Translations under genes and position numbers: made by a program
Part shown: positions 1 to 56,465 of the stretch, in pieces
How the letters are laid out: the number at the start of each line of letters is the position of its first letter
Numbering within the stretch: the stretch's first letter is position 1
Assembly: GCA_014859095.1 (NCBI GenBank)
Contig: JACUUV010000015.1
Coordinates: 1-56,465 of the forward strand
Direction: 5' to 3'
Source: Clostridia bacterium
GTDB lineage: Bacteria > Bacillota > Clostridia > Peptostreptococcales > Acidaminobacteraceae
DNA length: 56,465 nt
The notes under the pieces: generated by a model
Databases searched by the model: none
Seen by the model: only the letters and a program-made list of their open reading frames with translations
Told to the model about the DNA's origin: nothing

Positions 1-26
1 CTCTCAACCCCTACAGTTTCACAAAA

Positions 27-116
27 ACATCTATTCTGCTCTGTACGGACCCTCTGACATCTAATCCGTTCTGTACGGGGTCAGTGACATCTAATCCACT
101 CTGTACGGGGTCATAA
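27..116. repeat. Three tandem copies of a 30-bp repeat
   Basis: Three head-to-tail units of exactly 30 bp begin with ACATCTA and share a CTGTACGG core at 41-48, 71-78 and 101-108. Units two and three are nearly identical and unit one is more diverged. The period is a multiple of three, so read on the minus strand it gives a ten-residue repeat of the type DPVQNGLDV. That reading frame has no ribosome binding site and would run through a terminator, so it is probably not a gene. The role is unknown. Confidence 0.85.
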
Positions 117-182
117 GGCCCTCTTAGACTAGTTCCCGCAGAGCAAAAAATCATGGTTTTTCTAACTAAAATATTTATCAAT

Positions 183-214
183 AAAAATCCGGAAAGGCTT
201 ATATCAAGCCTTCC
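183..214 (-). terminator. Rho-independent terminator of the rlmCD-type gene
   Basis: The inverted repeat GGAAAGGCTT/AAGCCTTCC lies at 191-214. On the minus strand it is followed by a GATTTTTATT tract. It lies just after the stop of the 23S rRNA methyltransferase gene and is in the right orientation to end that transcript. Confidence 0.75.
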
Positions 215-227
215 AGAGTACACTTCT

Positions 228-1577
228 TTATTTTCTTGACATCAAGACTACCGTCTCAACGTGGCCCGTCCAAGGAAACATGTCAACAAGAACCATCTTT
301 GTCACATCATAACCTTGTCTCTTGAAAATTGACAAGTCTTCCATCAAAGTTTTAGGATTGCACGACACATACACGATTTCAGGGATATCATACGAAGCGA
401 CCTTAATGACAGTCTTTTCGCCGATGCCATTTCTGGGTGGATCCACCACAATGACATCCGGTTTGTCCTCAACTCCTGACAACATGTCAAACACATCACC
501 ACATAAAAATGTACAGTTGTCGATGCCATTCATTGTGGCGTTTTCCTTCGCCGCCTCAACAGCATCCTTTACAATTTCAATGCCGATGACCTTTTTAGCC
601 TTCTGAGCCATGATTTGACCGATAGTCCCAGTTCCACTGAATAGATCGAAGCAAACTTTGTCATCCAAATCTGGAATCATATTGATCGCAGTATCATACA
701 GAAGATTGGCACCTAACGTATTGGTCTGAAAGAACGAGTACAGGTTGATCTTGAAGTTCAATCCCATGACACTATCGAGAATATAGTCTCTCCCATAAAG
801 CACATCGATTTCCCCTGAAACCACATCCCCGAGCCCATCATTTTTGACATATAATACACTTTCAAGTGTTCCAACAAGAGGCATGCTTTTCAGGCATTCC
901 ACAAATGCATCGCCATCAAAAGGCACCTGGGTCGTCGCAGATAAGGCAACCATGATTTCACCTGTAGTTTTACCCTTCCGTACCACCAAATGCCTTAGGA
1001 ACCCTTCGTGAATGTGCTTGTTATATTTTGGAGCGTCAATTTGCACGAAATAATCGAGTAGGCCTCTAAGAATAGTTCTATAATCCTCATCTGCCAAATG
1101 ACAGTGATCCACTGTGACCACATCGTTATGTCGACCTTTTTTATGCATCCCAAGTGTTAGAGGTCCACCCTTAAAAGCATCCCCAAAAGAGAATTCCATT
1201 TTGTTCCTATATTCAAAAGCTTCAGGACTTGAGATCACTTCAGTAAGTGGCACCTCAAATCCCGCTTCCTCAAAAAGATTCTGTACCATTTTGAGCTTCA
1301 GATTTTTTTGTCCTTCGTAATCGAATGTCTGTAGCATGCAACCGCCACATTCGTTGAAATGCTCGCAAAATGATGCTTTCTCAAGCGGTCCTCTCTCAAG
1401 TACTTCCACAAGTTTGGCTTCGTAGCGCCCACCTTTGGACTTTAGATAACGGGCACTCACCAATTGTCCCTCAAGTCCGTTTTTAACATGGACGCGCCTA
1501 TCACCAAGAGTGCCGACACCCACATTAGGATATTTATTATATTCAATTACAAATTCCAATAATTCTCCTTTTTTCAC
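228..1577 (-). CDS. rlmCD: 23S rRNA (uracil-5-)-methyltransferase, RlmCD/RumA family
   Basis: This is a SAM-dependent enzyme that makes 5-methyluridine in 23S rRNA. The N-terminal 60 residues form a TRAM RNA-binding domain. Cys71, Cys77, Cys80 and Cys158 match the four ligands of the 4Fe-4S cluster in RlmD. The C-terminal half is a Rossmann methyltransferase with DLFSGTGTIG, the DPPRNG motif, the nucleophile in SCNPKTL (Cys406) and a terminal HVETV base motif. At 449 aa it has normal length. It starts at GTG with AAGAGG upstream, and a TATAAT-type -10 is visible at 1612-1617. Firmicutes usually have one or two paralogues (RlmCD modifies two sites in Bacillus), so the exact target uridine is uncertain. 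Confidence 0.9.
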   Translation of the reverse strand: MKKGELLEFVIEYNKYPNVGVGTLGDRRVHVKNGLEGQLVSARYLKSKGGRYEAKLVEVLERGPLEKASFCEHFNECGGCMLQTFDYEGQKNLKLKMVQNLFEEAGFEVPLTEVISSPEAFEYRNKMEFSFGDAFKGGPLTLGMHKKGRHNDVVTVDHCHLADEDYRTILRGLLDYFVQIDAPKYNKHIHEGFLRHLVVRKGKTTGEIMVALSATTQVPFDGDAFVECLKSMPLVGTLESVLYVKNDGLGDVVSGEIDVLYGRDYILDSVMGLNFKINLYSFFQTNTLGANLLYDTAINMIPDLDDKVCFDLFSGTGTIGQIMAQKAKKVIGIEIVKDAVEAAKENATMNGIDNCTFLCGDVFDMLSGVEDKPDVIVVDPPRNGIGEKTVIKVASYDIPEIVYVSCNPKTLMEDLSIFKRQGYDVTKMVLVDMFPWTGHVETVVLMSRK

Positions 1578-1652
1578 AGTAAACCTCTTTCTATTGTCTT
1601 AAGTGCAGTTCATTATATCAAATCCTATGATTGATTTCATCTCTTTCGGGTA

Positions 1653-3272
1653 ATGTTAATGATAGATATGCATCAAAAATGGCGAATTGAAGATTGGGGT
1701 ACTTGGTCTATGAATAATTATGTCCTACTTGAAATACTATCCAGCGCACTTGTGATCGTGCTTATTGTGTTATTTTACACCATAAGACAAAGTAAAAAAA
1801 ATGAAAAACAGATAAAAACTCAACTTGAAGAGCTTAATTTTCTCTATTTGCAACGGATCCAATCTGAAGAAGCTCTGTTAATCGAAAATAAGAATCTTGA
1901 GATTTCGTCTAATCGGCTAGAAGAGCAACAATCACTATTGCTTTCCAACCAAGAGCGAATCGAGCATTATGCATATTTTGATGATTTGACCAAACTACCG
2001 AATCGACTTTCTCTCAAGATTGATCTTGAACAATTGCTGAACACCCACTCGATGAATTTAATCCAAGGAGCAGTTTTTTTTATTGATTTTGATAATTTCA
2101 AACAAATCAATGACCATTATGGCCATTCTCTTGGAGATGACCTCCTATACATCATCGCCGCTCACCTCAATAAATGTCTCGAGGATTACGGAAAAGTTTA
2201 CCGTTTCGGGAGTGATGAATTTGTAGCTGTTCTGGATTCAGTAGTCGATGTGGATTCGGTTGAATTCATTGCGAAAAAATTGGTAGATGACTTTAAAAAA
2301 CCGCTTTCCGTCCAAAACAATGATTTCATACTCAAATTCAGTATGGGAATAGCACTTATACCACTTCACGGCAATTCGTTTGATGAACTCATCGGCAGTG
2401 CCGATATGGCCATGTATCAAATCAAAAGTGCAGGAATTAGCGGTTATACATTTTTCAAAGAGGACAAGGATGCAGAAAAAGACGATCGTGCGACCTTGAA
2501 ACAAGAACTTTACAATGCGCTTGCAGAAAATGCCCTGAGTTTCAAATATCAACCCATATTCAACAGTGTATCAGGAAAAATCGCACTTGTAGAAACAACT
2601 ATTTACCTTGAAGGATCCACAGGTTACCTGCCACCTCAAAAAATGTTGCAGCTCGCCAAGGAACTCGGAATGACTACCGCATTGAACTTAGCTGTTTTCA
2701 AAACCGTATGTGAAATGAGCAACACGCTTTCTTCATCTGAAAACCTGATTCTGACAACTTTCAACTTATCGATGAATGATCTTTCAAATCCTCATTTGAT
2801 CGATGAAATCAAGTCTGTTTTAAATGAAACGAAAGCAGATTCTTCAACTATCTGTCTGGAGATTACAGAAACTGCCATCGAATCCAATTATGAAAGTGTT
2901 TTCAATCAGCTGAACATTCTCAAAACATTGGGTTTCCGATTGGTTGTCGATGATTTTGGAGCTGAATTCATTTCACTTAACCATCTGAAAAAAATGTCTG
3001 TGGATTTCATAAAGATCGACCGATTGATGTTTTCAGAAAGCACCGCTATTGTGTCTCCGCTGCTTGAGATCATCAAAACTTTGGATATCCAAATCATCGT
3101 CAAGAATATAGAATCCCTTGAACAGACAGGTGTCCTTAGTTCCGGCGATATCAATTATGTTCAAGGTTATTATTATTCTCATCCCCTGGAAAAAGAAAAC
3201 TTCATCAAGCTTTTGCTCGATGAAGAAATTAAGATCTATCCAAGACTTAAAAAATTGGCTCAAACACCATAA
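1653..3272 (+). CDS. Membrane-anchored GGDEF-EAL protein with degenerate motifs
   Basis: The protein is a cyclic-di-GMP signalling type with one N-terminal membrane segment (about residues 24-43), a coiled coil (about 45-105), a GGDEF domain (about 107-270) and an EAL domain (about 285-530). The diguanylate cyclase signature reads GSDEF (186-190), one residue from consensus. The EAL signature reads ETT (314-316), loop 6 is DDFGAEF and the usual AEGVE segment is KNIE, so phosphodiesterase activity is doubtful, although several acidic residues and KID remain. There is no PAS or other sensor domain. The start is uncertain: the first ATG lacks a clear ribosome binding site and Met20 is an alternative just ahead of the membrane helix. 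The 3' end overlaps the convergent HAD gene by 26 bp. Confidence 0.85.
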   Translation: MLMIDMHQKWRIEDWGTWSMNNYVLLEILSSALVIVLIVLFYTIRQSKKNEKQIKTQLEELNFLYLQRIQSEEALLIENKNLEISSNRLEEQQSLLLSNQERIEHYAYFDDLTKLPNRLSLKIDLEQLLNTHSMNLIQGAVFFIDFDNFKQINDHYGHSLGDDLLYIIAAHLNKCLEDYGKVYRFGSDEFVAVLDSVVDVDSVEFIAKKLVDDFKKPLSVQNNDFILKFSMGIALIPLHGNSFDELIGSADMAMYQIKSAGISGYTFFKEDKDAEKDDRATLKQELYNALAENALSFKYQPIFNSVSGKIALVETTIYLEGSTGYLPPQKMLQLAKELGMTTALNLAVFKTVCEMSNTLSSSENLILTTFNLSMNDLSNPHLIDEIKSVLNETKADSSTICLEITETAIESNYESVFNQLNILKTLGFRLVVDDFGAEFISLNHLKKMSVDFIKIDRLMFSESTAIVSPLLEIIKTLDIQIIVKNIESLEQTGVLSSGDINYVQGYYYSHPLEKENFIKLLLDEEIKIYPRLKKLAQTP

Positions 3273-3906
3273 AGTCCTCAATGTAATGATCAGCGGTATC
3301 TTTTATGGCGTCGGTGTAAGGTTCGGAAAGCTCATCATAGATGGCTACCGCCTTCATACCGGCGTTTTTTGCTGCCATGACACCTGCATGCGTGTCTTCA
3401 AATACCAGACAGTCTGCCGGTAAAACACCCAAATCCTCCGCCACTTTCAAAAAGATGTCAGGAAACGGTTTTCCCCGGTCCACCTCACAAGATGTTCTGA
3501 TGGTTTCGAAAAAATCTTCTATTTGATGAGCCTTTATGACTTCGAGTAATAGTTCTCTGGAATTGCTGGTTCCGATTCCCATCTTCACACCATGAATTTT
3601 CGCATTAATGAGAAGTTGTTTGACGCCGGCTTTTAGTGGAATTCTTTCAGCGTAAAACTGCCTCGCCATTTCATTCCATTCCTTCTGAATGTCTTCAACG
3701 GTTTCCTCAAGTTCAAATCGCTTGATGAAATACTGGGCTGTTTCAGTAAAACTCTTTCCTTCGATTTCTTTCTGTAAGTCTACAGGAAGAATTATGCCCC
3801 TTCTTTCAAGAAAATCAATGTCAATTTGCTTCCAAATCCACATCGAATCCACAAGGGTACCATCAAGATCAAATATTATCGCTTTTATGTCTTTCAAATT
3901 TATCAT
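3247..3906 (-). CDS. HAD-superfamily phosphatase, beta-phosphoglucomutase-like
   Basis: This is a haloacid dehalogenase-type hydrolase that likely acts on a small phosphorylated metabolite. Motif I is FDLDGTLVDS, with nucleophile Asp13 and acid Asp15. Motif II is GIGTSNS, motif III is the Lys of DRGKPFPD, and motif IV is VFEDTHAGV. The helical cap inserted after motif I and the 219-aa length fit the PGMB/YcjU subgroup. The ribosome binding site AAAGGA precedes ATG. The gene directly follows the thioesterase gene on the minus strand, so the two are probably cotranscribed. Substrate specificity cannot be read from the sequence. Confidence 0.85.
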   Translation of the reverse strand: MINLKDIKAIIFDLDGTLVDSMWIWKQIDIDFLERRGIILPVDLQKEIEGKSFTETAQYFIKRFELEETVEDIQKEWNEMARQFYAERIPLKAGVKQLLINAKIHGVKMGIGTSNSRELLLEVIKAHQIEDFFETIRTSCEVDRGKPFPDIFLKVAEDLGVLPADCLVFEDTHAGVMAAKNAGMKAVAIYDELSEPYTDAIKDTADHYIEDFMVFEPIF

Positions 3907-3908
3907 GT

Positions 3909-4328
3909 TCAGTCCTTTTTTGTGTCCATATCCCGTTCTGTTGCTTTTTCAAGCAATTTCTTGTAATTGACTACCATTCTACTGTGTTTGCCTTCTCCGA
4001 TTTTACCATGCTCGTCATAAGCGTTCATCGATATGAGCACTTTACCTGACTGGGCATAATCAACTCGTACTTCAACAGTGACTGTTGCGCCAAGGCACGT
4101 CGCTTTGAAATGGTCAACCTCCACATGTCTACCCACTGAAACAAAACCCTCAGGCAAAAGTGGATCAATCAATAAGGAACTTGCTTCAATCATCAGTGCC
4201 ACCAGTCTCGGTGTCGCAAGTAAATTTTCGATTTTTCCACTTCCATAGTTCAGTGAAGTATCCGACTCAGTCACTCTCTTCTGAAGTGTATAGGTCATCC
4301 CTGTTTTAATTTGATTCATTTCAATCAT
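3909..4328 (-). CDS. Hotdog-fold acyl-CoA thioesterase, FlK-like
   Basis: This small single-domain protein resembles fluoroacetyl-CoA thioesterase FlK. The segment ATPRLVALMIEAS carries the conserved Thr and Glu on the central helix, and GRHVEVDH carries the catalytic His. The 139-aa length is typical. Most family members are not fluoroacetate enzymes, so a general short acyl-CoA thioesterase is the safer reading. The start is ATG with AAGGAGG seven bases upstream. It lies two bases upstream of the HAD gene and downstream of the DUF6648-like gene, which suggests one transcript. Confidence 0.75.
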   Translation of the reverse strand: MIEMNQIKTGMTYTLQKRVTESDTSLNYGSGKIENLLATPRLVALMIEASSLLIDPLLPEGFVSVGRHVEVDHFKATCLGATVTVEVRVDYAQSGKVLISMNAYDEHGKIGEGKHSRMVVNYKKLLEKATERDMDTKKD

Positions 4329-4346
4329 GTCCGTACCTCCTTTTCA

Positions 4347-4880
4347 TCAATAAACTTTAGTGTTGACGTAAGCTTTGACTTTAGATTCAAGCTTTTCCTC
4401 TAAAAAGCAACCTGATGATCTCAGTTTGTGCAATATTTTGCGGTCTTTCGAATGCAATATGACACGGTCGTAATCGATGAAATCAATTTCATAAATCGCA
4501 CCTTCAAGTTGTCTGGAATTCATATTGATGTAGTAGGCTCTCACTGCCGTACAATCAACCAAATCCAGTAATTTGAGAGTAATCCGATCTTTCTTCACAT
4601 AATAATCATACGCTTGATTTTTGAGTTGAAAATATTTTGAGGGTTCACGGTACTCAATCGCATCCGCCTCCAGCATCAATTTTTTAGCCATGGTGTTGAA
4701 ATAATGATACTTGAGAACACCTTCGTCTACAGTATCCATATCAAATGACACCTTGCCATACGTTTCAAGCATACGATAATTTTCGTTGATGAATGACTCT
4801 TTGGTCAACTTCCCTTTTTCAAGTTGATCGATCAAAGCAAGCCGCTTCGATACTAAAACCCCTATATCTTTTCCCTTCAA
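4347..4880 (-). CDS. Conserved protein of unknown function, DUF6648-like
   Basis: This soluble protein of about 177 aa has no signal peptide or membrane helix. Its pattern (KRLALIDQLEKGKLTKESF near the N-terminus, a central YYINMNSRQLEGAIYEIDF, a C-terminal LHKLRSSG) resembles a clostridial family I know as DUF6648; that assignment is from memory. The frame is open further upstream to an ATG at 4931 inside the phosphoesterase gene. I prefer TTG at 4880 because AGAAAGG lies eight bases before it, overlapping the upstream stop codon. A GTG at 4889 is another candidate. It is probably translationally coupled to the phosphoesterase gene. No function is assigned. Confidence 0.6.
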   Translation of the reverse strand: MKGKDIGVLVSKRLALIDQLEKGKLTKESFINENYRMLETYGKVSFDMDTVDEGVLKYHYFNTMAKKLMLEADAIEYREPSKYFQLKNQAYDYYVKKDRITLKLLDLVDCTAVRAYYINMNSRQLEGAIYEIDFIDYDRVILHSKDRKILHKLRSSGCFLEEKLESKVKAYVNTKVY

Positions 4881-4893
4881 ATCCTGCACCTTT

Positions 4894-5586
4894 CTAAAAC
4901 CATTCAAACAATTTGAAATCCAAATAATCACATGAGGTCAAATGATAGTTCACACCACCAAATAAACCATTTATGCCATATTTGTAGTTTTGTTTTGAAT
5001 GGATATGTCCATAAACCACTTCTTTAACACCGTGTTTTTCAAATATTTCGGTGAATCTGGAGGGTTCTTTTTTGTCATTGGTCGGCGGAAAATGTAAAAC
5101 GCCTACTATTTTTTCATATCCTGCCTTTTTTGCCATCAAAATCGAATTTTCAAGGCGCAAAGCTTCACGTTTATACACTTTTTCATCGTTTTCAGTAAAT
5201 ATGACCTCGTTCGGGCATAACCAACCTCTTGTACCGCAAATTGCCATATCTTCATATATGGCGAAAGCATTGTGGACAAACTCAATATTTGAATAACAGC
5301 CAGCCATTTTGGCTTTAGAAACCCACCAGTAATCATGATTACCTTTGAAGAAAATTTTGCGCCCTGGCAGTTCGTCAATCCATTTAAGATCATCTGTCGC
5401 AGAATTGAATGTCATAGCCCAAGAGCTGTCACCTGTTAAAATGACCGTGTCGCGCTCAGTCACTCGACTGATCCAATCCTCTTTGATTTTTTCATAATGA
5501 TTCACCCAGACTTCCCCAAAAATATCCATGGGTTTGTTGGTTCCAAAGCTGAGGTGCAAATCGCCGATTACATATAAAGCCATCAT
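4894..5586 (-). CDS. Metallophosphoesterase (calcineurin-like)
   Basis: This is a binuclear-metal phosphoesterase. The motifs appear in order: GDLHLS (Asp9, His11), ILTGDSSW, FFKGNHDYWW, LHFPP and GHIHSK, which together supply the usual Asp/His/Asn metal ligands. At 230 aa it is a stand-alone catalytic domain without a secretion signal, so cytoplasmic action is expected. It follows the TtcA-like gene by ten bases on the same strand. The start is Met1 or Met2. The substrate is unknown; Firmicute relatives are usually annotated only as serine/threonine phosphatase-like. Confidence 0.8.
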   Translation of the reverse strand: MMALYVIGDLHLSFGTNKPMDIFGEVWVNHYEKIKEDWISRVTERDTVILTGDSSWAMTFNSATDDLKWIDELPGRKIFFKGNHDYWWVSKAKMAGCYSNIEFVHNAFAIYEDMAICGTRGWLCPNEVIFTENDEKVYKREALRLENSILMAKKAGYEKIVGVLHFPPTNDKKEPSRFTEIFEKHGVKEVVYGHIHSKQNYKYGINGLFGGVNYHLTSCDYLDFKLFEWF

Positions 5587-5596
5587 TCACCACTTA

Positions 5597-6313
5597 CTAT
5601 ATCAATCTATTTGTGTCTACATTTTGTAACGCTTGTATCACTTTATCCGAAAATTCAGGATGTGTCAATTCAATTTGACCGATCAAAGTTTCCGCATCCT
5701 GTCTGATTCGTCCTTTAGCGAACTGGCACAAGTCCTTCATCAGTGGAAAGCCCAATAGGTCGACAGCTTTGATTATTGTCTTCTCATCGATCAGAACCAG
5801 TGGTCTGACCAAAAGAAGATTGCTCAATGGATCCTTTGAAATGGCAGGAATGCCTGCAATTTTTCCGTGTTTGATAATGTTCATCAAAAATGTTTCGACA
5901 ACATCATCCTTCGTGTGACCATAAGCAATTTTATTGTACCCCTTATCGATGGCAATGCGCTTGACAATGCCTTTCCGAAGTCTGGAACACGTGTAACAAG
6001 GCGAATGCGTATTGTCATGGGATAAATTTTTTGCATAATCCTCATGATGGACCATAAGGTCCAGGCCACTCGATTTGCAATACCCGACATACTCATCAAG
6101 ATTTCCCAGCATCCCATGGTTGACAGTCAATCCTGTAACGGTGAAATCATAATCCCTAAGTTTGCTCAGCTGAGTGAGTCCATGGAAAAGAAGTGTGCTG
6201 TCCTTGCCTCCCGAGACCCCCACCAAAATCCGATCTCCATCGTCAATCAGCTCGAACTGATCGACGGCTTGTCTCAATCTTTTCAGATAAAGACCGTTTT
6301 CAAAAGGTTTCAT
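5597..6313 (-). CDS. ttcA: TtcA-like PP-loop ATPase, probable tRNA 2-thiocytidine enzyme
   Basis: This is an adenylating enzyme of the TtcA/TilS superfamily, which in the TtcA branch thiolates cytidine 32 in tRNA. The PP-loop is SGGKDS (34-39). The CxxC pair Cys106/Cys109 in SPCYTCSRLRKG, together with Cys196, matches the three cysteines that bind the iron-sulfur cluster of TtcA. The 238-aa length is slightly shorter than E. coli TtcA. The start ATG overlaps the relQ stop as ATGA, so translation is coupled. Firmicute members of this group can act on other tRNA positions, so the exact product is inferred. Confidence 0.75.
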   Translation of the reverse strand: MKPFENGLYLKRLRQAVDQFELIDDGDRILVGVSGGKDSTLLFHGLTQLSKLRDYDFTVTGLTVNHGMLGNLDEYVGYCKSSGLDLMVHHEDYAKNLSHDNTHSPCYTCSRLRKGIVKRIAIDKGYNKIAYGHTKDDVVETFLMNIIKHGKIAGIPAISKDPLSNLLLVRPLVLIDEKTIIKAVDLLGFPLMKDLCQFAKGRIRQDAETLIGQIELTHPEFSDKVIQALQNVDTNRLI

Positions 6314-7131
6314 ATGAGATTGCCTTTCTCAAAAAGATTGAATCTCGGCAACTCATGCTTGATTTCACTCAGCAGTAGCTCAAATTCGAACATATTGTCC
6401 TCATTTTTGATGCTATCGAAACGCCTTTGAAAATCCATGGCTTCAGTTTCCTTGCCTTGTGAGAATAAAAGTTGAATGTTTGTGATGATATCACGAACTG
6501 TATTGGATTTCTCTTCAAACATCAACTGGGCATTTCTGACTTCCTTGCTGATTTCTGTCATTTCCTCATCGAGTCTTGTTGCTGCAAGTGCTGAATTTTT
6601 AAGACGTTCCCTGATTTCATCAGGCATTTGTGTTTTATATTTGTAACTGAGTGAATGCTCTATGATTGCCCAGAAATTCATTGCGAGAGTTCTTATTTGA
6701 AATTCAACCAAGATTTCTTTAGTACCTAATGCGGTCTGCACAGGATACTTGATGATGATGTGGTAGCTTTTGTAACCGCTATCCTTTGGATTTTTGATAT
6801 AATCCTTTTCATAGAGGACGGTGAAATCCTTGCCACTTCTCTCATAGATCAAATTGACAACCTCATAGATGTCATCGATGAATTGACACATGATTCTGAG
6901 TCCGGCGATGTCCTCCATTTCTTCCTCTATATTTTCAAGAGCGATATTTCTTCTCTCCGCTTTTTCAATGATACTGGAAATTTTCTTGACGCGGCCTGTG
7001 ACAAATTCTATCGGCGAATACTCACTGAGCTCCCTATACTGGTTACGGATTGCCTTGAATTTGACCTTTAATTCCTCAACAGCCTGTTCATAGGGTATTA
7101 GCATTGTCTTCCACTCTCTGATGACCTTCAT
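6310..7131 (-). CDS. relQ: Small alarmone synthetase RelQ (GTP pyrophosphokinase)
   Basis: The protein makes (p)ppGpp from ATP and GDP/GTP. It is a single synthetase domain with no HD hydrolase or regulatory ACT/TGS domain. It closely follows Bacillus YjbM/RelQ: LIPYEQAVEELK near the start, SPIEFVTGRVK (39-49), EDIAGLRIMCQF (73-84), GYKSYH (119-124) and VEFQIRTLAMNFWAIIEHS (142-160). At 273 aa it is longer than YjbM, with about 60 extra C-terminal residues of unclear role. Both ends overlap the neighbouring genes by four bases (ATGA), so it is coupled to the upstream radical SAM gene and the downstream ttcA-like gene. Confidence 0.9.
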   Translation of the reverse strand: MKVIREWKTMLIPYEQAVEELKVKFKAIRNQYRELSEYSPIEFVTGRVKKISSIIEKAERRNIALENIEEEMEDIAGLRIMCQFIDDIYEVVNLIYERSGKDFTVLYEKDYIKNPKDSGYKSYHIIIKYPVQTALGTKEILVEFQIRTLAMNFWAIIEHSLSYKYKTQMPDEIRERLKNSALAATRLDEEMTEISKEVRNAQLMFEEKSNTVRDIITNIQLLFSQGKETEAMDFQRRFDSIKNEDNMFEFELLLSEIKHELPRFNLFEKGNLI

Positions 7132-8051
7132 AAATTACCTCCGGTATGTGAATATAAGTCCCCTTGGTGATACCCATTCTCTTTCATACGTGCTTCCAAA
7201 ATATTTTGAAGTTTGCGCCAACTCATACCCCAATTGCAAAATAGAGTCTCCTCTCTGGGAGCCCGTGCAAAAAGCCTTTGAACCGACATGTCTGGGCGAA
7301 TAATTCGGAGAAAATGGATGACCCGATCAATATAAGCCTCTGAAGGTAACACATCAAAGCGGTCTTCATTATACCATTTACCCAATTCTGTGTTTTCTAA
7401 AATATAGAGTGAATGTATTTTGACACTATCGACACCAAGTACGGACAACAATCGCCCGGCTTCATAAAAATCATACTCGGTGTCCCAAGGTAGGTTCCCA
7501 ATAAGATGTGTACAAATCGTAAATCCATACTCTTTGATGGTCCTGACAGCACTTACGAATTCCGCTACCCCATGACCGCGGTTGATGGTCATGAGTGTGT
7601 TGATATTGATGGACTGTAGTCCCAATTCAATCTCAATTGCAATGCCCTCTCTTTGTACTTCTGCTAGAAAATCAAGATATGCTTTTGGAATCCAGTCTGG
7701 TCTGGTGGAAATGGTGATCCCCACGATATTTTCCAGTCGAGCCTCCATTATGGCCTTCTTAAAAGATTCAAGAGGCAAATAAGTACCCGTATAATTTTGA
7801 AAATAGGCAATGAATTTTTTAGCTTTATATTTCGGCCCGATATAGGCGATATTGTTTTCGAGCTGCGTTTTTACTGACAGCACATTGGACTGGGATTCAT
7901 AGCCCGTTCCCACTGCTCCACAAAAAACACACCCGCAGGTCCCTATGGTGCCGTCTCGATTAGGACACGTACCCGGGAGATTGACAGGTATTTTATAAAC
8001 TTTTTCACCATATGAATTTCTTAAATATTGGCTGTACTTATAATAACTCAT
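7128..8051 (-). CDS. Radical SAM protein, YhcC/TIGR01212 family
   Basis: This is a radical SAM enzyme of unknown substrate. The cysteine-rich motif at 29-44 (Cys29, Cys39, Cys41, Cys44, with PNRDGTIGTCGCVFC) is the hallmark of the YhcC family. The SAM-binding core continues with YFQNYTGTY and ISTRPDW. The length (307 aa) matches the family. The start overlaps the stop of the upstream membrane-protein gene as ATGA, with AAAGGG upstream, and the stop overlaps relQ in the same way. Family members are widespread, but their reaction is not established to my knowledge. Confidence 0.85.
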   Translation of the reverse strand: MSYYKYSQYLRNSYGEKVYKIPVNLPGTCPNRDGTIGTCGCVFCGAVGTGYESQSNVLSVKTQLENNIAYIGPKYKAKKFIAYFQNYTGTYLPLESFKKAIMEARLENIVGITISTRPDWIPKAYLDFLAEVQREGIAIEIELGLQSININTLMTINRGHGVAEFVSAVRTIKEYGFTICTHLIGNLPWDTEYDFYEAGRLLSVLGVDSVKIHSLYILENTELGKWYNEDRFDVLPSEAYIDRVIHFLRIIRPDMSVQRLFARAPREETLFCNWGMSWRKLQNILEARMKENGYHQGDLYSHTGGNL

Positions 8052-9025
8052 ACCATCAACCCTTTTGAAATCAATAGAAATGCGACCGAGCTGGTTATTG
8101 TGAAGAGAATGCCTCCAAACAAGATTGCCTTGACGCCTTTGCCCTTGATGTCTTTGAAATTGACTCCAAGTCCCATTGCAGTCATCGCCATGAGGATGAA
8201 TACATTGCTAAGTTCCTTGGCTACTGTCACTCCTAACTCGGGAACAATCCCAGTTGCATTCAAAATACCCATCAATATGAACAGCCACACATAGCCAGGT
8301 ACTTTGGCTCTTTTCTTGGTGCTGATATGCTTACTGAATGCCAAGCTGAGTGCGAGAGATACCGGAACCAACATCAATACGCGTGTCATTTTGACAAAGG
8401 TACCGATTTCACCGGAAAGTGTCCCCCTTGAGAACGCACCTGCCATGGCATGTGCGACGCCATGAAGAGTCAATCCTGACCAAACACCGAATCTTACATC
8501 AGATATGGACACCACACTCGCAACCATTGCATAAACAATCACTCCCACAGCACCTAAAAAACTGACAATTGAAACTGCTATAACAGCGTCTTCCTCATCT
8601 GCTTCAATGGTCGGTGCAAGTGCAATGACAGCTGCGGCTCCGCATACGCTCGACCCTACGCCAATCAATGCCGCAAGTTTGGACCCGACAGGCATATAGC
8701 GATTCAATATATAGACCGCAAAAAAAACAAACAACATATACGCGATGATCCATAAAATCAGAGTCCACCCCAAGCCTAAAATCGCTTCAAAATTCAATTT
8801 GAATCCAAGAAGAATAATTCCATAAATCAAAAGTTTTTTGAGTGCGTAATCAATGCCCGGTTTAAAGCTTCCGGGCAGACTAACCACGTTGCTCACGAGA
8901 ATACCCATGATTATTGCTATTGTAAGGGCTTCAAGCTGAAACCACTGCATCAACCAATCTCCCAGAAAGCCAGAGAAAATTGCAATTACGCATATCAGTA
9001 CGAGTCCATTTATATATTTTGTCAT
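8048..9025 (-). CDS. YeiH/UPF0324 family inner-membrane protein, putative sulfate exporter
   Basis: This is a polytopic membrane protein with about nine to ten hydrophobic segments over 325 residues. Signature stretches include GIILLGFKLNFEAILG, GVGSSVCGAAAVIALAP and LHGVAHAMAGAFSRG, as in the PSE (YeiH) family. Annotations as a sulfate exporter rest on weak evidence, and related proteins lie near sulfonate metabolism genes in other bacteria; nothing of that kind is visible here. GAGG lies five bases before the ATG. It heads the overlapping block that runs through the radical SAM gene, relQ and ttcA. Confidence 0.8.
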   Translation of the reverse strand: MTKYINGLVLICVIAIFSGFLGDWLMQWFQLEALTIAIIMGILVSNVVSLPGSFKPGIDYALKKLLIYGIILLGFKLNFEAILGLGWTLILWIIAYMLFVFFAVYILNRYMPVGSKLAALIGVGSSVCGAAAVIALAPTIEADEEDAVIAVSIVSFLGAVGVIVYAMVASVVSISDVRFGVWSGLTLHGVAHAMAGAFSRGTLSGEIGTFVKMTRVLMLVPVSLALSLAFSKHISTKKRAKVPGYVWLFILMGILNATGIVPELGVTVAKELSNVFILMAMTAMGLGVNFKDIKGKGVKAILFGGILFTITSSVAFLLISKGLMV

Positions 9026-9078
9026 AATTACCTCAATGTCGTTTATTCATACACCTTATTTTACCACAATCCACACAT

Positions 9079-9108
9079 AAAAACACCCCTCAAACCTTGC
9101 TTGAGGGG
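9079..9108 (-). terminator. Terminator after the universal stress gene
   Basis: A perfect 8-bp stem (CCCCTCAA/TTGAGGGG) with a seven-base loop lies at 9086-9108. On the minus strand it is followed by TGTTTTTA. It separates the universal stress gene from the YeiH-type gene. Confidence 0.85.
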
Positions 9109-9132
9109 TATACGGCTACTTTATAAGATTTA

Positions 9133-9570
9133 TTACCTGGACATTACATTTTCGAAAACCATAATTTCATTTTCTTCGTCAAACTGTACAGGAACGACCA
9201 AAAATCTCACTTTCAGCTCTGTTTGATCCTGTAATCTATTGATCATGTTCTGCTGCTCGTTACGTTCCAGCGACTCACCCATGACAATGTCAGTGATTTT
9301 GTGTTTTTCAGCAAAATCTGAAAGTGCCTTTTCAATGTCCTTCGCTTTGAATACGGATAGCATTGCATTATGTTCTTTTGATACCTCAAAGAGATAATCG
9401 AGTGCGTCTTTCTCCTCAAGTTGACTAAAATACTTCCAATTTTCTTTTACAACATGGATGACATGCAATTCATCCTTGTCAGAGTTGACTAGATTTCTGC
9501 CAAATTCAATCAAACGCTCGCAGGACTTTTGCTGCGTAACGCAGACCAAAACTCTTTTTCTGTGCTTCAT
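9133..9570 (-). CDS. Universal stress protein-like (UspA) domain protein
   Basis: This single-domain, 145-aa cytoplasmic protein has the Usp fold pattern: a first strand RVLVCVTQQKSCERLI, an HVIHVV strand and ITDIVMGES near the C-terminus. The first strand resembles the Usp domain of KdpD sensor kinases (ILVCVT...SxxLI). The ATP-binding glycine loop is poorly conserved, so nucleotide binding is uncertain. The gene is monocistronic by position: it has GGAG before the ATG and a strong terminator behind it. The physiological trigger is not evident. Confidence 0.7.
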   Translation of the reverse strand: MKHRKRVLVCVTQQKSCERLIEFGRNLVNSDKDELHVIHVVKENWKYFSQLEEKDALDYLFEVSKEHNAMLSVFKAKDIEKALSDFAEKHKITDIVMGESLERNEQQNMINRLQDQTELKVRFLVVPVQFDEENEIMVFENVMSR

Positions 9571-9684
9571 ATCAATCTCCTTCCAGTCTCTCTCAGGTGG
9601 TACACACTCATTATATCAAATATATTCCCTTTAAAAATTAAATAATTCTATCAAAATCGTAAACTTTTTTCATAAATCCATTAC

Positions 9685-9713
9685 TTTCTTTTTATAGTTT
9701 CATTGGTTATAAT
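9685..9713 (+). promoter_or_regulatory. Probable sigma-A promoter for the small gene at 9742
   Basis: A perfect TATAAT -10 lies at 9708-9713. The -35 at 17-bp spacing (9685-9690, TTTCTT) is weak. GGAGGAG follows directly ahead of the gene. Confidence 0.5.
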
Positions 9714-9741
9714 AGAGGGATAATAACGAGTGGAGGAGACC

Positions 9742-9981
9742 ATGAATCAATACACCAAAGTCATTGGCTTAACTGGCACGGCTTTTTTGAAAGAGTACGA
9801 GAAAATCAAACATCATAAAAATAAAATTCGTGAACTCAACGAAGATACTGTCGCTAAAGCATTCAAGAACGGAAATACTGAAATCACAGTATATTTCGAG
9901 GAAACGGATATGAAGATCATCATTGATGATTTAAGTGACAAAGAAACCGTTCTGAAATACCTTGGCAAAAAGTTCATATGA
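9742..9981 (+). CDS. Small conserved-looking protein of unknown function
   Basis: This 79-residue soluble protein is rich in charged residues and has no recognisable domain. An N-terminal helix-forming stretch (EYEKIKHHKNKIRELN) is followed by alternating hydrophobic residues (TEITVYFEETDMKIIID) that suggest a beta hairpin. The ATG at 9742 is chosen because GGAGG sits five to six bases before it; an in-frame GTG at 9730 lies inside that site. It has its own promoter and a strong terminator, so it is a real, independently transcribed gene. It is the only plus-strand gene between 3.3 and 30.5 kb. Confidence 0.65.
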   Translation: MNQYTKVIGLTGTAFLKEYEKIKHHKNKIRELNEDTVAKAFKNGNTEITVYFEETDMKIIIDDLSDKETVLKYLGKKFI

Positions 9982-9990
9982 TGCATTTTA

Positions 9991-10036
9991 AAGCCCAGCC
10001 AGGTGCATAGTATGCATCAGGTCTGGGCTTTTCTTT
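9991..10036 (+). terminator. Strong terminator of the small gene
   Basis: The outer stem AAGCCCAG/CTGGGCTT (9991-9998 with 10023-10030) encloses a second palindromic stem around TGCATAGTATGCA. TTCTTTAT follows. It may also stop the convergent gene ending at 10063. Confidence 0.85.
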
Positions 10037-10062
10037 ATCTATCTAAAGTCCCTTTTAATCGA

Positions 10063-10470
10063 TCAGTTTAAATACCGGTACAAAGATTCCGGTAACTCAA
10101 TTTCATAATTTAAAGTGACAACAAATTCAATCTCATAGGTTTTGGCTACCTCCTCAACACGTACGAACCATTCAACAAGTTCGTCCCGAGACATGCTCAC
10201 CGTGTTCAGGATGCTATCAATAAAAATCTTTTCAATGTCATAATTGTTGGAAATCAGTCCGCAAATGAATCCCAAAAACTCACAGGAATTCTTAACTGGG
10301 AATTCGGATAAGTTGATAAATCTGACGTCATGGTGTAGATCATACATTGCACGATTGTCATCATCGATAAAAATCATGTTGCCCTTTCTCGAACCAAGCG
10401 AATCATTCGCCTTTTTCACAATATCCTTGGTTTTGCCAGAGCCTTTTTTACCTGCAATTAAAGTAACCAT
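10063..10470 (-). CDS. Small P-loop NTPase-like protein of unknown function
   Basis: This 135-aa protein opens with a Walker A motif, IAGKKGSGKT, and continues with MIFIDDDN and a hydrophobic strand KIFIDSIL that could serve as Walker B. It ends near a VVTLNYE strand. It resembles a minimal RecA/PilT-type ATP-binding fold, but no partner domain is present. The ATG at 10470 is preferred over 10491 because AAGGAGG lies just before it. It is a single gene flanked by a convergent terminator and by rlmN upstream. Whether it hydrolyses or only binds nucleotide cannot be told. Confidence 0.65.
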   Translation of the reverse strand: MVTLIAGKKGSGKTKDIVKKANDSLGSRKGNMIFIDDDNRAMYDLHHDVRFINLSEFPVKNSCEFLGFICGLISNNYDIEKIFIDSILNTVSMSRDELVEWFVRVEEVAKTYEIEFVVTLNYEIELPESLYRYLN

Positions 10471-10501
10471 TTTAATCTCCTCCTTCGTCATTAAACACTT
10501 A

Positions 10502-10523
10502 CTTGTATAGTTCTAGATACAAG
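10502..10523. repeat. Short inverted repeat upstream of the P-loop gene
   Basis: CTTGTAT and ATACAAG form a perfect 7-bp inverted repeat around an 8-base spacer. It lies about 30 bp before the gene start. No T-tract follows, so an operator or mRNA leader hairpin is possible; nothing more can be said. Confidence 0.4.
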
Positions 10524-10575
10524 ATGCCTTTTCCTTCAAAACAATTAATTTTTTTTAATAAAGATTATTCGCTTT

Positions 10576-11595
10576 TTACAGATGTTGATTACGAAGTTGA
10601 CCACATGCCGCATTGATGTCAGAACCAAGTTCCCTCCTCACTGTTGTATTTAGTCTATATTTATCCATTAAAACTCTTTTGAATCCGTTAATTTTATTAT
10701 TTGACGATGGCATGAAATTATTTTCCGCGACCGCATTGACCGGAATCAGATTCACATGTACCAGTTTGCCTTTCAGTAGCTTTCCCAACGCCTCCGCGTG
10801 ACGCTCAGTGTCGTTGATCCCATCGATCAAAGCGTATTCGAATGTCACCCTCCTGCCTGTCTTTTCTATATAATAATCCACAGAATTCATCAGGTCTGTC
10901 AAGTTATGTTTTTTTGTGATGGGCATGATCAGTAAACGCTCATCCTCTATTGGATTGTGAAGTGATATGGCAAGCGTGATTTGAAGTTTTTCATCAGCGA
11001 GTTTTCTGATTTCTGTAGCAAGTCCGCAAGTGGATAAAGTGATGCTTCTTCCCGACAGATTAAGTCCTTTCTCATCTGTCGACAATTTTATGAACTTCAA
11101 AGTTTCATTGTAATTGTCAAGCGGCTCTCCACTTCCCATCAACACCACATTATTGACATGTTCACCCGTCATATTCTGAAGTGCGTAGATTTGACCGAGA
11201 ATTTCTCCTGCGCTCAGATTTCTGACCACACCACCCAGTGTCGATGCGCAAAAGGTACATTTCATTTTGCATCCCACTTGAGTGGAGACGCAGACACTGT
11301 TCCCGTGTTTATAAGTCATGAAAACGGATTCGACTACATTCTCATCCCATAGTGCACCCAATACTTTGATGGTACCATCCTCTGATTTCATGGCCTGAAT
11401 GATCTTAAAATTATCGAGTCTGAAATCACACTTCAGATGCGCGATCAAACCTTGTGACAAATTGGTCATTTCATCAAAAGAAGACACTCCTTTTGCGACC
11501 CATTCATAAACCTGTTTCGCTCTGAAACCTTTTTCACCTATGGTTTTCATATATTCCGTTATCTCTTCAATTGTCAAACTTCTGAGATCTCTCAT
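10576..11595 (-). CDS. rlmN: 23S rRNA A2503/tRNA A37 C2-methyltransferase RlmN
   Basis: This radical SAM methyltransferase makes 2-methyladenosine in 23S rRNA (A2503) and in some tRNAs. The cluster motif CxxxCxxC is Cys109, Cys113 and Cys116 (GCKMKCTFCAS). The conserved C-terminal cysteine near residue 331 (NAACGQL) is the second catalytic cysteine. GSGEPLDNY and ISLHNP are family signatures. The length of 339 aa is normal. GGAGG precedes the ATG. It follows the PilZ gene on the minus strand, with a hairpin in between. Confidence 0.95.
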   Translation of the reverse strand: MRDLRSLTIEEITEYMKTIGEKGFRAKQVYEWVAKGVSSFDEMTNLSQGLIAHLKCDFRLDNFKIIQAMKSEDGTIKVLGALWDENVVESVFMTYKHGNSVCVSTQVGCKMKCTFCASTLGGVVRNLSAGEILGQIYALQNMTGEHVNNVVLMGSGEPLDNYNETLKFIKLSTDEKGLNLSGRSITLSTCGLATEIRKLADEKLQITLAISLHNPIEDERLLIMPITKKHNLTDLMNSVDYYIEKTGRRVTFEYALIDGINDTERHAEALGKLLKGKLVHVNLIPVNAVAENNFMPSSNNKINGFKRVLMDKYRLNTTVRRELGSDINAACGQLRNQHL

Positions 11596-11615
11596 TTATC
11601 TGTTCCTCCGTAAAT

Positions 11616-11648
11616 CTAAAACAGCTACTGTGATGATGCCCACAGTAG
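11616..11648 (-). terminator. Hairpin after the PilZ gene, likely terminator
   Basis: An 8-bp stem, CTACTGTG/CACAGTAG, has an eight-base loop. On the minus strand it is followed by CTGTTTTAG, which is a weak T-tract. It may give partial readthrough into rlmN. Confidence 0.5.
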
Positions 11649-11659
11649 CCGAAATGCTA

Positions 11660-12004
11660 TTAATCTGATAATTCGTTTTCAAATTCGTCAATATATAGTG
11701 ACAAGATATCCGCAAGACCTGTGAACTCGCAACCATAGTTGTACCCTTCAGAGGTTTCATCTTTTCGGATGATTTTGAGAACACTATAAAACATCTTGCC
11801 ATCTCCCAAATCGATCTTGGCATTAAAATAATAGGAAAGCGGCAACGACTCAATCGCATTGAAACCAAGACCGCCTTTGGAGATATCTGTGACTTCAATG
11901 CTAACTTCACGTTGTTCTTTGATGGACACTTCTTGATTGTATACTTCATCAATTGTCAGAACACCATTATAAGGCACCCTGTGTGCACGACGTCGTTCTC
12001 TCAT
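11660..12004 (-). CDS. PilZ-domain protein, putative c-di-GMP receptor
   Basis: A single PilZ domain of 114 aa. The cyclic-di-GMP binding signature is present: an arginine-rich start with RRAHR (RxxxR) and DISKGGLGF (D/NxSxxG) about 50 residues later. There is no output domain, so it would act by protein contact. The start ATG at 12004 has GGAGGATTCCC before it; an upstream ATG at 12019 overlaps that site. It follows the RCC1 protein gene on the same strand. With the GGDEF-EAL protein and the HD-GYP remnant it indicates c-di-GMP signalling in this organism. Its target is unknown. Confidence 0.85.
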   Translation of the reverse strand: MRERRRAHRVPYNGVLTIDEVYNQEVSIKEQREVSIEVTDISKGGLGFNAIESLPLSYYFNAKIDLGDGKMFYSVLKIIRKDETSEGYNYGCEFTGLADILSLYIDEFENELSD

Positions 12005-12043
12005 GGGAATCCTCCTCATCGCTTATATATTCATTATACATGA

Positions 12044-13693
12044 TTATTTGGTTTTGGAGTGAACCGCATCCATAAAATCATAAAAATTTTCGTGAACTTT
12101 ATTCTTTTCATTCTTTCCGGTAATATCGGAAATCACATACAAATCGTAATTGCCATCCACAATGAAGCATTTCTTGCCGTTGTTTGTGCTGGCTTTGACA
12201 TATTGTATTCCGGAGAGTTCAAAAGGTTCATAAATAGGCTTTGAGCCTGGACCGTTGAAGTTTCCCCATACAAATGCTTTTCCGGTCTTCAAAATTGCAA
12301 GCACGAGGGAATCGCATATGTTAAGTGTCTCCACATCGCGGATTTTGAGGATTTCCTCCGGGAACAAAAATTCATTCATTCCTTTGGAACCCAATTGACC
12401 AAATGCATTATTGCCCGCTCCTACAACTTTACCGTTTTCAGTCACCACACACGAAAAACGATCACCGGCAGCAATTCTTTTAACATTTTTATAAAGCGTC
12501 ATCGTTGGCTCGTTGATACTACCCTTGAATCCGAGACCCAGTTGACCATAAGAATTGTCTCCCCATCCGATGACCGTACCGTCGTACCTGAGAGCAAGTC
12601 CGAAATTTGAGCCGCATGCGATCTGTTTAATGCCTGAGACACCTGGCAATTTTACTGGGTAAGGTGAATCGATATAATCGTCATTCATCAATTGTCCTTC
12701 AGTATTGTCACCCCAAACAAACACATCGCCATTTAGGTCAAGCGCTGCACCGAACCTTCGTCCAGCTTCCACTTGTTTGATGTTCTCAAGTCCCCAAATC
12801 TGCGTCAGAAGTTTGAGCGCGTTTTTATCACCTGATGCCAACTCGCCATGATGATTATTTCCTGCTGTAAAAACAGAACCATCATAAAAACGGAATATAT
12901 TGAACGATTCACCGCATGCGATTTCAGTCACACCGTCGTATAGATTACTGTATGTAAGCTTTGGAATCGGATTGAGTGTTCCGATTCCCAGTTGCCCAAA
13001 ATCATTTTTTCCATACGATAATGTTTTGCCGTTATTGTATGTCATGAAAAAAGAGCCATCATAGGCTTTTATCGCCCTAATGCCGGATTCTTCAGTCACT
13101 TTGACTTCCTTTTCAAAATAGTCGGACCAATTGCCATTTGTATCCTTCACTTTCAAACGAATCAAATAAATGCCCGGGTCATGAAAAACAGACATTTTAT
13201 TTTCCCATTTCTTCTCAATGATTTCACCATTTTCCGTGACACAACCGTTGAGATCATAAGTGATATGGGTCGTGGTCGTGAGGTTGTCCTCAGGTTTCAT
13301 GCTGAAATGAGCTATGGGTTTGACTTCACTGAGATCATGGATCCTTCTTAATGTCAAGTAAGTGAATTTACCGTTGATGTAAGAGTCTCCACCAATCTCA
13401 TTGATAAGCTCTTCTGCCTCTTCAGGCATCAGATTGAATACCGTCAGAAATTTGCCATCCATGGAAAGGTCATATTTTGAAAAATCATATGAATTGAAAT
13501 TCTCAATATAAGGTTCTAATTTTCCAATGGCTTTCGCGTATTCCTTGTTTGCTTCTTTGTATGCAATCACAGCGTTCAGTAGCATCTTATAATCCGAATA
13601 TACATGGATGGATTTTGCTTCCTTGCCCTTTGACAGCAAAGCGATCGCACCAAATATTGAACCGATTGTAATAAATATGCCTAAAAAAGTCAC
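12044..13693 (-). CDS. Membrane-anchored RCC1-repeat beta-propeller protein
   Basis: Residues 1-20 form an uncleaved membrane anchor (FLGIFITIGSIFGAIALL). About residues 125-200 look like a PKD/Ig-like domain (ISYDLNG-type core, GIYLIRLKVKDTNGNWSDYF). The C-terminal 340 residues are RCC1 repeats with the signature N..GQLG: KNDFGQLGIG, DNTEGQL, DNSYGQLGLG and NNAFGQLG, suggesting a seven-bladed propeller facing outside. The GTG start overlaps the folD stop (GTGA), with AAGGGG eight bases before, so it is translationally coupled to folD. Bacterial RCC1 proteins are of varied and mostly unknown function; a ligand-binding surface protein is plausible. Confidence 0.8.
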   Translation of the reverse strand: MTFLGIFITIGSIFGAIALLSKGKEAKSIHVYSDYKMLLNAVIAYKEANKEYAKAIGKLEPYIENFNSYDFSKYDLSMDGKFLTVFNLMPEEAEELINEIGGDSYINGKFTYLTLRRIHDLSEVKPIAHFSMKPEDNLTTTTHITYDLNGCVTENGEIIEKKWENKMSVFHDPGIYLIRLKVKDTNGNWSDYFEKEVKVTEESGIRAIKAYDGSFFMTYNNGKTLSYGKNDFGQLGIGTLNPIPKLTYSNLYDGVTEIACGESFNIFRFYDGSVFTAGNNHHGELASGDKNALKLLTQIWGLENIKQVEAGRRFGAALDLNGDVFVWGDNTEGQLMNDDYIDSPYPVKLPGVSGIKQIACGSNFGLALRYDGTVIGWGDNSYGQLGLGFKGSINEPTMTLYKNVKRIAAGDRFSCVVTENGKVVGAGNNAFGQLGSKGMNEFLFPEEILKIRDVETLNICDSLVLAILKTGKAFVWGNFNGPGSKPIYEPFELSGIQYVKASTNNGKKCFIVDGNYDLYVISDITGKNEKNKVHENFYDFMDAVHSKTK

Positions 13694-14520
13694 TGTTTGT
13701 CCCCTTTGTAATGTTCCAATAAATTCAATAAAAGCACTGCGTTGGTAACCGGTCCCACGCCGCCAGGTACCGGTGTGATCATGGCTGCCACGTCCTTGAC
13801 TGCTTCAAAATCCACGTCACCAACCAACTTGCCATCCACATCATTCATGCCGACATCGATTACAATCGCCTTGTCGCTGACCATATCAGCAGTAAGGAAA
13901 TTTGGAATACCAACTGCGACAATTATGATATCCGCATCCAAAGTGTGCGCTTTTAGATTTTGAGTATACGAATGGCACACCGTTACAGTCGCATTTTTGT
14001 GCATCAACATAACTGCCAACGGTTTTCCAACAATATTGCTTCTTCCGATGACGACGATATCCTTGCCTTCAAGCTCAATGTCCATTTCCTTGAAAATGGT
14101 CATAACCGCAAGTGGAGTACATGGTCTCGTGGCCTTTTCTCCCTTAAAGAGTAGACCTGCATTCATGGGATGAAAACCATCAAGGTCTTTTTTAGGATCT
14201 ATCGCCATGATCACACGAGCTTCATTGATGTGGTCTGGCAGTGGCATTTGAACGATAACTCCGTCAACGTTTGGATTTTCGTTGTTTGTCTTAATGATTC
14301 CCAGCAATTCTTCTTCAGAGATTGTAGTTTCATAGCGCCACAGCTCATATCCGAAATCCACACTCTTACAAGTTTTTTCAAGCATTCTGAGATAGGATTC
14401 CGCCGAAGGATTCTCCCCGAGCATAATGGCGACTACACTTGGTTTTCGAATGCAATCTTTACAACCGTTTCGTGCTCTTTCTTTAACTTTGAGCGCTATC
14501 GCTTTTCCGTCAATTATCAT
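13690..14520 (-). CDS. folD: FolD: methylene-THF dehydrogenase/methenyl-THF cyclohydrolase
   Basis: The family interconverts methylene-, methenyl- and formyl-tetrahydrofolate. Seen here are VQMPLP (90-95), KDLDGFHP (111-118), the NADP site VVIGRSNIVGKPLAVML and PVPGGVGPVT. The ATG at 14520 is fixed by GGAGGTGAAACT; the frame extends further upstream into potD, but without a signal. It is 276 aa, of normal length. In the YxxxK active-site segment Tyr43 is followed by Leu47, where the catalytic lysine is expected; the nearest lysine is Lys49. This could impair cyclohydrolase activity. It lies 14 bp behind potD and overlaps the RCC1 gene by four bases, so it may share the pot transcript. Confidence 0.85.
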   Translation of the reverse strand: MIIDGKAIALKVKERARNGCKDCIRKPSVVAIMLGENPSAESYLRMLEKTCKSVDFGYELWRYETTISEEELLGIIKTNNENPNVDGVIVQMPLPDHINEARVIMAIDPKKDLDGFHPMNAGLLFKGEKATRPCTPLAVMTIFKEMDIELEGKDIVVIGRSNIVGKPLAVMLMHKNATVTVCHSYTQNLKAHTLDADIIIVAVGIPNFLTADMVSDKAIVIDVGMNDVDGKLVGDVDFEAVKDVAAMITPVPGGVGPVTNAVLLLNLLEHYKGDKQ

Positions 14521-14533
14521 AGTTTCACCTCCA

Positions 14534-15571
14534 TTAGTTGGCTTTGACTTCTGTCCAAATTCTATCGTATTCCAAAATAAAATCACCTGGATCATTGAAA
14601 ATTTCATAGTTTTCAATCCACTCATCCAATGGGTAAGCGTAAGTCGTTCCCATAAGGTCAGGATCAATCAGCTTTAAAGTCTCACTGTTGACTGTAGAAT
14701 ATCCCACGTAATCAGCGTTCAAGAATCCGATGTCGGATCTGCATAGAAAATCAATGAATTGATGCGCCGCATCGATGTTTTTTGCACCTTTTGGAATGAC
14801 AATATTGTCAAACCATTTGTTGGAGCCTTCAACCGGGAGCACATATTCAAATTCATCATACTCTTGAATCACTGCACTGGCTTCACCTGACCATACGACT
14901 GCCATTGCAGCTTCTCCGCTGATCAACATGTCTTTTACATTGTCTCCGACATAGGCAAGTACCATAGGCTTTTGTTCAATCAAAAGTTGTTTGGCCTCCT
15001 CTAATTCATCGAGATTCTTGGTATTCATTGAATACCCAAGTTTCTTTAGAGCAACCATGATTGAATCCCTTTGAGAGTCCATCATCGTGAATTGTCCAGC
15101 ATATTTATCATCCCAAAGCACATCCCAAGATTGGATTGGTTCATCGATCAACTCAGTGTTGTAGATGATACCGACGGTTCCCCAAAAATAAGGAACAGAA
15201 TAGGCGTTATCAGGATCAAAGGATAGATTCTTGAAATCCTCATCGATATTAATGTAGTTGGGAATTTTGCTCAAATCTATTTTTTCAAGCATTTCTTCAC
15301 GAATCATTTTCTCGATCATATATTCTGAAGGAATTGCCAAATCATACTTTGTCCCACCTTTTTTTATCTTGGTGTACATTTCCTCATTTGTTGCATAAGT
15401 CTCATAATTGATTTTAATTCCGGTTTCCTCTTCAAACATCTCAAAGATGTCCTCATCAATGTAGTCACCCCAATTGTAAACATTGAGAACAACTTTGTCC
15501 TCTTGGGCGCAAGCTGTAACCAAAACGGTTGTCAAAACCATTACCAAAACGAATATAATTATTTTTTTCAT
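14534..15571 (-). CDS. potD: Spermidine/putrescine-binding lipoprotein PotD
   Basis: This is the extracytoplasmic polyamine receptor of the PotABCD ABC importer. A lipoprotein signal ends in LVTACAQ, with Cys21 as the lipidation site. The mature protein starts with VLNVYNWGDYIDEDIFEMF, the classical PotD/PotF opening, and SGEAAMAVVWSGEA lies in the ligand region. The length of 345 aa is normal. GGAGAGGAG precedes the ATG. It is the last transport gene of the operon. Whether spermidine or putrescine is preferred cannot be judged by eye. Confidence 0.92.
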   Translation of the reverse strand: MKKIIIFVLVMVLTTVLVTACAQEDKVVLNVYNWGDYIDEDIFEMFEEETGIKINYETYATNEEMYTKIKKGGTKYDLAIPSEYMIEKMIREEMLEKIDLSKIPNYINIDEDFKNLSFDPDNAYSVPYFWGTVGIIYNTELIDEPIQSWDVLWDDKYAGQFTMMDSQRDSIMVALKKLGYSMNTKNLDELEEAKQLLIEQKPMVLAYVGDNVKDMLISGEAAMAVVWSGEASAVIQEYDEFEYVLPVEGSNKWFDNIVIPKGAKNIDAAHQFIDFLCRSDIGFLNADYVGYSTVNSETLKLIDPDLMGTTYAYPLDEWIENYEIFNDPGDFILEYDRIWTEVKAN

Positions 15572-15590
15572 AAGTTTCTCCTCTCCAAGG

Positions 15591-16364
15591 TTATATATCT
15601 TCTATCTTTGTTCTCTTGTTAATGATCAGCAGCAAAATCAGCACAGATGTGAACATCAATGTGGATAAGGCGTTAATTTCTGGTTTGATGCCTCTTCTAG
15701 CCATCGAGTAAATGGCAATAGAAAGATTGCTGACACCACTTCCCGTCGTGAAAAAACTGATGACGAAATCATCAATGGAAAGCGTGAATGCGATAAGTCC
15801 ACCGGTAATGATTCCGGGTTTGATCTCAGGCAATATGACATTCTTGAAAGCGTACCACGGTGTGGCACCAAGATCCATCGCAGCTTCAAGCATTTCACCT
15901 GGCATCTGCTTGAATTTGGGAAGCACTGAAAGCACCACATAAGGAACACTGAAAGTTATATGGGCTATGATCATAGTCATAAGACCAAGCTCCATTTTCA
16001 TGGCGACGAACAGTGTCATCAGAGAAACACCCGTAACTATGTCTGGATTGAGCAACGGAATGGAGTTTATGTTGAGCACTAGTTTCTGTTTCCATGCCCT
16101 CATGTAAAAAATTCCAAACGCCGCAAAAGTGCCAATAACAGTCGCTGAAATCGATGAGATGACAGCAACCAATACTGTATAATATAAAGATTTCATGATA
16201 TATCGGTTCTGAAATAGGCTGCGGTACCAGTCCAGAGTAAACCCTTCCCATTTTGCGGTGGATTTGGAATCGTTGAATGAAAATACAATCAAAACGACAA
16301 TCGGCGCATATAAAAATGTGAAAATCAGCAAAGTATAAAATCTCTTGATCCACTTGTTCACCAT
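15591..16364 (-). CDS. potC: Spermidine/putrescine ABC transporter permease PotC
   Basis: This inner-membrane permease subunit has six predicted membrane segments. The cytoplasmic EAA loop reads EAAMDLGATPWYAFKNVILPE and contacts the PotA ATPase. FSFNDSKSTAKWEGFTLDWY near the N-terminus is typical of PotC/PotI. The start ATG has GAAGGGGG upstream and overlaps the end of potB by seven bases. The length of 257 aa is normal. Confidence 0.92.
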   Translation of the reverse strand: MVNKWIKRFYTLLIFTFLYAPIVVLIVFSFNDSKSTAKWEGFTLDWYRSLFQNRYIMKSLYYTVLVAVISSISATVIGTFAAFGIFYMRAWKQKLVLNINSIPLLNPDIVTGVSLMTLFVAMKMELGLMTMIIAHITFSVPYVVLSVLPKFKQMPGEMLEAAMDLGATPWYAFKNVILPEIKPGIITGGLIAFTLSIDDFVISFFTTGSGVSNLSIAIYSMARRGIKPEINALSTLMFTSVLILLLIINKRTKIEDI

Positions 16365-17197
16365 AGATTCACACCCCCTTCTTCGGGGTTGTTACCACTG
16401 AGATGGTTCATTACCGCCATAGTTGCAAGTATAAGAAACATCAGAATAATTGAAATGGCCGATCCGAAGAACCAGTCATTGACAACCAGAAACTGTTGTT
16501 CAATGAGATTTCCAATCAACATGTACTGTCCACCGTAAAGCAGGTTGGATATTACGAATGTGCTCACAGCAGGCATGAAAACCATTGAAGTTCCCGACAC
16601 GACACCGGGCAATGAAAGTGGAAAAACAACTTTTCTGAACACATTGTACTTATTCCCACCCAAATCCTCTGCGGCTTCTATGAGACTTTGATCCATTCTG
16701 GATAGCACCGTATAGATCGGGAGCACCATAAATGGCAGAAAGTTATAAACCATTCCCAGTAGCACAGCGCCTTCGGAGTACAAAAATGTCATCTGAGGCA
16801 ATCCAAAAAACATCAATATCTTATTCAAGATACCGTTTTTTCCTAATATGGTCATCCAAGCATAGGTCCTGAGCAAAAAATTCATCCACATGGGGACAAC
16901 AAAAAGCATTACTGCTATTGTGCGATATCTTGAGTTCATTTTGGCAAGGATCATCGCCATTGGATATCCAATCAAAAGACAGATGGCCGTTGCTTCAAGT
17001 GCAATTTTTATCGAGCGTGTCCATACCGCTATATAAACCGGTTCAAACACACGAGCAAAATTGATGGCTGTCAAATAATACTCACCCGTCTCAGCATCTG
17101 TTCGAACCAAACTGAAGAACCCAATCATTAGAATAGGAATCAGAATGAATAGTACAATCCATACTAAATATGGGCCGGAAGCAATACGTTTAAGCAC
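16358..17197 (-). CDS. potB: Spermidine/putrescine ABC transporter permease PotB
   Basis: This is the second permease subunit, with six predicted membrane helices. The EAA loop is EAAEDLGGNKYNVFRKVVFPL. Family-typical FLLRTYAWMTILG and MVYNFLPFMVLPIY stretches are present. The start is placed at GTG 17197: AAGGAGG lies six bases upstream, and the start falls two bases after the potA stop codon. An in-frame ATG at 17230 lies inside potA and lacks a ribosome binding site. The resulting 279 aa matches known PotB proteins. Confidence 0.92.
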   Translation of the reverse strand: MLKRIASGPYLVWIVLFILIPILMIGFFSLVRTDAETGEYYLTAINFARVFEPVYIAVWTRSIKIALEATAICLLIGYPMAMILAKMNSRYRTIAVMLFVVPMWMNFLLRTYAWMTILGKNGILNKILMFFGLPQMTFLYSEGAVLLGMVYNFLPFMVLPIYTVLSRMDQSLIEAAEDLGGNKYNVFRKVVFPLSLPGVVSGTSMVFMPAVSTFVISNLLYGGQYMLIGNLIEQQFLVVNDWFFGSAISIILMFLILATMAVMNHLSGNNPEEGGVNLW

Positions 17198-17198
17198 A

Positions 17199-18239
17199 TT
17201 ACGCCTCCTTTTCCATGATATGGATATCATCAGGATCTATGCGGATACCAACAGCAACCCCTTCATCCACCTTATCGGTGCTATGGACAATCCAGTCCCT
17301 TGTGGATTCCTTGATCGACATTTCATAGTGGACACCTTTGAATACAACTGATTTCACTATTCCGTCGAGTTGTCCCTCACCGACTCCTAAAAGTTTCACA
17401 TCTTCAGGTCTTATGACCACATCAACTTCCTGTTCAGTATCAAACCCGGAGTCCACACACGTAAAATCAAGCTCTGCAAAGCGCACAAGATAATCCTTGA
17501 CCATGATCCCATCATAGATGTTGCTTTCTCCTATGAAATCCGCTACGAACCTATTTTCAGGTTCATTGTAAATATCTGTGGGCGACCCAATCTGTTGAAT
17601 TTCTCCATGGTTCATAATGATGATCTTATCGGACATGGTCAGAGCTTCTTCTTGATCATGCGTGACGTAGACAAAAGTGATTCCTAGTTCTCTTTGCATG
17701 TTTTTTAGTTCAAGCTGCATTTCTTTCCTGAGTTTGAGGTCAAGCGCCCCAAGTGGCTCATCAAGAAGCAAGACTTTCGGTTCATTGACGAGTGCTCGTG
17801 CTATGGCGATTCTTTGTTGTTGACCACCTGAAAGCGAATTGATTTTTCTGTGCTCAAACCCGGACAAATTGACCAGTTCCAAAATCTTTGAAACTTTGGA
17901 GGCAATTTCTTTTTCACTATTCTTCTTGATTCTTAACCCAAACGCCACATTTTCATAGATATTCATGTGTGGAAACAAAGCATACTTTTGAAAGACTGTA
18001 TTGATTTGTCTCAGATATGGCGGTGTATCAGTGATATCATTGCCTTCAAAATAGATGGTTCCAGTCGTCGGTCTCTCAAATCCGGCAATCATTCTGAGTG
18101 TGGTCGTTTTTCCGCAACCACTTGGTCCTAGAATTGTTAAAAATTGATTCTTTTTAACCCAAAAATCAATGTTTTTAACAACAGGGACACCATTATATTC
18201 TTTTGTAATGTTTATGCCTTTTACTATTTTATCACTCAA
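17199..18239 (-). CDS. potA: Spermidine/putrescine ABC transporter ATPase PotA
   Basis: This is the energising ATPase. Walker A is GPSGCGKTT, the Q-loop [11 protein letters not shown], the signature LSGGQQQR, Walker [13 protein letters not shown] and the switch VTHD. A TOBE domain follows from about residue 270 ([13 protein letters not shown]). The start is taken as TTG 18239, six bases after GGAGG; the frame is open a few codons further to another TTG at 18251 that overlaps the ribosome binding site. The result is 346 aa. It is the first transport gene after the cupin regulator, with a 15-bp gap. Confidence 0.93.
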
Positions 18240-18254
18240 TAGTGCCTCCAAGAA

Positions 18255-18794
18255 CTAAAAATTGGGTGGCGTACCAACCAATAAAATTTTTGCTTCTCTT
18301 TTGCCTTTGTTGATGATCTCATGGCTCTTATTAGCCTTGTAATAAATGGAGTCACCAGCCTTGGCCACGTATTTTTTACCACCCAGTCTAACCACAACCG
18401 AACCTGAAATCACAAATCCAAATTCTTCCCCTTCGTGTGGGTCATGGGCATCATAAGCACCATTAGGCGCCAAAGTCAACATGATCGGTTCCATCATATT
18501 CTTCTGTGCATTTGGGATGATCCACTCCAAATTATAACCTGTGATTTCATCTTCTTTCTCAAAAAAATCTTCTGGCCTAAACACGATTTTTTCTTCAACG
18601 GTCTCACTGAAGAAGGCTTGTAGATTTGTTCCCAGACTTTCGAGTATGTCGACCAAACTTGCAATGGAAGGTGATGTCATATCCCTTTCCAATTGTGATA
18701 TGAACCCTTTCGACAATTCGCAACGATCTGCCAATTCTTCTTGAGTGAGGTTGTTTTCAAGTCTTAATCTTTTTATTTTTTCACCAATATTCAC
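18255..18794 (-). CDS. XRE-family HTH regulator with cupin domain (PuuR-like), pot operon
   Basis: The protein has an N-terminal helix-turn-helix (NLTQEELADRCELSKGFISQ) and a C-terminal cupin barrel (EPIMLTLAPNG, DPHEGEEFGFVISG, AKAGDSIYYKANKSH). This architecture is that of PuuR, a putrescine-responsive repressor. It is the first gene of the potABCD operon, so sensing polyamine and autoregulating the operon is a natural inference. The start is GTG 18794, giving (V)NIGEKIKRLR, with AAGGAG eight bases before; an ATG at 18800 sits too close to that site. The cupin has His and Glu residues that could bind a metal. The effector is not proven. Confidence 0.85.
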   Translation of the reverse strand: MNIGEKIKRLRLENNLTQEELADRCELSKGFISQLERDMTSPSIASLVDILESLGTNLQAFFSETVEEKIVFRPEDFFEKEDEITGYNLEWIIPNAQKNMMEPIMLTLAPNGAYDAHDPHEGEEFGFVISGSVVVRLGGKKYVAKAGDSIYYKANKSHEIINKGKREAKILLVGTPPNF

Positions 18795-18845
18795 AACCAT
18801 TTCTCCTTTTTTGAGTTTATTATTACTAAACTTTTCATTCGATTT

Positions 18846-18874
18846 ATTATACTTTATCACCTATGTACAGTCAA
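18846..18874 (-). promoter_or_regulatory. Strong sigma-A promoter of the regulator-potABCD operon
   Basis: On the minus strand TTGACT (18869-18874) and a perfect TATAAT (18846-18851) are separated by 17 bp. It lies about 50 bp ahead of the cupin regulator and just after the cheV terminator. No perfect inverted repeat for an operator is obvious around it. Confidence 0.85.
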
Positions 18875-18884
18875 GACCAAGCGC

Positions 18885-18930
18885 TAAAAAGGTGTCATAT
18901 AAAATGCTTTCACATTCCATATGACACCTT
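18885..18930 (-). terminator. Terminator of cheV (symmetrical, could work both ways)
   Basis: A perfect 12-bp stem, AAGGTGTCATAT/ATATGACACCTT, lies at 18889-18900 and 18919-18930. On the minus strand it is followed by TTTTAGCG; runs of A and T on both sides make it bidirectional. Confidence 0.88.
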
Positions 18931-18938
18931 TTTTTGTT

Positions 18939-19847
18939 TTACTTGATATCCAATATTTCATCTATCAATTTCACCAAATTTTCGATCTCAGGTTTGCTCA
19001 TTTGTGCATCCGCACCTACAGCTTCACCTTTATGGAGGAGATCCCCTGTTATCAATGATGAAAATATGATTACAGGCAAATTCTTGAGATTGCGATGTTC
19101 TTTCACCCGTCTCGTCAATGAATGACCATCCAGTTGAGGCATTTCGATATCAGTGATCAACAGATCGATATCCTCCTTGAATTTTTCACCTTTTTTCTCT
19201 ACCAACATGAGAAGGTAATCCAAAGTTTCCATACCGTCATCAAAAAACTTGAGTTTAGTGAATCCGGCTCTTGTCAAAGTATCGAGCAACACTTTGCGGA
19301 TCATTGGGGAATCATCTGCGAGTGCGATTTTTATCTTGGAACGGTCCTTGACTACGATGTCCTTGATTCTATCGATGTTGATTCCCGTATTCGGATTGAT
19401 ATCCATGACGATTTTTTCGAAATCCAACAACATGATGATTTCATTGTTGAGATTGATATTGCCTATGATCAACGAATTGGATGTCAAATCGTCCGGTTTG
19501 ATGATTTGATTCCACCCGATACGTTGAATCCCTAAAACAGATTCTATGGCAAAACCCACTTTGATTTTGTTGAATTCACATACCAAAGTCATCCCATTTT
19601 TCACTTTTTCGTTCTTTTGTCCTTCGAGAACATAAAGCAAATCCACTACGGAGATCATTTCACCTCTGATTAATGACAATCCCGAAATGGCCGGATGTGC
19701 ATTTGGAATTTTGGATATGTTTTCAATTTGAAGCAATTCTTTCACTTTGACAACATTGATTGCATAATGAACGCCAGATACTGTGAAGTGCAGTATTTCA
19801 ACCTCTCCAGTTCCACTTTCAAGTAATATCCCTGTTTTGTTTTCCAT
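18939..19847 (-). CDS. cheV: Chemotaxis protein CheV (CheW-response regulator fusion)
   Basis: This is a chemotaxis coupling protein. The N-terminal CheW-like domain (about 1-150) links receptors to CheA (FTVSGVHYAINVVKVKELL, GLSLIRGEMISVVDL). The C-terminal receiver domain (about 170-300) contains IALADDSPMIRK, the phosphoacceptor Asp in LLITDIEMPQLDG and the Lys of QMSKPE. The start is ATG 19847, six bases after AGGGTGG; an ATG two codons earlier directly abuts that site. It stands alone between two transcription units, with a TATAAT-like -10 at 19882-19887. The cell is therefore expected to be motile and chemotactic. Confidence 0.93.
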   Translation of the reverse strand: MENKTGILLESGTGEVEILHFTVSGVHYAINVVKVKELLQIENISKIPNAHPAISGLSLIRGEMISVVDLLYVLEGQKNEKVKNGMTLVCEFNKIKVGFAIESVLGIQRIGWNQIIKPDDLTSNSLIIGNINLNNEIIMLLDFEKIVMDINPNTGINIDRIKDIVVKDRSKIKIALADDSPMIRKVLLDTLTRAGFTKLKFFDDGMETLDYLLMLVEKKGEKFKEDIDLLITDIEMPQLDGHSLTRRVKEHRNLKNLPVIIFSSLITGDLLHKGEAVGADAQMSKPEIENLVKLIDEILDIK

Positions 19848-19881
19848 ATTCATCCACCCTTTAACAATTTATCGTATTATC

Positions 19882-19904
19882 ATTATACCTAAGGCAAGTC
19901 CCCG
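19882..19904 (-). promoter_or_regulatory. Possible cheV promoter
   Basis: On the minus strand a perfect TATAAT lies at 19882-19887. The best upstream match, near 19903, is a poor TTTGCC-like -35 at 16 bp. Only the -10 is convincing. Confidence 0.35.
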
Positions 19905-19913
19905 GCAAACAAT

Positions 19914-21104
19914 TTATTCTAGTATACCCATCTCTTTGCCGACTTCCTCAAACACTTTGACCGCTCTCGAAAGTTGCTCTTCTGTGTGCCCGGCTGTGAC
20001 CATGCACCTTACACGGCCTTTTCCTTTTGGAACCGTAGGAAAAATGATTGCTGATACGAAGACACCTTTTTCAAGCATGCGTTTTGAGAAAGCGACTGTT
20101 CTAGCCTCATCACCAATGATCACTGGTGTGATTGGTGTTTCACTATGTCCAATGTTGTATCCAAGCTTACCAAGTTCAGCCTTGAAAAACTTTGCATTGC
20201 TCCAGAGTCTGTCGGTATATTCTGTGGTGGAACTGAGTAGATCGACAGCTTCCATGATTGCACCTACCGCAGCAGGTGGCAATGACGTGCTAAAAAGCAA
20301 AGGGCGTCCTCTATGGAGCAACCATTCTTTCATGACTTTACTGCCTGCCACATAACCGCCAATGACACCAATCGCTTTTGATAGCGTGCCAATGGTAAAA
20401 TCGATTCTTCCATGAAGTCCGAAATGATCCACGGTACCACGACCATTCTCACCAAGCACTCCAGAACCGTGGGCATCGTCCACATAAGTCATGCAGTTAT
20501 ATTTTTCAGCGATTTCTACGAGTTCAGGTAATTTGGCTAAATCCCCGTCCATACTGAATACGCCATCCGTTATGATCAAACAATTTGCATAGTTTGCTCT
20601 TTTCTCTTTTAAGACGCGCTCCAAGTCTTCCATGTCACTATGTTTGAATACGGCCTTATCCGCTCTTGAAAGTCTGACACCATCTATTATACTGGCATGA
20701 TTGAGTTCATCTGATATGATTAAATCACCCTTGTTTGTAATGGCTTGTATTGCTCCAGCATTACAGTTGAAACCAGATTGGAACACCATGACAGCCTCTT
20801 CACGTTTGAACTTTGCAAGTTTGACTTCGAGTTCTTCATGGATGTCCATGTTGCCGATAATCGTACGCACAGCTCCAGAGCCAACACCATATTTTTCCAC
20901 CGCTTTGATGGCAGCTTCTTTTAATTTTGGATGATTTGCAAATCCCAAATAGTTGTTTGAAGACAAATTGATGACCGATTGACCATTCAAAATGATCTCC
21001 GCTTCGTTTGCACCCTCAAGGATCGGTAAAATCCTATAAACACCTTGATCCTTTAATTCTTGAACCTGATCTTTCAAATAATTGAGTTCATGTACATTTG
21101 ACAT
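19914..21104 (-). CDS. kbl: Glycine C-acetyltransferase/8-amino-7-oxononanoate synthase family
   Basis: This PLP-dependent alpha-oxoamine synthase condenses an acyl-CoA with an amino acid. The PLP lysine is in [30 protein letters not shown] and [12 protein letters not shown] are family signatures. In Clostridia such proteins are mostly annotated as 2-amino-3-ketobutyrate CoA ligase (Kbl). There is no tdh gene beside it and no bio gene, so Kbl and BioF activity cannot be separated by context. GGGAGG precedes the ATG. It is 396 aa, of normal length. Confidence 0.75.
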
Positions 21105-21146
21105 ATGACGCCTCCCATAAAATATATCTTCATTAACAGTATATCA

Positions 21147-22205
21147 TTAAGTTTCACGACTTTCCAGTCTCCCTACCGCCCACAAAAAAGTTGCTTTAAG
21201 TTTAGGATTCATCATCAATTCTGTTTTTTTGTTCAACACTTCAAGATCGGATCGGTTCCCATGATTGCCCAGAATAATTAACGCATTGCGTTTATAAACC
21301 CACAGACTGCGCCAAGAGAATCCCATTTTTCCATATTTCTTCTTGAACGTCTTGTTGTTCATGTCCAGTAGTTCATACAGGTCAATTTGATTATCCGTTT
21401 TGGTCGCAAGATTGGGATGTGCGCTCAAGCTTTTGTTCATCGGACAGACTTTTTGACAAATGTTGCATCCGTACAAGCTATTTCCAATCCACTCACGCTC
21501 CTGATCATTCAGCACCCTTTTGGTCTGAGTGAGCATTGCGATGCATTTATTCGAATCCATGATTGGGCCACCACAAATTTTGGTTGGACACGCACTTGAA
21601 CATCTATTGCAGTCCTCGCATTCCGCCAGCAAAGTATTTTCAAAGTCGAATCGATTGATTTCGGCTGGGTCGATCTCCAAAATTCTATCATAAATCAAAT
21701 AGCCGATGAAGAAATGGGTGCCCATCTCCGGATGAATCAGAAAATGATTCTTCCCTATTTTGCCGAGTCCGGTATAAAGGCCTATCTCACGGTCGATGTA
21801 ATCGGCTGTGTCGACACAGACTTCCGGAGCGATTACCGGATTGCTCAGGAATTTAGTTGTTTCTATGTTTATAGCATTCAAAAGATTCCTTAGAATTTCA
21901 TGATAGTCATGCTCCCAAGCAAAATTATCCACGCGACCCGAAACATTCGGCAACGCACTTCCTATCGGATCATAGGGAATCCCGATGGCAATGATAGTCC
22001 CTATTTTCTTCCCTGAAGAAAACAAAAAACGCTTGTCTAAATCTTGTTCGAACTCTTTGGTCCCTCTCTCGAGCAAAATTTCTCTAATATGTTGCTCCCG
22101 CTCGATCAATTTCGGCAATTGATCCGCATCAATGGTCAAAATGCCCCAATGTTCAACCATTAAAGCATTCATTATTTTTTTTATCTCAATTTTATCAATC
22201 ATCAT
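21147..22205 (-). CDS. queG: Epoxyqueuosine reductase QueG-like iron-sulfur protein
   Basis: QueG reduces epoxyqueuosine to queuosine in tRNA with cobalamin and two 4Fe-4S clusters. The two ferredoxin motifs are CEDCNRCSSACP and CNICQKVCP. A cofactor-domain pattern (GLYTGLGKIGKNHFLIHPEMG) precedes them. The C-terminal 60 residues resemble the short HEAT-like tail. The ATG at 22205 overlaps the upstream stop as ATGA, with AAGGG eight bases before; the frame extends upstream to 22247 without support. It is coupled to an unrelated solute-binding protein gene, and no other queuosine genes are nearby. Some family members reduce other substrates, so the function is probable rather than certain. Confidence 0.75.
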   Translation of the reverse strand: MMIDKIEIKKIMNALMVEHWGILTIDADQLPKLIEREQHIREILLERGTKEFEQDLDKRFLFSSGKKIGTIIAIGIPYDPIGSALPNVSGRVDNFAWEHDYHEILRNLLNAINIETTKFLSNPVIAPEVCVDTADYIDREIGLYTGLGKIGKNHFLIHPEMGTHFFIGYLIYDRILEIDPAEINRFDFENTLLAECEDCNRCSSACPTKICGGPIMDSNKCIAMLTQTKRVLNDQEREWIGNSLYGCNICQKVCPMNKSLSAHPNLATKTDNQIDLYELLDMNNKTFKKKYGKMGFSWRSLWVYKRNALIILGNHGNRSDLEVLNKKTELMMNPKLKATFLWAVGRLESRET

Positions 22206-23914
22206 TCCATGACCCTTAGGACTATATCCTGAATACTTCCCACCCAATTGCTGTAGGGTCCGATCTCAATTTTTTGAACACGTTCATTGACTCCCCATAA
22301 CTCGCTGAGTTGCGCGATATAAATATAAGGCAACTCTTCATTGGCGAGACTGATCCAATCTGAAACGAGATTTATTCTCTCCGTATCATCAAAAGCTGTC
22401 CTGAGTCTGACGAAAAGTTCCTCTGCATTCGTATTGTAGTAATTACCCGCGTTGAATCCACCAGGACCTGTCGCTATGGTTCCATAGAGCCTCGCCGGGT
22501 CATAATCGACCGGAAGATGCCATGCCATGACCCATAGCATTGCTGAACGGTCTGTAAACACCTTTTCTTTCAACATATTGAAGTCCATAAATTCCACATT
22601 CACTATTGCACCGATTTTTTCCCATTGCGCTTTGGTGGCATTTGCGAGATTATAAGACCAACTGATATCGCTGAACGCACTGATTGTAAGTTCAAGTCGC
22701 TCGCCATCTTTCATGCGGACGCCTTTGTCATCACCCTCGATCCATCCGGCATCACTCAGAAGTATTTTTGCCTTTTCAATATCATAGCTATATATATTTA
22801 GAGCTTGTTCATTCGGATAAGTCCAATGTGTTTCGGGCACAGGTGAATTGGATGGAATGGCATGATTTTGCCACTGGGTTCTGATGAATTCATCCCGATC
22901 GAAGGCATACGCCAATGCTTGCCTGACTTTTTTGTCCTTAAGAATCGGGTGATTGTGATTTATTCCGATATAATTGAATGCATTTGATGGAAATTCTACG
23001 ATTTCGGCAAAAGTGATCGCTTTAAGCTTGTCATAGTGCTCTTTTGTGGGTGAAACCGCAACAATGTCGACTGAACCATTCGCAAACGATTCCAGAGCCA
23101 ACTGTGGACTCATCGCTTTTATGATGACACGACTGACGTTTGATTTCATACCGTGATGAAAAGCACTTCTCTTAAGCTCTATCTGTTGGTCCGATTCGGC
23201 GGCCACCAGGGCCATAGGGCCTGTTCCTATAGGGTTGTTGCTATTCATCAAAAAATTGTCCCAACTGGAAAAACTGTACACATGTTCGGGAATTATTGGA
23301 CTTTCAAATCCCCAAACATTATAAATACCAGGTGTTTCAAATCTGAATTTTATTGTCTTTTCACCAATGATTTCAATTCCCGAGATGTTGGTGGCTTCAC
23401 CGCTTCTGAATTGCATGACGCCTACGATTCCATCAATGAACAACCGATGTTCACCGGAGTATTGTTCATTGGCAAGGATTTCATATGAAAACATCACATC
23501 GGACATTTTCAACCTGGAACCGTCGTGAAACAACAAATCGTCCTTTACTATGAAAGTATACTCGAGGCCGTCCTCACTGATCTCATAGGATTCTGCAAGT
23601 AATGGTATTGGATTGCCCATTTTATCATGACTCATGAGCCCTTCAAAAACCAAGTCCCTGACCCAGGTTTCAGTAGTCCTCGTGGCATAAAGCGGGTGAA
23701 AATTAAGACTTAGGTTGGATGAGGTGACCACCAAAGTCTCTGTTCTCGCCAAAGCGGGGTTCACTTCATAAGCCTGTTCCTTGGCGCCGTTCACCACTTC
23801 CGGTGGATTTGAAGGAGTCCCATTGTCTTTGGAATTAAAAGAGGAGCACCCTCCAAAGAGAAAAGTGCTCATCATTAAGATTGTAATCAAAAGACATCTA
23901 TGTCCATTTTTCAT
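22202..23914 (-). CDS. Oligopeptide-type solute-binding lipoprotein (SBP_bac_5), orphan
   Basis: This is an extracytoplasmic binding protein of the OppA/DppA family. The lipoprotein signal ends with LFGGCSS (Cys23). The mature part shows LVFEGLMSHDKMGNPIPLLAESYEISEDGLEYTF-type features of cluster-C binding proteins: VRQALAYAFDRDEFI and NAGNYYNTNAEELF. It is 570 aa after choosing ATG 23914, nine bases after GGAG. No permease or ATPase gene lies nearby, so it must share a transporter encoded elsewhere or act in sensing. It is placed directly after an HTH regulator gene and overlaps the QueG gene by four bases. Confidence 0.85.
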   Translation of the reverse strand: MKNGHRCLLITILMMSTFLFGGCSSFNSKDNGTPSNPPEVVNGAKEQAYEVNPALARTETLVVTSSNLSLNFHPLYATRTTETWVRDLVFEGLMSHDKMGNPIPLLAESYEISEDGLEYTFIVKDDLLFHDGSRLKMSDVMFSYEILANEQYSGEHRLFIDGIVGVMQFRSGEATNISGIEIIGEKTIKFRFETPGIYNVWGFESPIIPEHVYSFSSWDNFLMNSNNPIGTGPMALVAAESDQQIELKRSAFHHGMKSNVSRVIIKAMSPQLALESFANGSVDIVAVSPTKEHYDKLKAITFAEIVEFPSNAFNYIGINHNHPILKDKKVRQALAYAFDRDEFIRTQWQNHAIPSNSPVPETHWTYPNEQALNIYSYDIEKAKILLSDAGWIEGDDKGVRMKDGERLELTISAFSDISWSYNLANATKAQWEKIGAIVNVEFMDFNMLKEKVFTDRSAMLWVMAWHLPVDYDPARLYGTIATGPGGFNAGNYYNTNAEELFVRLRTAFDDTERINLVSDWISLANEELPYIYIAQLSELWGVNERVQKIEIGPYSNWVGSIQDIVLRVME

Positions 23915-23930
23915 AACGTTGTCTCCAGTT

Positions 23931-24491
23931 TTATTCCTTAGGGGGCATTGGAATAACCAAATGCGCAATCGTGTGTCTGTATGCATCTTCTCTTGGCTCT
24001 TTCTTATCTTTCAAAAACGCTTCAACAACCTCACTTATTTCATGATTCAATGTTTTGGCCTCGAGGTCTGTCAGATAATAATCCCCCGAATAGGATATCT
24101 TCTTGGTCGGCCCATCCTGCAGTTTCTCGATGGATTCGTAAAAGTCTTTGGAAACCGCTTCAAAAAAAGCTATCGATACTTTGCTGATCGTATTGTTCAT
24201 AACATCATCAAGAGTAACTGCACTACTGTCTATCAGAATTTTATATGCAACAGGACAATAATACTTTTCCACGACACCCAATTTTGAGACTTCCTCGATC
24301 AACTCGACAATTCCGACCTTTTCAAGCATTTTAATATGATAGTTGACGCGACCGTGAGGTTCTTTAAGATACTCGGCAATCTGTTTTGCAGTTTTGGGTT
24401 GATTGTTGAACGCATCGATGATGTTCAACCGATACTGTTGAGAAACCGCCTTGATTTGTTCCAAATCCTTTAATACAATTGCGTCTTTCAT
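23931..24491 (-). CDS. Winged-helix (ArsR-like) transcriptional regulator
   Basis: The DNA-binding domain occupies about residues 1-90: QYRLNIIDAF, KTAKQIAEYL and GRVNYHIKMLEKVGIVELI are the helices and recognition region of ArsR/HTH_20 proteins. The C-terminal half (about 90-186) is helical with no known ligand motif and no metal-binding cysteine cluster. The start is ATG 24491, or GTG two codons earlier. It heads a unit with the orphan binding protein and QueG, with its own strong promoter, so it probably controls that unit in response to peptides or nutrients. Confidence 0.75.
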   Translation of the reverse strand: MKDAIVLKDLEQIKAVSQQYRLNIIDAFNNQPKTAKQIAEYLKEPHGRVNYHIKMLEKVGIVELIEEVSKLGVVEKYYCPVAYKILIDSSAVTLDDVMNNTISKVSIAFFEAVSKDFYESIEKLQDGPTKKISYSGDYYLTDLEAKTLNHEISEVVEAFLKDKKEPREDAYRHTIAHLVIPMPPKE

Positions 24492-24532
24492 AACCACCTG
24501 ACCCTCTTATAAATAATTTTACAACTATTTAC

Positions 24533-24561
24533 ATTATATAGTTTTGATTTCTACACGTCAA
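24533..24561 (-). promoter_or_regulatory. Strong sigma-A promoter of the regulator-SBP-queG unit
   Basis: On the minus strand TTGACG (24556-24561) and TATAAT (24533-24538) are separated by 17 bp. It lies between the SpoIIE phosphatase stop and the winged-helix regulator start. Confidence 0.85.
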
Positions 24562-24574
24562 TAGATGGCAAATC

Positions 24575-26158
24575 CTATACTTCCATGAATATATAGGTGA
24601 TATCGTCATTCAACTCATCTTTGACCGGATTGATTTTCGAGAGGAGTCTTTCATTGATTTCACGAAGGGAAAGATCGGCATTTTCCTTGTAAAATTCGAT
24701 CAAACTCTCCAAATCAAACACACCATTTTTTTCTGAATCAATCAGCCCATCCGTATAAAAAAGAACCCGATCACCTTTTTCCAGGATAATCTTCTCACTA
24801 ACAAATTCAGGTGTGTAATAATCACTCAATTTGCATATGGGAAATCCCTTGCTCTTGTCCAAATACTCTATATTGCCATTTTTCTTGAAACGGATTGGAT
24901 TGCAATTGAGCCCCCCTGAACAATAAGTCATGACTTTAGTGTTCAAATCCAGTGTCGCATAAAGCAAGACCATGTGCATCTCATCTGGGAAATTCATCAG
25001 ATTGAATTGATCATAAAAATGCTTCAGATTGAGATCGGGTTTATAACCTCTGTATCTCATGAGATTCTGATCATTGGACTTCAAATAGTTGCTGCTGAAC
25101 ATAGTCATCAAAGCTGCGGATAGGCCGTGACCTGATACGTCCATAAGGTAAAGCGCGATATGATCGTCATCCAACCTGTAAAGATCGAAAAAATCTCCAC
25201 TCAACCTTTCACATGGGAAATACTCCGATAAGAATGTGATATCCCGATAATTGACTTTGGTCTTGGGAAGCAAGGATTGTTGTATTTTTTTTGCGTATTC
25301 AAGGTCATCAATCAACTTGTCGTTGATTTCTCTCACCTGAAGTGTTTTTTTATCTATTATTTTCTTCAAATTTTTCGCATAGAGATTGAATTGATTTTGA
25401 AGGACCAGATGTTCTTGTTCAGGGATAATCAAATTGCTGCGATTCAAGGAGAAATAGTAATAGGCGATGCCGATGACCTGAAAGAAATGACCTTGAATGA
25501 TGTTTTCCGTACTCACTCTTGACAATGTCATGTATACCTGTCCAAAAAACATGAGTGCGAATCCCAGTGTCATCATCCTGGATTCATTTTTTTCTTCGGT
25601 GAGAATCCTATTGAGCACAAAGACCAACAAAATGGTCGCAGTAAATGCATTGACCAAGAAAATGACATTGGAAATATTGACTCTGAATTTTATGAAACCC
25701 GCCAGCAACATTATTTGAACAAGCATCAGAATGATTGCACTGATGGTCATTTGTAGATATCCTCTAAATACTATGGAAAGCCTTCTGGCATATTGGAGCG
25801 GTATGCACCCTAAAACAAAAAACAACCGCCCTGTTCCGAGCAAATACATGATGGGATCCACAAATCGCTCATAGTCCACGAAATGAAGTCCGAGTGCGAG
25901 GACATAATTGGAAATCAACAGAAAAGAAAAATATGAAACTGCAATGTTCCAAGTGTTGATTCGAGTTCTACTGTTATAATAAGCCGCATTGGCAAGGAGA
26001 GAAAAAACAATGATGTCGAGACCTAAGACCACTGCGAAATAACCATTCACATATCTTTCAAAATTAGGAAACACCACAAATGCATTCAACATCAGCAAAC
26101 AGGAGAGAATGGCAATAAGTACGATATTTGATTTCGATTCCTTACGGTTGTTTTGCAT
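24575..26158 (-). CDS. Membrane-bound PP2C-type serine phosphatase (SpoIIE/RsbU family)
   Basis: Residues 1-240 hold about seven to eight membrane helices, in the style of MASE-type sensor regions. A coiled coil (about 250-290) leads to YAKKIQQSLLP, the classic linker ahead of SpoIIE domains. The catalytic part shows ERLSGDFFDL, LYLMDVSGHGLSAAL, LNTKVMTYCSGG and DRVLFYTDGLIDS, which retain the metal-binding aspartates. RsbU-type enzymes dephosphorylate anti-anti-sigma factors; no STAS or anti-sigma gene is next to it. The start is ATG 26158 with GGAGG five bases before; the frame also runs up to a GTG at 26170. It is the last gene of the acetyltransferase-RluA-HEPN-kinase operon. Confidence 0.85.
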   Translation of the reverse strand: MQNNRKESKSNIVLIAILSCLLMLNAFVVFPNFERYVNGYFAVVLGLDIIVFSLLANAAYYNSRTRINTWNIAVSYFSFLLISNYVLALGLHFVDYERFVDPIMYLLGTGRLFFVLGCIPLQYARRLSIVFRGYLQMTISAIILMLVQIMLLAGFIKFRVNISNVIFLVNAFTATILLVFVLNRILTEEKNESRMMTLGFALMFFGQVYMTLSRVSTENIIQGHFFQVIGIAYYYFSLNRSNLIIPEQEHLVLQNQFNLYAKNLKKIIDKKTLQVREINDKLIDDLEYAKKIQQSLLPKTKVNYRDITFLSEYFPCERLSGDFFDLYRLDDDHIALYLMDVSGHGLSAALMTMFSSNYLKSNDQNLMRYRGYKPDLNLKHFYDQFNLMNFPDEMHMVLLYATLDLNTKVMTYCSGGLNCNPIRFKKNGNIEYLDKSKGFPICKLSDYYTPEFVSEKIILEKGDRVLFYTDGLIDSEKNGVFDLESLIEFYKENADLSLREINERLLSKINPVKDELNDDITYIFMEV

Positions 26159-26178
26159 ATGAACCTCCACGACACCTA

Positions 26179-27828
26179 TTAGAGATCAAAACCACTGCCA
26201 CCTATGAATTCCTTCAATATTGAATTTTTGGGCACCATGTCGTCATCATCTATGGAAATGAAATAATTTAAGAACTTTCTAAGCATCAATGCTTCAGCAA
26301 ATTCAGGCTCATCTTGTCCGATGGATTCCAAAAGCGGTAAAGCATGCTTTTTGAGAATTGCCAATTCATAAGGGAGTGAAGTGTTGAAGACCTCATCTGC
26401 CTTTTCTTGAAAAGGGAAAATATATTTTTCTTCACCACGTCGAACGGAAGGCCACATTCCGATTGTTTTTTTCGCACTATGGCCTCTGAATTGATTGTCT
26501 CTGACAATACGTCTCAAAAGTCTTGTCTGAGTAGTAGGCACACGATTGTGTTCGTCTATGTTGAGTTGAGTCAACGCACTGACATAGATTTTGAATTTGT
26601 CTCTCTTGAAGATTTTTTGCGTCAACTGATCGTTGAGTCCGTGAATGCCCTCAATGATGATCGGTTGGTCTTCACCAATCTTAATTGGTTCATTTCGATA
26701 TAACCTCGTTCCTGTCTGAAAATCGAAAACAGGCAGATCCACAGGATCTCCATCGAGCAGCGACATGAGATTCTTATTGAAAAGTTCAACGTCTACGGCT
26801 TCAAGCGATTCAAAATCGTAGTTGCCATCAGCATCCAAGGGTGTTTTTTCACGGTTCACAAAATAATTGTCCGTGGAAACCGTTATTGGATTTATACCAT
26901 TGACTTTGAGCTGAATACGAAGTCTATTGGCAAACGTCGTTTTACCGGAGGATGAAGGCCCTGCGATCAAAATGACCCGCTTATTCATTTTTGTGATCTC
27001 GTCTGCGATATAAGCGATTTTCTTTTCGTGTAAGGCTTCTACAATTTGAATCAATTCATGATACTCATCTTTCATGATGATATCATTCAAATTACTCACA
27101 TAACTTATGTTGAGAATGTCCGACCATCTTTCGGATTCCTTGAACACATCTGCAATTTTTGGAGACTCAATAAATTCAGGCACCTCAAATGGATTCGAGC
27201 TGATTGGGTGCATGAGAATCATCCCCTCGTCGTATTTGATGATGTCGAAATGTCTGATATAGCTCGTGCTTGGTACCATATAACCATAAAAATAGTTGAC
27301 GATTCCTTCACATTCATAAAGTCTTATGTAATCCTTCGGTCTGTATTTCAAAAGTTCGACCTTTGAAAACATATGTTGTCTCTTGAATGCCTCAGAAGCT
27401 TCCGCTATTGTGCTGGTAAATTTCACAAATGGAAGATCGCGATCAATCAATTCTTGCATTTTTGCCTTGATGAGCTCATAATCGTCATGGTTCAGTCTTC
27501 TCACATAATCGAACTCACAATATAACCCTTTGCTGAGTGAATGTTCCACGCGAACCTGAATCCCGTCAAAACATTCGATTGCCGCTCTAATCATGATGAA
27601 AGAAAGTCCTCGTTGATAGATTCTGATCCCATCGGAATAGGATAGATCGACAAGATGGATATCACAATCCTCAGAAATCTGCTGTGCCAATTCTTTTAAT
27701 ATATTGCCACACCTGACAGCAACAATAGTAGGCATCGAATCTGTCTGCAGTCTTTTGACAACGTCCTCATAAGTGTCCGTTTCATTGGCCTCGATAGTGC
27801 CATATCCATTGATGTTGAGTTTGATCAT
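26179..27828 (-). CDS. Nucleoside kinase with ThrRS-like N-terminal domains (uridine kinase fusion)
   Basis: Domain order: an N-terminal TGS-like region (about 1-60), a threonyl-tRNA synthetase SAD-like region (about 65-215) and a uridine kinase/phosphoribulokinase P-loop domain (about 275-490). Walker A is GPSSSGKTT (290-298); STDNYFVNREKTPLDADGN and IIEGIHGLND are uridine kinase signatures. This fusion is common in Clostridia and Bacteroidetes and is annotated as nucleoside kinase; the ThrRS-like part has no aminoacylation core. It probably salvages uridine or cytidine. It sits between the HEPN gene and the SpoIIE phosphatase with gaps of under 25 bp. Confidence 0.85.
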   Translation of the reverse strand: MIKLNINGYGTIEANETDTYEDVVKRLQTDSMPTIVAVRCGNILKELAQQISEDCDIHLVDLSYSDGIRIYQRGLSFIMIRAAIECFDGIQVRVEHSLSKGLYCEFDYVRRLNHDDYELIKAKMQELIDRDLPFVKFTSTIAEASEAFKRQHMFSKVELLKYRPKDYIRLYECEGIVNYFYGYMVPSTSYIRHFDIIKYDEGMILMHPISSNPFEVPEFIESPKIADVFKESERWSDILNISYVSNLNDIIMKDEYHELIQIVEALHEKKIAYIADEITKMNKRVILIAGPSSSGKTTFANRLRIQLKVNGINPITVSTDNYFVNREKTPLDADGNYDFESLEAVDVELFNKNLMSLLDGDPVDLPVFDFQTGTRLYRNEPIKIGEDQPIIIEGIHGLNDQLTQKIFKRDKFKIYVSALTQLNIDEHNRVPTTQTRLLRRIVRDNQFRGHSAKKTIGMWPSVRRGEEKYIFPFQEKADEVFNTSLPYELAILKKHALPLLESIGQDEPEFAEALMLRKFLNYFISIDDDDMVPKNSILKEFIGGSGFDL

Positions 27829-27844
27829 TGGAACCTCCTCATTT

Positions 27845-28642
27845 TTATTTATTGTTTTGATTTTCGTTCGATTCCGCTAGAAATTTTAGAATGAGTTTGT
27901 TGATATCGGTATATTTGTAGCTGTAAACATCTACTTTTAATGCTTCAAGGCACTCTCTGAAATCATCCAGGACATTATACGGATTGCCGTAGACTTTTTG
28001 GATCTCTTCAAGGCTGACCCCTTTGAATCCATGTCCGATCAAAGATTCATGTCTGAGCTCTATGAGTTGATTCATCTTTTCAGTATTCATGATTTCAATA
28101 ATTCTGTCGATACGGTCATTTTGCTTGGCATGTTTCTTAAAATAGGAATTGAGCGCATATATGAGGTTGCTGTTAAATATTTTATAGTGATTTCTAAGAA
28201 TCTTTAAAATCTCTTTCTTTTGCAGAAACCTCATTTGAAAAGTGAAAGGACGGTCTTGCATTTGGGTCTTTATGAACATGTATTTGTAGATTGCCTCTTT
28301 GAATCGGTATATTCTGCCGAGAAAGTCGATATACTCCTCATTGACGAGTTGAAATTTCAAATTTTCCAGCAGTTCAGACATCAGTGCGTCCGGTTGACCT
28401 TCATTGAGCGCCTCAAAGTTCTTTTTTATCGCGTTCAGATCCGGATCTTTCATCAAGTCAGGAGACAGGTTGTTGAGTTTCTTACGGGCGGTTTCAAAAT
28501 CAAAATTGACCGCATAGCGGCAAGCATCTATAATCACCGCCGCATTGCCGTCATGAAGATTTTTCTCGTTAAGGACTTCAAGCGCACCGCCGTAATCATA
28601 TCTTTCAATCAACTTCTTCACTACATGCATGGATTCAATCAT
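27845..28642 (-). CDS. HEPN-domain protein resembling the C-terminal half of Csm6/Cas02710, without CARF
   Basis: This 265-aa soluble, largely helical protein has the pattern KKLIERYDYGGALEVL, ACRYAVNFDFETA and YIDFLGRIYRFKEAIYK, which I recognise from the helical region of type III CRISPR CARF-HEPN proteins. Residues 197-204 read RHESLIGH and are followed by GFKGVS, which fits the catalytic HEPN motif R-x4-6-H of metal-independent RNases. No CARF Rossmann domain precedes it and no cas gene or CRISPR array is in the window. The start is ATG 28642, five bases after AAAGGTG. It lies four bases after the RluA-type gene. RNase activity is inferred; a non-CRISPR RNA-related or toxin-like role is possible. 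Confidence 0.6.
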   Translation of the reverse strand: MIESMHVVKKLIERYDYGGALEVLNEKNLHDGNAAVIIDACRYAVNFDFETARKKLNNLSPDLMKDPDLNAIKKNFEALNEGQPDALMSELLENLKFQLVNEEYIDFLGRIYRFKEAIYKYMFIKTQMQDRPFTFQMRFLQKKEILKILRNHYKIFNSNLIYALNSYFKKHAKQNDRIDRIIEIMNTEKMNQLIELRHESLIGHGFKGVSLEEIQKVYGNPYNVLDDFRECLEALKVDVYSYKYTDINKLILKFLAESNENQNNK

Positions 28643-28646
28643 ATAT

Positions 28647-29552
28647 TCACCTTTTCTTGATACTATCGATAAACACTTCAATGTCCGCAGAACCAGCTTC
28701 GAATGTTTTGTCCCCTAATATAAGTTTGTAGCTGTGGAGCAGCTGATTGTTGATCTCACCATATCTTCTCCCTCCATATTTCAGGTCACCGACAATGGAA
28801 TGTCCAATCAACTGCATGCTCGCTCTGATTTGATGGCTTCTTCCTGTGAGCAGCTCAACTTCAACAAGTGTGAAATTCCCAAATCTTTCAACTGGTCTGA
28901 ACAGAGTATGACAAAATTTTGCCTCGTCGGTGTCATGCCGAACGATGCGTACAGTGTTTCTGACCTCATCCTTGATCAGATACCCTTTGACCTCGCCTTG
29001 CTTTGAGATGTCCCCCTCGACCACGCATTGATAAAATTTCTTGATGGCTCTTTCCCGCATCAGCTCATTGTACTTTTTGAGGGCATCATAAGTTTTGGCG
29101 AATATCACCAGTCCGCTGGTATTCTTGTCCAGCCTGTGTACAGGAGCAGGTTTAAAAGTTCTTGTGCATAATGCTTTCAAATAAAATTGAACGATTGTAG
29201 CGAGTGTATTGCGGTACTCATCTTTGTCAGGATGTGTCAGCATACCCTTCGGTTTGTTGACCACCAACAGCTCATCATCCTCATAAACTATGTCAAGTCC
29301 TATATGGTCCGGGATTGTCACAATTTCCGGCTTGATCATGGCATTAAAACTTTCATCACTCAAAAAGACTTCAATGACATCGTCTAACCTTAGAAAGTAA
29401 TCTTCCTTCGTAGTTCTTACACCATTGATCTTGAAGACTTTTTTTCGCAATAGTTTGTAAATGTTGCTCCGCGTGGTGTTGTTGAAATACTTGAGCAAAA
29501 ATCTATCCAGTCTTTGGTCAGCCTCATTGGCTGTAATTTCAATTTTCTTCAT
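28647..29552 (-). CDS. RluA-family pseudouridine synthase
   Basis: This enzyme isomerises uridine to pseudouridine in rRNA or tRNA. An S4 RNA-binding domain (about 10-70, RLDRFLLKYFNNTTRSNIYKL) is followed by the catalytic domain, with the active-site Asp in VHRLDKNTSGLVIFAK. TGRSHQIRASM is the C-terminal family motif. At 301 aa it is close to RluC/RluD. The target position is uncertain. It is second in the operon after the acetyltransferase, with a 12-bp gap, and is followed at once by the HEPN gene. Confidence 0.9.
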   Translation of the reverse strand: MKKIEITANEADQRLDRFLLKYFNNTTRSNIYKLLRKKVFKINGVRTTKEDYFLRLDDVIEVFLSDESFNAMIKPEIVTIPDHIGLDIVYEDDELLVVNKPKGMLTHPDKDEYRNTLATIVQFYLKALCTRTFKPAPVHRLDKNTSGLVIFAKTYDALKKYNELMRERAIKKFYQCVVEGDISKQGEVKGYLIKDEVRNTVRIVRHDTDEAKFCHTLFRPVERFGNFTLVEVELLTGRSHQIRASMQLIGHSIVGDLKYGGRRYGEINNQLLHSYKLILGDKTFEAGSADIEVFIDSIKKR

Positions 29553-29564
29553 TTCTTCCTCATT

Positions 29565-30413
29565 TCAATAGGCGATTGATAGAACTGTGTATTGCATTTT
29601 TACGGTGTAACCGATTTTTTCATAAAGTTGTCTGGCCTCAAGATTATTCTCCATGACAAACAAGAAAGCCTTTTTGTGGCGATCCAATATTTTAGCGGTC
29701 AAAAGACAGGATATCAAATATCCGAGTCCTTTTTTTCTAAAAGTCTCAGAGACATAGATACCGCCTATTATTCCAATCTCATCGGTCTCATCCTCGATTA
29801 GCCCTTGTGCCACAATTTGGTTTCCATGCAAAAAAAGGACATAATTGCCTTGTTTCATCATTGCTCTCAGTTCTTTCAAGATATCGTTGATCGCCTTGAT
29901 CTGTCTTCCGAAATACTGCTCTACTTCAATAAAGAATTTTATATCCTTAAACAGATTCTCCATGAATTTTGAATACTCTGTGGTAAGTGCGTCACCGTCG
30001 ACCACAGTATACGATTTGTCAGGCAGACATTTTTGAATGTGCCCTTCGAAGCTCATTAAGATCGAACTGGACTCTTTGATTTCACCTACCGACCTGCATA
30101 GCATTTTGTATATGGCTTCAATCTGATCTTTCGGTCCCTTGATGAATTTGGGTTTGTACAGTTTGATTGCTTTGAGCACATTCAAGTTGCCAAGCACTTT
30201 CAAATCGGAGAAATGAAGTGCCAAGGCATTTTTTTTTGAAAAATAAAACATCCCCTTCAATGCCTTTTGGTCCATATATCCGTAAAAGATTCCACTATTC
30301 AGACCCTTACTGAAATCTTCAAGAGGCTTTCTCAAATAAATTGTTTCTTTCTCATAAGTTTCAACGTATTCCTTCATCATTTCCACATCGCTGAATTTAA
30401 GTTTTCCAAACAT
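29565..30413 (-). CDS. GNAT-family N-acetyltransferase
   Basis: The catalytic GNAT domain is C-terminal (about 165-282): GIIGGIYVSETFRKKGLG holds the acetyl-CoA pyrophosphate loop, and NNLEARQLYEKIGY is the final motif. The N-terminal 150 residues (KLKFSDVEMMKEYVETYEKETIYL) form a second, diverged domain seen in double-GNAT proteins of Firmicutes. The start is ATG 30413, after AGAGGTG; a GTG nine bases earlier overlaps this site. It is the first gene of the operon leading to the HEPN, nucleoside kinase and phosphatase genes. The substrate is unknown. Confidence 0.8.
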   Translation of the reverse strand: MFGKLKFSDVEMMKEYVETYEKETIYLRKPLEDFSKGLNSGIFYGYMDQKALKGMFYFSKKNALALHFSDLKVLGNLNVLKAIKLYKPKFIKGPKDQIEAIYKMLCRSVGEIKESSSILMSFEGHIQKCLPDKSYTVVDGDALTTEYSKFMENLFKDIKFFIEVEQYFGRQIKAINDILKELRAMMKQGNYVLFLHGNQIVAQGLIEDETDEIGIIGGIYVSETFRKKGLGYLISCLLTAKILDRHKKAFLFVMENNLEARQLYEKIGYTVKMQYTVLSIAY

Positions 30414-30432
30414 ACCTTGCACCTCTAAAAAA

Positions 30433-30461
30433 ATTGTAACATGAAAGTAATCTGTTTGGAA
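30433..30461 (-). promoter_or_regulatory. Probable promoter of the acetyltransferase-HEPN-kinase operon
   Basis: On the minus strand TACAAT (30433-30438) is preceded by TGT, an extended -10. A weak TTCCAA -35 (30456-30461) is at 17 bp. It is divergent from the MltG-like promoter. Confidence 0.5.
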
Positions 30462-30472
30462 GGAACAATACT

Positions 30473-30501
30473 TTGAGATTCTAATAATTTTGTGATATCC
30501 T
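30473..30501 (+). promoter_or_regulatory. Probable promoter of the MltG-like gene
   Basis: TTGAGA (30473-30478) and TATCCT (30496-30501) have a 17-bp spacer. The gene starts about 32 bp downstream, with GGAGG before the ATG. Confidence 0.5.
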
Positions 30502-30532
30502 ATTAAGAGAATACCAATATTGGAGGCATGTA

Positions 30533-31018
30533 ATGTTTGAAAAAATTAAAGATTTTTTCTATGATATAAGTGATATTTTTGTTTCCCTGCTGATCATCGC
30601 CTTGATTTTCATTTCTGTCTCTTGGAAAATTTCCGATACGCTGAGCATCGATATCGATGCGCCAATCACATCCGAGATCGACCAGGAACAAGTGAATGAT
30701 CCACCGGTGATTATCGTGACTCCAGAAAAACCTGAAGACCCTGAAGACCCTGTTGAAGAAACACCCGAGGACCCTGATATAGTCGCGGAACCCGTTACAC
30801 CAGTGGATTTAAAGACTTTTACCGTCTCTGAAGGCTCCACCGGTTACAGCATTGGTCAAAAATTGCAATCTGAAGGTTATGTCGATGACGTCAACTCTTT
30901 TGTCAAACGACTGATTGAGATGGGTTACGACAGCAAACTCCGTGCAGGTGACTTTAAAATCAGCACCAGCGATGACCTCGATACCATAATAAAGGTTCTT
31001 GCTGGGCAGAGAAGATAA
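30533..31018 (+). CDS. Membrane-anchored MltG/YceG-like LysM-subdomain protein lacking the lyase domain
   Basis: Residues 12-30 form a membrane anchor (VSLLIIALIFISVSW). Residues 50-92 are a low-complexity linker rich in Pro, Glu and Asp (PEKPEDPEDPVEETPEDPD). Residues 94-160 match the LysM-like N-terminal subdomain of endolytic transglycosylase MltG: FTVSEGSTGYSIGQKLQSEG, LRAGDFKIS and IIKVLAGQ. The catalytic YceG domain is absent, although the stop is followed by a clean terminator, so this is a natural short form rather than a truncation at the window edge. It is probably extracytoplasmic and cell-wall associated. Short forms like this occur in other Clostridia. Confidence 0.75.
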   Translation: MFEKIKDFFYDISDIFVSLLIIALIFISVSWKISDTLSIDIDAPITSEIDQEQVNDPPVIIVTPEKPEDPEDPVEETPEDPDIVAEPVTPVDLKTFTVSEGSTGYSIGQKLQSEGYVDDVNSFVKRLIEMGYDSKLRAGDFKISTSDDLDTIIKVLAGQRR

Positions 31019-31023
31019 AATTG

Positions 31024-31053
31024 AACAAGAGCGCAACGCGCTCTTGTTTTTTA
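31024..31053 (+). terminator. Terminator of the MltG-like gene
   Basis: A perfect stem, AACAAGAGCGC/GCGCTCTTGTT, with a three-base loop is followed by TTTTTTATT. A-rich sequence on the other side could let it also serve the convergent pseudouridine synthase gene. Confidence 0.9.
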
Positions 31054-31779
31054 TTTCATCTTAAGCAGCTCCATCTCTTCAGCTGTCAGTTCCCTATACT
31101 CGCCCAGCGCCAACGCCGGATCGAGTTCCAACGCCCCCATCTTTATTCTTTTGAGATAGATCACATTTTTACCGACGCTTTCAAACATGCGCTTCACTTG
31201 GTGAAATTTTCCCTCATAAATGACGAGTTCAATCTCCGAAATCCCGGATTCATTCACATCAATCACTTTGAGTTCAGCAGGTTTGCATAGATAATCGTCC
31301 TCAAGTGTGACACCAGACGCAAATATTTCAACATCCTTCTCATCTACGGGCTTATCAATCTTCGCATAATAAGTCTTAGGGACATGTTTCTTCGGTGACA
31401 ACAAATTGTGAGAAAGTGCCCCATCGTTGGAAAGTATGAGCAAACCCTCTGTATCGATATCCAGTCTGCCGACCGGAAACAGATTCATGTTACACCACGG
31501 CTCCTCGAGCAAGTCCACCACAGTTTGATGTCTATGGTCGTCCGTTGCGGAAATGACACCCTGTGGTTTGTTCATAATGAGCGTTGCATATTTTTGATAC
31601 TTAACAGGCTTGCCCTCATAGAGGATTTCATCTGTTTCCACATCCACTTTCTCTTTCCCGTATTTCATGACGACCCCGTTGACTTTGACCCAACCATATC
31701 TCAAGGCATCGTTCATTTCTTTTCTCGACCCCAGACCCATGTTGGAAAGCAGTTTGTCCAGTCTCATTTTTTCTCCCAT
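31051..31779 (-). CDS. RsuA-family pseudouridine synthase
   Basis: An N-terminal S4 domain (RLDKLLSNMGLGSRKEMNDAL) is followed by the RsuA/RluB catalytic domain. The active-site Asp is in FPVGRLDIDTEGLLILSNDG; YEGKFHQVKRMFESVG is the C-terminal motif. At 242 aa it is like RsuA, which makes pseudouridine 516 in 16S rRNA, but the target cannot be fixed. AGGAGG precedes the ATG. It lies nine bases downstream of the RsmF-type methyltransferase gene, so the two rRNA-modifying genes are an operon. Confidence 0.88.
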   Translation of the reverse strand: MGEKMRLDKLLSNMGLGSRKEMNDALRYGWVKVNGVVMKYGKEKVDVETDEILYEGKPVKYQKYATLIMNKPQGVISATDDHRHQTVVDLLEEPWCNMNLFPVGRLDIDTEGLLILSNDGALSHNLLSPKKHVPKTYYAKIDKPVDEKDVEIFASGVTLEDDYLCKPAELKVIDVNESGISEIELVIYEGKFHQVKRMFESVGKNVIYLKRIKMGALELDPALALGEYRELTAEEMELLKMK

Positions 31780-31788
31780 TGTTTCCTC

Positions 31789-33111
31789 CTATTGCATTCT
31801 CCAAGATACGGGATACATGTTTTTCAGCGTACCCCTGTTGATTTTTGCCCATCCAATCGGAAATCCATCCGTACAGACCAAATGAAGTCCTTCAGTTTTT
31901 ATATCCAGATGTAATGTCTCACCTTTTAAATATTTTATTGCATTAAGCGAATCAGACGGAAGATCCACAATCGGTTCGAAATCCGACTTTTTCAAATAGA
32001 GCGCAAGCGCCTGACTCGGTATGAATCGTTCTTTTTTTAGTTCTCCCACCAAAAGGCCTTCTCTGACGACCCGAATGCCCCCAAGAGGAAGTTTCTTGTC
32101 CGGTTTCAGGTAAATGCGGTCTTTTTCAGTGGTGAAATGTCCCTTGAGCACATCCGTTTTACTATGGGCTGTTATAAACTCCTCCAGCAACGGATGCGGT
32201 GCATTGGGTTGATAATCCTCTAGTTCAACAATTGATAGCGTATCATCGGTTCTTAGACGGCTGATGAAATGCCCTTCTCCTTCGTGGAGGTGTGGCCATA
32301 TATGAGCCATATGCCCCTCCACACTGATGTATGGGACGTCGATTGGAACTCCGCTCAAGCATTCGAAGTCACTGATCAAATGTTCTATTTGTTCTTCATT
32401 TTCCATTTCGGCAAATGTACAGGTTGAATAGACGATTTTTGCATCCGGTTTTGCCAAATGGTGCAAGTTGTCTATAATCTCCCTTTGAATGCTCCTGCAC
32501 TCCTCCGGTCCGAATGTTTCCCAAGACTTCACTGCCTTCCTATCCTTTTTGAACATGCCTTCACCGGAACAAGGGGCATCCACCAATACCGCGTCAAAGC
32601 AATTGCCCATACGCCCTGCGATTCTGGATGGCGACTCGTTGATTACAACGACATTTCTGAGTCCATATTTTTCAACATTTCTCACTATCGCTTTAATTCT
32701 ACTGTCATTGATGTCGTTTGACACCAAAATTCCCGTTTCTCCTATCGCCGCGGCTATTTGCATCGATTTTCCCCCCGGAGCCGCGCAAAGGTCCACGCAC
32801 ACATCTCCTTTATTTGGCTTTAAAATATTGACTGGCGCCATAGCAGAGGGTTCCTGGATGTAATACAGACCTGCATGATAAAAAGGATGCTTCGTGACAG
32901 GATCTTCACTATTATAATAAAACCCATCCTTTGTCCAAGGTATGGGTTTCAACCTATAAGGAAATCGTTCCAAAAAATCGGATACGTCAATTTTCTCAGT
33001 GTTTACCCTGAGTCCTGTAAAGACAGGCTTTTTAAATGCTTGTTCGAATGATTCGAAGTCGTCTCCGAGTGTCTTTCTCATCCGTTCAATGAATACTTCT
33101 GGAAATTTCAT
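31789..33111 (-). CDS. rsmF: RsmF/NOL1-NOP2-Sun family rRNA cytosine-C5 methyltransferase
   Basis: This is a SAM-dependent m5C methyltransferase of rRNA. The catalytic core (about 70-300) shows VDLCAAPGGKSMQIAA, VLVDAPCSGEGMF with the release cysteine, and YSTCTFAEMENE with the nucleophile. A C-terminal region (about 310-440) resembles the PUA-like tails of RsmF/YccW-type enzymes. ATG 33111 is used because AGGAG lies eight bases before it and the following MKFPEVFIERM is the usual start; an ATG at 33150 has no ribosome binding site. It heads the two-gene unit with the RsuA-type gene. Confidence 0.88.
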   Translation of the reverse strand: MKFPEVFIERMRKTLGDDFESFEQAFKKPVFTGLRVNTEKIDVSDFLERFPYRLKPIPWTKDGFYYNSEDPVTKHPFYHAGLYYIQEPSAMAPVNILKPNKGDVCVDLCAAPGGKSMQIAAAIGETGILVSNDINDSRIKAIVRNVEKYGLRNVVVINESPSRIAGRMGNCFDAVLVDAPCSGEGMFKKDRKAVKSWETFGPEECRSIQREIIDNLHHLAKPDAKIVYSTCTFAEMENEEQIEHLISDFECLSGVPIDVPYISVEGHMAHIWPHLHEGEGHFISRLRTDDTLSIVELEDYQPNAPHPLLEEFITAHSKTDVLKGHFTTEKDRIYLKPDKKLPLGGIRVVREGLLVGELKKERFIPSQALALYLKKSDFEPIVDLPSDSLNAIKYLKGETLHLDIKTEGLHLVCTDGFPIGWAKINRGTLKNMYPVSWRMQ

Positions 33112-33235
33112 CGATTGTGCTCCTATTCTACTGGCAATTTCAAATGACATGCTTTATAATATCATATATAGCAGGATAATGTTAATACCCTTGTAATCAA
33201 GATTTGCACTTAATTCATACAAAGGGAGTGATCAA

Positions 33236-34171
33236 GTGCCATTAGTAACATCAAAAGAAATGTTCAAGAAAGCCTACGAAGGTGGTTATGCCGTAGGTGC
33301 TTTCAACGTCAACAACATGGAAATCATCCAAGGAATCGTTAAGGCCGCTGCTGAGACGAAATCACCTGTAATTCTTCAAGTATCGGCAGGCGCTAGAAAA
33401 TATGCGAGTCCTGTCTATTTGAAAAAATTGGTGGAAGCCGCATTAATCGAGAATCCTGAACTGGATATCGTACTACACCTTGACCACGGTGAAGATTTTG
33501 AAATTTGCAAATCATGTATCGATGACGGTTTCACTTCAGTCATGATTGATGGTTCAATACATTCATACGAAGAAAACGTCGCGCTCACCAAACGCGTAGT
33601 CGAATATGCACACGCAAGAGGTGTTGTTGTCGAAGCCGAGCTTGGAAGACTTGCCGGTATCGAAGATGCTGTGAATGTCTCAGCGGAAGACGCAACTTAT
33701 ACCGATCCGGATCAAGCGGTTGACTTCGTAACGCGTACAGGTTGTGACTCACTTGCGATTGCAATTGGCACAAGCCACGGTGCATACAAATTTGCAGCTG
33801 ATTCAGATCCCAAGCTCGATATCGAGCGTCTGAAGAAGATTTCCAATCTTTTACCTGGATTCCCACTTGTGCTTCACGGCGCATCCTCAGTAATTCCTGA
33901 GTATGTCGCAATGTGCAACGAGTTCGGTGGTGAACTTAAAGATGCAAAGGGCTGTCCTGAGTCCATGCTTCGCGAAGCTGCAGAGTATGGTGTTTGTAAG
34001 ATCAACATCGATTCAGACTTAAGACTTGCCATGACTGGTGTCATCAGAAAGCAATTCGCTGAAGATTCAAGCAATTTCGATCCAAGAAAATATTTATCTC
34101 CTGCTAGAGATGCTATTTACGGAATGGTTAAGCATAAAATTCTTAACGTTTTAGGTAGCAATCAAAAATAA
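33236..34171 (+). CDS. fba: Class II fructose-1,6-bisphosphate aldolase
   Basis: This zinc enzyme of glycolysis splits fructose-1,6-bisphosphate into dihydroxyacetone phosphate and glyceraldehyde-3-phosphate. Zn-binding HLDHGEDFE, VEAELGRLAG, IGTSHGAYK and the phosphate-binding LVLHGASS and KINIDSDLR segments are present. The length of 311 aa is typical of Firmicute class II aldolases. The start is GTG with AAGGGAG seven bases before. It is a single-gene unit ended by a strong terminator. Tagatose-bisphosphate aldolase is the main alternative, but no sugar operon surrounds it. Confidence 0.92.
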   Translation: MPLVTSKEMFKKAYEGGYAVGAFNVNNMEIIQGIVKAAAETKSPVILQVSAGARKYASPVYLKKLVEAALIENPELDIVLHLDHGEDFEICKSCIDDGFTSVMIDGSIHSYEENVALTKRVVEYAHARGVVVEAELGRLAGIEDAVNVSAEDATYTDPDQAVDFVTRTGCDSLAIAIGTSHGAYKFAADSDPKLDIERLKKISNLLPGFPLVLHGASSVIPEYVAMCNEFGGELKDAKGCPESMLREAAEYGVCKINIDSDLRLAMTGVIRKQFAEDSSNFDPRKYLSPARDAIYGMVKHKILNVLGSNQK

Positions 34172-34186
34172 AAAATGCTGATTAAA

Positions 34187-34221
34187 GGGCTTTTGCAGTC
34201 ATACTGCAAAAGCCCTTTTTT
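34187..34221 (+). terminator. Terminator of fba
   Basis: A perfect 12-bp stem, GGGCTTTTGCAG/CTGCAAAAGCCC, with a five-base loop is followed by TTTTTT. Confidence 0.92.
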
Positions 34222-34223
34222 CG

Positions 34224-34745
34224 TTACATTTTTGTTGGTTCCGGATATTCTACTCCATCAAGATCCACTGTGACTTCCTGAATTCTTTGATCAACAACCG
34301 GACGATCTCCATATCCTGTTTTGACTGTGGCGATTTCATCGACAATTTCGATGCCTTCCACAACTTTTCCGAAAGCCGCATACTGACCATCAAGATGAGG
34401 TGAATGCTCATGCATGATAAAAAATTGGCTACCCGCAGAGTTTGGACTTTGCGATCTCGCCATGGATAAGACGCCTTTGTCATGCTTGAGGTTGTTCTGA
34501 ACGCCATTTGTGATGAACTCCCCTTTGATGCCATAGCCTGGGCCGCCCATTCCTGTACCATCCGGGCATCCACCTTGAATCATGAAACCCTTGATTACAC
34601 GATGAAAAATGAGACCGTTATAAAACCCTCTTTGTACCAAGCTAATGAAATTGTTTACAGTATTCGGAGCGATCTCCGGATAGAGTTCGATTTTGATGGT
34701 CTTTCCACTCTCGAGTGTCATCGTCACCATTGGATTGCTTGCCAT
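34224..34745 (-). CDS. ppiB: Peptidyl-prolyl cis-trans isomerase, cyclophilin type
   Basis: This single-domain cytoplasmic cyclophilin of 173 aa catalyses proline isomerisation during protein folding. FHRVIKGFMIQGGCPDGTG contains the catalytic Arg and the Gln/Gly core; NSAGSQFFIMHEHSPHLDG and AAFGKVVEG are further family motifs. There is no signal peptide. GGAGG precedes the ATG. It sits downstream of engB on the same strand and may be transcribed with the lon-engB genes. Confidence 0.95.
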   Translation of the reverse strand: MASNPMVTMTLESGKTIKIELYPEIAPNTVNNFISLVQRGFYNGLIFHRVIKGFMIQGGCPDGTGMGGPGYGIKGEFITNGVQNNLKHDKGVLSMARSQSPNSAGSQFFIMHEHSPHLDGQYAAFGKVVEGIEIVDEIATVKTGYGDRPVVDQRIQEVTVDLDGVEYPEPTKM

Positions 34746-34762
34746 ATGTTACCTCCTGATTT

Positions 34763-35389
34763 TTACGACCCTACTTGTCTTTCTATGAATATATCCTTTT
34801 CGTTGATTTCAAAAATGCTGTTGACCAAATCCCATATGTCATACTTGCCCTTCTTATCCGAAGAGGATATGGGTATGAGGATGCCGTCATCTTCCATTTG
34901 AAGCTCACTTTTTATGATTTTCAGTTGCTTATCAATTTGTTGTTTGCTTAATTTATCGGTTTTTGTTGCAATAACTATACCACTGAATCCGGAAGCCCTG
35001 ATCCATTCGTACATCTGTTTGTCTTCACCTGAAGGCTTGTGCCTGATATCCACCAACTGGAAAACCTCAAGCAGATTCTCCCGTGATTCCAGATAAGTCT
35101 CGATGATTTTGCCCCAGGTCGCCTTTTTTTCCTTTGAGACCTTGGCAAACCCATATCCCGGAAGATCGACAAATCTGAATAGACCATCGATGTCATAAAA
35201 GTTGACCAATTGCGTCTTACCCGGTGTGGAACTCGTTTTCGCAAGTCCCTTCCTGTTAAGAAGCATGTTGATCATAGACGATTTACCAACATTGGACCTT
35301 CCTGCAAAAGCGATTTCAGGCAGTTCATCTTCAGGATATTGTGATTTCACCACTGCGCTGATCACAAATTGACTATTTTTTATCTTCAT
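34763..35389 (-). CDS. engB: Ribosome biogenesis GTPase EngB/YsxC
   Basis: This GTPase is needed for maturation of the 50S ribosomal subunit. G1 is GRSNVGKSS, the G2 threonine lies in SSTPGKTQ, G3 is DLPGYGFAKV, G4 is TKTDK and G5 is ISSSDKKG. The N-terminal QYPEDELPEIAFAGRSN is typical. The length of 208 aa is normal. It follows lon by four bases, the same order as in Bacillus (lonA-ysxC), so it is cotranscribed with the protease cluster. Confidence 0.95.
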   Translation of the reverse strand: MKIKNSQFVISAVVKSQYPEDELPEIAFAGRSNVGKSSMINMLLNRKGLAKTSSTPGKTQLVNFYDIDGLFRFVDLPGYGFAKVSKEKKATWGKIIETYLESRENLLEVFQLVDIRHKPSGEDKQMYEWIRASGFSGIVIATKTDKLSKQQIDKQLKIIKSELQMEDDGILIPISSSDKKGKYDIWDLVNSIFEINEKDIFIERQVGS

Positions 35390-35393
35390 TTTT

Positions 35394-37718
35394 TCACTCC
35401 TCTTTCACGAGTGCGTGTTCAAGGACTTCATCCATGCTCTTTACAGCAACAAATTCAATTTCCTTTTTAATGGTCTCTGGGATTTCTTCCAGATCTTTTA
35501 GATTCTCATATGGGAAAAGAATTTTCTTGATGCCCGCACGTTTTGCAGCAAGTGCTTTCTCTTTGAAGCCACCTATAGGGAGCACACGTCCTCTCAGAGT
35601 GATTTCTCCAGTCATGGCGACAAAGCGGTTCACCGGAATCCCGGACAACGCTGAAATCATGGCTGTAGCCATCGTGATTCCCGCAGAAGGTCCATCTTTT
35701 GGAATTGCGCCCTCTGGAATATGCACATGCATGTCCAGAGTCTCATAGAAGTTCTCTTCAATGCCATACATCGACGCAATTGTTCTGATGTATGACAGGC
35801 CGGCTTGTGCGGATTCCTTCATCACGTCTCCCAGTTGACCAGTGAGTTGCAATTTTCCTTTGCCCTTCATGGTGTTGACTTCAATGGAAAGCGTGTCTCC
35901 TCCGACAGTGGTCCATGCCAAACCGGTGACGATTCCAATCTGATCCTCTTCTGCGATCAAATCATAATGGTATTTGGATTTGCCGAGATATTTGTCAATA
36001 TTCTTATCTGTGATTCGAACGGTCTTCACTTCGCCTTTTACAACCCTGACTGCCGCTTTTCTGCAAATATTGGCTATTTTTCTTTCAAGTTCACGAACAC
36101 CGGATTCTCTGGTGTATTTTCGGATGAGTTCAAGCAAGGCATCATCGGAAAGTGATAGGCTTGATTTAGCCATGCCGTGTTCTTCCATTTCTTTTGGTAC
36201 CAGATATTTTTTGGCGATATTGAGTTTCTCATATTCCGTATATCCAGAAACCTGGATGACTTCCATACGATCCAGAAGCGGTCTCGGGATGGTCATGAGT
36301 GAATTTGCTGTCGTTATGAACATGACTTTCGAAAGATCGAAAGGCACTTCCAAATAATGATCTGTAAACTCCTTGTTTTGTTCTGGGTCGAGCACTTCAA
36401 GGAGCGCTGATGCCGGATCGCCTCTGAAATCACTGGAAACCTTGTCTATTTCATCAAAGAGGAAAACAGGATTTTTGGTGCCGGCTTCTTTGATGCCATT
36501 GATGATTCGACCAGGAATCGCACCGATGTAAGTTCTTCTATGTCCTCTGATTTCAGCTTCATCTCTCACGCCACCAAGTGACATCCTTACGAACTCACGG
36601 CCCAGTGATCTGGCGATGGATTTCGCTATTGAAGTCTTGCCTACTCCTGGAGGCCCAACAAGACAAATGATCGGGCCTTTCATACTGTGGGTCAGGTCTC
36701 TGACAGCGAGATATTCAACGACTCTTTCCTTGACACTTTCAAGACCAAAGTGATCTTCATCCAGAATCGTCTGTGCTTTCACCAAATCAATCTCATCTTT
36801 AGTCTCTTTTTTCCATGGCAAATCAAGAATCCAGTTGACATAACTTCTAATGACTCCACTTTCCGCTGAGGAAGGTGACAGTCTTGAATATCTGTCGATT
36901 TCATTTGAGACTTTCTTTTCGATCTTTTTCGATAGTCTCAATTTCTTGAGTTGTTTTCTCATCACTTCTATTTCGTCTTCTTGTGCTTCTTCTTCACCGA
37001 GTTCATCTCTGATGGCTTTGATCTGCTCACGAAGATAGTATTCTTTTTGAGATTTGTTGATCTGATTTTTCACTTTGTCGTTGATGTTTTTCTCAACTTC
37101 CAAAATCTCAATTTCAGTCAAAAGAATTTTAAGCAACTGCTCAAGACGTTCCTTGACATCGATTGAATTGATCAATTCTTGTTTTTGTTCCGTCTTCAGT
37201 GTGATCTGAGCCGCAATGATATCCGATAATCTTCCAGGTTCATCTATTGAAGACACAGACAGGATGACATCAGGGCTGACTCGGTTGCTGATGGCAATGT
37301 ATTTTTCAAACGCGGAAATGGCACTTCTCATCAGCGCTCGTGTTTCTTTGTCAATTTCAAGGCTGTCCAGATAAGTCTTCACTTCAACACGGAAATAGGG
37401 CTCTTCTTCTGTAATGAGTTCCACTTCCGCACGTTGAATGCCTTCCACTAAAACTCGGATTGCATCACCCGGAAGTTTTAACATTTGCTTGATTTTGCAG
37501 ATGGTACCTACTTTATAGAAATCTGTCGATTCTGGAGAGTCGTTGTCGATATCAAATTGTGTCGTTAAAAATATTCTTTGGTCTTTAGCCATTGCAGCTT
37601 CGAGTGCTTTAATCGATTTTTTTCTGCCCACGTCAAAATGAAGGACCATATATGGGAATATGGAAAGTCCTCTGAGTGGAATCAATGGCAAATTGATGAC
37701 TTTATTTTCGGTTTCCAT
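35394..37718 (-). CDS. lon: ATP-dependent protease Lon (LonA)
   Basis: This is a hexameric ATP-dependent serine protease for damaged and regulatory proteins. The N-terminal substrate domain (about 10-200) is followed by a coiled coil, an AAA+ domain with GPPGVGKTS and FLFDEIDK, and a C-terminal protease domain with the catalytic Ser in [10 protein letters not shown] and the catalytic Lys in [14 protein letters not shown]. The length of 774 aa is typical. ATG 37718 is chosen because AAAGAGGTG lies just upstream; the frame has an earlier ATG at 37748. It lies between clpX and engB, separated from clpX by 84 bp with a small hairpin. Confidence 0.96.
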
Positions 37719-37775
37719 GCAATCACCTCTTTCTTCTACGATATTCATACCCCTTTTGGAGAAATTAAACGAAAG

Positions 37776-37795
37776 AACGAGCTTCCGCTCGCCCT
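37776..37795 (-). terminator. Small hairpin between clpX and lon, weak terminator or attenuator
   Basis: The five-base-pair stem CGAGC/GCTCG with a TTCC loop is followed on the minus strand by TTCTTTCGTTT. It is too short to be a strong terminator, so partial readthrough into lon is likely. Confidence 0.35.
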
Positions 37796-37802
37796 TATTG
37801 TT

Positions 37803-39101
37803 TTAGGATACACTTTCTTTGCTTTCTTTGCTTTGTTTTGTTGTTTTGGTTTTGGATGCGTCCTTTGATGAGTCCATCAAGACCAGAGTAGGCAGTTGAT
37901 GATTGTGGATTGTCTCTTTGGTGACAATGCACTTTTTGATATCATCTCTTGATGGAATCTCGTACATGATTTCCATCATGATGTTCTCAAGAATGGATCT
38001 TAAACCACGAGCTCCTGTTTTACGTTCTATAGCCAATCTGGCGACTTCCACCAAAGCTTCATCATCAAACTCGAGCTCGACGGAATCGAGTTTCAACATT
38101 TTCTGATATTGTTTGATGATGGCATTCCTAGGTTCTTTGAGAATTCTGACCAAAGCATCCTGGTCGAGTTCATGAAGTGCGACCACAACAGGCACCCTGC
38201 CCACAAATTCCGGAATCAACCCGAATTTGAGCAAGTCCTTTGGCTCGATTTTATCGAAGAGTTCTCCGAGGGAGACGTTCTTCTTGCTTTTGACCGTTGC
38301 GCCGAATCCCATGGCTTTCTCACCGATTCTGGAATTGATGATGGAATCCATTCCATCAAATGCACCACCGACAATAAACAGAATATTGGTGGTGTCCACT
38401 TGGAGAAATTCCTGATGTGGATGCTTTCTTCCCCCTTGTGGAGGCACATTTGCAACAGTACCTTCTATGATTTTGAGAAGTGCTTGTTGGACACCTTCTC
38501 CAGAAACATCACGCGTGATTGAAGGATTTTCAGATTTGCGTGTGATTTTATCGATTTCATCGATGTAAATAATACCCTTTTGTGCACGTTCGATGTCATA
38601 ATCCGCCGCTTGAACAAGCTTCAATATGATATTTTCCACATCTTCGCCCACATAACCAGCTTCAGTCAAAGCAGTGGCATCCGCAATGGCAAAAGGCACA
38701 TCCAGAATCTTGGCGAGTGTCTGCGCGAGCAACGTCTTACCTGATCCCGTGGGACCGATCAAAAGTATATTGCTCTTTTGAAGCTCCACTTCATCGTCAC
38801 CTGTCTCCGATTGGATGCGCTTGTAATGATTGTACATCGCGACGGAAAGCGTTTTCTTGGCACGTTCCTGACCAATCACGTACGCATCGAGAATTGCTTT
38901 GATCTCAGAAGGTTTTGGAAGTTCTTCAATCGTCCACTCCATTAGATCGTCACCTTTGTAGATGGCGAGCTCCTCTTCCAAGATCTCATTGCATAGTTCG
39001 ATGCACTCGTCACAAATGTAGACATTCGGACCAGCGATCAGACGCTTAACTTGCTCTTGACTTTTACCGCAGAAGGAACACTTCAAAGTCGGTTTATCCA
39101 T
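37803..39101 (-). CDS. clpX: ClpX, ATP-dependent unfoldase of ClpXP
   Basis: This AAA+ unfoldase feeds substrates to ClpP. The N-terminal zinc finger uses Cys8, Cys11, Cys30 and Cys33. Walker A is [13 protein letters not shown], Walker [11 protein letters not shown], followed by [16 protein letters not shown]-like sequence and arginine-finger regions (EFVGRVPV). The length of 432 aa is normal, with a Lys/Thr/Ser-rich tail ([17 protein letters not shown]). It starts with GAGG before the ATG, 21 bp after clpP, and is part of the tig-clpP-clpX operon. Confidence 0.97.
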
Positions 39102-39122
39102 TTCTTACCTCATTTCCCATTA

Positions 39123-39707
39123 CTATCTCTTTGTAAAAACCTTGTCTATAAGACCATATGCAACTGCTTCTTCCGCTGTCATAAAGAAATCTCTTTCAGT
39201 ATCTTTTTCGATTTGCTTTAAAGGTTTGCCTGTTTTTCGACTTAAAATATTATTCAAGTCTTTTCTTAATTTTATAATTCTATCCGCTTGTATTTTGATA
39301 TCCGAAGCTTGACCTCTCGCACCACCCAGTGGTTGATGGATCATCACTTCAGCGTTTGCAAGCGCATATCTTTTGCCTTTTTCACCAGCTGCGAGCAGGA
39401 ATGCTCCCATACTCGCCGCCATGCCAACACAAATGGTTGAAACATCAGGTTTGATGTATTCCATTGTGTCAAATATAGCCATACCGGCAGTGATGGATCC
39501 ACCAGGACTGTTGATGTATATGCTGATATCCTTGTCCGGATCCTCCGCTTCGAGAAAGAGGAGTTGAGCGATGACCACATTGGACATGTAATCGTCGATT
39601 TCTCCGCTTATGAATACTATTCTATCCTTCAAGAGTCTGGAATAGATATCGTAAGATCTTTCTCCTTTGCTTGTCTGTTCTATAACATAAGGAACATAAT
39701 TTGCCAT
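39123..39707 (-). CDS. clpP: ClpP, proteolytic subunit of ClpXP
   Basis: This tetradecameric serine protease has the catalytic triad Ser99 ([11 protein letters not shown]), His124 (MIHQPLGG) and Asp173 (ERDFFMT). The ClpX-binding hydrophobic region and the [14 protein letters not shown] loop are intact. The length of 194 aa is normal, with no long propeptide. AGGAGG precedes the ATG. It sits between tig and clpX; this tig-clpP-clpX order is typical of Clostridia. Confidence 0.97.
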
Positions 39708-39727
39708 TTGACACCTCCTGTTGGTGG

Positions 39728-41014
39728 TTAGACCAACTTTGCTTGAGCTATTAGGTAATCCACTGCTTTTTTTGATTTCAAATTTTCTTTAAGATATTCA
39801 AAATCATTTTGTTCGAATATTTTTTTGGTTTCTTCTACAGATTTATTTTGAATTTCAGCAATTCTCGCTATTTCAGCATCGATGTCCTCATCACTTACCT
39901 GAAGGTTTTCTTGCTCAGCGACTTTTTCGATGACCATACCTGTTTTAACACGCATGATAGCGTCAGGTCTCATTTGAACTTTTAGGTCATCGATTTTTCC
40001 ACCTGTGAACTGGATGTATTGCTCGAGGCTCAAACCTTGATATTTGAGTTGTTGATCGAAATCCCTAAGCATGCCGTCAACTTCGCCGTCTATCATTTTT
40101 TCTGGAATTTCAACATCAAGCAAATTCGCGACTGTTTCTATGACTTTATCTCTTTGTGCCGCTTCTGCGCTCCCTTTTGATGATTCCTCAAGTTCTTTTT
40201 TGATGCTCTCTTTGTATTCTTCAAGCGTTTCAAACTCAGAAACATCTTTTGCGAACTCATCATCAAGAGCAGGCAACTCTTTAACTTTGATCTCATTGAT
40301 ATTAACAATGAAAATCGCTTCTTTTCCAGCAAGTTCCTCTGAATGGTATGCCTCTGGGAAAGTCACGTTCACCTTGACCTCATCACCGACTTTTGCGCCA
40401 ATCAATTGCTCTTCAAATCCAGGAATGAATTTATTTGAACCGATTTCAAGTTCTTGACCTTCTGCTGTGCCACCATCAAATTGTTGTTCTCCTACGAATC
40501 CTTTGTAATCGATGATTGTCGTATCACCGTTCTCAATTGCACGATCTGTGACACTTATAAGTCTTGCGTTCATGTTTCGAGTCTTTTCAAGCTCTTCCAT
40601 CAACATTTCTTCAGTGACTTCAGCGTTGATTTTCTCAACTTCAATGCCTTTGTATCCTTCGAGAGTGAACTCTGGAGCAACTGTCACAACAGCGGTGAAC
40701 ACCAGACCTTTGCCCGCTTCGATTTCCTCGATGTCGATGTCGGGTCTTGCAACTGGTTCCACTCCTAGTGTATCCAGAGCGATTCCATAGTGTTCCGGTA
40801 AAAGTTCGTTGACTGCGTCTTCATAAAATACGCCTTCACCGTAATGTTTCTCGATGATGCTTCTAGGTGCTTTGCCTTTTCTGAAGCCCGGAATGTTGAA
40901 TTTACCTTTGCTTTTGTTATATACTGCTTGAACTGATTTTTGAAACACTTCATCTGAAACAGTGATTTTCATTGTGACTTCACTATTTTCCTTTTTTAAG
41001 ATCTCATAATTCAT
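39728..41014 (-). CDS. tig: Trigger factor (ribosome-associated chaperone and prolyl isomerase)
   Basis: This chaperone binds the ribosomal exit tunnel and helps nascent chains fold. The ribosome-binding signature lies in [15 protein letters not shown], the FKBP-like isomerase domain in the centre ([33 protein letters not shown]), and a helical C-terminal arm domain to the end. ATG 41014 follows GGGAGGCAATCAA; a few upstream in-frame codons are not used. The length of 428 aa is normal. It is the first gene of the protease/chaperone cluster. Confidence 0.96.
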
Positions 41015-41102
41015 TTGATTGCCTCCCAACTATTTCTACTGGATTCTCCAGTAATTTTCAATTTCATCTATTTTTTACATAAAAATGCTCATTAACCCAA
41101 TA

Positions 41103-41131
41103 ATCGTACCTTATTTGGTCGAAAAAGTAAA
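41103..41131 (-). promoter_or_regulatory. Possible promoter of the tig-clpP-clpX operon
   Basis: On the minus strand TTTACT (41126-41131) and TACGAT (41103-41108) are 17 bp apart, about 90 bp before tig. The -35 overlaps a GGTCGAA heptad that faintly recalls CtsR half-sites, but the second half does not match. Confidence 0.4.
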
Positions 41132-41271
41132 GTTTAATACCGAAAATCAATATAATTATACCTTAAATACACCATCAAACAACCCTTTCTTGCAAAATTT
41201 AATGGATTGTTATAAACTATTCACATTCCGTTTACAACTTACATTATTTAACATTCCAAGTAGGAGATGAT

Positions 41272-43158
41272 ATGTCATTTGATACACTGACAATGGACCA
41301 ACAAACTGCCGCATCACACTTTGAAGGACCTGCACTTACCCTTGCTATCCCAGGAAGCGGCAAAACCACACTTCTTATATATAGATTGATCCATCTCGTA
41401 GAAAAGTATGATGTGGCCCCTGAAACAATATTGACACTTACCTTTTCCAAAGCTTCTGCTGAAGATATGAAAAACCGTTACAGGACGCTTTCAGAGTCAG
41501 GCCTCGATTATGGATTTACTTTCATGACCATACACAAATTCGCTTTCGGAATTTATAAGCTCTATGCCCAAAAAACCGGAAGACAAATGCGCCTGATTGA
41601 TGAAGGCGGTGAAAAATACCGTATTCTATCTGGCATCTTCAGAAAACATCAGGATGAAAAGCTGAACGAGGATGAGTTTGAAACCCTCTCAAGTCAGATC
41701 GGATTGATCTACAACTTAAAACTCAAAAGGGAAGACAAGGATCTCAAGCGTTTCGAATGGGACAACATTTTCGAAATGGCGGAAGACTATCACAGGTACA
41801 AACGCACACACAATTGCTTCGATTTCGATGACATGTTGCTGGACGCCATTAAAATATTGAAGAAAAATCCCACTTTATTGGAATCTGTTCAAAAGCGCTA
41901 TTCATTCATCCAAGTGGATGAGGCTCAGGATACCTCAAAACTTCAGTATGAACTCATCGAGCTCATTGCCGGTGAACAGGGCAACTTGTTTCTGGTCGCA
42001 GATGATGACCAGTCCATATATGGATTCAGAGGTGCTTATCCCGATTATTTGCTGGATTTTCCAAAAAGGTTTGTGAACTCGAAACTGTATCATCTTTCCA
42101 TCAATTTCAGATCCGACGCCAACATAGTAAAAACCGCTGAAGGCCTGATCGGAATCAATACGAACAGATATGACAAACCAATGAATGCCATCAAACCTGC
42201 CGAACTGAAACCTAAAGTCATAGTGTTCGAAGATTTGTATAAAAGAAACTCGTATATTGTTTCTTCCATATTAAGAGATTCAACGGAAAGAGCAATCCTG
42301 TATAGAAACAAGGTGTCGGCACTCAGCATCATGGACACACTATCTAGAAACGGCATCGCATTTGACATAAAGGACCCACCGATGAACGAACTCAACCACT
42401 GGATGCTTGGGGATCTGCTGGCTTTCTTCAATTTGATGCTCATCCCTCAGGATCTTGAAAGTTTTACCCGCATCGCCTTTAAAATGAACGGTTTCATATC
42501 CAGGGAAATGCTAGATCATATCCGGTCCAACCACAGGGGAAGGGATGTGTTTTCTATTCTAGTCGATATTCCCTTCTTGGAGGACTACCAGACCCGGACC
42601 CAGGAAAGATTGAGATCCCAGTTTCACGAGCTCTCCAGATTACGGCCTTTTGACGCCATTCACTTTATTGAAACGGAACTTGGATATCTGGATCATCTCA
42701 AACAAAACACGGAGAGACATGGTATGACAATGCATTTCGCCAGAACGAGACTCGATGCCTACAAAGCGATTGCGAAACCTCTGAAGACCGCATTTGACTT
42801 CATCACTCGTATTGATGCCTTGAAAACCACATTAAAGGGTTTAAACAACTCAGGCAGCTCTATAACCTTATCGACAATTCATGGTTCCAAAGGACTCGAA
42901 TTTGAAAATGTCAGTATGATTGATGTGAATCCTAAAACCTTTCCAGGCCATAGGGCGACAGAAAACGGCGCTCTTGAAGAGGAACGCCGCCTATTTTATG
43001 TAGGTCTCACCAGAGCCAAATCCAGTTTTGAACTTTTGCATGTGGAGTTTGTCAATGGCTCATTCAATCCGAATTCAAAATTCATCGATGAACTCGTCGG
43101 TCAACCGCTCACGGACCACCTTTTTGATCACATCACCGGAAAACCCGCGACCGGCTAG
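41272..43158 (+). CDS. UvrD/Rep-family superfamily 1 DNA helicase
   Basis: This ATP-dependent 3'-5' DNA helicase has motif I (AIPGSGKTTLLIYRL), motif Ia (LTLTFSKASAEDMKNR), motif II (IQVDEAQDTSKLQYE), motif III (VADDDQSIYGFRGA), motif IV (LSINFRSD), motif V (STIHGSKGLEFENV) and motif VI (EEERRLFYVGLTRAKSSF). At 628 aa it is shorter than PcrA/UvrD (about 720-740) and lacks the C-terminal Tudor-like tail, which resembles smaller UvrD-like helicases of Clostridia. GGAG precedes the ATG. Its 3' end overlaps recX by 84 bp in the opposite direction. It is not AddA or AddB; there is no nuclease domain. Confidence 0.88.
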   Translation: MSFDTLTMDQQTAASHFEGPALTLAIPGSGKTTLLIYRLIHLVEKYDVAPETILTLTFSKASAEDMKNRYRTLSESGLDYGFTFMTIHKFAFGIYKLYAQKTGRQMRLIDEGGEKYRILSGIFRKHQDEKLNEDEFETLSSQIGLIYNLKLKREDKDLKRFEWDNIFEMAEDYHRYKRTHNCFDFDDMLLDAIKILKKNPTLLESVQKRYSFIQVDEAQDTSKLQYELIELIAGEQGNLFLVADDDQSIYGFRGAYPDYLLDFPKRFVNSKLYHLSINFRSDANIVKTAEGLIGINTNRYDKPMNAIKPAELKPKVIVFEDLYKRNSYIVSSILRDSTERAILYRNKVSALSIMDTLSRNGIAFDIKDPPMNELNHWMLGDLLAFFNLMLIPQDLESFTRIAFKMNGFISREMLDHIRSNHRGRDVFSILVDIPFLEDYQTRTQERLRSQFHELSRLRPFDAIHFIETELGYLDHLKQNTERHGMTMHFARTRLDAYKAIAKPLKTAFDFITRIDALKTTLKGLNNSGSSITLSTIHGSKGLEFENVSMIDVNPKTFPGHRATENGALEEERRLFYVGLTRAKSSFELLHVEFVNGSFNPNSKFIDELVGQPLTDHLFDHITGKPATG

Positions 43159-43605
43159 AAACATGGAGAATTTCTGATGCATTTTATACTTATACGCATA
43201 ATCCGTTTTAATGCGATCCCAATCAATGGTTGTGGTCGCCATTTTTTTGTCCAAAACCCCTTTTGCCACTTCGTATGAAGAAGGTCCGTCTTCCAAACTT
43301 TCAAAAGCTCTTTCTATATCTTCAGGTGACACGCCCTTTTGTTTAAGGTATGCCTTGAGGCGATAAGGGCCATAACTTTTTTGTTTGGCTTCAATATAGG
43401 AAAGTGCGAACTGGACATCATCCAAGAAACGATTCTCGGTCAAAAAATTCAAAACAAGCCTCTGAGTGTTTTCATCAACTTGTTTCTCGCCTAGTTTTTT
43501 TATGATTTCAGCACGGGACCTCATCTTGAGTGATAAAAGATAAAGCGTGTAATTCAGCCATTTCTCATAATATTTTTGATCCAAAGCAACTCCCTTTCGT
43601 CTCAT
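43075..43605 (-). CDS. recX: RecX-type regulator of RecA
   Basis: RecX is a small, three-helix-repeat protein that modulates RecA filaments. Family pattern visible: YLLSLKMRSRAEIIKKL, FLDDVQFALSYIEAKQKSYGPYRLKAYLKQKG and a C-terminal GRGFSGDVIKKVV. The 176-aa length fits. The ATG overlaps the stop of the upstream gene (ATGA) but lacks a ribosome binding site; TTG 43584, five bases after AAGGGAG, is the alternative start. The 3' end overlaps the UvrD-like gene by 84 bp antisense. recA is not in the window. Confidence 0.8.
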   Translation of the reverse strand: MRRKGVALDQKYYEKWLNYTLYLLSLKMRSRAEIIKKLGEKQVDENTQRLVLNFLTENRFLDDVQFALSYIEAKQKSYGPYRLKAYLKQKGVSPEDIERAFESLEDGPSSYEVAKGVLDKKMATTTIDWDRIKTDYAYKYKMHQKFSMFLAGRGFSGDVIKKVVRERLTDEFIDEF

Positions 43606-44354
43606 CGTCTCAGTTTTTTGTTTTCTACTGTGATTTCCAGGCTGTCAATTTCCACGACATTGCCATAGCCGGTTCCATAAGGATGCATGAAAAATCTGAT
43701 GTTGCCTCGATCCAATTTATAGCTGTTGAGCTTATATTCATTATTGTTGATCCTATAACTGATTTGATTGGAACGTGTATCGAATACGATGACTTCCTCA
43801 TACCACTCGTCATAGATTGGTGTGATCAAAGTGTAATTCTTGTTGTACTCCCAATCTGCGGCCAAAAATCGGATAATGTCTCTCCCTGGTCTTTCCAAAT
43901 CACTGGTCAAATCATAGCTGTACTCCACTAAAAAGACACCATCTCCAAGTGATGTGAACCATTCCCCATCGGTCTCCTCAGGTAGAAGCTCGATATCCGA
44001 TGTCTGATACATGGCAATGCCTCCCGAGAAAGTATCGCTGCCGTGGTGAATTTTCACTTTTCTTTTTAATGTGATGACATCCCCATCCCTGATTTCGATC
44101 GGTTTGGTCAACATGTAAGGCATGATGCCATTGACATCAGAGGACAATCTGAGTATGCCACCACTGACTGCTATACTTTCATAAGCCCTCTCGAAAGATC
44201 CCCAAGGACCTACAAGCCAAAAGTCACGATCGATTTCCTCTTCGAAATCGAAGACATACGAAATAATAGGCTCCGGTTCTCTGTTTTTAAAAACCATACT
44301 GAATATAAAGAACGTGATGATCAAAAACAAAACGCCTACAACTATTTTTCTCAT
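43602..44354 (-). CDS. Membrane-anchored extracytoplasmic protein of unknown function
   Basis: Residues 1-20 form a membrane anchor or uncleaved signal (KIVVGVLFLIITFFIFSMVF). The remaining 230 residues are beta-rich with no catalytic motif: FDFEEEIDRDFWLVGPWGSFERAY, ISVSGGILRLSSD-like core and YRINNNEYKL suggest a concanavalin-like jelly-roll domain. There is no cysteine, so no lipobox. It starts four bases after the preceding 120-aa membrane protein gene and overlaps recX by four bases. The two membrane-anchored proteins probably belong together. I do not recognise the family. Confidence 0.65.
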   Translation of the reverse strand: MRKIVVGVLFLIITFFIFSMVFKNREPEPIISYVFDFEEEIDRDFWLVGPWGSFERAYESIAVSGGILRLSSDVNGIMPYMLTKPIEIRDGDVITLKRKVKIHHGSDTFSGGIAMYQTSDIELLPEETDGEWFTSLGDGVFLVEYSYDLTSDLERPGRDIIRFLAADWEYNKNYTLITPIYDEWYEEVIVFDTRSNQISYRINNNEYKLNSYKLDRGNIRFFMHPYGTGYGNVVEIDSLEITVENKKLRR

Positions 44355-44358
44355 TGGG

Positions 44359-44721
44359 TCACATCCTCTTCAACATTTCTTCCACATCTTTAAGCCCGAT
44401 GATAAATTTATATCTAGGTTTCAATTTTTCAAAATTGAACTCAAAGATAAATTGAATGGCGTCAACAGACTGCCATGTGATTTTGATGTCATCCACCCAT
44501 GCAGAAAGTTTAATTTCCTGTAGTCTATCAATCAGAACGCCTCTCAAGCGATTAAGATCCACCATGCGCTCGGGAGTCTTTTTCAAATAGTTGAAAGTAG
44601 TCAGCAAAAGAGCGTCCCTGACTTTCTTAAAAATAATAAATTGTCTCATGCTGTTGTAAAACTCTACTGATATGAAAATCAGAAAAGTAATGCCACCTGC
44701 AATCATAACATTCAATAACAT
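44359..44721 (-). CDS. Small single-pass membrane protein of unknown function
   Basis: This 120-aa protein has one N-terminal membrane helix (about 4-22, NVMIAGGITFLIFISVEF) and a cytoplasmic or extracytoplasmic alpha/beta domain after it (KVRDALLLTTFNYL, LRGVLIDRLQEIKLSAWVD, FNFEKLKPRYKFIIG). ATG 44721 is chosen because GGGAG lies eight bases before; the frame extends to 44745. It lies directly upstream of the jelly-roll-like protein gene. No family is recognised. Confidence 0.6.
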   Translation of the reverse strand: MLLNVMIAGGITFLIFISVEFYNSMRQFIIFKKVRDALLLTTFNYLKKTPERMVDLNRLRGVLIDRLQEIKLSAWVDDIKITWQSVDAIQFIFEFNFEKLKPRYKFIIGLKDVEEMLKRM

Positions 44722-44778
44722 AATCTTAACTCCCATCTTTATCAATCAACGAAAGCGTCACTGATATTATCGTCACAT

Positions 44779-45483
44779 TTACTCAGTCCCTTTAGAATAC
44801 ACCAATCTCCTCAGTTCGTCCAGTTCGTCCTTGCTCAGATGACGCCATTTGCCCTTTGGCAAATCATCAAGCATTATATTTATTACCCGTATTCTCCTGA
44901 GTCTAACCACTTCATAATCAAGTGCCTCACACATCCTTCTGATTTGTCTGTTGAGTCCTTGGGTCAGAACAATTGTGAATGTGGAATGTCCGATTTGTTT
45001 TACCTCACATGCTCTGGTGAGCGTATCAAGGATTTCCACTCCACTGCCCATCTGCCTTATAAACTCATCCGTACAAGGCTTGTTGACGGTAACGACATAT
45101 TCCTTTTCATGATAGTATCGGGCCTTGAGTATGCCGTTGGACAGTTCGCCGTCGTTGGTGAGCAAAATGAGTCCTTCAGAATTTTTATCGAGCCTTCCCA
45201 CTGGAAAAATCCGAACGGGAAAATCGATGTAATCAATAATATTGTCCTTCACTTCATGATTGGACGTGCATTCCACACCAAGTGGTTTGTTGAATGCGAT
45301 ATAGACTTTCTCCGAACCGCCTTGGACAACTCTGCCATTAAAGAGCACCTCGTCATCAGGGCTCACTCTTGAACCGAGTGTGGCGGGTTCACCATTGATG
45401 ACGACGTTACCCGATTCGATTTGACGGTCAGCCTCACGCCTGGAACAGACGCCTGCATCACTTAGAAATTTGTTGATTCTCAT
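44779..45483 (-). CDS. rluF: RluF-like pseudouridine synthase (RsuA/RluB/RluF group)
   Basis: This 23S rRNA or tRNA pseudouridine synthase has an S4 domain at the N-terminus (INKFLSDAGVCSRREADRQI) and the catalytic domain with the active Asp in FPVGRLDKNSEGLILLTND. ECTSNHEVKDNIIDYI and LTQGLNRQIRRMCEALDYEVVRLRR match RluF, which acts on U2604 in E. coli 23S rRNA. The length of 234 aa is short for RluF but usual for Firmicutes. AGGAGAG precedes the ATG, which overlaps the stop of the nucleoid-associated gene as ATGA. Confidence 0.85.
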   Translation of the reverse strand: MRINKFLSDAGVCSRREADRQIESGNVVINGEPATLGSRVSPDDEVLFNGRVVQGGSEKVYIAFNKPLGVECTSNHEVKDNIIDYIDFPVRIFPVGRLDKNSEGLILLTNDGELSNGILKARYYHEKEYVVTVNKPCTDEFIRQMGSGVEILDTLTRACEVKQIGHSTFTIVLTQGLNRQIRRMCEALDYEVVRLRRIRVINIMLDDLPKGKWRHLSKDELDELRRLVYSKGTE

Positions 45484-46466
45484 AAAAGCTCTCCTAAATT
45501 TTTGAGTTGGATCGATAATGTGCCATCCGGGTGGTTGATGATGTCCAAATTTTCACCATTTGCGGTATAGTCATAAGGTAGAATGATCTCTACACCGCTT
45601 GCTGTTTTGATTTTTTGACTTCTCTTTATTTTCTTCTTATGGGCTTCTTCCAAAGTCCAACTTTTGTCATTGAGACCTTTTTTGGAAATTTCTTCATTAT
45701 AGGCCTCTCTTTCGACAACAGTCTCGAAACATTGATCTGCGATCGCCTCTGAAGTCATTTCCATGTCCGAATCAATCAATTCATGAATCGTCGAACGTAC
45801 TCTTGCCATTTTGACCAGATTATTGTCCTGATATTTATGAACTATTTTTTCAGCTGTTTTGGTCATTATATCAACCGCTTTTTTAGGCGTCCATGCAGAT
45901 GTGTTCGCAAAGAACGCATTTGCGATATAAGCCCTTTTCTTACCATCGACAGTCACAACCTTGTCCTTGACGAAAGCTTTTCCCGACATCCAGTCCACAA
46001 CGAATCCCTCATCCACCGTTTGGGTTTTGTGGGGCAAAGTCGAAACGTGTCTGATGATTTTATTGGCGATAGCCTGGCCTTCCATCTCTACCAAATGCAC
46101 ATAGGAAGTCTTAAAATTCAATTTGACGAATGCCATATATTCCTTGTCTTCACGATCGATCAAGGCGCAAATCAAATCACAAGGCTTTATATCCTCGCTT
46201 TTCGACATTTCCTCCAAAAAAACTTCCGCGACATCGAGGCCGAGTGTCGTAAATCCAGTCGATTGGGATTCCATGATCATCTGATGGACTTTCATAGTAT
46301 TGTTCAGTGACATTTCAGAAACGTCGTAACCCTCGAAAAAACTTTCTATATGTTTTGAAACATATTCCTCGATATCTGCATCAAGGACCATGGGAACTTC
46401 CGAGAAGACTTTGGTGTCACTGACATAATCGAGTATATGCAAATAACATTCTTTTATTTGGATCAA
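45480..46466 (-). CDS. Nucleoid-associated protein, NdpA/YejK (NA37) family
   Basis: This soluble protein of 328 aa starts as (L)IQIKECYLHILD, the typical opening of the NdpA family. The centre shows LICALIDREDKEYMAFVKLNFKTSY-type strands and the C-terminal third is charged and helical (EEAHKKKIKRSQKIKT). TTG 46466 is preferred because AAAGGTG lies nine bases before; an in-frame GTG at 46478 overlaps that site. The family includes E. coli YejK, which interacts with topoisomerases and nucleoid DNA. It is coupled with rluF downstream. Confidence 0.8.
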   Translation of the reverse strand: MIQIKECYLHILDYVSDTKVFSEVPMVLDADIEEYVSKHIESFFEGYDVSEMSLNNTMKVHQMIMESQSTGFTTLGLDVAEVFLEEMSKSEDIKPCDLICALIDREDKEYMAFVKLNFKTSYVHLVEMEGQAIANKIIRHVSTLPHKTQTVDEGFVVDWMSGKAFVKDKVVTVDGKKRAYIANAFFANTSAWTPKKAVDIMTKTAEKIVHKYQDNNLVKMARVRSTIHELIDSDMEMTSEAIADQCFETVVEREAYNEEISKKGLNDKSWTLEEAHKKKIKRSQKIKTASGVEIILPYDYTANGENLDIINHPDGTLSIQLKNLGELL

Positions 46467-46498
46467 TAAATTCCACACCTTTCTTTTGACAAACCAGT

Positions 46499-46543
46499 CG
46501 GGGCAATTCCGTGCAGCGATTTCCCCTGCGCAAAACTGCCCCG
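46499..46543. repeat. Imperfect long hairpin between the chemoreceptor and the NdpA gene
   Basis: The outer stem CGGGGCA/TGCCCCG (46499-46505 and 46537-46543) is perfect, and an inner stem GTGCAG/CTGCGC has one mismatch. The plus-strand side is followed by CTTTGTTTT and the minus-strand side by a poor T-tract. It may end the chemoreceptor transcript, but the internal loops make it unlike the other terminators in this window. Confidence 0.5.
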
Positions 46544-46562
46544 CTTTGTTTTCATATTGTTA

Positions 46563-48734
46563 TCATACCACTTTGAAACGGTTGGTTTCTGTTTCGAGCA
46601 ACCCTGCCATGTTCTTTAATTCTGTGATGCTGGCTGCGATTTCTTCGAACGTCGCCACTTGGCTTTCGACACTTTCACCGATACGCTCTGATGAAGCCAC
46701 ATTGCCTTGCATGACGTGTGAGAGTTCATCGATGGCTTTTGCCATTTCCTCCGAAATCATGGACTGCTGCTGGGCGCCATGACTGATATTGGTCATTTTC
46801 ACAGCGATTGCCTCTATCAGACTGAGAATTTGGTTGAAACTCACACTGGTATCATTGGCTTCACCAACACTGATGTCTACGAGCGCTTGTTCCTTGATCA
46901 TTGTCTCATTGGCACCATGGATATCATTCGAGATTTGAGAGATGATTTCATTGATTTTGAAAGCTGAACCCTTACTCTGATCCGCCAACTTTCTGACCTC
47001 TTCAGCCACAACCGAGAAACCTCTTCCGTGCTCTCCCGCTCTTGCCGCTTCTATTGAGGCATTGAGTGCGAGTAGCGACGTCTGTTCAGCGATGGCATTG
47101 ATCATATTGACAATTCCGACAATTTCATCAGAAGACAATTTAAGAGCGCCGATAACACTCGACATGGATTCGGTTGAGATCTTCACCTGTTCAATGCTGC
47201 CAACCACTCTTGAAAGTTTGAGCACCCCGTCTTTGGATGCTGAAAGTACTTGCTTGGAGTCACTTGCAACGGCATCCGCCTCTTTCGAGATCATTTGAGC
47301 GCTGCTGGAAAGCTCCTGGATGCCCGCTGTGGTCTGTTCCACGACACTTGCGCTGTTTTGAAGACCATCGACCATATTTTTGACTTCAAAGTTGACAAGT
47401 TCTATACTTTCATTTGCCTGTTCAATGGCTTCATGGATTTCATCCGTATAATTCGTGAGTGAGGCGGCACTCGCCTTCACTTGCACGACTACATTTCTGA
47501 TTTTTGTGACAAATTGGTTGAATAGTCTAGCAAGTGTCCCGATTTCTTCTTTAGTATTGATCTCCAATTCTTTGGTCAGGTCACCCTCACCTTCGGAAAT
47601 ATCACTCAACATTCTGTTGACATTCGTCAGTGGTCTTGAGATGATGTTGGATAAAATTATAGCAAAACCGATTGCAATAAGCGTAATTACCGCAACTGTG
47701 ACAAGAAGCATCAACATTGTCCTTGAGATTTGTTCTTCCAGTCTTTGCTTTATACTGTCATTGAAGATTTCCGCCATGTCCGTTGCTTCTGCGCTCAGTG
47801 TGCCGAGTTTTGCAAATAGACCTTCACTTTCGTTCCTGCCGATGACATTGTCAATTTCAACAAGTTCAATGAATCTGTCGGTATATCCCGTCGCGATTTC
47901 TCTGTATTCGTCTTTGAATTTTTGATTGTAATTGCCAAGAGCCACTTGTGTGTTCGGATATCCAAGTCGATCCACAATTTGTTTTTGATAGCGTGCTTCC
48001 TGTGTATATAAGTAGTTCACATGTGCAATATCAAGGTTGGCGAGTGCTTTTACGAGATTTTCATCCTGTGGCAATGACACCAACTTGTTTTTAAGCAGTT
48101 TTCTGAGAGATTCAATTTCTCCGATGATTCCGTAATCTCCAAAACCACGTTTTTGTACATTAAGATGCATTTCATTGAACGTTTGTCTGTAAACGGATAA
48201 TTTTCCTTCAAGTTTGAATAGTTGATCGATGAGGTCCTCATCATTCTTGACCAATGAAGTTCTTCTGAGTTCATCGATGGTCTTAAGAAGATTATCATAA
48301 TGTTCCGCAAACTCCAAGCTGCGTTCAGTGGGACTGAGTTGTCCATCCTGCATGGCCACTGCAGCCTTGTAGAATTCTTCGTTGGAACGGTCAATGATCA
48401 CAAAATCCCTTTGAGTCACATTCATTTCCTGTACTGAGGCGGCTATGACCGTTTGAGCCTCAATAACCGGAATATAATCTTTTACAATTACACCTATAAA
48501 ATTATAGGCTGTTACAGTGATAAAAATAAGTGATAATATGATGACGATAAACCCTACGATTATTTTGTTTCTGATTTTCCAGTTTTTGAATTCAAATTTC
48601 AACCCTGACGAATTCTTGTTGCGTTTGAAAGACAATGTCTTTGGATGAAACTTTTTTCTCTCTCTTTTTCTCTTTCTTAATTTCATTCCCTTTCCCACAC
48701 TTGCACTGTCAATTTTTCTTTTGAATTTGAACAT
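46563..48734 (-). CDS. Methyl-accepting chemotaxis protein
   Basis: This transmembrane chemoreceptor has one helix at about 58-80, a helical extracytoplasmic sensor domain of about 260 residues, a second helix at about 340-363, a HAMP domain ([22 protein letters not shown]) and a signalling domain whose hairpin tip reads [23 protein letters not shown]. The sensor region is long and purely helical, in the style of the bimodular HBM type, without a PAS or dCache core. The first 56 residues are unusually basic ([15 protein letters not shown]), whereas receptors normally begin close to TM1. GGGGAGG precedes the ATG, which supports this start. The ligand is unknown. Confidence 0.92.
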
Positions 48735-48880
48735 TGAATCCTCCCCAAGATACTAAATATTAGCATGCCTATAAACCATTATAACCAGTTGACATTCTTA
48801 ATTCTATCTCTAAATGAAAACATACAATGAGATTCTTATCCCATTGTTGGAATTACAGTACACTCGCCATACAATTTATT

Positions 48881-49176
48881 TTATTTGCTATTATACATGA
48901 TGGCCTTCATCGTTCCTCTTGAATTTCTGATGATCTCCAGAGAGGCGTCCAACACGTCAGCCAGAGCGACAATTCGGGCTGAAAGAGGGATTTCCATACC
49001 GCTGAGTCCATTAGGATATCCTGAACCATCCCACTTTTCATGGTGATGACGCATTCCGTTCGATTTCAAGAATGAACTTCCTGTTGATCTCATAATGAGG
49101 CAGTTTTTTCAACCTCAATTCTTTGGCGATGGCAACGGAGTATTTGACCATTCTTAAACTCAAACTGATCATGAAC
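48881..49176 (-). pseudogene. Remnant of an HD-GYP (c-di-GMP phosphodiesterase) gene
   Basis: In one frame a stretch reads [20 protein letters not shown], continuing to [16 protein letters not shown], the HD-GYP signature of cyclic-di-GMP phosphodiesterases. Just upstream, in another frame, [20 protein letters not shown] resembles the first helix of the same domain. The HDIGK-containing segment between them is missing and the reading frame changes, so the gene is a decayed fragment. After the GYP part the protein runs out of family sequence and stops. The rest of the intergenic stretch (48735-49289) holds no other feature I can support. Confidence 0.75.
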
Positions 49177-49289
49177 TGTAACCTCGTTTATAATAGTTGT
49201 ATTTTTACATTATAACACATACCGGGGAAATGTTTCTTGACAAATATGATATAATATATCGAGAAATTATTGATAAAGGGGATAAACAA

Positions 49290-50945
49290 TTGAGTAATAA
49301 AATAAAACTTCAAGGACTGATTCTAGGGTCCGTTCTATTACTTGCAACTATGGGATTTCTACTCATAAAATACAACAAATCCGCATCCAATTGGTACAAC
49401 GAGACATTTGCGAGCCTTCTTGGAGAAAAAACACCTAAAACACTGATCGTCGGTAGATCTCTTGATTCAATAGGTCTTGATCCCGCTGTCGTCACCGATT
49501 CTGAATCCTTTCAGGTCACTGTCAACATCTACGAGAGCCTAGTCAAGTTCGATACTACCGGATCCGAGGTTTTACCCGGTCTGGCGGAGAGCTGGAAGAT
49601 GAGCGAAGATGGTAAGACCTGGGTTTTTAAGATCCGTGACAACATCGAATTTCACGATGGCACCAAGTTGAACGCTTCTGCAGTATCCTTCAATTTTCAC
49701 CGTTGGATGGATTTGGATAGTCCGTATCACGCAGGACATTTCAGTTATTGGAGTTACAGTTTCGGTGGTTTCCCCGGAATGGTGAAAAGCGTCACAGCCC
49801 TTTCGGATTATTCGCTGGAGATCGTTTTGAATGAACCGTATTCTCCATTTTTGAGTGTGCTGGCCATGCCGTCCTTCGGAATAGCCAGCCCCGAGGCCAT
49901 AGTAAAATACAACGAGAATTTGAAGTCAAACCCGGTTGGCACCGGTCCTTTCAAGTTTGGCTCCTGGGAAAAAAACTTTCAAATCACACTCGATAAAAAC
50001 AAGAATTATTGGGGTGCGAAAGCCAAAGTCGATCAGGTTGTATTTAAGAAAATCAACCCACAGATCAGTAAAATCGACTTGCTTTTGAACGGAGATGTCC
50101 ATATCGTTGACGGCCTCGATCCATCGGAAGTTGAGCAATCCAGATTGAACAATCGACTAAAACTCTATTATAGACCGTATTTCAACATCAGCTATATGGC
50201 ACTCAACCATACCATTGAGCCCTTCGACAACCTAAAAGTAAGGCAAGCCATAAGTCTACTGATCGACAAAAATGCATTGATCAACAACAACCCCAATCCT
50301 CTGACCCGACCGGCAAACACCTTTTTACCACCTGTTTTGCTCGGTTATCATGAGTCCATAAAATCTCCCGAACCGGATGTCCAAAAAGCCAAACATCTAC
50401 TGACAGAAGCCGGTTATCCTAATGGGTTCACTACTGCACTGTGGGTGATGGACCAACCCAGGGGATATATCTCAAACCCTGTACAGGTCGCCACATTTTT
50501 ACAGTCTGAGCTTGCAAAAGCAGACATCACTGTCGATCTGCACATCATTCAGTGGGATACTTTCATTGAAGTCATCAAAGAAGGCAACCATCCAATGGCA
50601 ATCGTCGGGTGGAATGGTGATATCATAGATCCCGACAATTTCCTTTACACCTTTTTCTCATCAGAGAACACAAAACCTGGACTTGCGCTCAACTATTCAT
50701 TTTATGAAAACCAGACTGTCGACCGACTCTTAGTTCAGGCGCGCAACGTGACAGATGTGGAGTTTAGAAAAAGTCTTTACAGGGAAATACAGGAAATCAT
50801 AGCCTCCGAAGTCGTATCCATTCCTTTGACCCATACGATGACCGCCATAGGATCATCCAATCTCGTCAAGGGATTCGAACCGCATATTACAGGAAAGGAA
50901 GTCCTGAATCAAATCGAACTGATTGATGACTCGGACAAGGACTGA
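49290..50945 (+). CDS. Membrane-anchored peptide-type solute-binding protein (SBP_bac_5)
   Basis: This is an OppA/DppA-like binding protein. The N-terminus (QGLILGSVLLLATMGFLLIKY) is a transmembrane anchor with no lipobox cysteine. The mature part shows TLIVGRSLDSIGLDPAV, YESLVKFDTTGSEVLPGLAESW, EFHDGTKLNASAVSFNFHRW and VRQAISLLIDKNALI. TTG 49290 is chosen because AAAGGGG lies eight bases before; the frame runs back to 49197 without support. It is followed by the DUF6305-like gene after two bases and then by kinase and regulator genes. No ABC permease or ATPase is present, so a sensory role for the kinase is inferred. Confidence 0.85.
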   Translation: MSNKIKLQGLILGSVLLLATMGFLLIKYNKSASNWYNETFASLLGEKTPKTLIVGRSLDSIGLDPAVVTDSESFQVTVNIYESLVKFDTTGSEVLPGLAESWKMSEDGKTWVFKIRDNIEFHDGTKLNASAVSFNFHRWMDLDSPYHAGHFSYWSYSFGGFPGMVKSVTALSDYSLEIVLNEPYSPFLSVLAMPSFGIASPEAIVKYNENLKSNPVGTGPFKFGSWEKNFQITLDKNKNYWGAKAKVDQVVFKKINPQISKIDLLLNGDVHIVDGLDPSEVEQSRLNNRLKLYYRPYFNISYMALNHTIEPFDNLKVRQAISLLIDKNALINNNPNPLTRPANTFLPPVLLGYHESIKSPEPDVQKAKHLLTEAGYPNGFTTALWVMDQPRGYISNPVQVATFLQSELAKADITVDLHIIQWDTFIEVIKEGNHPMAIVGWNGDIIDPDNFLYTFFSSENTKPGLALNYSFYENQTVDRLLVQARNVTDVEFRKSLYREIQEIIASEVVSIPLTHTMTAIGSSNLVKGFEPHITGKEVLNQIELIDDSDKD

Positions 50946-50947
50946 AA

Positions 50948-51547
50948 ATGATCTTTCGAATTAGAACCTTATTGATTCTTCCGGTTTTGGCCATCCTTCT
51001 CTACCTTTTTTCAACCAACAGCCCTTTGATTCGAAATGTGAACGCCCACGTGATTCCTACATTGCCCAGGCCCATTGCGAAGGAGACCATACTCGTCACA
51101 TCCGCTGGCCAAAGCACAGATACCTATATCATCAAAGACATTTCCAACAAATTGATGATTCACAATTTTTTTATGCCACAAGCTGAAAATGAAGATCTTG
51201 AAAACATCAACACAATTGTCTTCGTCATCGGATACAGCCCGCTAAGCGAAAAGGTCAACCAGCTCTCCCTTGAGACAGAATTGATCCGAATCGAAAGTCT
51301 GCTGAACTATGCCTCTATGAATGACGTCACAGTGATCTCAGTTTTTATTGGTGGCAAACAGCGCCGCGCTTCGGAAACGGATGAAATGTTAGAGAACATA
51401 ATTCCTAATTCCCATTATATCATTTCGACTTTTGAAGGGGATTTTGACCATTTCATTTCGGAACTGGCCAGACAAAACGATATTCCCTTGACTTTGGTAG
51501 AGAATATCACTGACGTTTCAGAACCCTTTGCATCAGCATTCAGATAA
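50948..51547 (+). CDS. Membrane-anchored DUF6305-like protein
   Basis: This protein of 199 aa has an N-terminal membrane helix (about 5-22) and an extracytoplasmic domain. TILVTSAGQSTDTYI, TIVFVIGYSP, ELIRIESLL, FIGGKQRRASETDE and NDIPLTLVE match what I know as the DUF6305 pattern (SAGQS, HIGGEARRG-type and NIPL motifs); the assignment is from memory. The start is ATG three bases after the upstream stop. It lies between the solute-binding protein and the histidine kinase genes, so it may be part of the ligand-recognition complex. No enzymatic function is known. Confidence 0.7.
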   Translation: MIFRIRTLLILPVLAILLYLFSTNSPLIRNVNAHVIPTLPRPIAKETILVTSAGQSTDTYIIKDISNKLMIHNFFMPQAENEDLENINTIVFVIGYSPLSEKVNQLSLETELIRIESLLNYASMNDVTVISVFIGGKQRRASETDEMLENIIPNSHYIISTFEGDFDHFISELARQNDIPLTLVENITDVSEPFASAFR

Positions 51548-51556
51548 GAGGTCAAT

Positions 51557-52918
51557 ATGATTGAAACTCAAAACAAGGAAGAGCTCAAATATGCTCTGGC
51601 TACACTTTTTCTGGTAATGATGGCGGTTTTTTTCCCTGCTGTAACAGAAGAGTCCTGGTTCAACATGATCGTCAAAATAAGAGAAGCTATCACAACCGGA
51701 GACAGTGGTCACCTTATACTTTCCGCCGCATCAAACAATTTTCTTCATGCCGTTCAAAGCACTTTGATCTTTCTGAGCATCTCATGTGTCCTTATGCTTG
51801 CGAACAGCCAGTTGAAAATCAACCAAAGTATAAGTTATTCCATACACTTTGCCGCATTCATAGGTATGAATCTCCTAGTTGGATATTGGATGAATTTGCC
51901 ATGGGAACCACTAAGCGGAATGCTCTCTGCATTGGTTGCGCTATTATTGATCAAACCTTCAACCAACGACAACTATCCACTGTTTCGCTCCGCCGTGTTG
52001 TCCATCCAGATTTTTTTCTCGTTTTCCTGGCTCAACATCATGCCGGCACTATCGTATTATCAATTTGGAATCAGCGATGTGGCCACAAGCATCAAAATCA
52101 CATCGGTTTATCTTCACAGCACATCCGTCATGAACTTTATGGGACTCGCATTCTTTCTTCCTATGTTCCTGTCCGCCATCATCACTTCAATCCTTTTTTT
52201 GTCTCATGACCGAAATATCAGCATTGCGGAAGAAAACTTTCAAAAGGAAAAAACACTCGACGCCATCCGCTCACAGGCAATGGAAAATCGATTTTATGAA
52301 GAAATCAATTCTCTTACCCACGATCTCAAGACCCCGCTAGTAACCATAAGAGGGCTGAACTCTCTGCTTTCCATATCCAAGGATATCGGAAAAATCGGTG
52401 ACTATACAGAGCGGATCGAAAACGCTGTCGGTAAAATGTCTGAAATGATTTCAAGTTTTCTTTATGACTCCTCCAGGCAACTTCTGAAGGTGGACGAAGT
52501 CGTTCAGTATGTGCGGGCACAAATTCCAATTGAAGATGAAAGACTGAACATTGAAATACTCGCCGATAACAACTTACCCAAAATTTATGTCAACAAAATC
52601 CGTGTCGTCCGTGCTCTGATCAATTTGATAGAAAATGCAATAGTTGTCCCCCATACTCACGATTTCAAAGAAATAAAAATTGAAGTCATGAAAAAGGGCG
52701 ATGATGTTCAAATCATCATCACAGACAATGGGATAGGCATCTCGAAAGAAAAATTGGACAAGATTTGGATCACAGGGTATTCCATGAACCAAACTTCAGG
52801 TTTAGGTCTGTCTTTTGCAAAGAAAGTCATTGAAGACAATGAAGGGACCATAGCACTTGAAAGCGAATCAGGCATAGGCACTGTCGTGACTGTTTCATTT
52901 CCCGGACACGCATCCTAA
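51557..52918 (+). CDS. Membrane sensor histidine kinase
   Basis: Residues 1-215 hold about six membrane helices with two extracytoplasmic stretches, and no PAS domain. The dimerisation helix has the phosphorylated His255 in NSLTHDLKTPLVTIRGL. The HATPase domain follows, with the N-box LINLIENAI, G1 TDNGIGIS and G2 GLGLSFAKK. It is 453 aa. AAGAGG precedes the ATG. It sits directly upstream of the response regulator gene, which is its likely partner, and after two membrane-anchored ligand-binding candidates. Confidence 0.9.
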   Translation: MIETQNKEELKYALATLFLVMMAVFFPAVTEESWFNMIVKIREAITTGDSGHLILSAASNNFLHAVQSTLIFLSISCVLMLANSQLKINQSISYSIHFAAFIGMNLLVGYWMNLPWEPLSGMLSALVALLLIKPSTNDNYPLFRSAVLSIQIFFSFSWLNIMPALSYYQFGISDVATSIKITSVYLHSTSVMNFMGLAFFLPMFLSAIITSILFLSHDRNISIAEENFQKEKTLDAIRSQAMENRFYEEINSLTHDLKTPLVTIRGLNSLLSISKDIGKIGDYTERIENAVGKMSEMISSFLYDSSRQLLKVDEVVQYVRAQIPIEDERLNIEILADNNLPKIYVNKIRVVRALINLIENAIVVPHTHDFKEIKIEVMKKGDDVQIIITDNGIGISKEKLDKIWITGYSMNQTSGLGLSFAKKVIEDNEGTIALESESGIGTVVTVSFPGHAS

Positions 52919-52933
52919 GAAAGGTGGTCAACC

Positions 52934-53569
52934 ATGCAATCAGAGCGAAAGAAAAAAATCCTCATTATTGACGATGAAGCGGACATCATTTACACCATCA
53001 AGGAGATTTGTCTCTATTCAGGTTATGACGTCGTCACCGCAAGTACGGGAATCGAAGGCGTAAAAAAATGCATCGATGAAAATCCCAATCTCGTGATCGT
53101 GGATTATCATATGCCAGGGTGGGATGGACTCACCACAGTGAAAAAAATCAAAGAGCTGGATGAAGCGGTGGCGATACTTGTCCTTACAGTCGACGAGCGG
53201 CAGGAGATTTCAGACAAGTTCATTGAAGTCGGAGCGACAGACTTTGCCATCAAGCCGATCAAGGCACCTGATTTGATCGCTCGGATCAATGTCAATTTGA
53301 GGATAAACGCCATTCAACTTCAATCCATGCGCTCAAGAGAAAAAATCTATGTGGAGAAAGGCATAAGCGCCGCCACACTTTCTTTGATCATCGATTATCT
53401 CAAGTCACAGAGCGAAGGAGTCACGATAGATGACGTCGCTCTGGGTGTGAGCCTTGCCTATCAAACGGTTCACCGTTACATCCACCATCTCCTCGATACC
53501 GGTGTCATTGAAGTGATACCAGTGTATGGTCAGGTCGGTAGACCCAAAAACATCTACAAGTTATGTTAA
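52934..53569 (+). CDS. Response regulator with C-terminal HTH, DcuR/MalR-like
   Basis: The receiver domain (about 1-120) has the phosphoacceptor Asp57 in LVIVDYHMPGWDG and the Lys of AIKPIKAP. The C-terminal 70 residues resemble a winged helix-turn-helix that ends with TVHRYIHHLLDTGVIE and YGQVGRPKNIYKL. This architecture is found in citrate/dicarboxylate-type regulators (DcuR, MalR, CitB family). The ribosome binding site is AAAGGTGG. It is followed by an intergenic stretch of 138 bp and the transporter gene, its most likely target. Confidence 0.88.
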   Translation: MQSERKKKILIIDDEADIIYTIKEICLYSGYDVVTASTGIEGVKKCIDENPNLVIVDYHMPGWDGLTTVKKIKELDEAVAILVLTVDERQEISDKFIEVGATDFAIKPIKAPDLIARINVNLRINAIQLQSMRSREKIYVEKGISAATLSLIIDYLKSQSEGVTIDDVALGVSLAYQTVHRYIHHLLDTGVIEVIPVYGQVGRPKNIYKLC

Positions 53570-53642
53570 ATTATCATTTCAACTTGTAAATGATTTGTAA
53601 AAAGAAATCTGAATAATCTTTCAGAGAAATATGTTAGAAAAA

Positions 53643-53671
53643 TTTTCTTTTGTTTTTCCTCCCTATATAAT
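53643..53671 (+). promoter_or_regulatory. Possible promoter of abgT
   Basis: A perfect TATAAT lies at 53666-53671, but the 17-bp-spaced -35 (53643-53648, TTTTCT) is weak, as expected for an activator-dependent promoter. This lies just after the response regulator gene. Confidence 0.5.
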
Positions 53672-53707
53672 GGTTTTAAGTTAAAAATAATCTATAGGAG
53701 GAATACC

Positions 53708-55237
53708 ATGAAATCGAAAGACACTGCTGTCAAGAATAAAGGGCTTTTTACCCGCTTTCTTGACCTCGTGGAAAGAGGCGGAAACAAGTTGCCTCATCCT
53801 GTAACTATTTTCGTCATTTTATCACTTATTGTAATTCTTGTTTCGGAATTGGCTGCACGTACAAACTTAACTGTAACTTATTATGATGCACGTTCAAAGG
53901 CTGACGCTACTGTAGCTGCTGTTTCACTGCTCAATGCTGAGGGCATCCGTTATATGTTCACATCGGCAACTAAAAACTTCACAAGCTTTGCGCCTCTTGG
54001 AACTGTACTTGTCGCAATGCTTGGTGTAGGTGTCGCTGAAGGCACTGGCCTGATCGGCGCAACACTGAAGAAAATTGTACTCGGTACTCCAAAGAAACTC
54101 ATCACCGCTGTTGTAGTATTGATGGGTATCATGTCAAACGTTGCTTCAGACGCAGGTTATGTTGTTCTTGTACCACTTGGTGCCATTGTGTTCTTAAGTT
54201 TCGGTAGACACCCACTCGCTGGTCTTGCGGCTGCGTTTGCCGGTGTATCTGCTGGTTTCTCTGCAAACCTTTTGCTCGGTACGCTTGATCCTTTGCTACA
54301 AGGAATTACAAATGAAGCCATCAAAGTCGGTGGTTTTGACTTCGAAATACTCCCTACAGCAAACTACTACTTCATGTTTGTATCCACATTCCTTTTGACC
54401 ATCCTCGGTACTTGGGTGACTGAAAGAATTGTAGAGCCGAGACTCGGAGAATACAAGGGGGAGAAACTCATAGAGACTATGGAAGTTACACCTTCCGAGA
54501 AGAAAGGTCTGAAAATGGCTGGTCTCGCAATTGTTGTATTTGCAGCGATCATGTTGATCCTCACTGTTCCAAGCAATGGTTTGCTCAGAGTTGAAGGAAA
54601 TCTCAACCCATTCATCGGAAATGGTCTTGTTCCTACAATTATGTTATTCTTCCTGATTCCTGGTATTGCTTTCGGTATGGCTTCAGGAACAATCAAGAGC
54701 GATAAGGATGTTGTACACTCTATGGGTAAAGCTATGGCATCCATGGGTGGATACCTTGTTCTTGCTTTCGTTGCATCACAATTCGTAGCATACTTCAGCC
54801 ACACCAACCTTGGAATCATCCTTGCCGTTAGTGGTGCAAACTTCCTTCAGGCAATCGGATTCACTGGTTTGCCATTAGTACTCGGTTTCATTATCGTTGC
54901 TGCTTTCATCAACTTGTTCATAGGTTCAGCCTCTGCCAAGTGGGCAATCATGGCTCCGATCTTCGTTCCAATGTTGATCCGTCTTGGTATCACACCAGAG
55001 TTCACACAACTTGCTTATAGAATTGGTGACTCCACAACAAATATCATTTCACCACTTATGTCTTACTTTGCTGTAATCATCACATTTGCAGAAAAATATG
55101 ATGAAGACACTGGTATTGGTACTCTGATCGCCATGATGCTTCCGTACACCATCATCTTCTTGATTGGTTGGACAATCTTGATGACCCTCTGGTATTTCAC
55201 TGGATTACCTATCGGTCCTGACGCATTCATGAGATAA
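53708..55237 (+). CDS. abgT: AbgT-family transporter (p-aminobenzoyl-glutamate type)
   Basis: This secondary transporter of 509 aa has about ten to twelve membrane helices. ERGGNKLPHPVTIF at the N-terminus and GVGVAEGTGLIGATLKK, IMSNVASDAGYVVLVPLGA and GVSAGFSANLLLGTLDP are AbgT family signatures. The family imports p-aminobenzoyl-glutamate or exports sulfonamides. AGGAGG precedes the ATG. It is followed by a terminator and the M20 peptidase gene, the partner type found with AbgT elsewhere (AbgAB), so import of a glutamate-containing dipeptide-like compound is likely. The substrate may differ from that in E. coli. Confidence 0.9.
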   Translation: MKSKDTAVKNKGLFTRFLDLVERGGNKLPHPVTIFVILSLIVILVSELAARTNLTVTYYDARSKADATVAAVSLLNAEGIRYMFTSATKNFTSFAPLGTVLVAMLGVGVAEGTGLIGATLKKIVLGTPKKLITAVVVLMGIMSNVASDAGYVVLVPLGAIVFLSFGRHPLAGLAAAFAGVSAGFSANLLLGTLDPLLQGITNEAIKVGGFDFEILPTANYYFMFVSTFLLTILGTWVTERIVEPRLGEYKGEKLIETMEVTPSEKKGLKMAGLAIVVFAAIMLILTVPSNGLLRVEGNLNPFIGNGLVPTIMLFFLIPGIAFGMASGTIKSDKDVVHSMGKAMASMGGYLVLAFVASQFVAYFSHTNLGIILAVSGANFLQAIGFTGLPLVLGFIIVAAFINLFIGSASAKWAIMAPIFVPMLIRLGITPEFTQLAYRIGDSTTNIISPLMSYFAVIITFAEKYDEDTGIGTLIAMMLPYTIIFLIGWTILMTLWYFTGLPIGPDAFMR

Positions 55238-55250
55238 TCTTTAAAACACT

Positions 55251-55290
55251 AAGAGACATCTGATATAATATAGATGTCTCTTACTTTTTT
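55251..55290 (+). terminator. Terminator of abgT
   Basis: A perfect 11-bp stem, AAGAGACATCT/AGATGTCTCTT, has a ten-base loop and is followed by ACTTTTTTAT. The peptidase gene starts shortly after, so some readthrough is likely. Confidence 0.85.
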
Positions 55291-55314
55291 ATAATTTTTT
55301 TGGAGGTAATGATT

Positions 55315-56430
55315 ATGATCAACAAAGAAAGAATCGTCAACTCGTTTATGGACTATGTAAGAATATCAAGCCCTACGAAACAAGAAGGTAAATTTGCAGA
55401 GTTCATTTCAGAAGAATTGAAAAGTCTCGGTATGGAAGTCACAATAGATGATGCAGGTCCAAAAGTGGGCAGCGACACAGGAAATGTGATCGCAAAACTG
55501 AAGGGTAACGCAAAAGGTGAGACGATAATGTTCAGTTGCCATATGGACACAGTTTCACCAGGCATCGACATCAAGCCTGAAATCCGTGATGATGTGATTT
55601 ACAGCGACGGTAACACAGTTCTCGGTGGTGACGACAAAGCGGGCATAGCGGCAGTTGTTGAAGCCATAAGAGCTATAAAGGAGAACAATCTCCCACACGC
55701 TGACATTGAAATCGCTTTCAGTATTTTTGAGGAAGGCGGACTGCACGGCGCTAAAAATCTCGACTACTCGAAACTTGAATCCAAAAGAGCTTTTATCCTC
55801 GACAGTGGTGGAGAACCTGGACAAATCATCGTCAAAGGTCCTGCACAAGACAAAATCGATGTCAAAGTGATTGGAAGATCCGCACATGCTGGCGTCGCAC
55901 CTGAAGAAGGTATCAGTGCCATCATGGTGGCAAGTTCTGCAATCAACCGCATGAAATTGCTCAGAATCGATGAGGAGACCACTGCCAATATCGGAACAAT
56001 AGAAGGCGGCAGTGTAACAAACATCGTCACACCAGAAGTCATCATCAAAGCTGAAGCAAGAAGCCTCGACAATGACAAACTCAAAGCACAATCCGACCAT
56101 ATGGTGGAATGTTTTGAGGCAGCCGCATCCGATTTCGGAGCGAAAGTGGAATGTGAAGTCGTCCGTATGTATTCGGCATTTTCTGTCGATGTCAACGATC
56201 CAATCGTCATAACTACCATGAAGGCATGCGAAAACATCGGTCTAAAACCCTTTACAGCAGCTTCAGGCGGTGGTAGTGATACCAATGTCTACAATGCGAA
56301 TGGCATCACTGCCATCAATCTCGGCATAGGTGAGAAGAAACCTCACACTCTTGAAGAACACCTTCATATCAAGGATTTAGTGGATTCCTCAAGATTGGTG
56401 ATGGAACTGATCAAGATACATCTTTCTTAA
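55315..56430 (+). CDS. M20-family metallopeptidase (PepT-like)
   Basis: This zinc peptidase is of the PepT/carboxypeptidase G2 type. Metal ligands appear in order: FSCHMDTVSPG (His, Asp), LGGDDKAG (Asp), FEEGGLHGA (catalytic Glu and ligand Glu), ILDSGGEPG (Asp) and PHTLEEH (His). The dimerisation domain inserted after about residue 180 contains GRSAHAGVAPEEG. It is 371 aa after choosing ATG 55315, eight bases after GGAGG; a TTG at 55300 overlaps that site. It lies behind the AbgT gene, so it probably hydrolyses the imported dipeptide-like substrate. It resembles tripeptidase T; direct p-aminobenzoyl-glutamate hydrolysis is not shown. Confidence 0.88.
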   Translation: MINKERIVNSFMDYVRISSPTKQEGKFAEFISEELKSLGMEVTIDDAGPKVGSDTGNVIAKLKGNAKGETIMFSCHMDTVSPGIDIKPEIRDDVIYSDGNTVLGGDDKAGIAAVVEAIRAIKENNLPHADIEIAFSIFEEGGLHGAKNLDYSKLESKRAFILDSGGEPGQIIVKGPAQDKIDVKVIGRSAHAGVAPEEGISAIMVASSAINRMKLLRIDEETTANIGTIEGGSVTNIVTPEVIIKAEARSLDNDKLKAQSDHMVECFEAAASDFGAKVECEVVRMYSAFSVDVNDPIVITTMKACENIGLKPFTAASGGGSDTNVYNANGITAINLGIGEKKPHTLEEHLHIKDLVDSSRLVMELIKIHLS

Positions 56431-56433
56431 ATA

Positions 56434-56463
56434 AAAGCCAAGAGTGCTCGCACTCTTGGCTTT
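56434..56463 (+). terminator. Terminator of the peptidase gene
   Basis: A perfect 13-bp stem, AAAGCCAAGAGTG/CACTCTTGGCTTT, has a four-base loop. The T-tract runs to the edge of the window. Confidence 0.9.
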
Positions 56464-56465
56464 CG

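Follow-up and report, generated by a model that had tools for sequence, protein, structure and literature searches.

The question raised by this locus is whether a FolD protein without the catalytic lysine can still act as a cyclohydrolase and, if not, which protein converts methenyl-tetrahydrofolate (methenyl-THF) to 10-formyl-THF. The gene lies on a stretch of 56,465 nucleotides from a Clostridia bacterium (hereafter the window; our contig C45), whose genome assembly of 2.98 Mb is 98.97% complete and comprises 134 contigs. The window FolD is 78% identical to FolD of Fusibacter tunisiensis DSM 24436, and its kin is Fusibacter. The original prediction, made from the letters of the DNA, held that this FolD carries leucine at the catalytic lysine position with its other hallmark motifs intact, and that it may be a monofunctional dehydrogenase needing a separate cyclohydrolase (FchA).

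The folD open reading frame is complete. It runs on the minus strand from an ATG at 14520 to a TGA at 13692-13690 (276 residues), and the start codon is preceded by a clear ribosome-binding site (GGAGGTGA). The gene order is HTH-cupin regulator, PotA, PotB, PotC, PotD, FolD, and RCC1-like protein (Table 1), the regulator being one that presumably resembles PuuR. PotD adjoins folD in all 15 loci of the window's clade and the order PotD-folD-RCC1 occurs in 14 of them, the window's included in both counts; at the fifteenth locus, that of G037, PotD is present and an RCC1-like match is absent. None of the six lysine-type loci examined from the window's family had a PotD or RCC1-like neighbour. We found no description of folD in a Pot operon in literature searches that were not aimed at this setting.

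Table 1. Coordinates of folD, of two of its codons, and of the neighbouring genes in the window.
Feature	Position	Strand	Remarks
HTH plus cupin regulator gene	18255..18860	-	
PotA-like ATP-binding protein gene	17199..18251	-	
PotB-like permease gene	16358..17230	-	
PotC-like permease gene	15591..16364	-	
PotD-like solute-binding protein gene	14534..15571	-	Stop 13 bases before folD start
folD	13690..14520	-	276 aa; Tyr43-x3-Leu47 instead of Tyr-x3-Lys; Gln91 and Asp114 kept
Leu47 codon CTT	14380..14382	-	Catalytic lysine position (E. coli Lys54, human Lys56)
Asn260 codon	13741..13743	-	Equivalent to human Val280, beside the lysine; human numbering mapped by hand
RCC1-repeat protein gene	12044..13693	-	GTG start overlaps folD TGA by 4 bases (GTGA)

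The protein matched PF02882 (THF_DHG_CYH_C) with 222.7 bits against a Pfam cut-off of 27, and an AlphaFold2 model (mean pLDDT 94.2) displayed the two-domain FolD fold throughout. In a structure comparison with this model, the first 38 listed entries were all FolD or MTHFD proteins (Z 35.7–39.9); against E. coli FolD (1b0a), Z was 38.1 with an rmsd of 1.6 Å over 276 residues. The E. coli enzyme shares with the window FolD the whole-length fold, 43% identity and the Tyr, Gln and Asp residues, but it possesses the lysine and is described as having both activities (excerpt of PMC5688156). In an alignment with 1b0a and four other solved FolDs, Leu47 aligned without a gap with E. coli Lys54 and human Lys56. 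Tyr43 and Leu47 lie one turn apart on helix 38-53 of the model, and the placement of Leu47 is based on the ungapped alignment and this helix, not on atom positions. Thus, the catalytic lysine of the Tyr-x3-Lys motif, which marks a bifunctional FolD, is absent from the window FolD, as predicted. Tyr43, Leu47, Lys49 and Lys52 occupy the positions first given for them, the Tyr, Gln and Asp residues known from the literature are kept, and the dehydrogenase motifs are intact in the alignment.

We also considered Lys49 as a stand-in for the missing lysine and rejected it: its counterpart in E. coli is Lys56, a residue found there alongside Lys54, and residue 49 is Arg in 5 of the 15 rows of the window's clade and Lys in 10. 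Position 47 was occupied by Leu (10), Ile (4) or Met (1) in these rows. As the replacement of lysine by one of these residues is common to the whole clade, a sequencing error as the source of Leu47 is very unlikely. Human Lys56 is described as ringed by hydrophobic residues including Val280 (excerpt of PMC3368264). In the 82 lysine-type rows, the equivalent residue 260 was Ile or Val (75) or Arg (7). All 15 rows of the window's clade had Asn there, all 124 rows of a second, deep group of lysine-less FolDs had Thr, Ser or Asn, and among the 14 lysine-less rows outside these two groups the residue was polar in 6. Similarly, residue 258 was Met in 79 of 82 lysine-type rows and Val in 15/15 rows of the clade and 112/124 deep rows. 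Shared ancestry accounts for part of the counts at both positions.

Across named relatives in general, absence of the lysine is the exception, whereas within the window's order it is the norm. In a DNA scan of named relatives, the position was Lys in 73, Leu in 3, Ile in 3 and a gap in 1 of the best 80 of 107 loci, and four of the six Leu/Ile rows belonged to the window's own family. Among 149 FolDs of the order, the residues were Ala (74), Lys (31), Ile (24), Leu (10), Val (9) and Met (1); these 149 comprise 141 of 262 matches and 8 from family genomes less than 90% complete, the matches outside the 141 being mostly those least similar to the window. On FolD trees made without columns 47 and 91, the window's clade formed one lysine-less lineage separate from the deep group, which comprises 124 rows with the class sample described below added. 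Ala is found at the lysine position in 92 of the deep rows, all 124 lack Gln91 (Phe 104, Leu 15, Met 5), and in 22 loci the deep-group FolD is located beside PF04961 and Fhs. The number of changes between lysine and lysine-less states was 6 on a FastTree tree (235 rows) and 7 on an IQ-TREE quick tree (99 rows), root and direction not being inferred; both counts scored the gapped row L090 as lysine-less, so that one change may be spurious. Since lysine is the rule elsewhere, its loss, rather than its gain, is the natural reading.

In the window genome we found one FolD over the cut-off, one protein of PF04961, the family of FchA and the cyclodeaminases, and one Fhs, encoded on three separate contigs. 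A second PF02882 protein was rejected; its match was below the cut-off (19.8 bits), and on our own inspection the open reading frame reads as malic enzyme. The PF04961 protein (221.8 bits, cut-off 24.5) is encoded at G000:C35:31147-31686, following the genes for glutamate formimidoyltransferase (FTCD_N; TIGR02024, 419 bits, cut-off 221.25) and HutI (TIGR01224, 454.4 bits, cut-off 298.15), with a DegV gene behind. Judged by neighbours and trees, it is linked neither to fhs nor to folD and is not a member of the fhs-linked clade, whose rows are the nearest to Methylobacterium extorquens FchA. Instead, it groups with histidine-linked proteins, and rat FTCD falls on the same side of the tree on a long branch. 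Residue 31 is Ser in the window's protein and in the C-terminal domain of rat FTCD (1tt9) and Gly in M. extorquens FchA. Gly occurred in 22/22 fhs-linked rows and Ser in 51 of 56 other rows, the window's included, and among 22 further loci Gly was found in 3/3 fhs-linked ones, the others having Ser (16) or Ala (2) or being unread (1); Gly31 of PGGGG as a mark of the fhs-linked kind is a pattern drawn from the present rows, not a published rule. The NCBIfam FchA equivalog model gave 184.3 bits for the window's protein (cut-off 275), 203.7 and 207.2 for two fhs-linked proteins and 190–217 for four histidine-linked relatives. As this model fails to separate the two kinds, its score was dropped as a test between FchA and cyclodeaminase. 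The fhs gene (contig C100) is located downstream of the urocanate hydratase gene (hutU) with a regulator gene between them; the same order occurs in G018 and G024, and in G003 and G034 HutU directly adjoins Fhs. The predicted need for a separate FchA was thus only half borne out: a PF04961 protein is present, but by neighbours, tree position and Ser31 this protein is of the histidine-cluster type and not of the fhs-linked one.

The distribution of PF04961 was compared with the FolD residue across genomes. We sampled 108 genomes evenly from the class, each at least 95% complete; FolD was present in 103 of them and PF04961 over the cut-off in 38. The residue was read in 89 of the 103 FolDs, the remaining 14 all coming from PF04961-negative genomes, and a lysine genome with a sub-cut-off match (G355) was counted as negative. 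All 38 PF04961-positive genomes were lysine-less (Ala 19, Ile 7, Leu 5, Val 4, Gln 3) and all 51 PF04961-negative genomes read had Lys (Fisher p 5e-26, relatedness ignored). Within the window's order, the rule holds in a single direction: of the genomes read, 113 of the 116 with only lysine-less FolD had PF04961, and so did 27 of the 30 lysine-type ones. As nearly every genome of the order (240 of 247) has PF04961 of either kind, the association within the order is uninformative. The weight of the PF04961-lysine association is lessened by there being only about 6–7 lysine changes on the trees, and in paired comparisons corrected for phylogeny it was not significant, the pairs being too few. 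Lysine-less genomes without a convincing PF04961 match were G002 (77% complete), G024 (92%) and G036 (95%), and the window's own PF04961 protein as query also found nothing convincing in these three. G024 has HutU, and an assembly gap is therefore possible there; G036, unless part of its genome is missing from the assembly, is a true exception.

Among the genomes whose PF04961 neighbours were examined, 46 had a single PF04961 gene linked to histidine genes or FTCD_N. FolD was lysine-less in 30 of these, which span eight family codes, had Lys in 14 and was unread in 2. An fhs-linked PF04961 gene occurred in 24 genomes, with a lysine-less FolD in 19 of the 19 read and 5 unread; G013, G014, G016 and G017 among the 19 also have a histidine-linked copy and G049 an FTCD_N-linked one. 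In four genomes with a deep-type FolD (G298, G320, G338 and G357), PF04961 is solely histidine- or FTCD_N-linked. In a further seven lysine-less genomes of the class sample (G272, G279, G286, G305, G309, G327 and G340), the only PF04961 gene lacks histidine, FTCD_N and fhs neighbours within 1.5 kb, and in an eighth, G345, we could not place the PF04961 gene within its locus. A lysine-less FolD together with a solely histidine-linked PF04961 is a recurrent state and not a quirk of the window genome, and this recurrence is the main reason why we think a histidine-linked PF04961 protein capable of the cyclohydrolase reaction. At the 80% level, no PF04961 column separated the histidine-linked rows of lysine-less genomes (27) from those of lysine-type genomes (18), 9 of the 78 rows, which were long branches or additional copies, having been excluded beforehand; hence, there is no sign of cyclohydrolase adaptation in the histidine-linked proteins. 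The 14 lysine-type genomes with a single PF04961 gene of this linkage speak against a takeover of the step by the cyclodeaminase.

Taken together, we favour the reading, at a probability of roughly 0.55, that FolD is a monofunctional dehydrogenase and that the histidine-cluster PF04961 protein serves as the cyclohydrolase. The first part is the stronger: the window FolD is very probably a 5,10-methylene-THF dehydrogenase devoid of cyclohydrolase activity, since leucine replaces the general acid/base lysine. Besides the loss of the lysine, its monofunctionality, as originally predicted, is supported by the conservation of this loss in the clade, by Asn260, by the E. coli mutants described in the excerpt of PMC5688156, and by the association with PF04961. 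Retention of Gln91 and Asp114, unlike in the deep group where Gln is replaced by Phe, Leu or Met in 124/124 rows, speaks against such a loss. For the second part the odds appear even: the conversion of methenyl- to 10-formyl-THF may be carried out by the sole PF04961 protein found, a putative histidine-cluster cyclodeaminase that would double as cyclohydrolase. The carbon from histidine would then pass from formimino-glutamate to 5-formimino-THF, methenyl-THF and 10-formyl-THF, which would leave through Fhs as formate, with ATP.

The chief rival to the histidine-pathway cyclodeaminase is spontaneous hydrolysis together with Fhs: FolD would again be a monofunctional dehydrogenase, no enzyme would act as cyclohydrolase, methenyl-THF would hydrolyse spontaneously, and Fhs would make 10-formyl-THF from formate. 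The window genome has one Fhs, the lysine-less G024 and G036 have Fhs and no PF04961 match, and E. coli cells with FolD K54N survive, which the authors ascribe to spontaneous hydrolysis (excerpt of PMC5688156). However, growth of these cells is described there as very slow, PF04961 is present in 38/38 lysine-less class genomes and 113/116 lysine-less-only genomes of the order, and HutU near Fhs suggests a real flux from methenyl- to formyl-THF; we therefore regard this explanation as unlikely.

Less likely still is that FolD has remained bifunctional, with Tyr43, Gln91, Lys49 or water supporting the cyclohydrolase reaction without the lysine. Tyr43, Gln91 and Asp114 are intact, and silkworm (Bombyx) MTHFD K53A kept both activities, with a cyclohydrolase kcat/Km of 0.097 compared to 0.13 (excerpt of PMC6443876). 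In contrast, cyclohydrolase activity was undetectable in E. coli FolD both for K54N, which retained about 19% of the dehydrogenase activity, and for a deletion of K54-R55 (excerpt of PMC5688156). A strict requirement for the lysine, on which the original prediction relied, thus holds for the E. coli K54N enzyme but not for the silkworm K53A one. We weigh the E. coli result more, as it concerns a bacterial enzyme, two separate lesions agree and K54N cells grow very slowly, though the conflict stands. In addition, Lys49, which corresponds to E. coli Lys56 and is Arg in 5/15 clade rows, is no replacement for Lys54, and the hydrophobic neighbour of the lysine has become Asn at residue 260. A review on Fusobacterium nucleatum, in the part available, gives the step to a bifunctional FolD despite a clustered cyclodeaminase (PMC12288474). 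It is highly improbable that FolD is now a specialised or moonlighting member of a polyamine-type transport operon and not a general folate enzyme, as the conserved Pot setting of the clade (PotD-folD in 15/15 and PotD-folD-RCC1 in 14/15 loci, versus 0/6 lysine-type family loci) might suggest, because its dehydrogenase motifs are intact and the window's genome has no other FolD match. The same is true of 12 of the 14 genomes with full PotD-folD-RCC1, G016 and G017 having a second FolD.

The preferred reading, a dehydrogenase-only FolD complemented by the histidine-cluster PF04961 protein, has precedents in part. Aluri et al. (2016) reportedly found that Clostridium perfringens FolD, annotated as bifunctional, is a monofunctional dehydrogenase, that a separate FchA is the cyclohydrolase, and that Fhs is present. 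This system resembles the window genome in having a FolD without the catalytic lysine and a PF04961 protein, but the residue, reportedly Gln in C. perfringens, is Leu here, and the window's PF04961 is histidine-linked. Gln at this position also occurs in three f43 genomes of the class sample. Yeast NAD-dependent MTD1 (1edz), a monofunctional methylene-THF dehydrogenase, has the same fold as the window FolD (Z 28.9) but is distant (28% identity) and eukaryotic. In the excerpt of PMC11064299, MTD1 is said to have 'only cyclohydrolase' activity, in a passage concerned with the dehydrogenase step. Rat FTCD is a fused protein, whereas the window's PF04961 protein is a separate polypeptide encoded alongside FTCD_N and HutI. 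Clostridium autoethanogenum has a separate FchA with locus numbers adjoining those of Fhs and FolD (excerpt of PMC9040625), a linked acetogen set that contrasts with the three contigs in the window genome. In the literature searched, which covered few subscription journals, we found neither a study of a Fusibacter FolD nor a demonstration of a histidine-linked cyclodeaminase acting as cyclohydrolase. A monofunctional FolD with a separate FchA is thus known, and we infer the histidine-linked substitute as a variant that is proposed here.

For Fusibacter and many Clostridia, we tentatively suggest that the histidine-pathway cyclodeaminase is a dual cyclodeaminase/cyclohydrolase, that its takeover of the cyclohydrolase step freed FolD to lose its lysine several times and that many 'bifunctional' FolDs are dehydrogenase-only. 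Counter to the preferred reading, the NCBIfam FolD models that match the window FolD call the protein bifunctional. Metabolic models relying on such annotations would assign to lysine-less FolDs a reaction that is probably beyond them. If the pattern holds, one residue of FolD would predict dependence on PF04961. If the histidine-linked PF04961 protein does carry out the step, an enzyme of amino acid breakdown would now be part of central folate metabolism, and histidine fermentation would be linked to formate and ATP.

In the window, folD stands in one row with genes for an HTH-cupin regulator and a PotABCD polyamine-type transporter, and is followed by a gene encoding an RCC1-repeat protein. 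The PotD-folD-RCC1 order is conserved at 14 of the 15 loci of the window's FolD clade, all of which encode Leu, Ile or Met at the catalytic lysine position, and was not found near folD genes of the same family that encode lysine there (0/6 loci). The folD stop codon overlaps the GTG start of the RCC1-like gene within GTGA, suggesting from sequence that translation of the folate enzyme and the RCC1-repeat protein is coupled.

Coordinates of the loci discussed
Feature	Genome	Position
HTH-cupin regulator, PotABCD, folD, RCC1-repeat row	window	12044-18860
folD stop/RCC1 start overlap	window	13690-13693
Urocanate hydratase/Fhs, L324	G000 (window's genome), C100	25-6654 of L324
Urocanate hydratase/Fhs, L086, L411, L412, L413	four relatives	
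Lysine-less FolD beside Fhs, L073	G036, C23	79916-82518
FolD match with in-frame TAA, L090	G041, C1	217663-218481

Elsewhere in Clostridia, one FolD match (L090) contains a single in-frame TAA; its genome holds another FolD match. No FolD match was obtained in seven well-completed genomes of the class (G258, G288, G332, G347, G350, G149 and G255), five of which measure 0.8-1.4 Mb; G149 and G255 likewise lack a match to PF04961, the FchA/cyclodeaminase family.

Within PF04961, every fhs-linked row (25/25) carries Gly at residue 31, the position following PGGG, where the majority of the remaining proteins carry Ser; this residue could possibly serve as a marker telling FchA from cyclodeaminase. 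In G036, a FolD lacking both the lysine and the Gln at residue 91 (window FolD numbering) adjoins Fhs, the formate-using enzyme giving 10-formyl-THF. No PF04961 match was found in this genome (95% complete), so that either its assembly is missing the gene or the organism lacks this family of cyclohydrolases.

In the window's genome and four relatives, urocanate hydratase is encoded upstream of or adjoining Fhs, an arrangement suggesting that Fhs may function in histidine fermentation.
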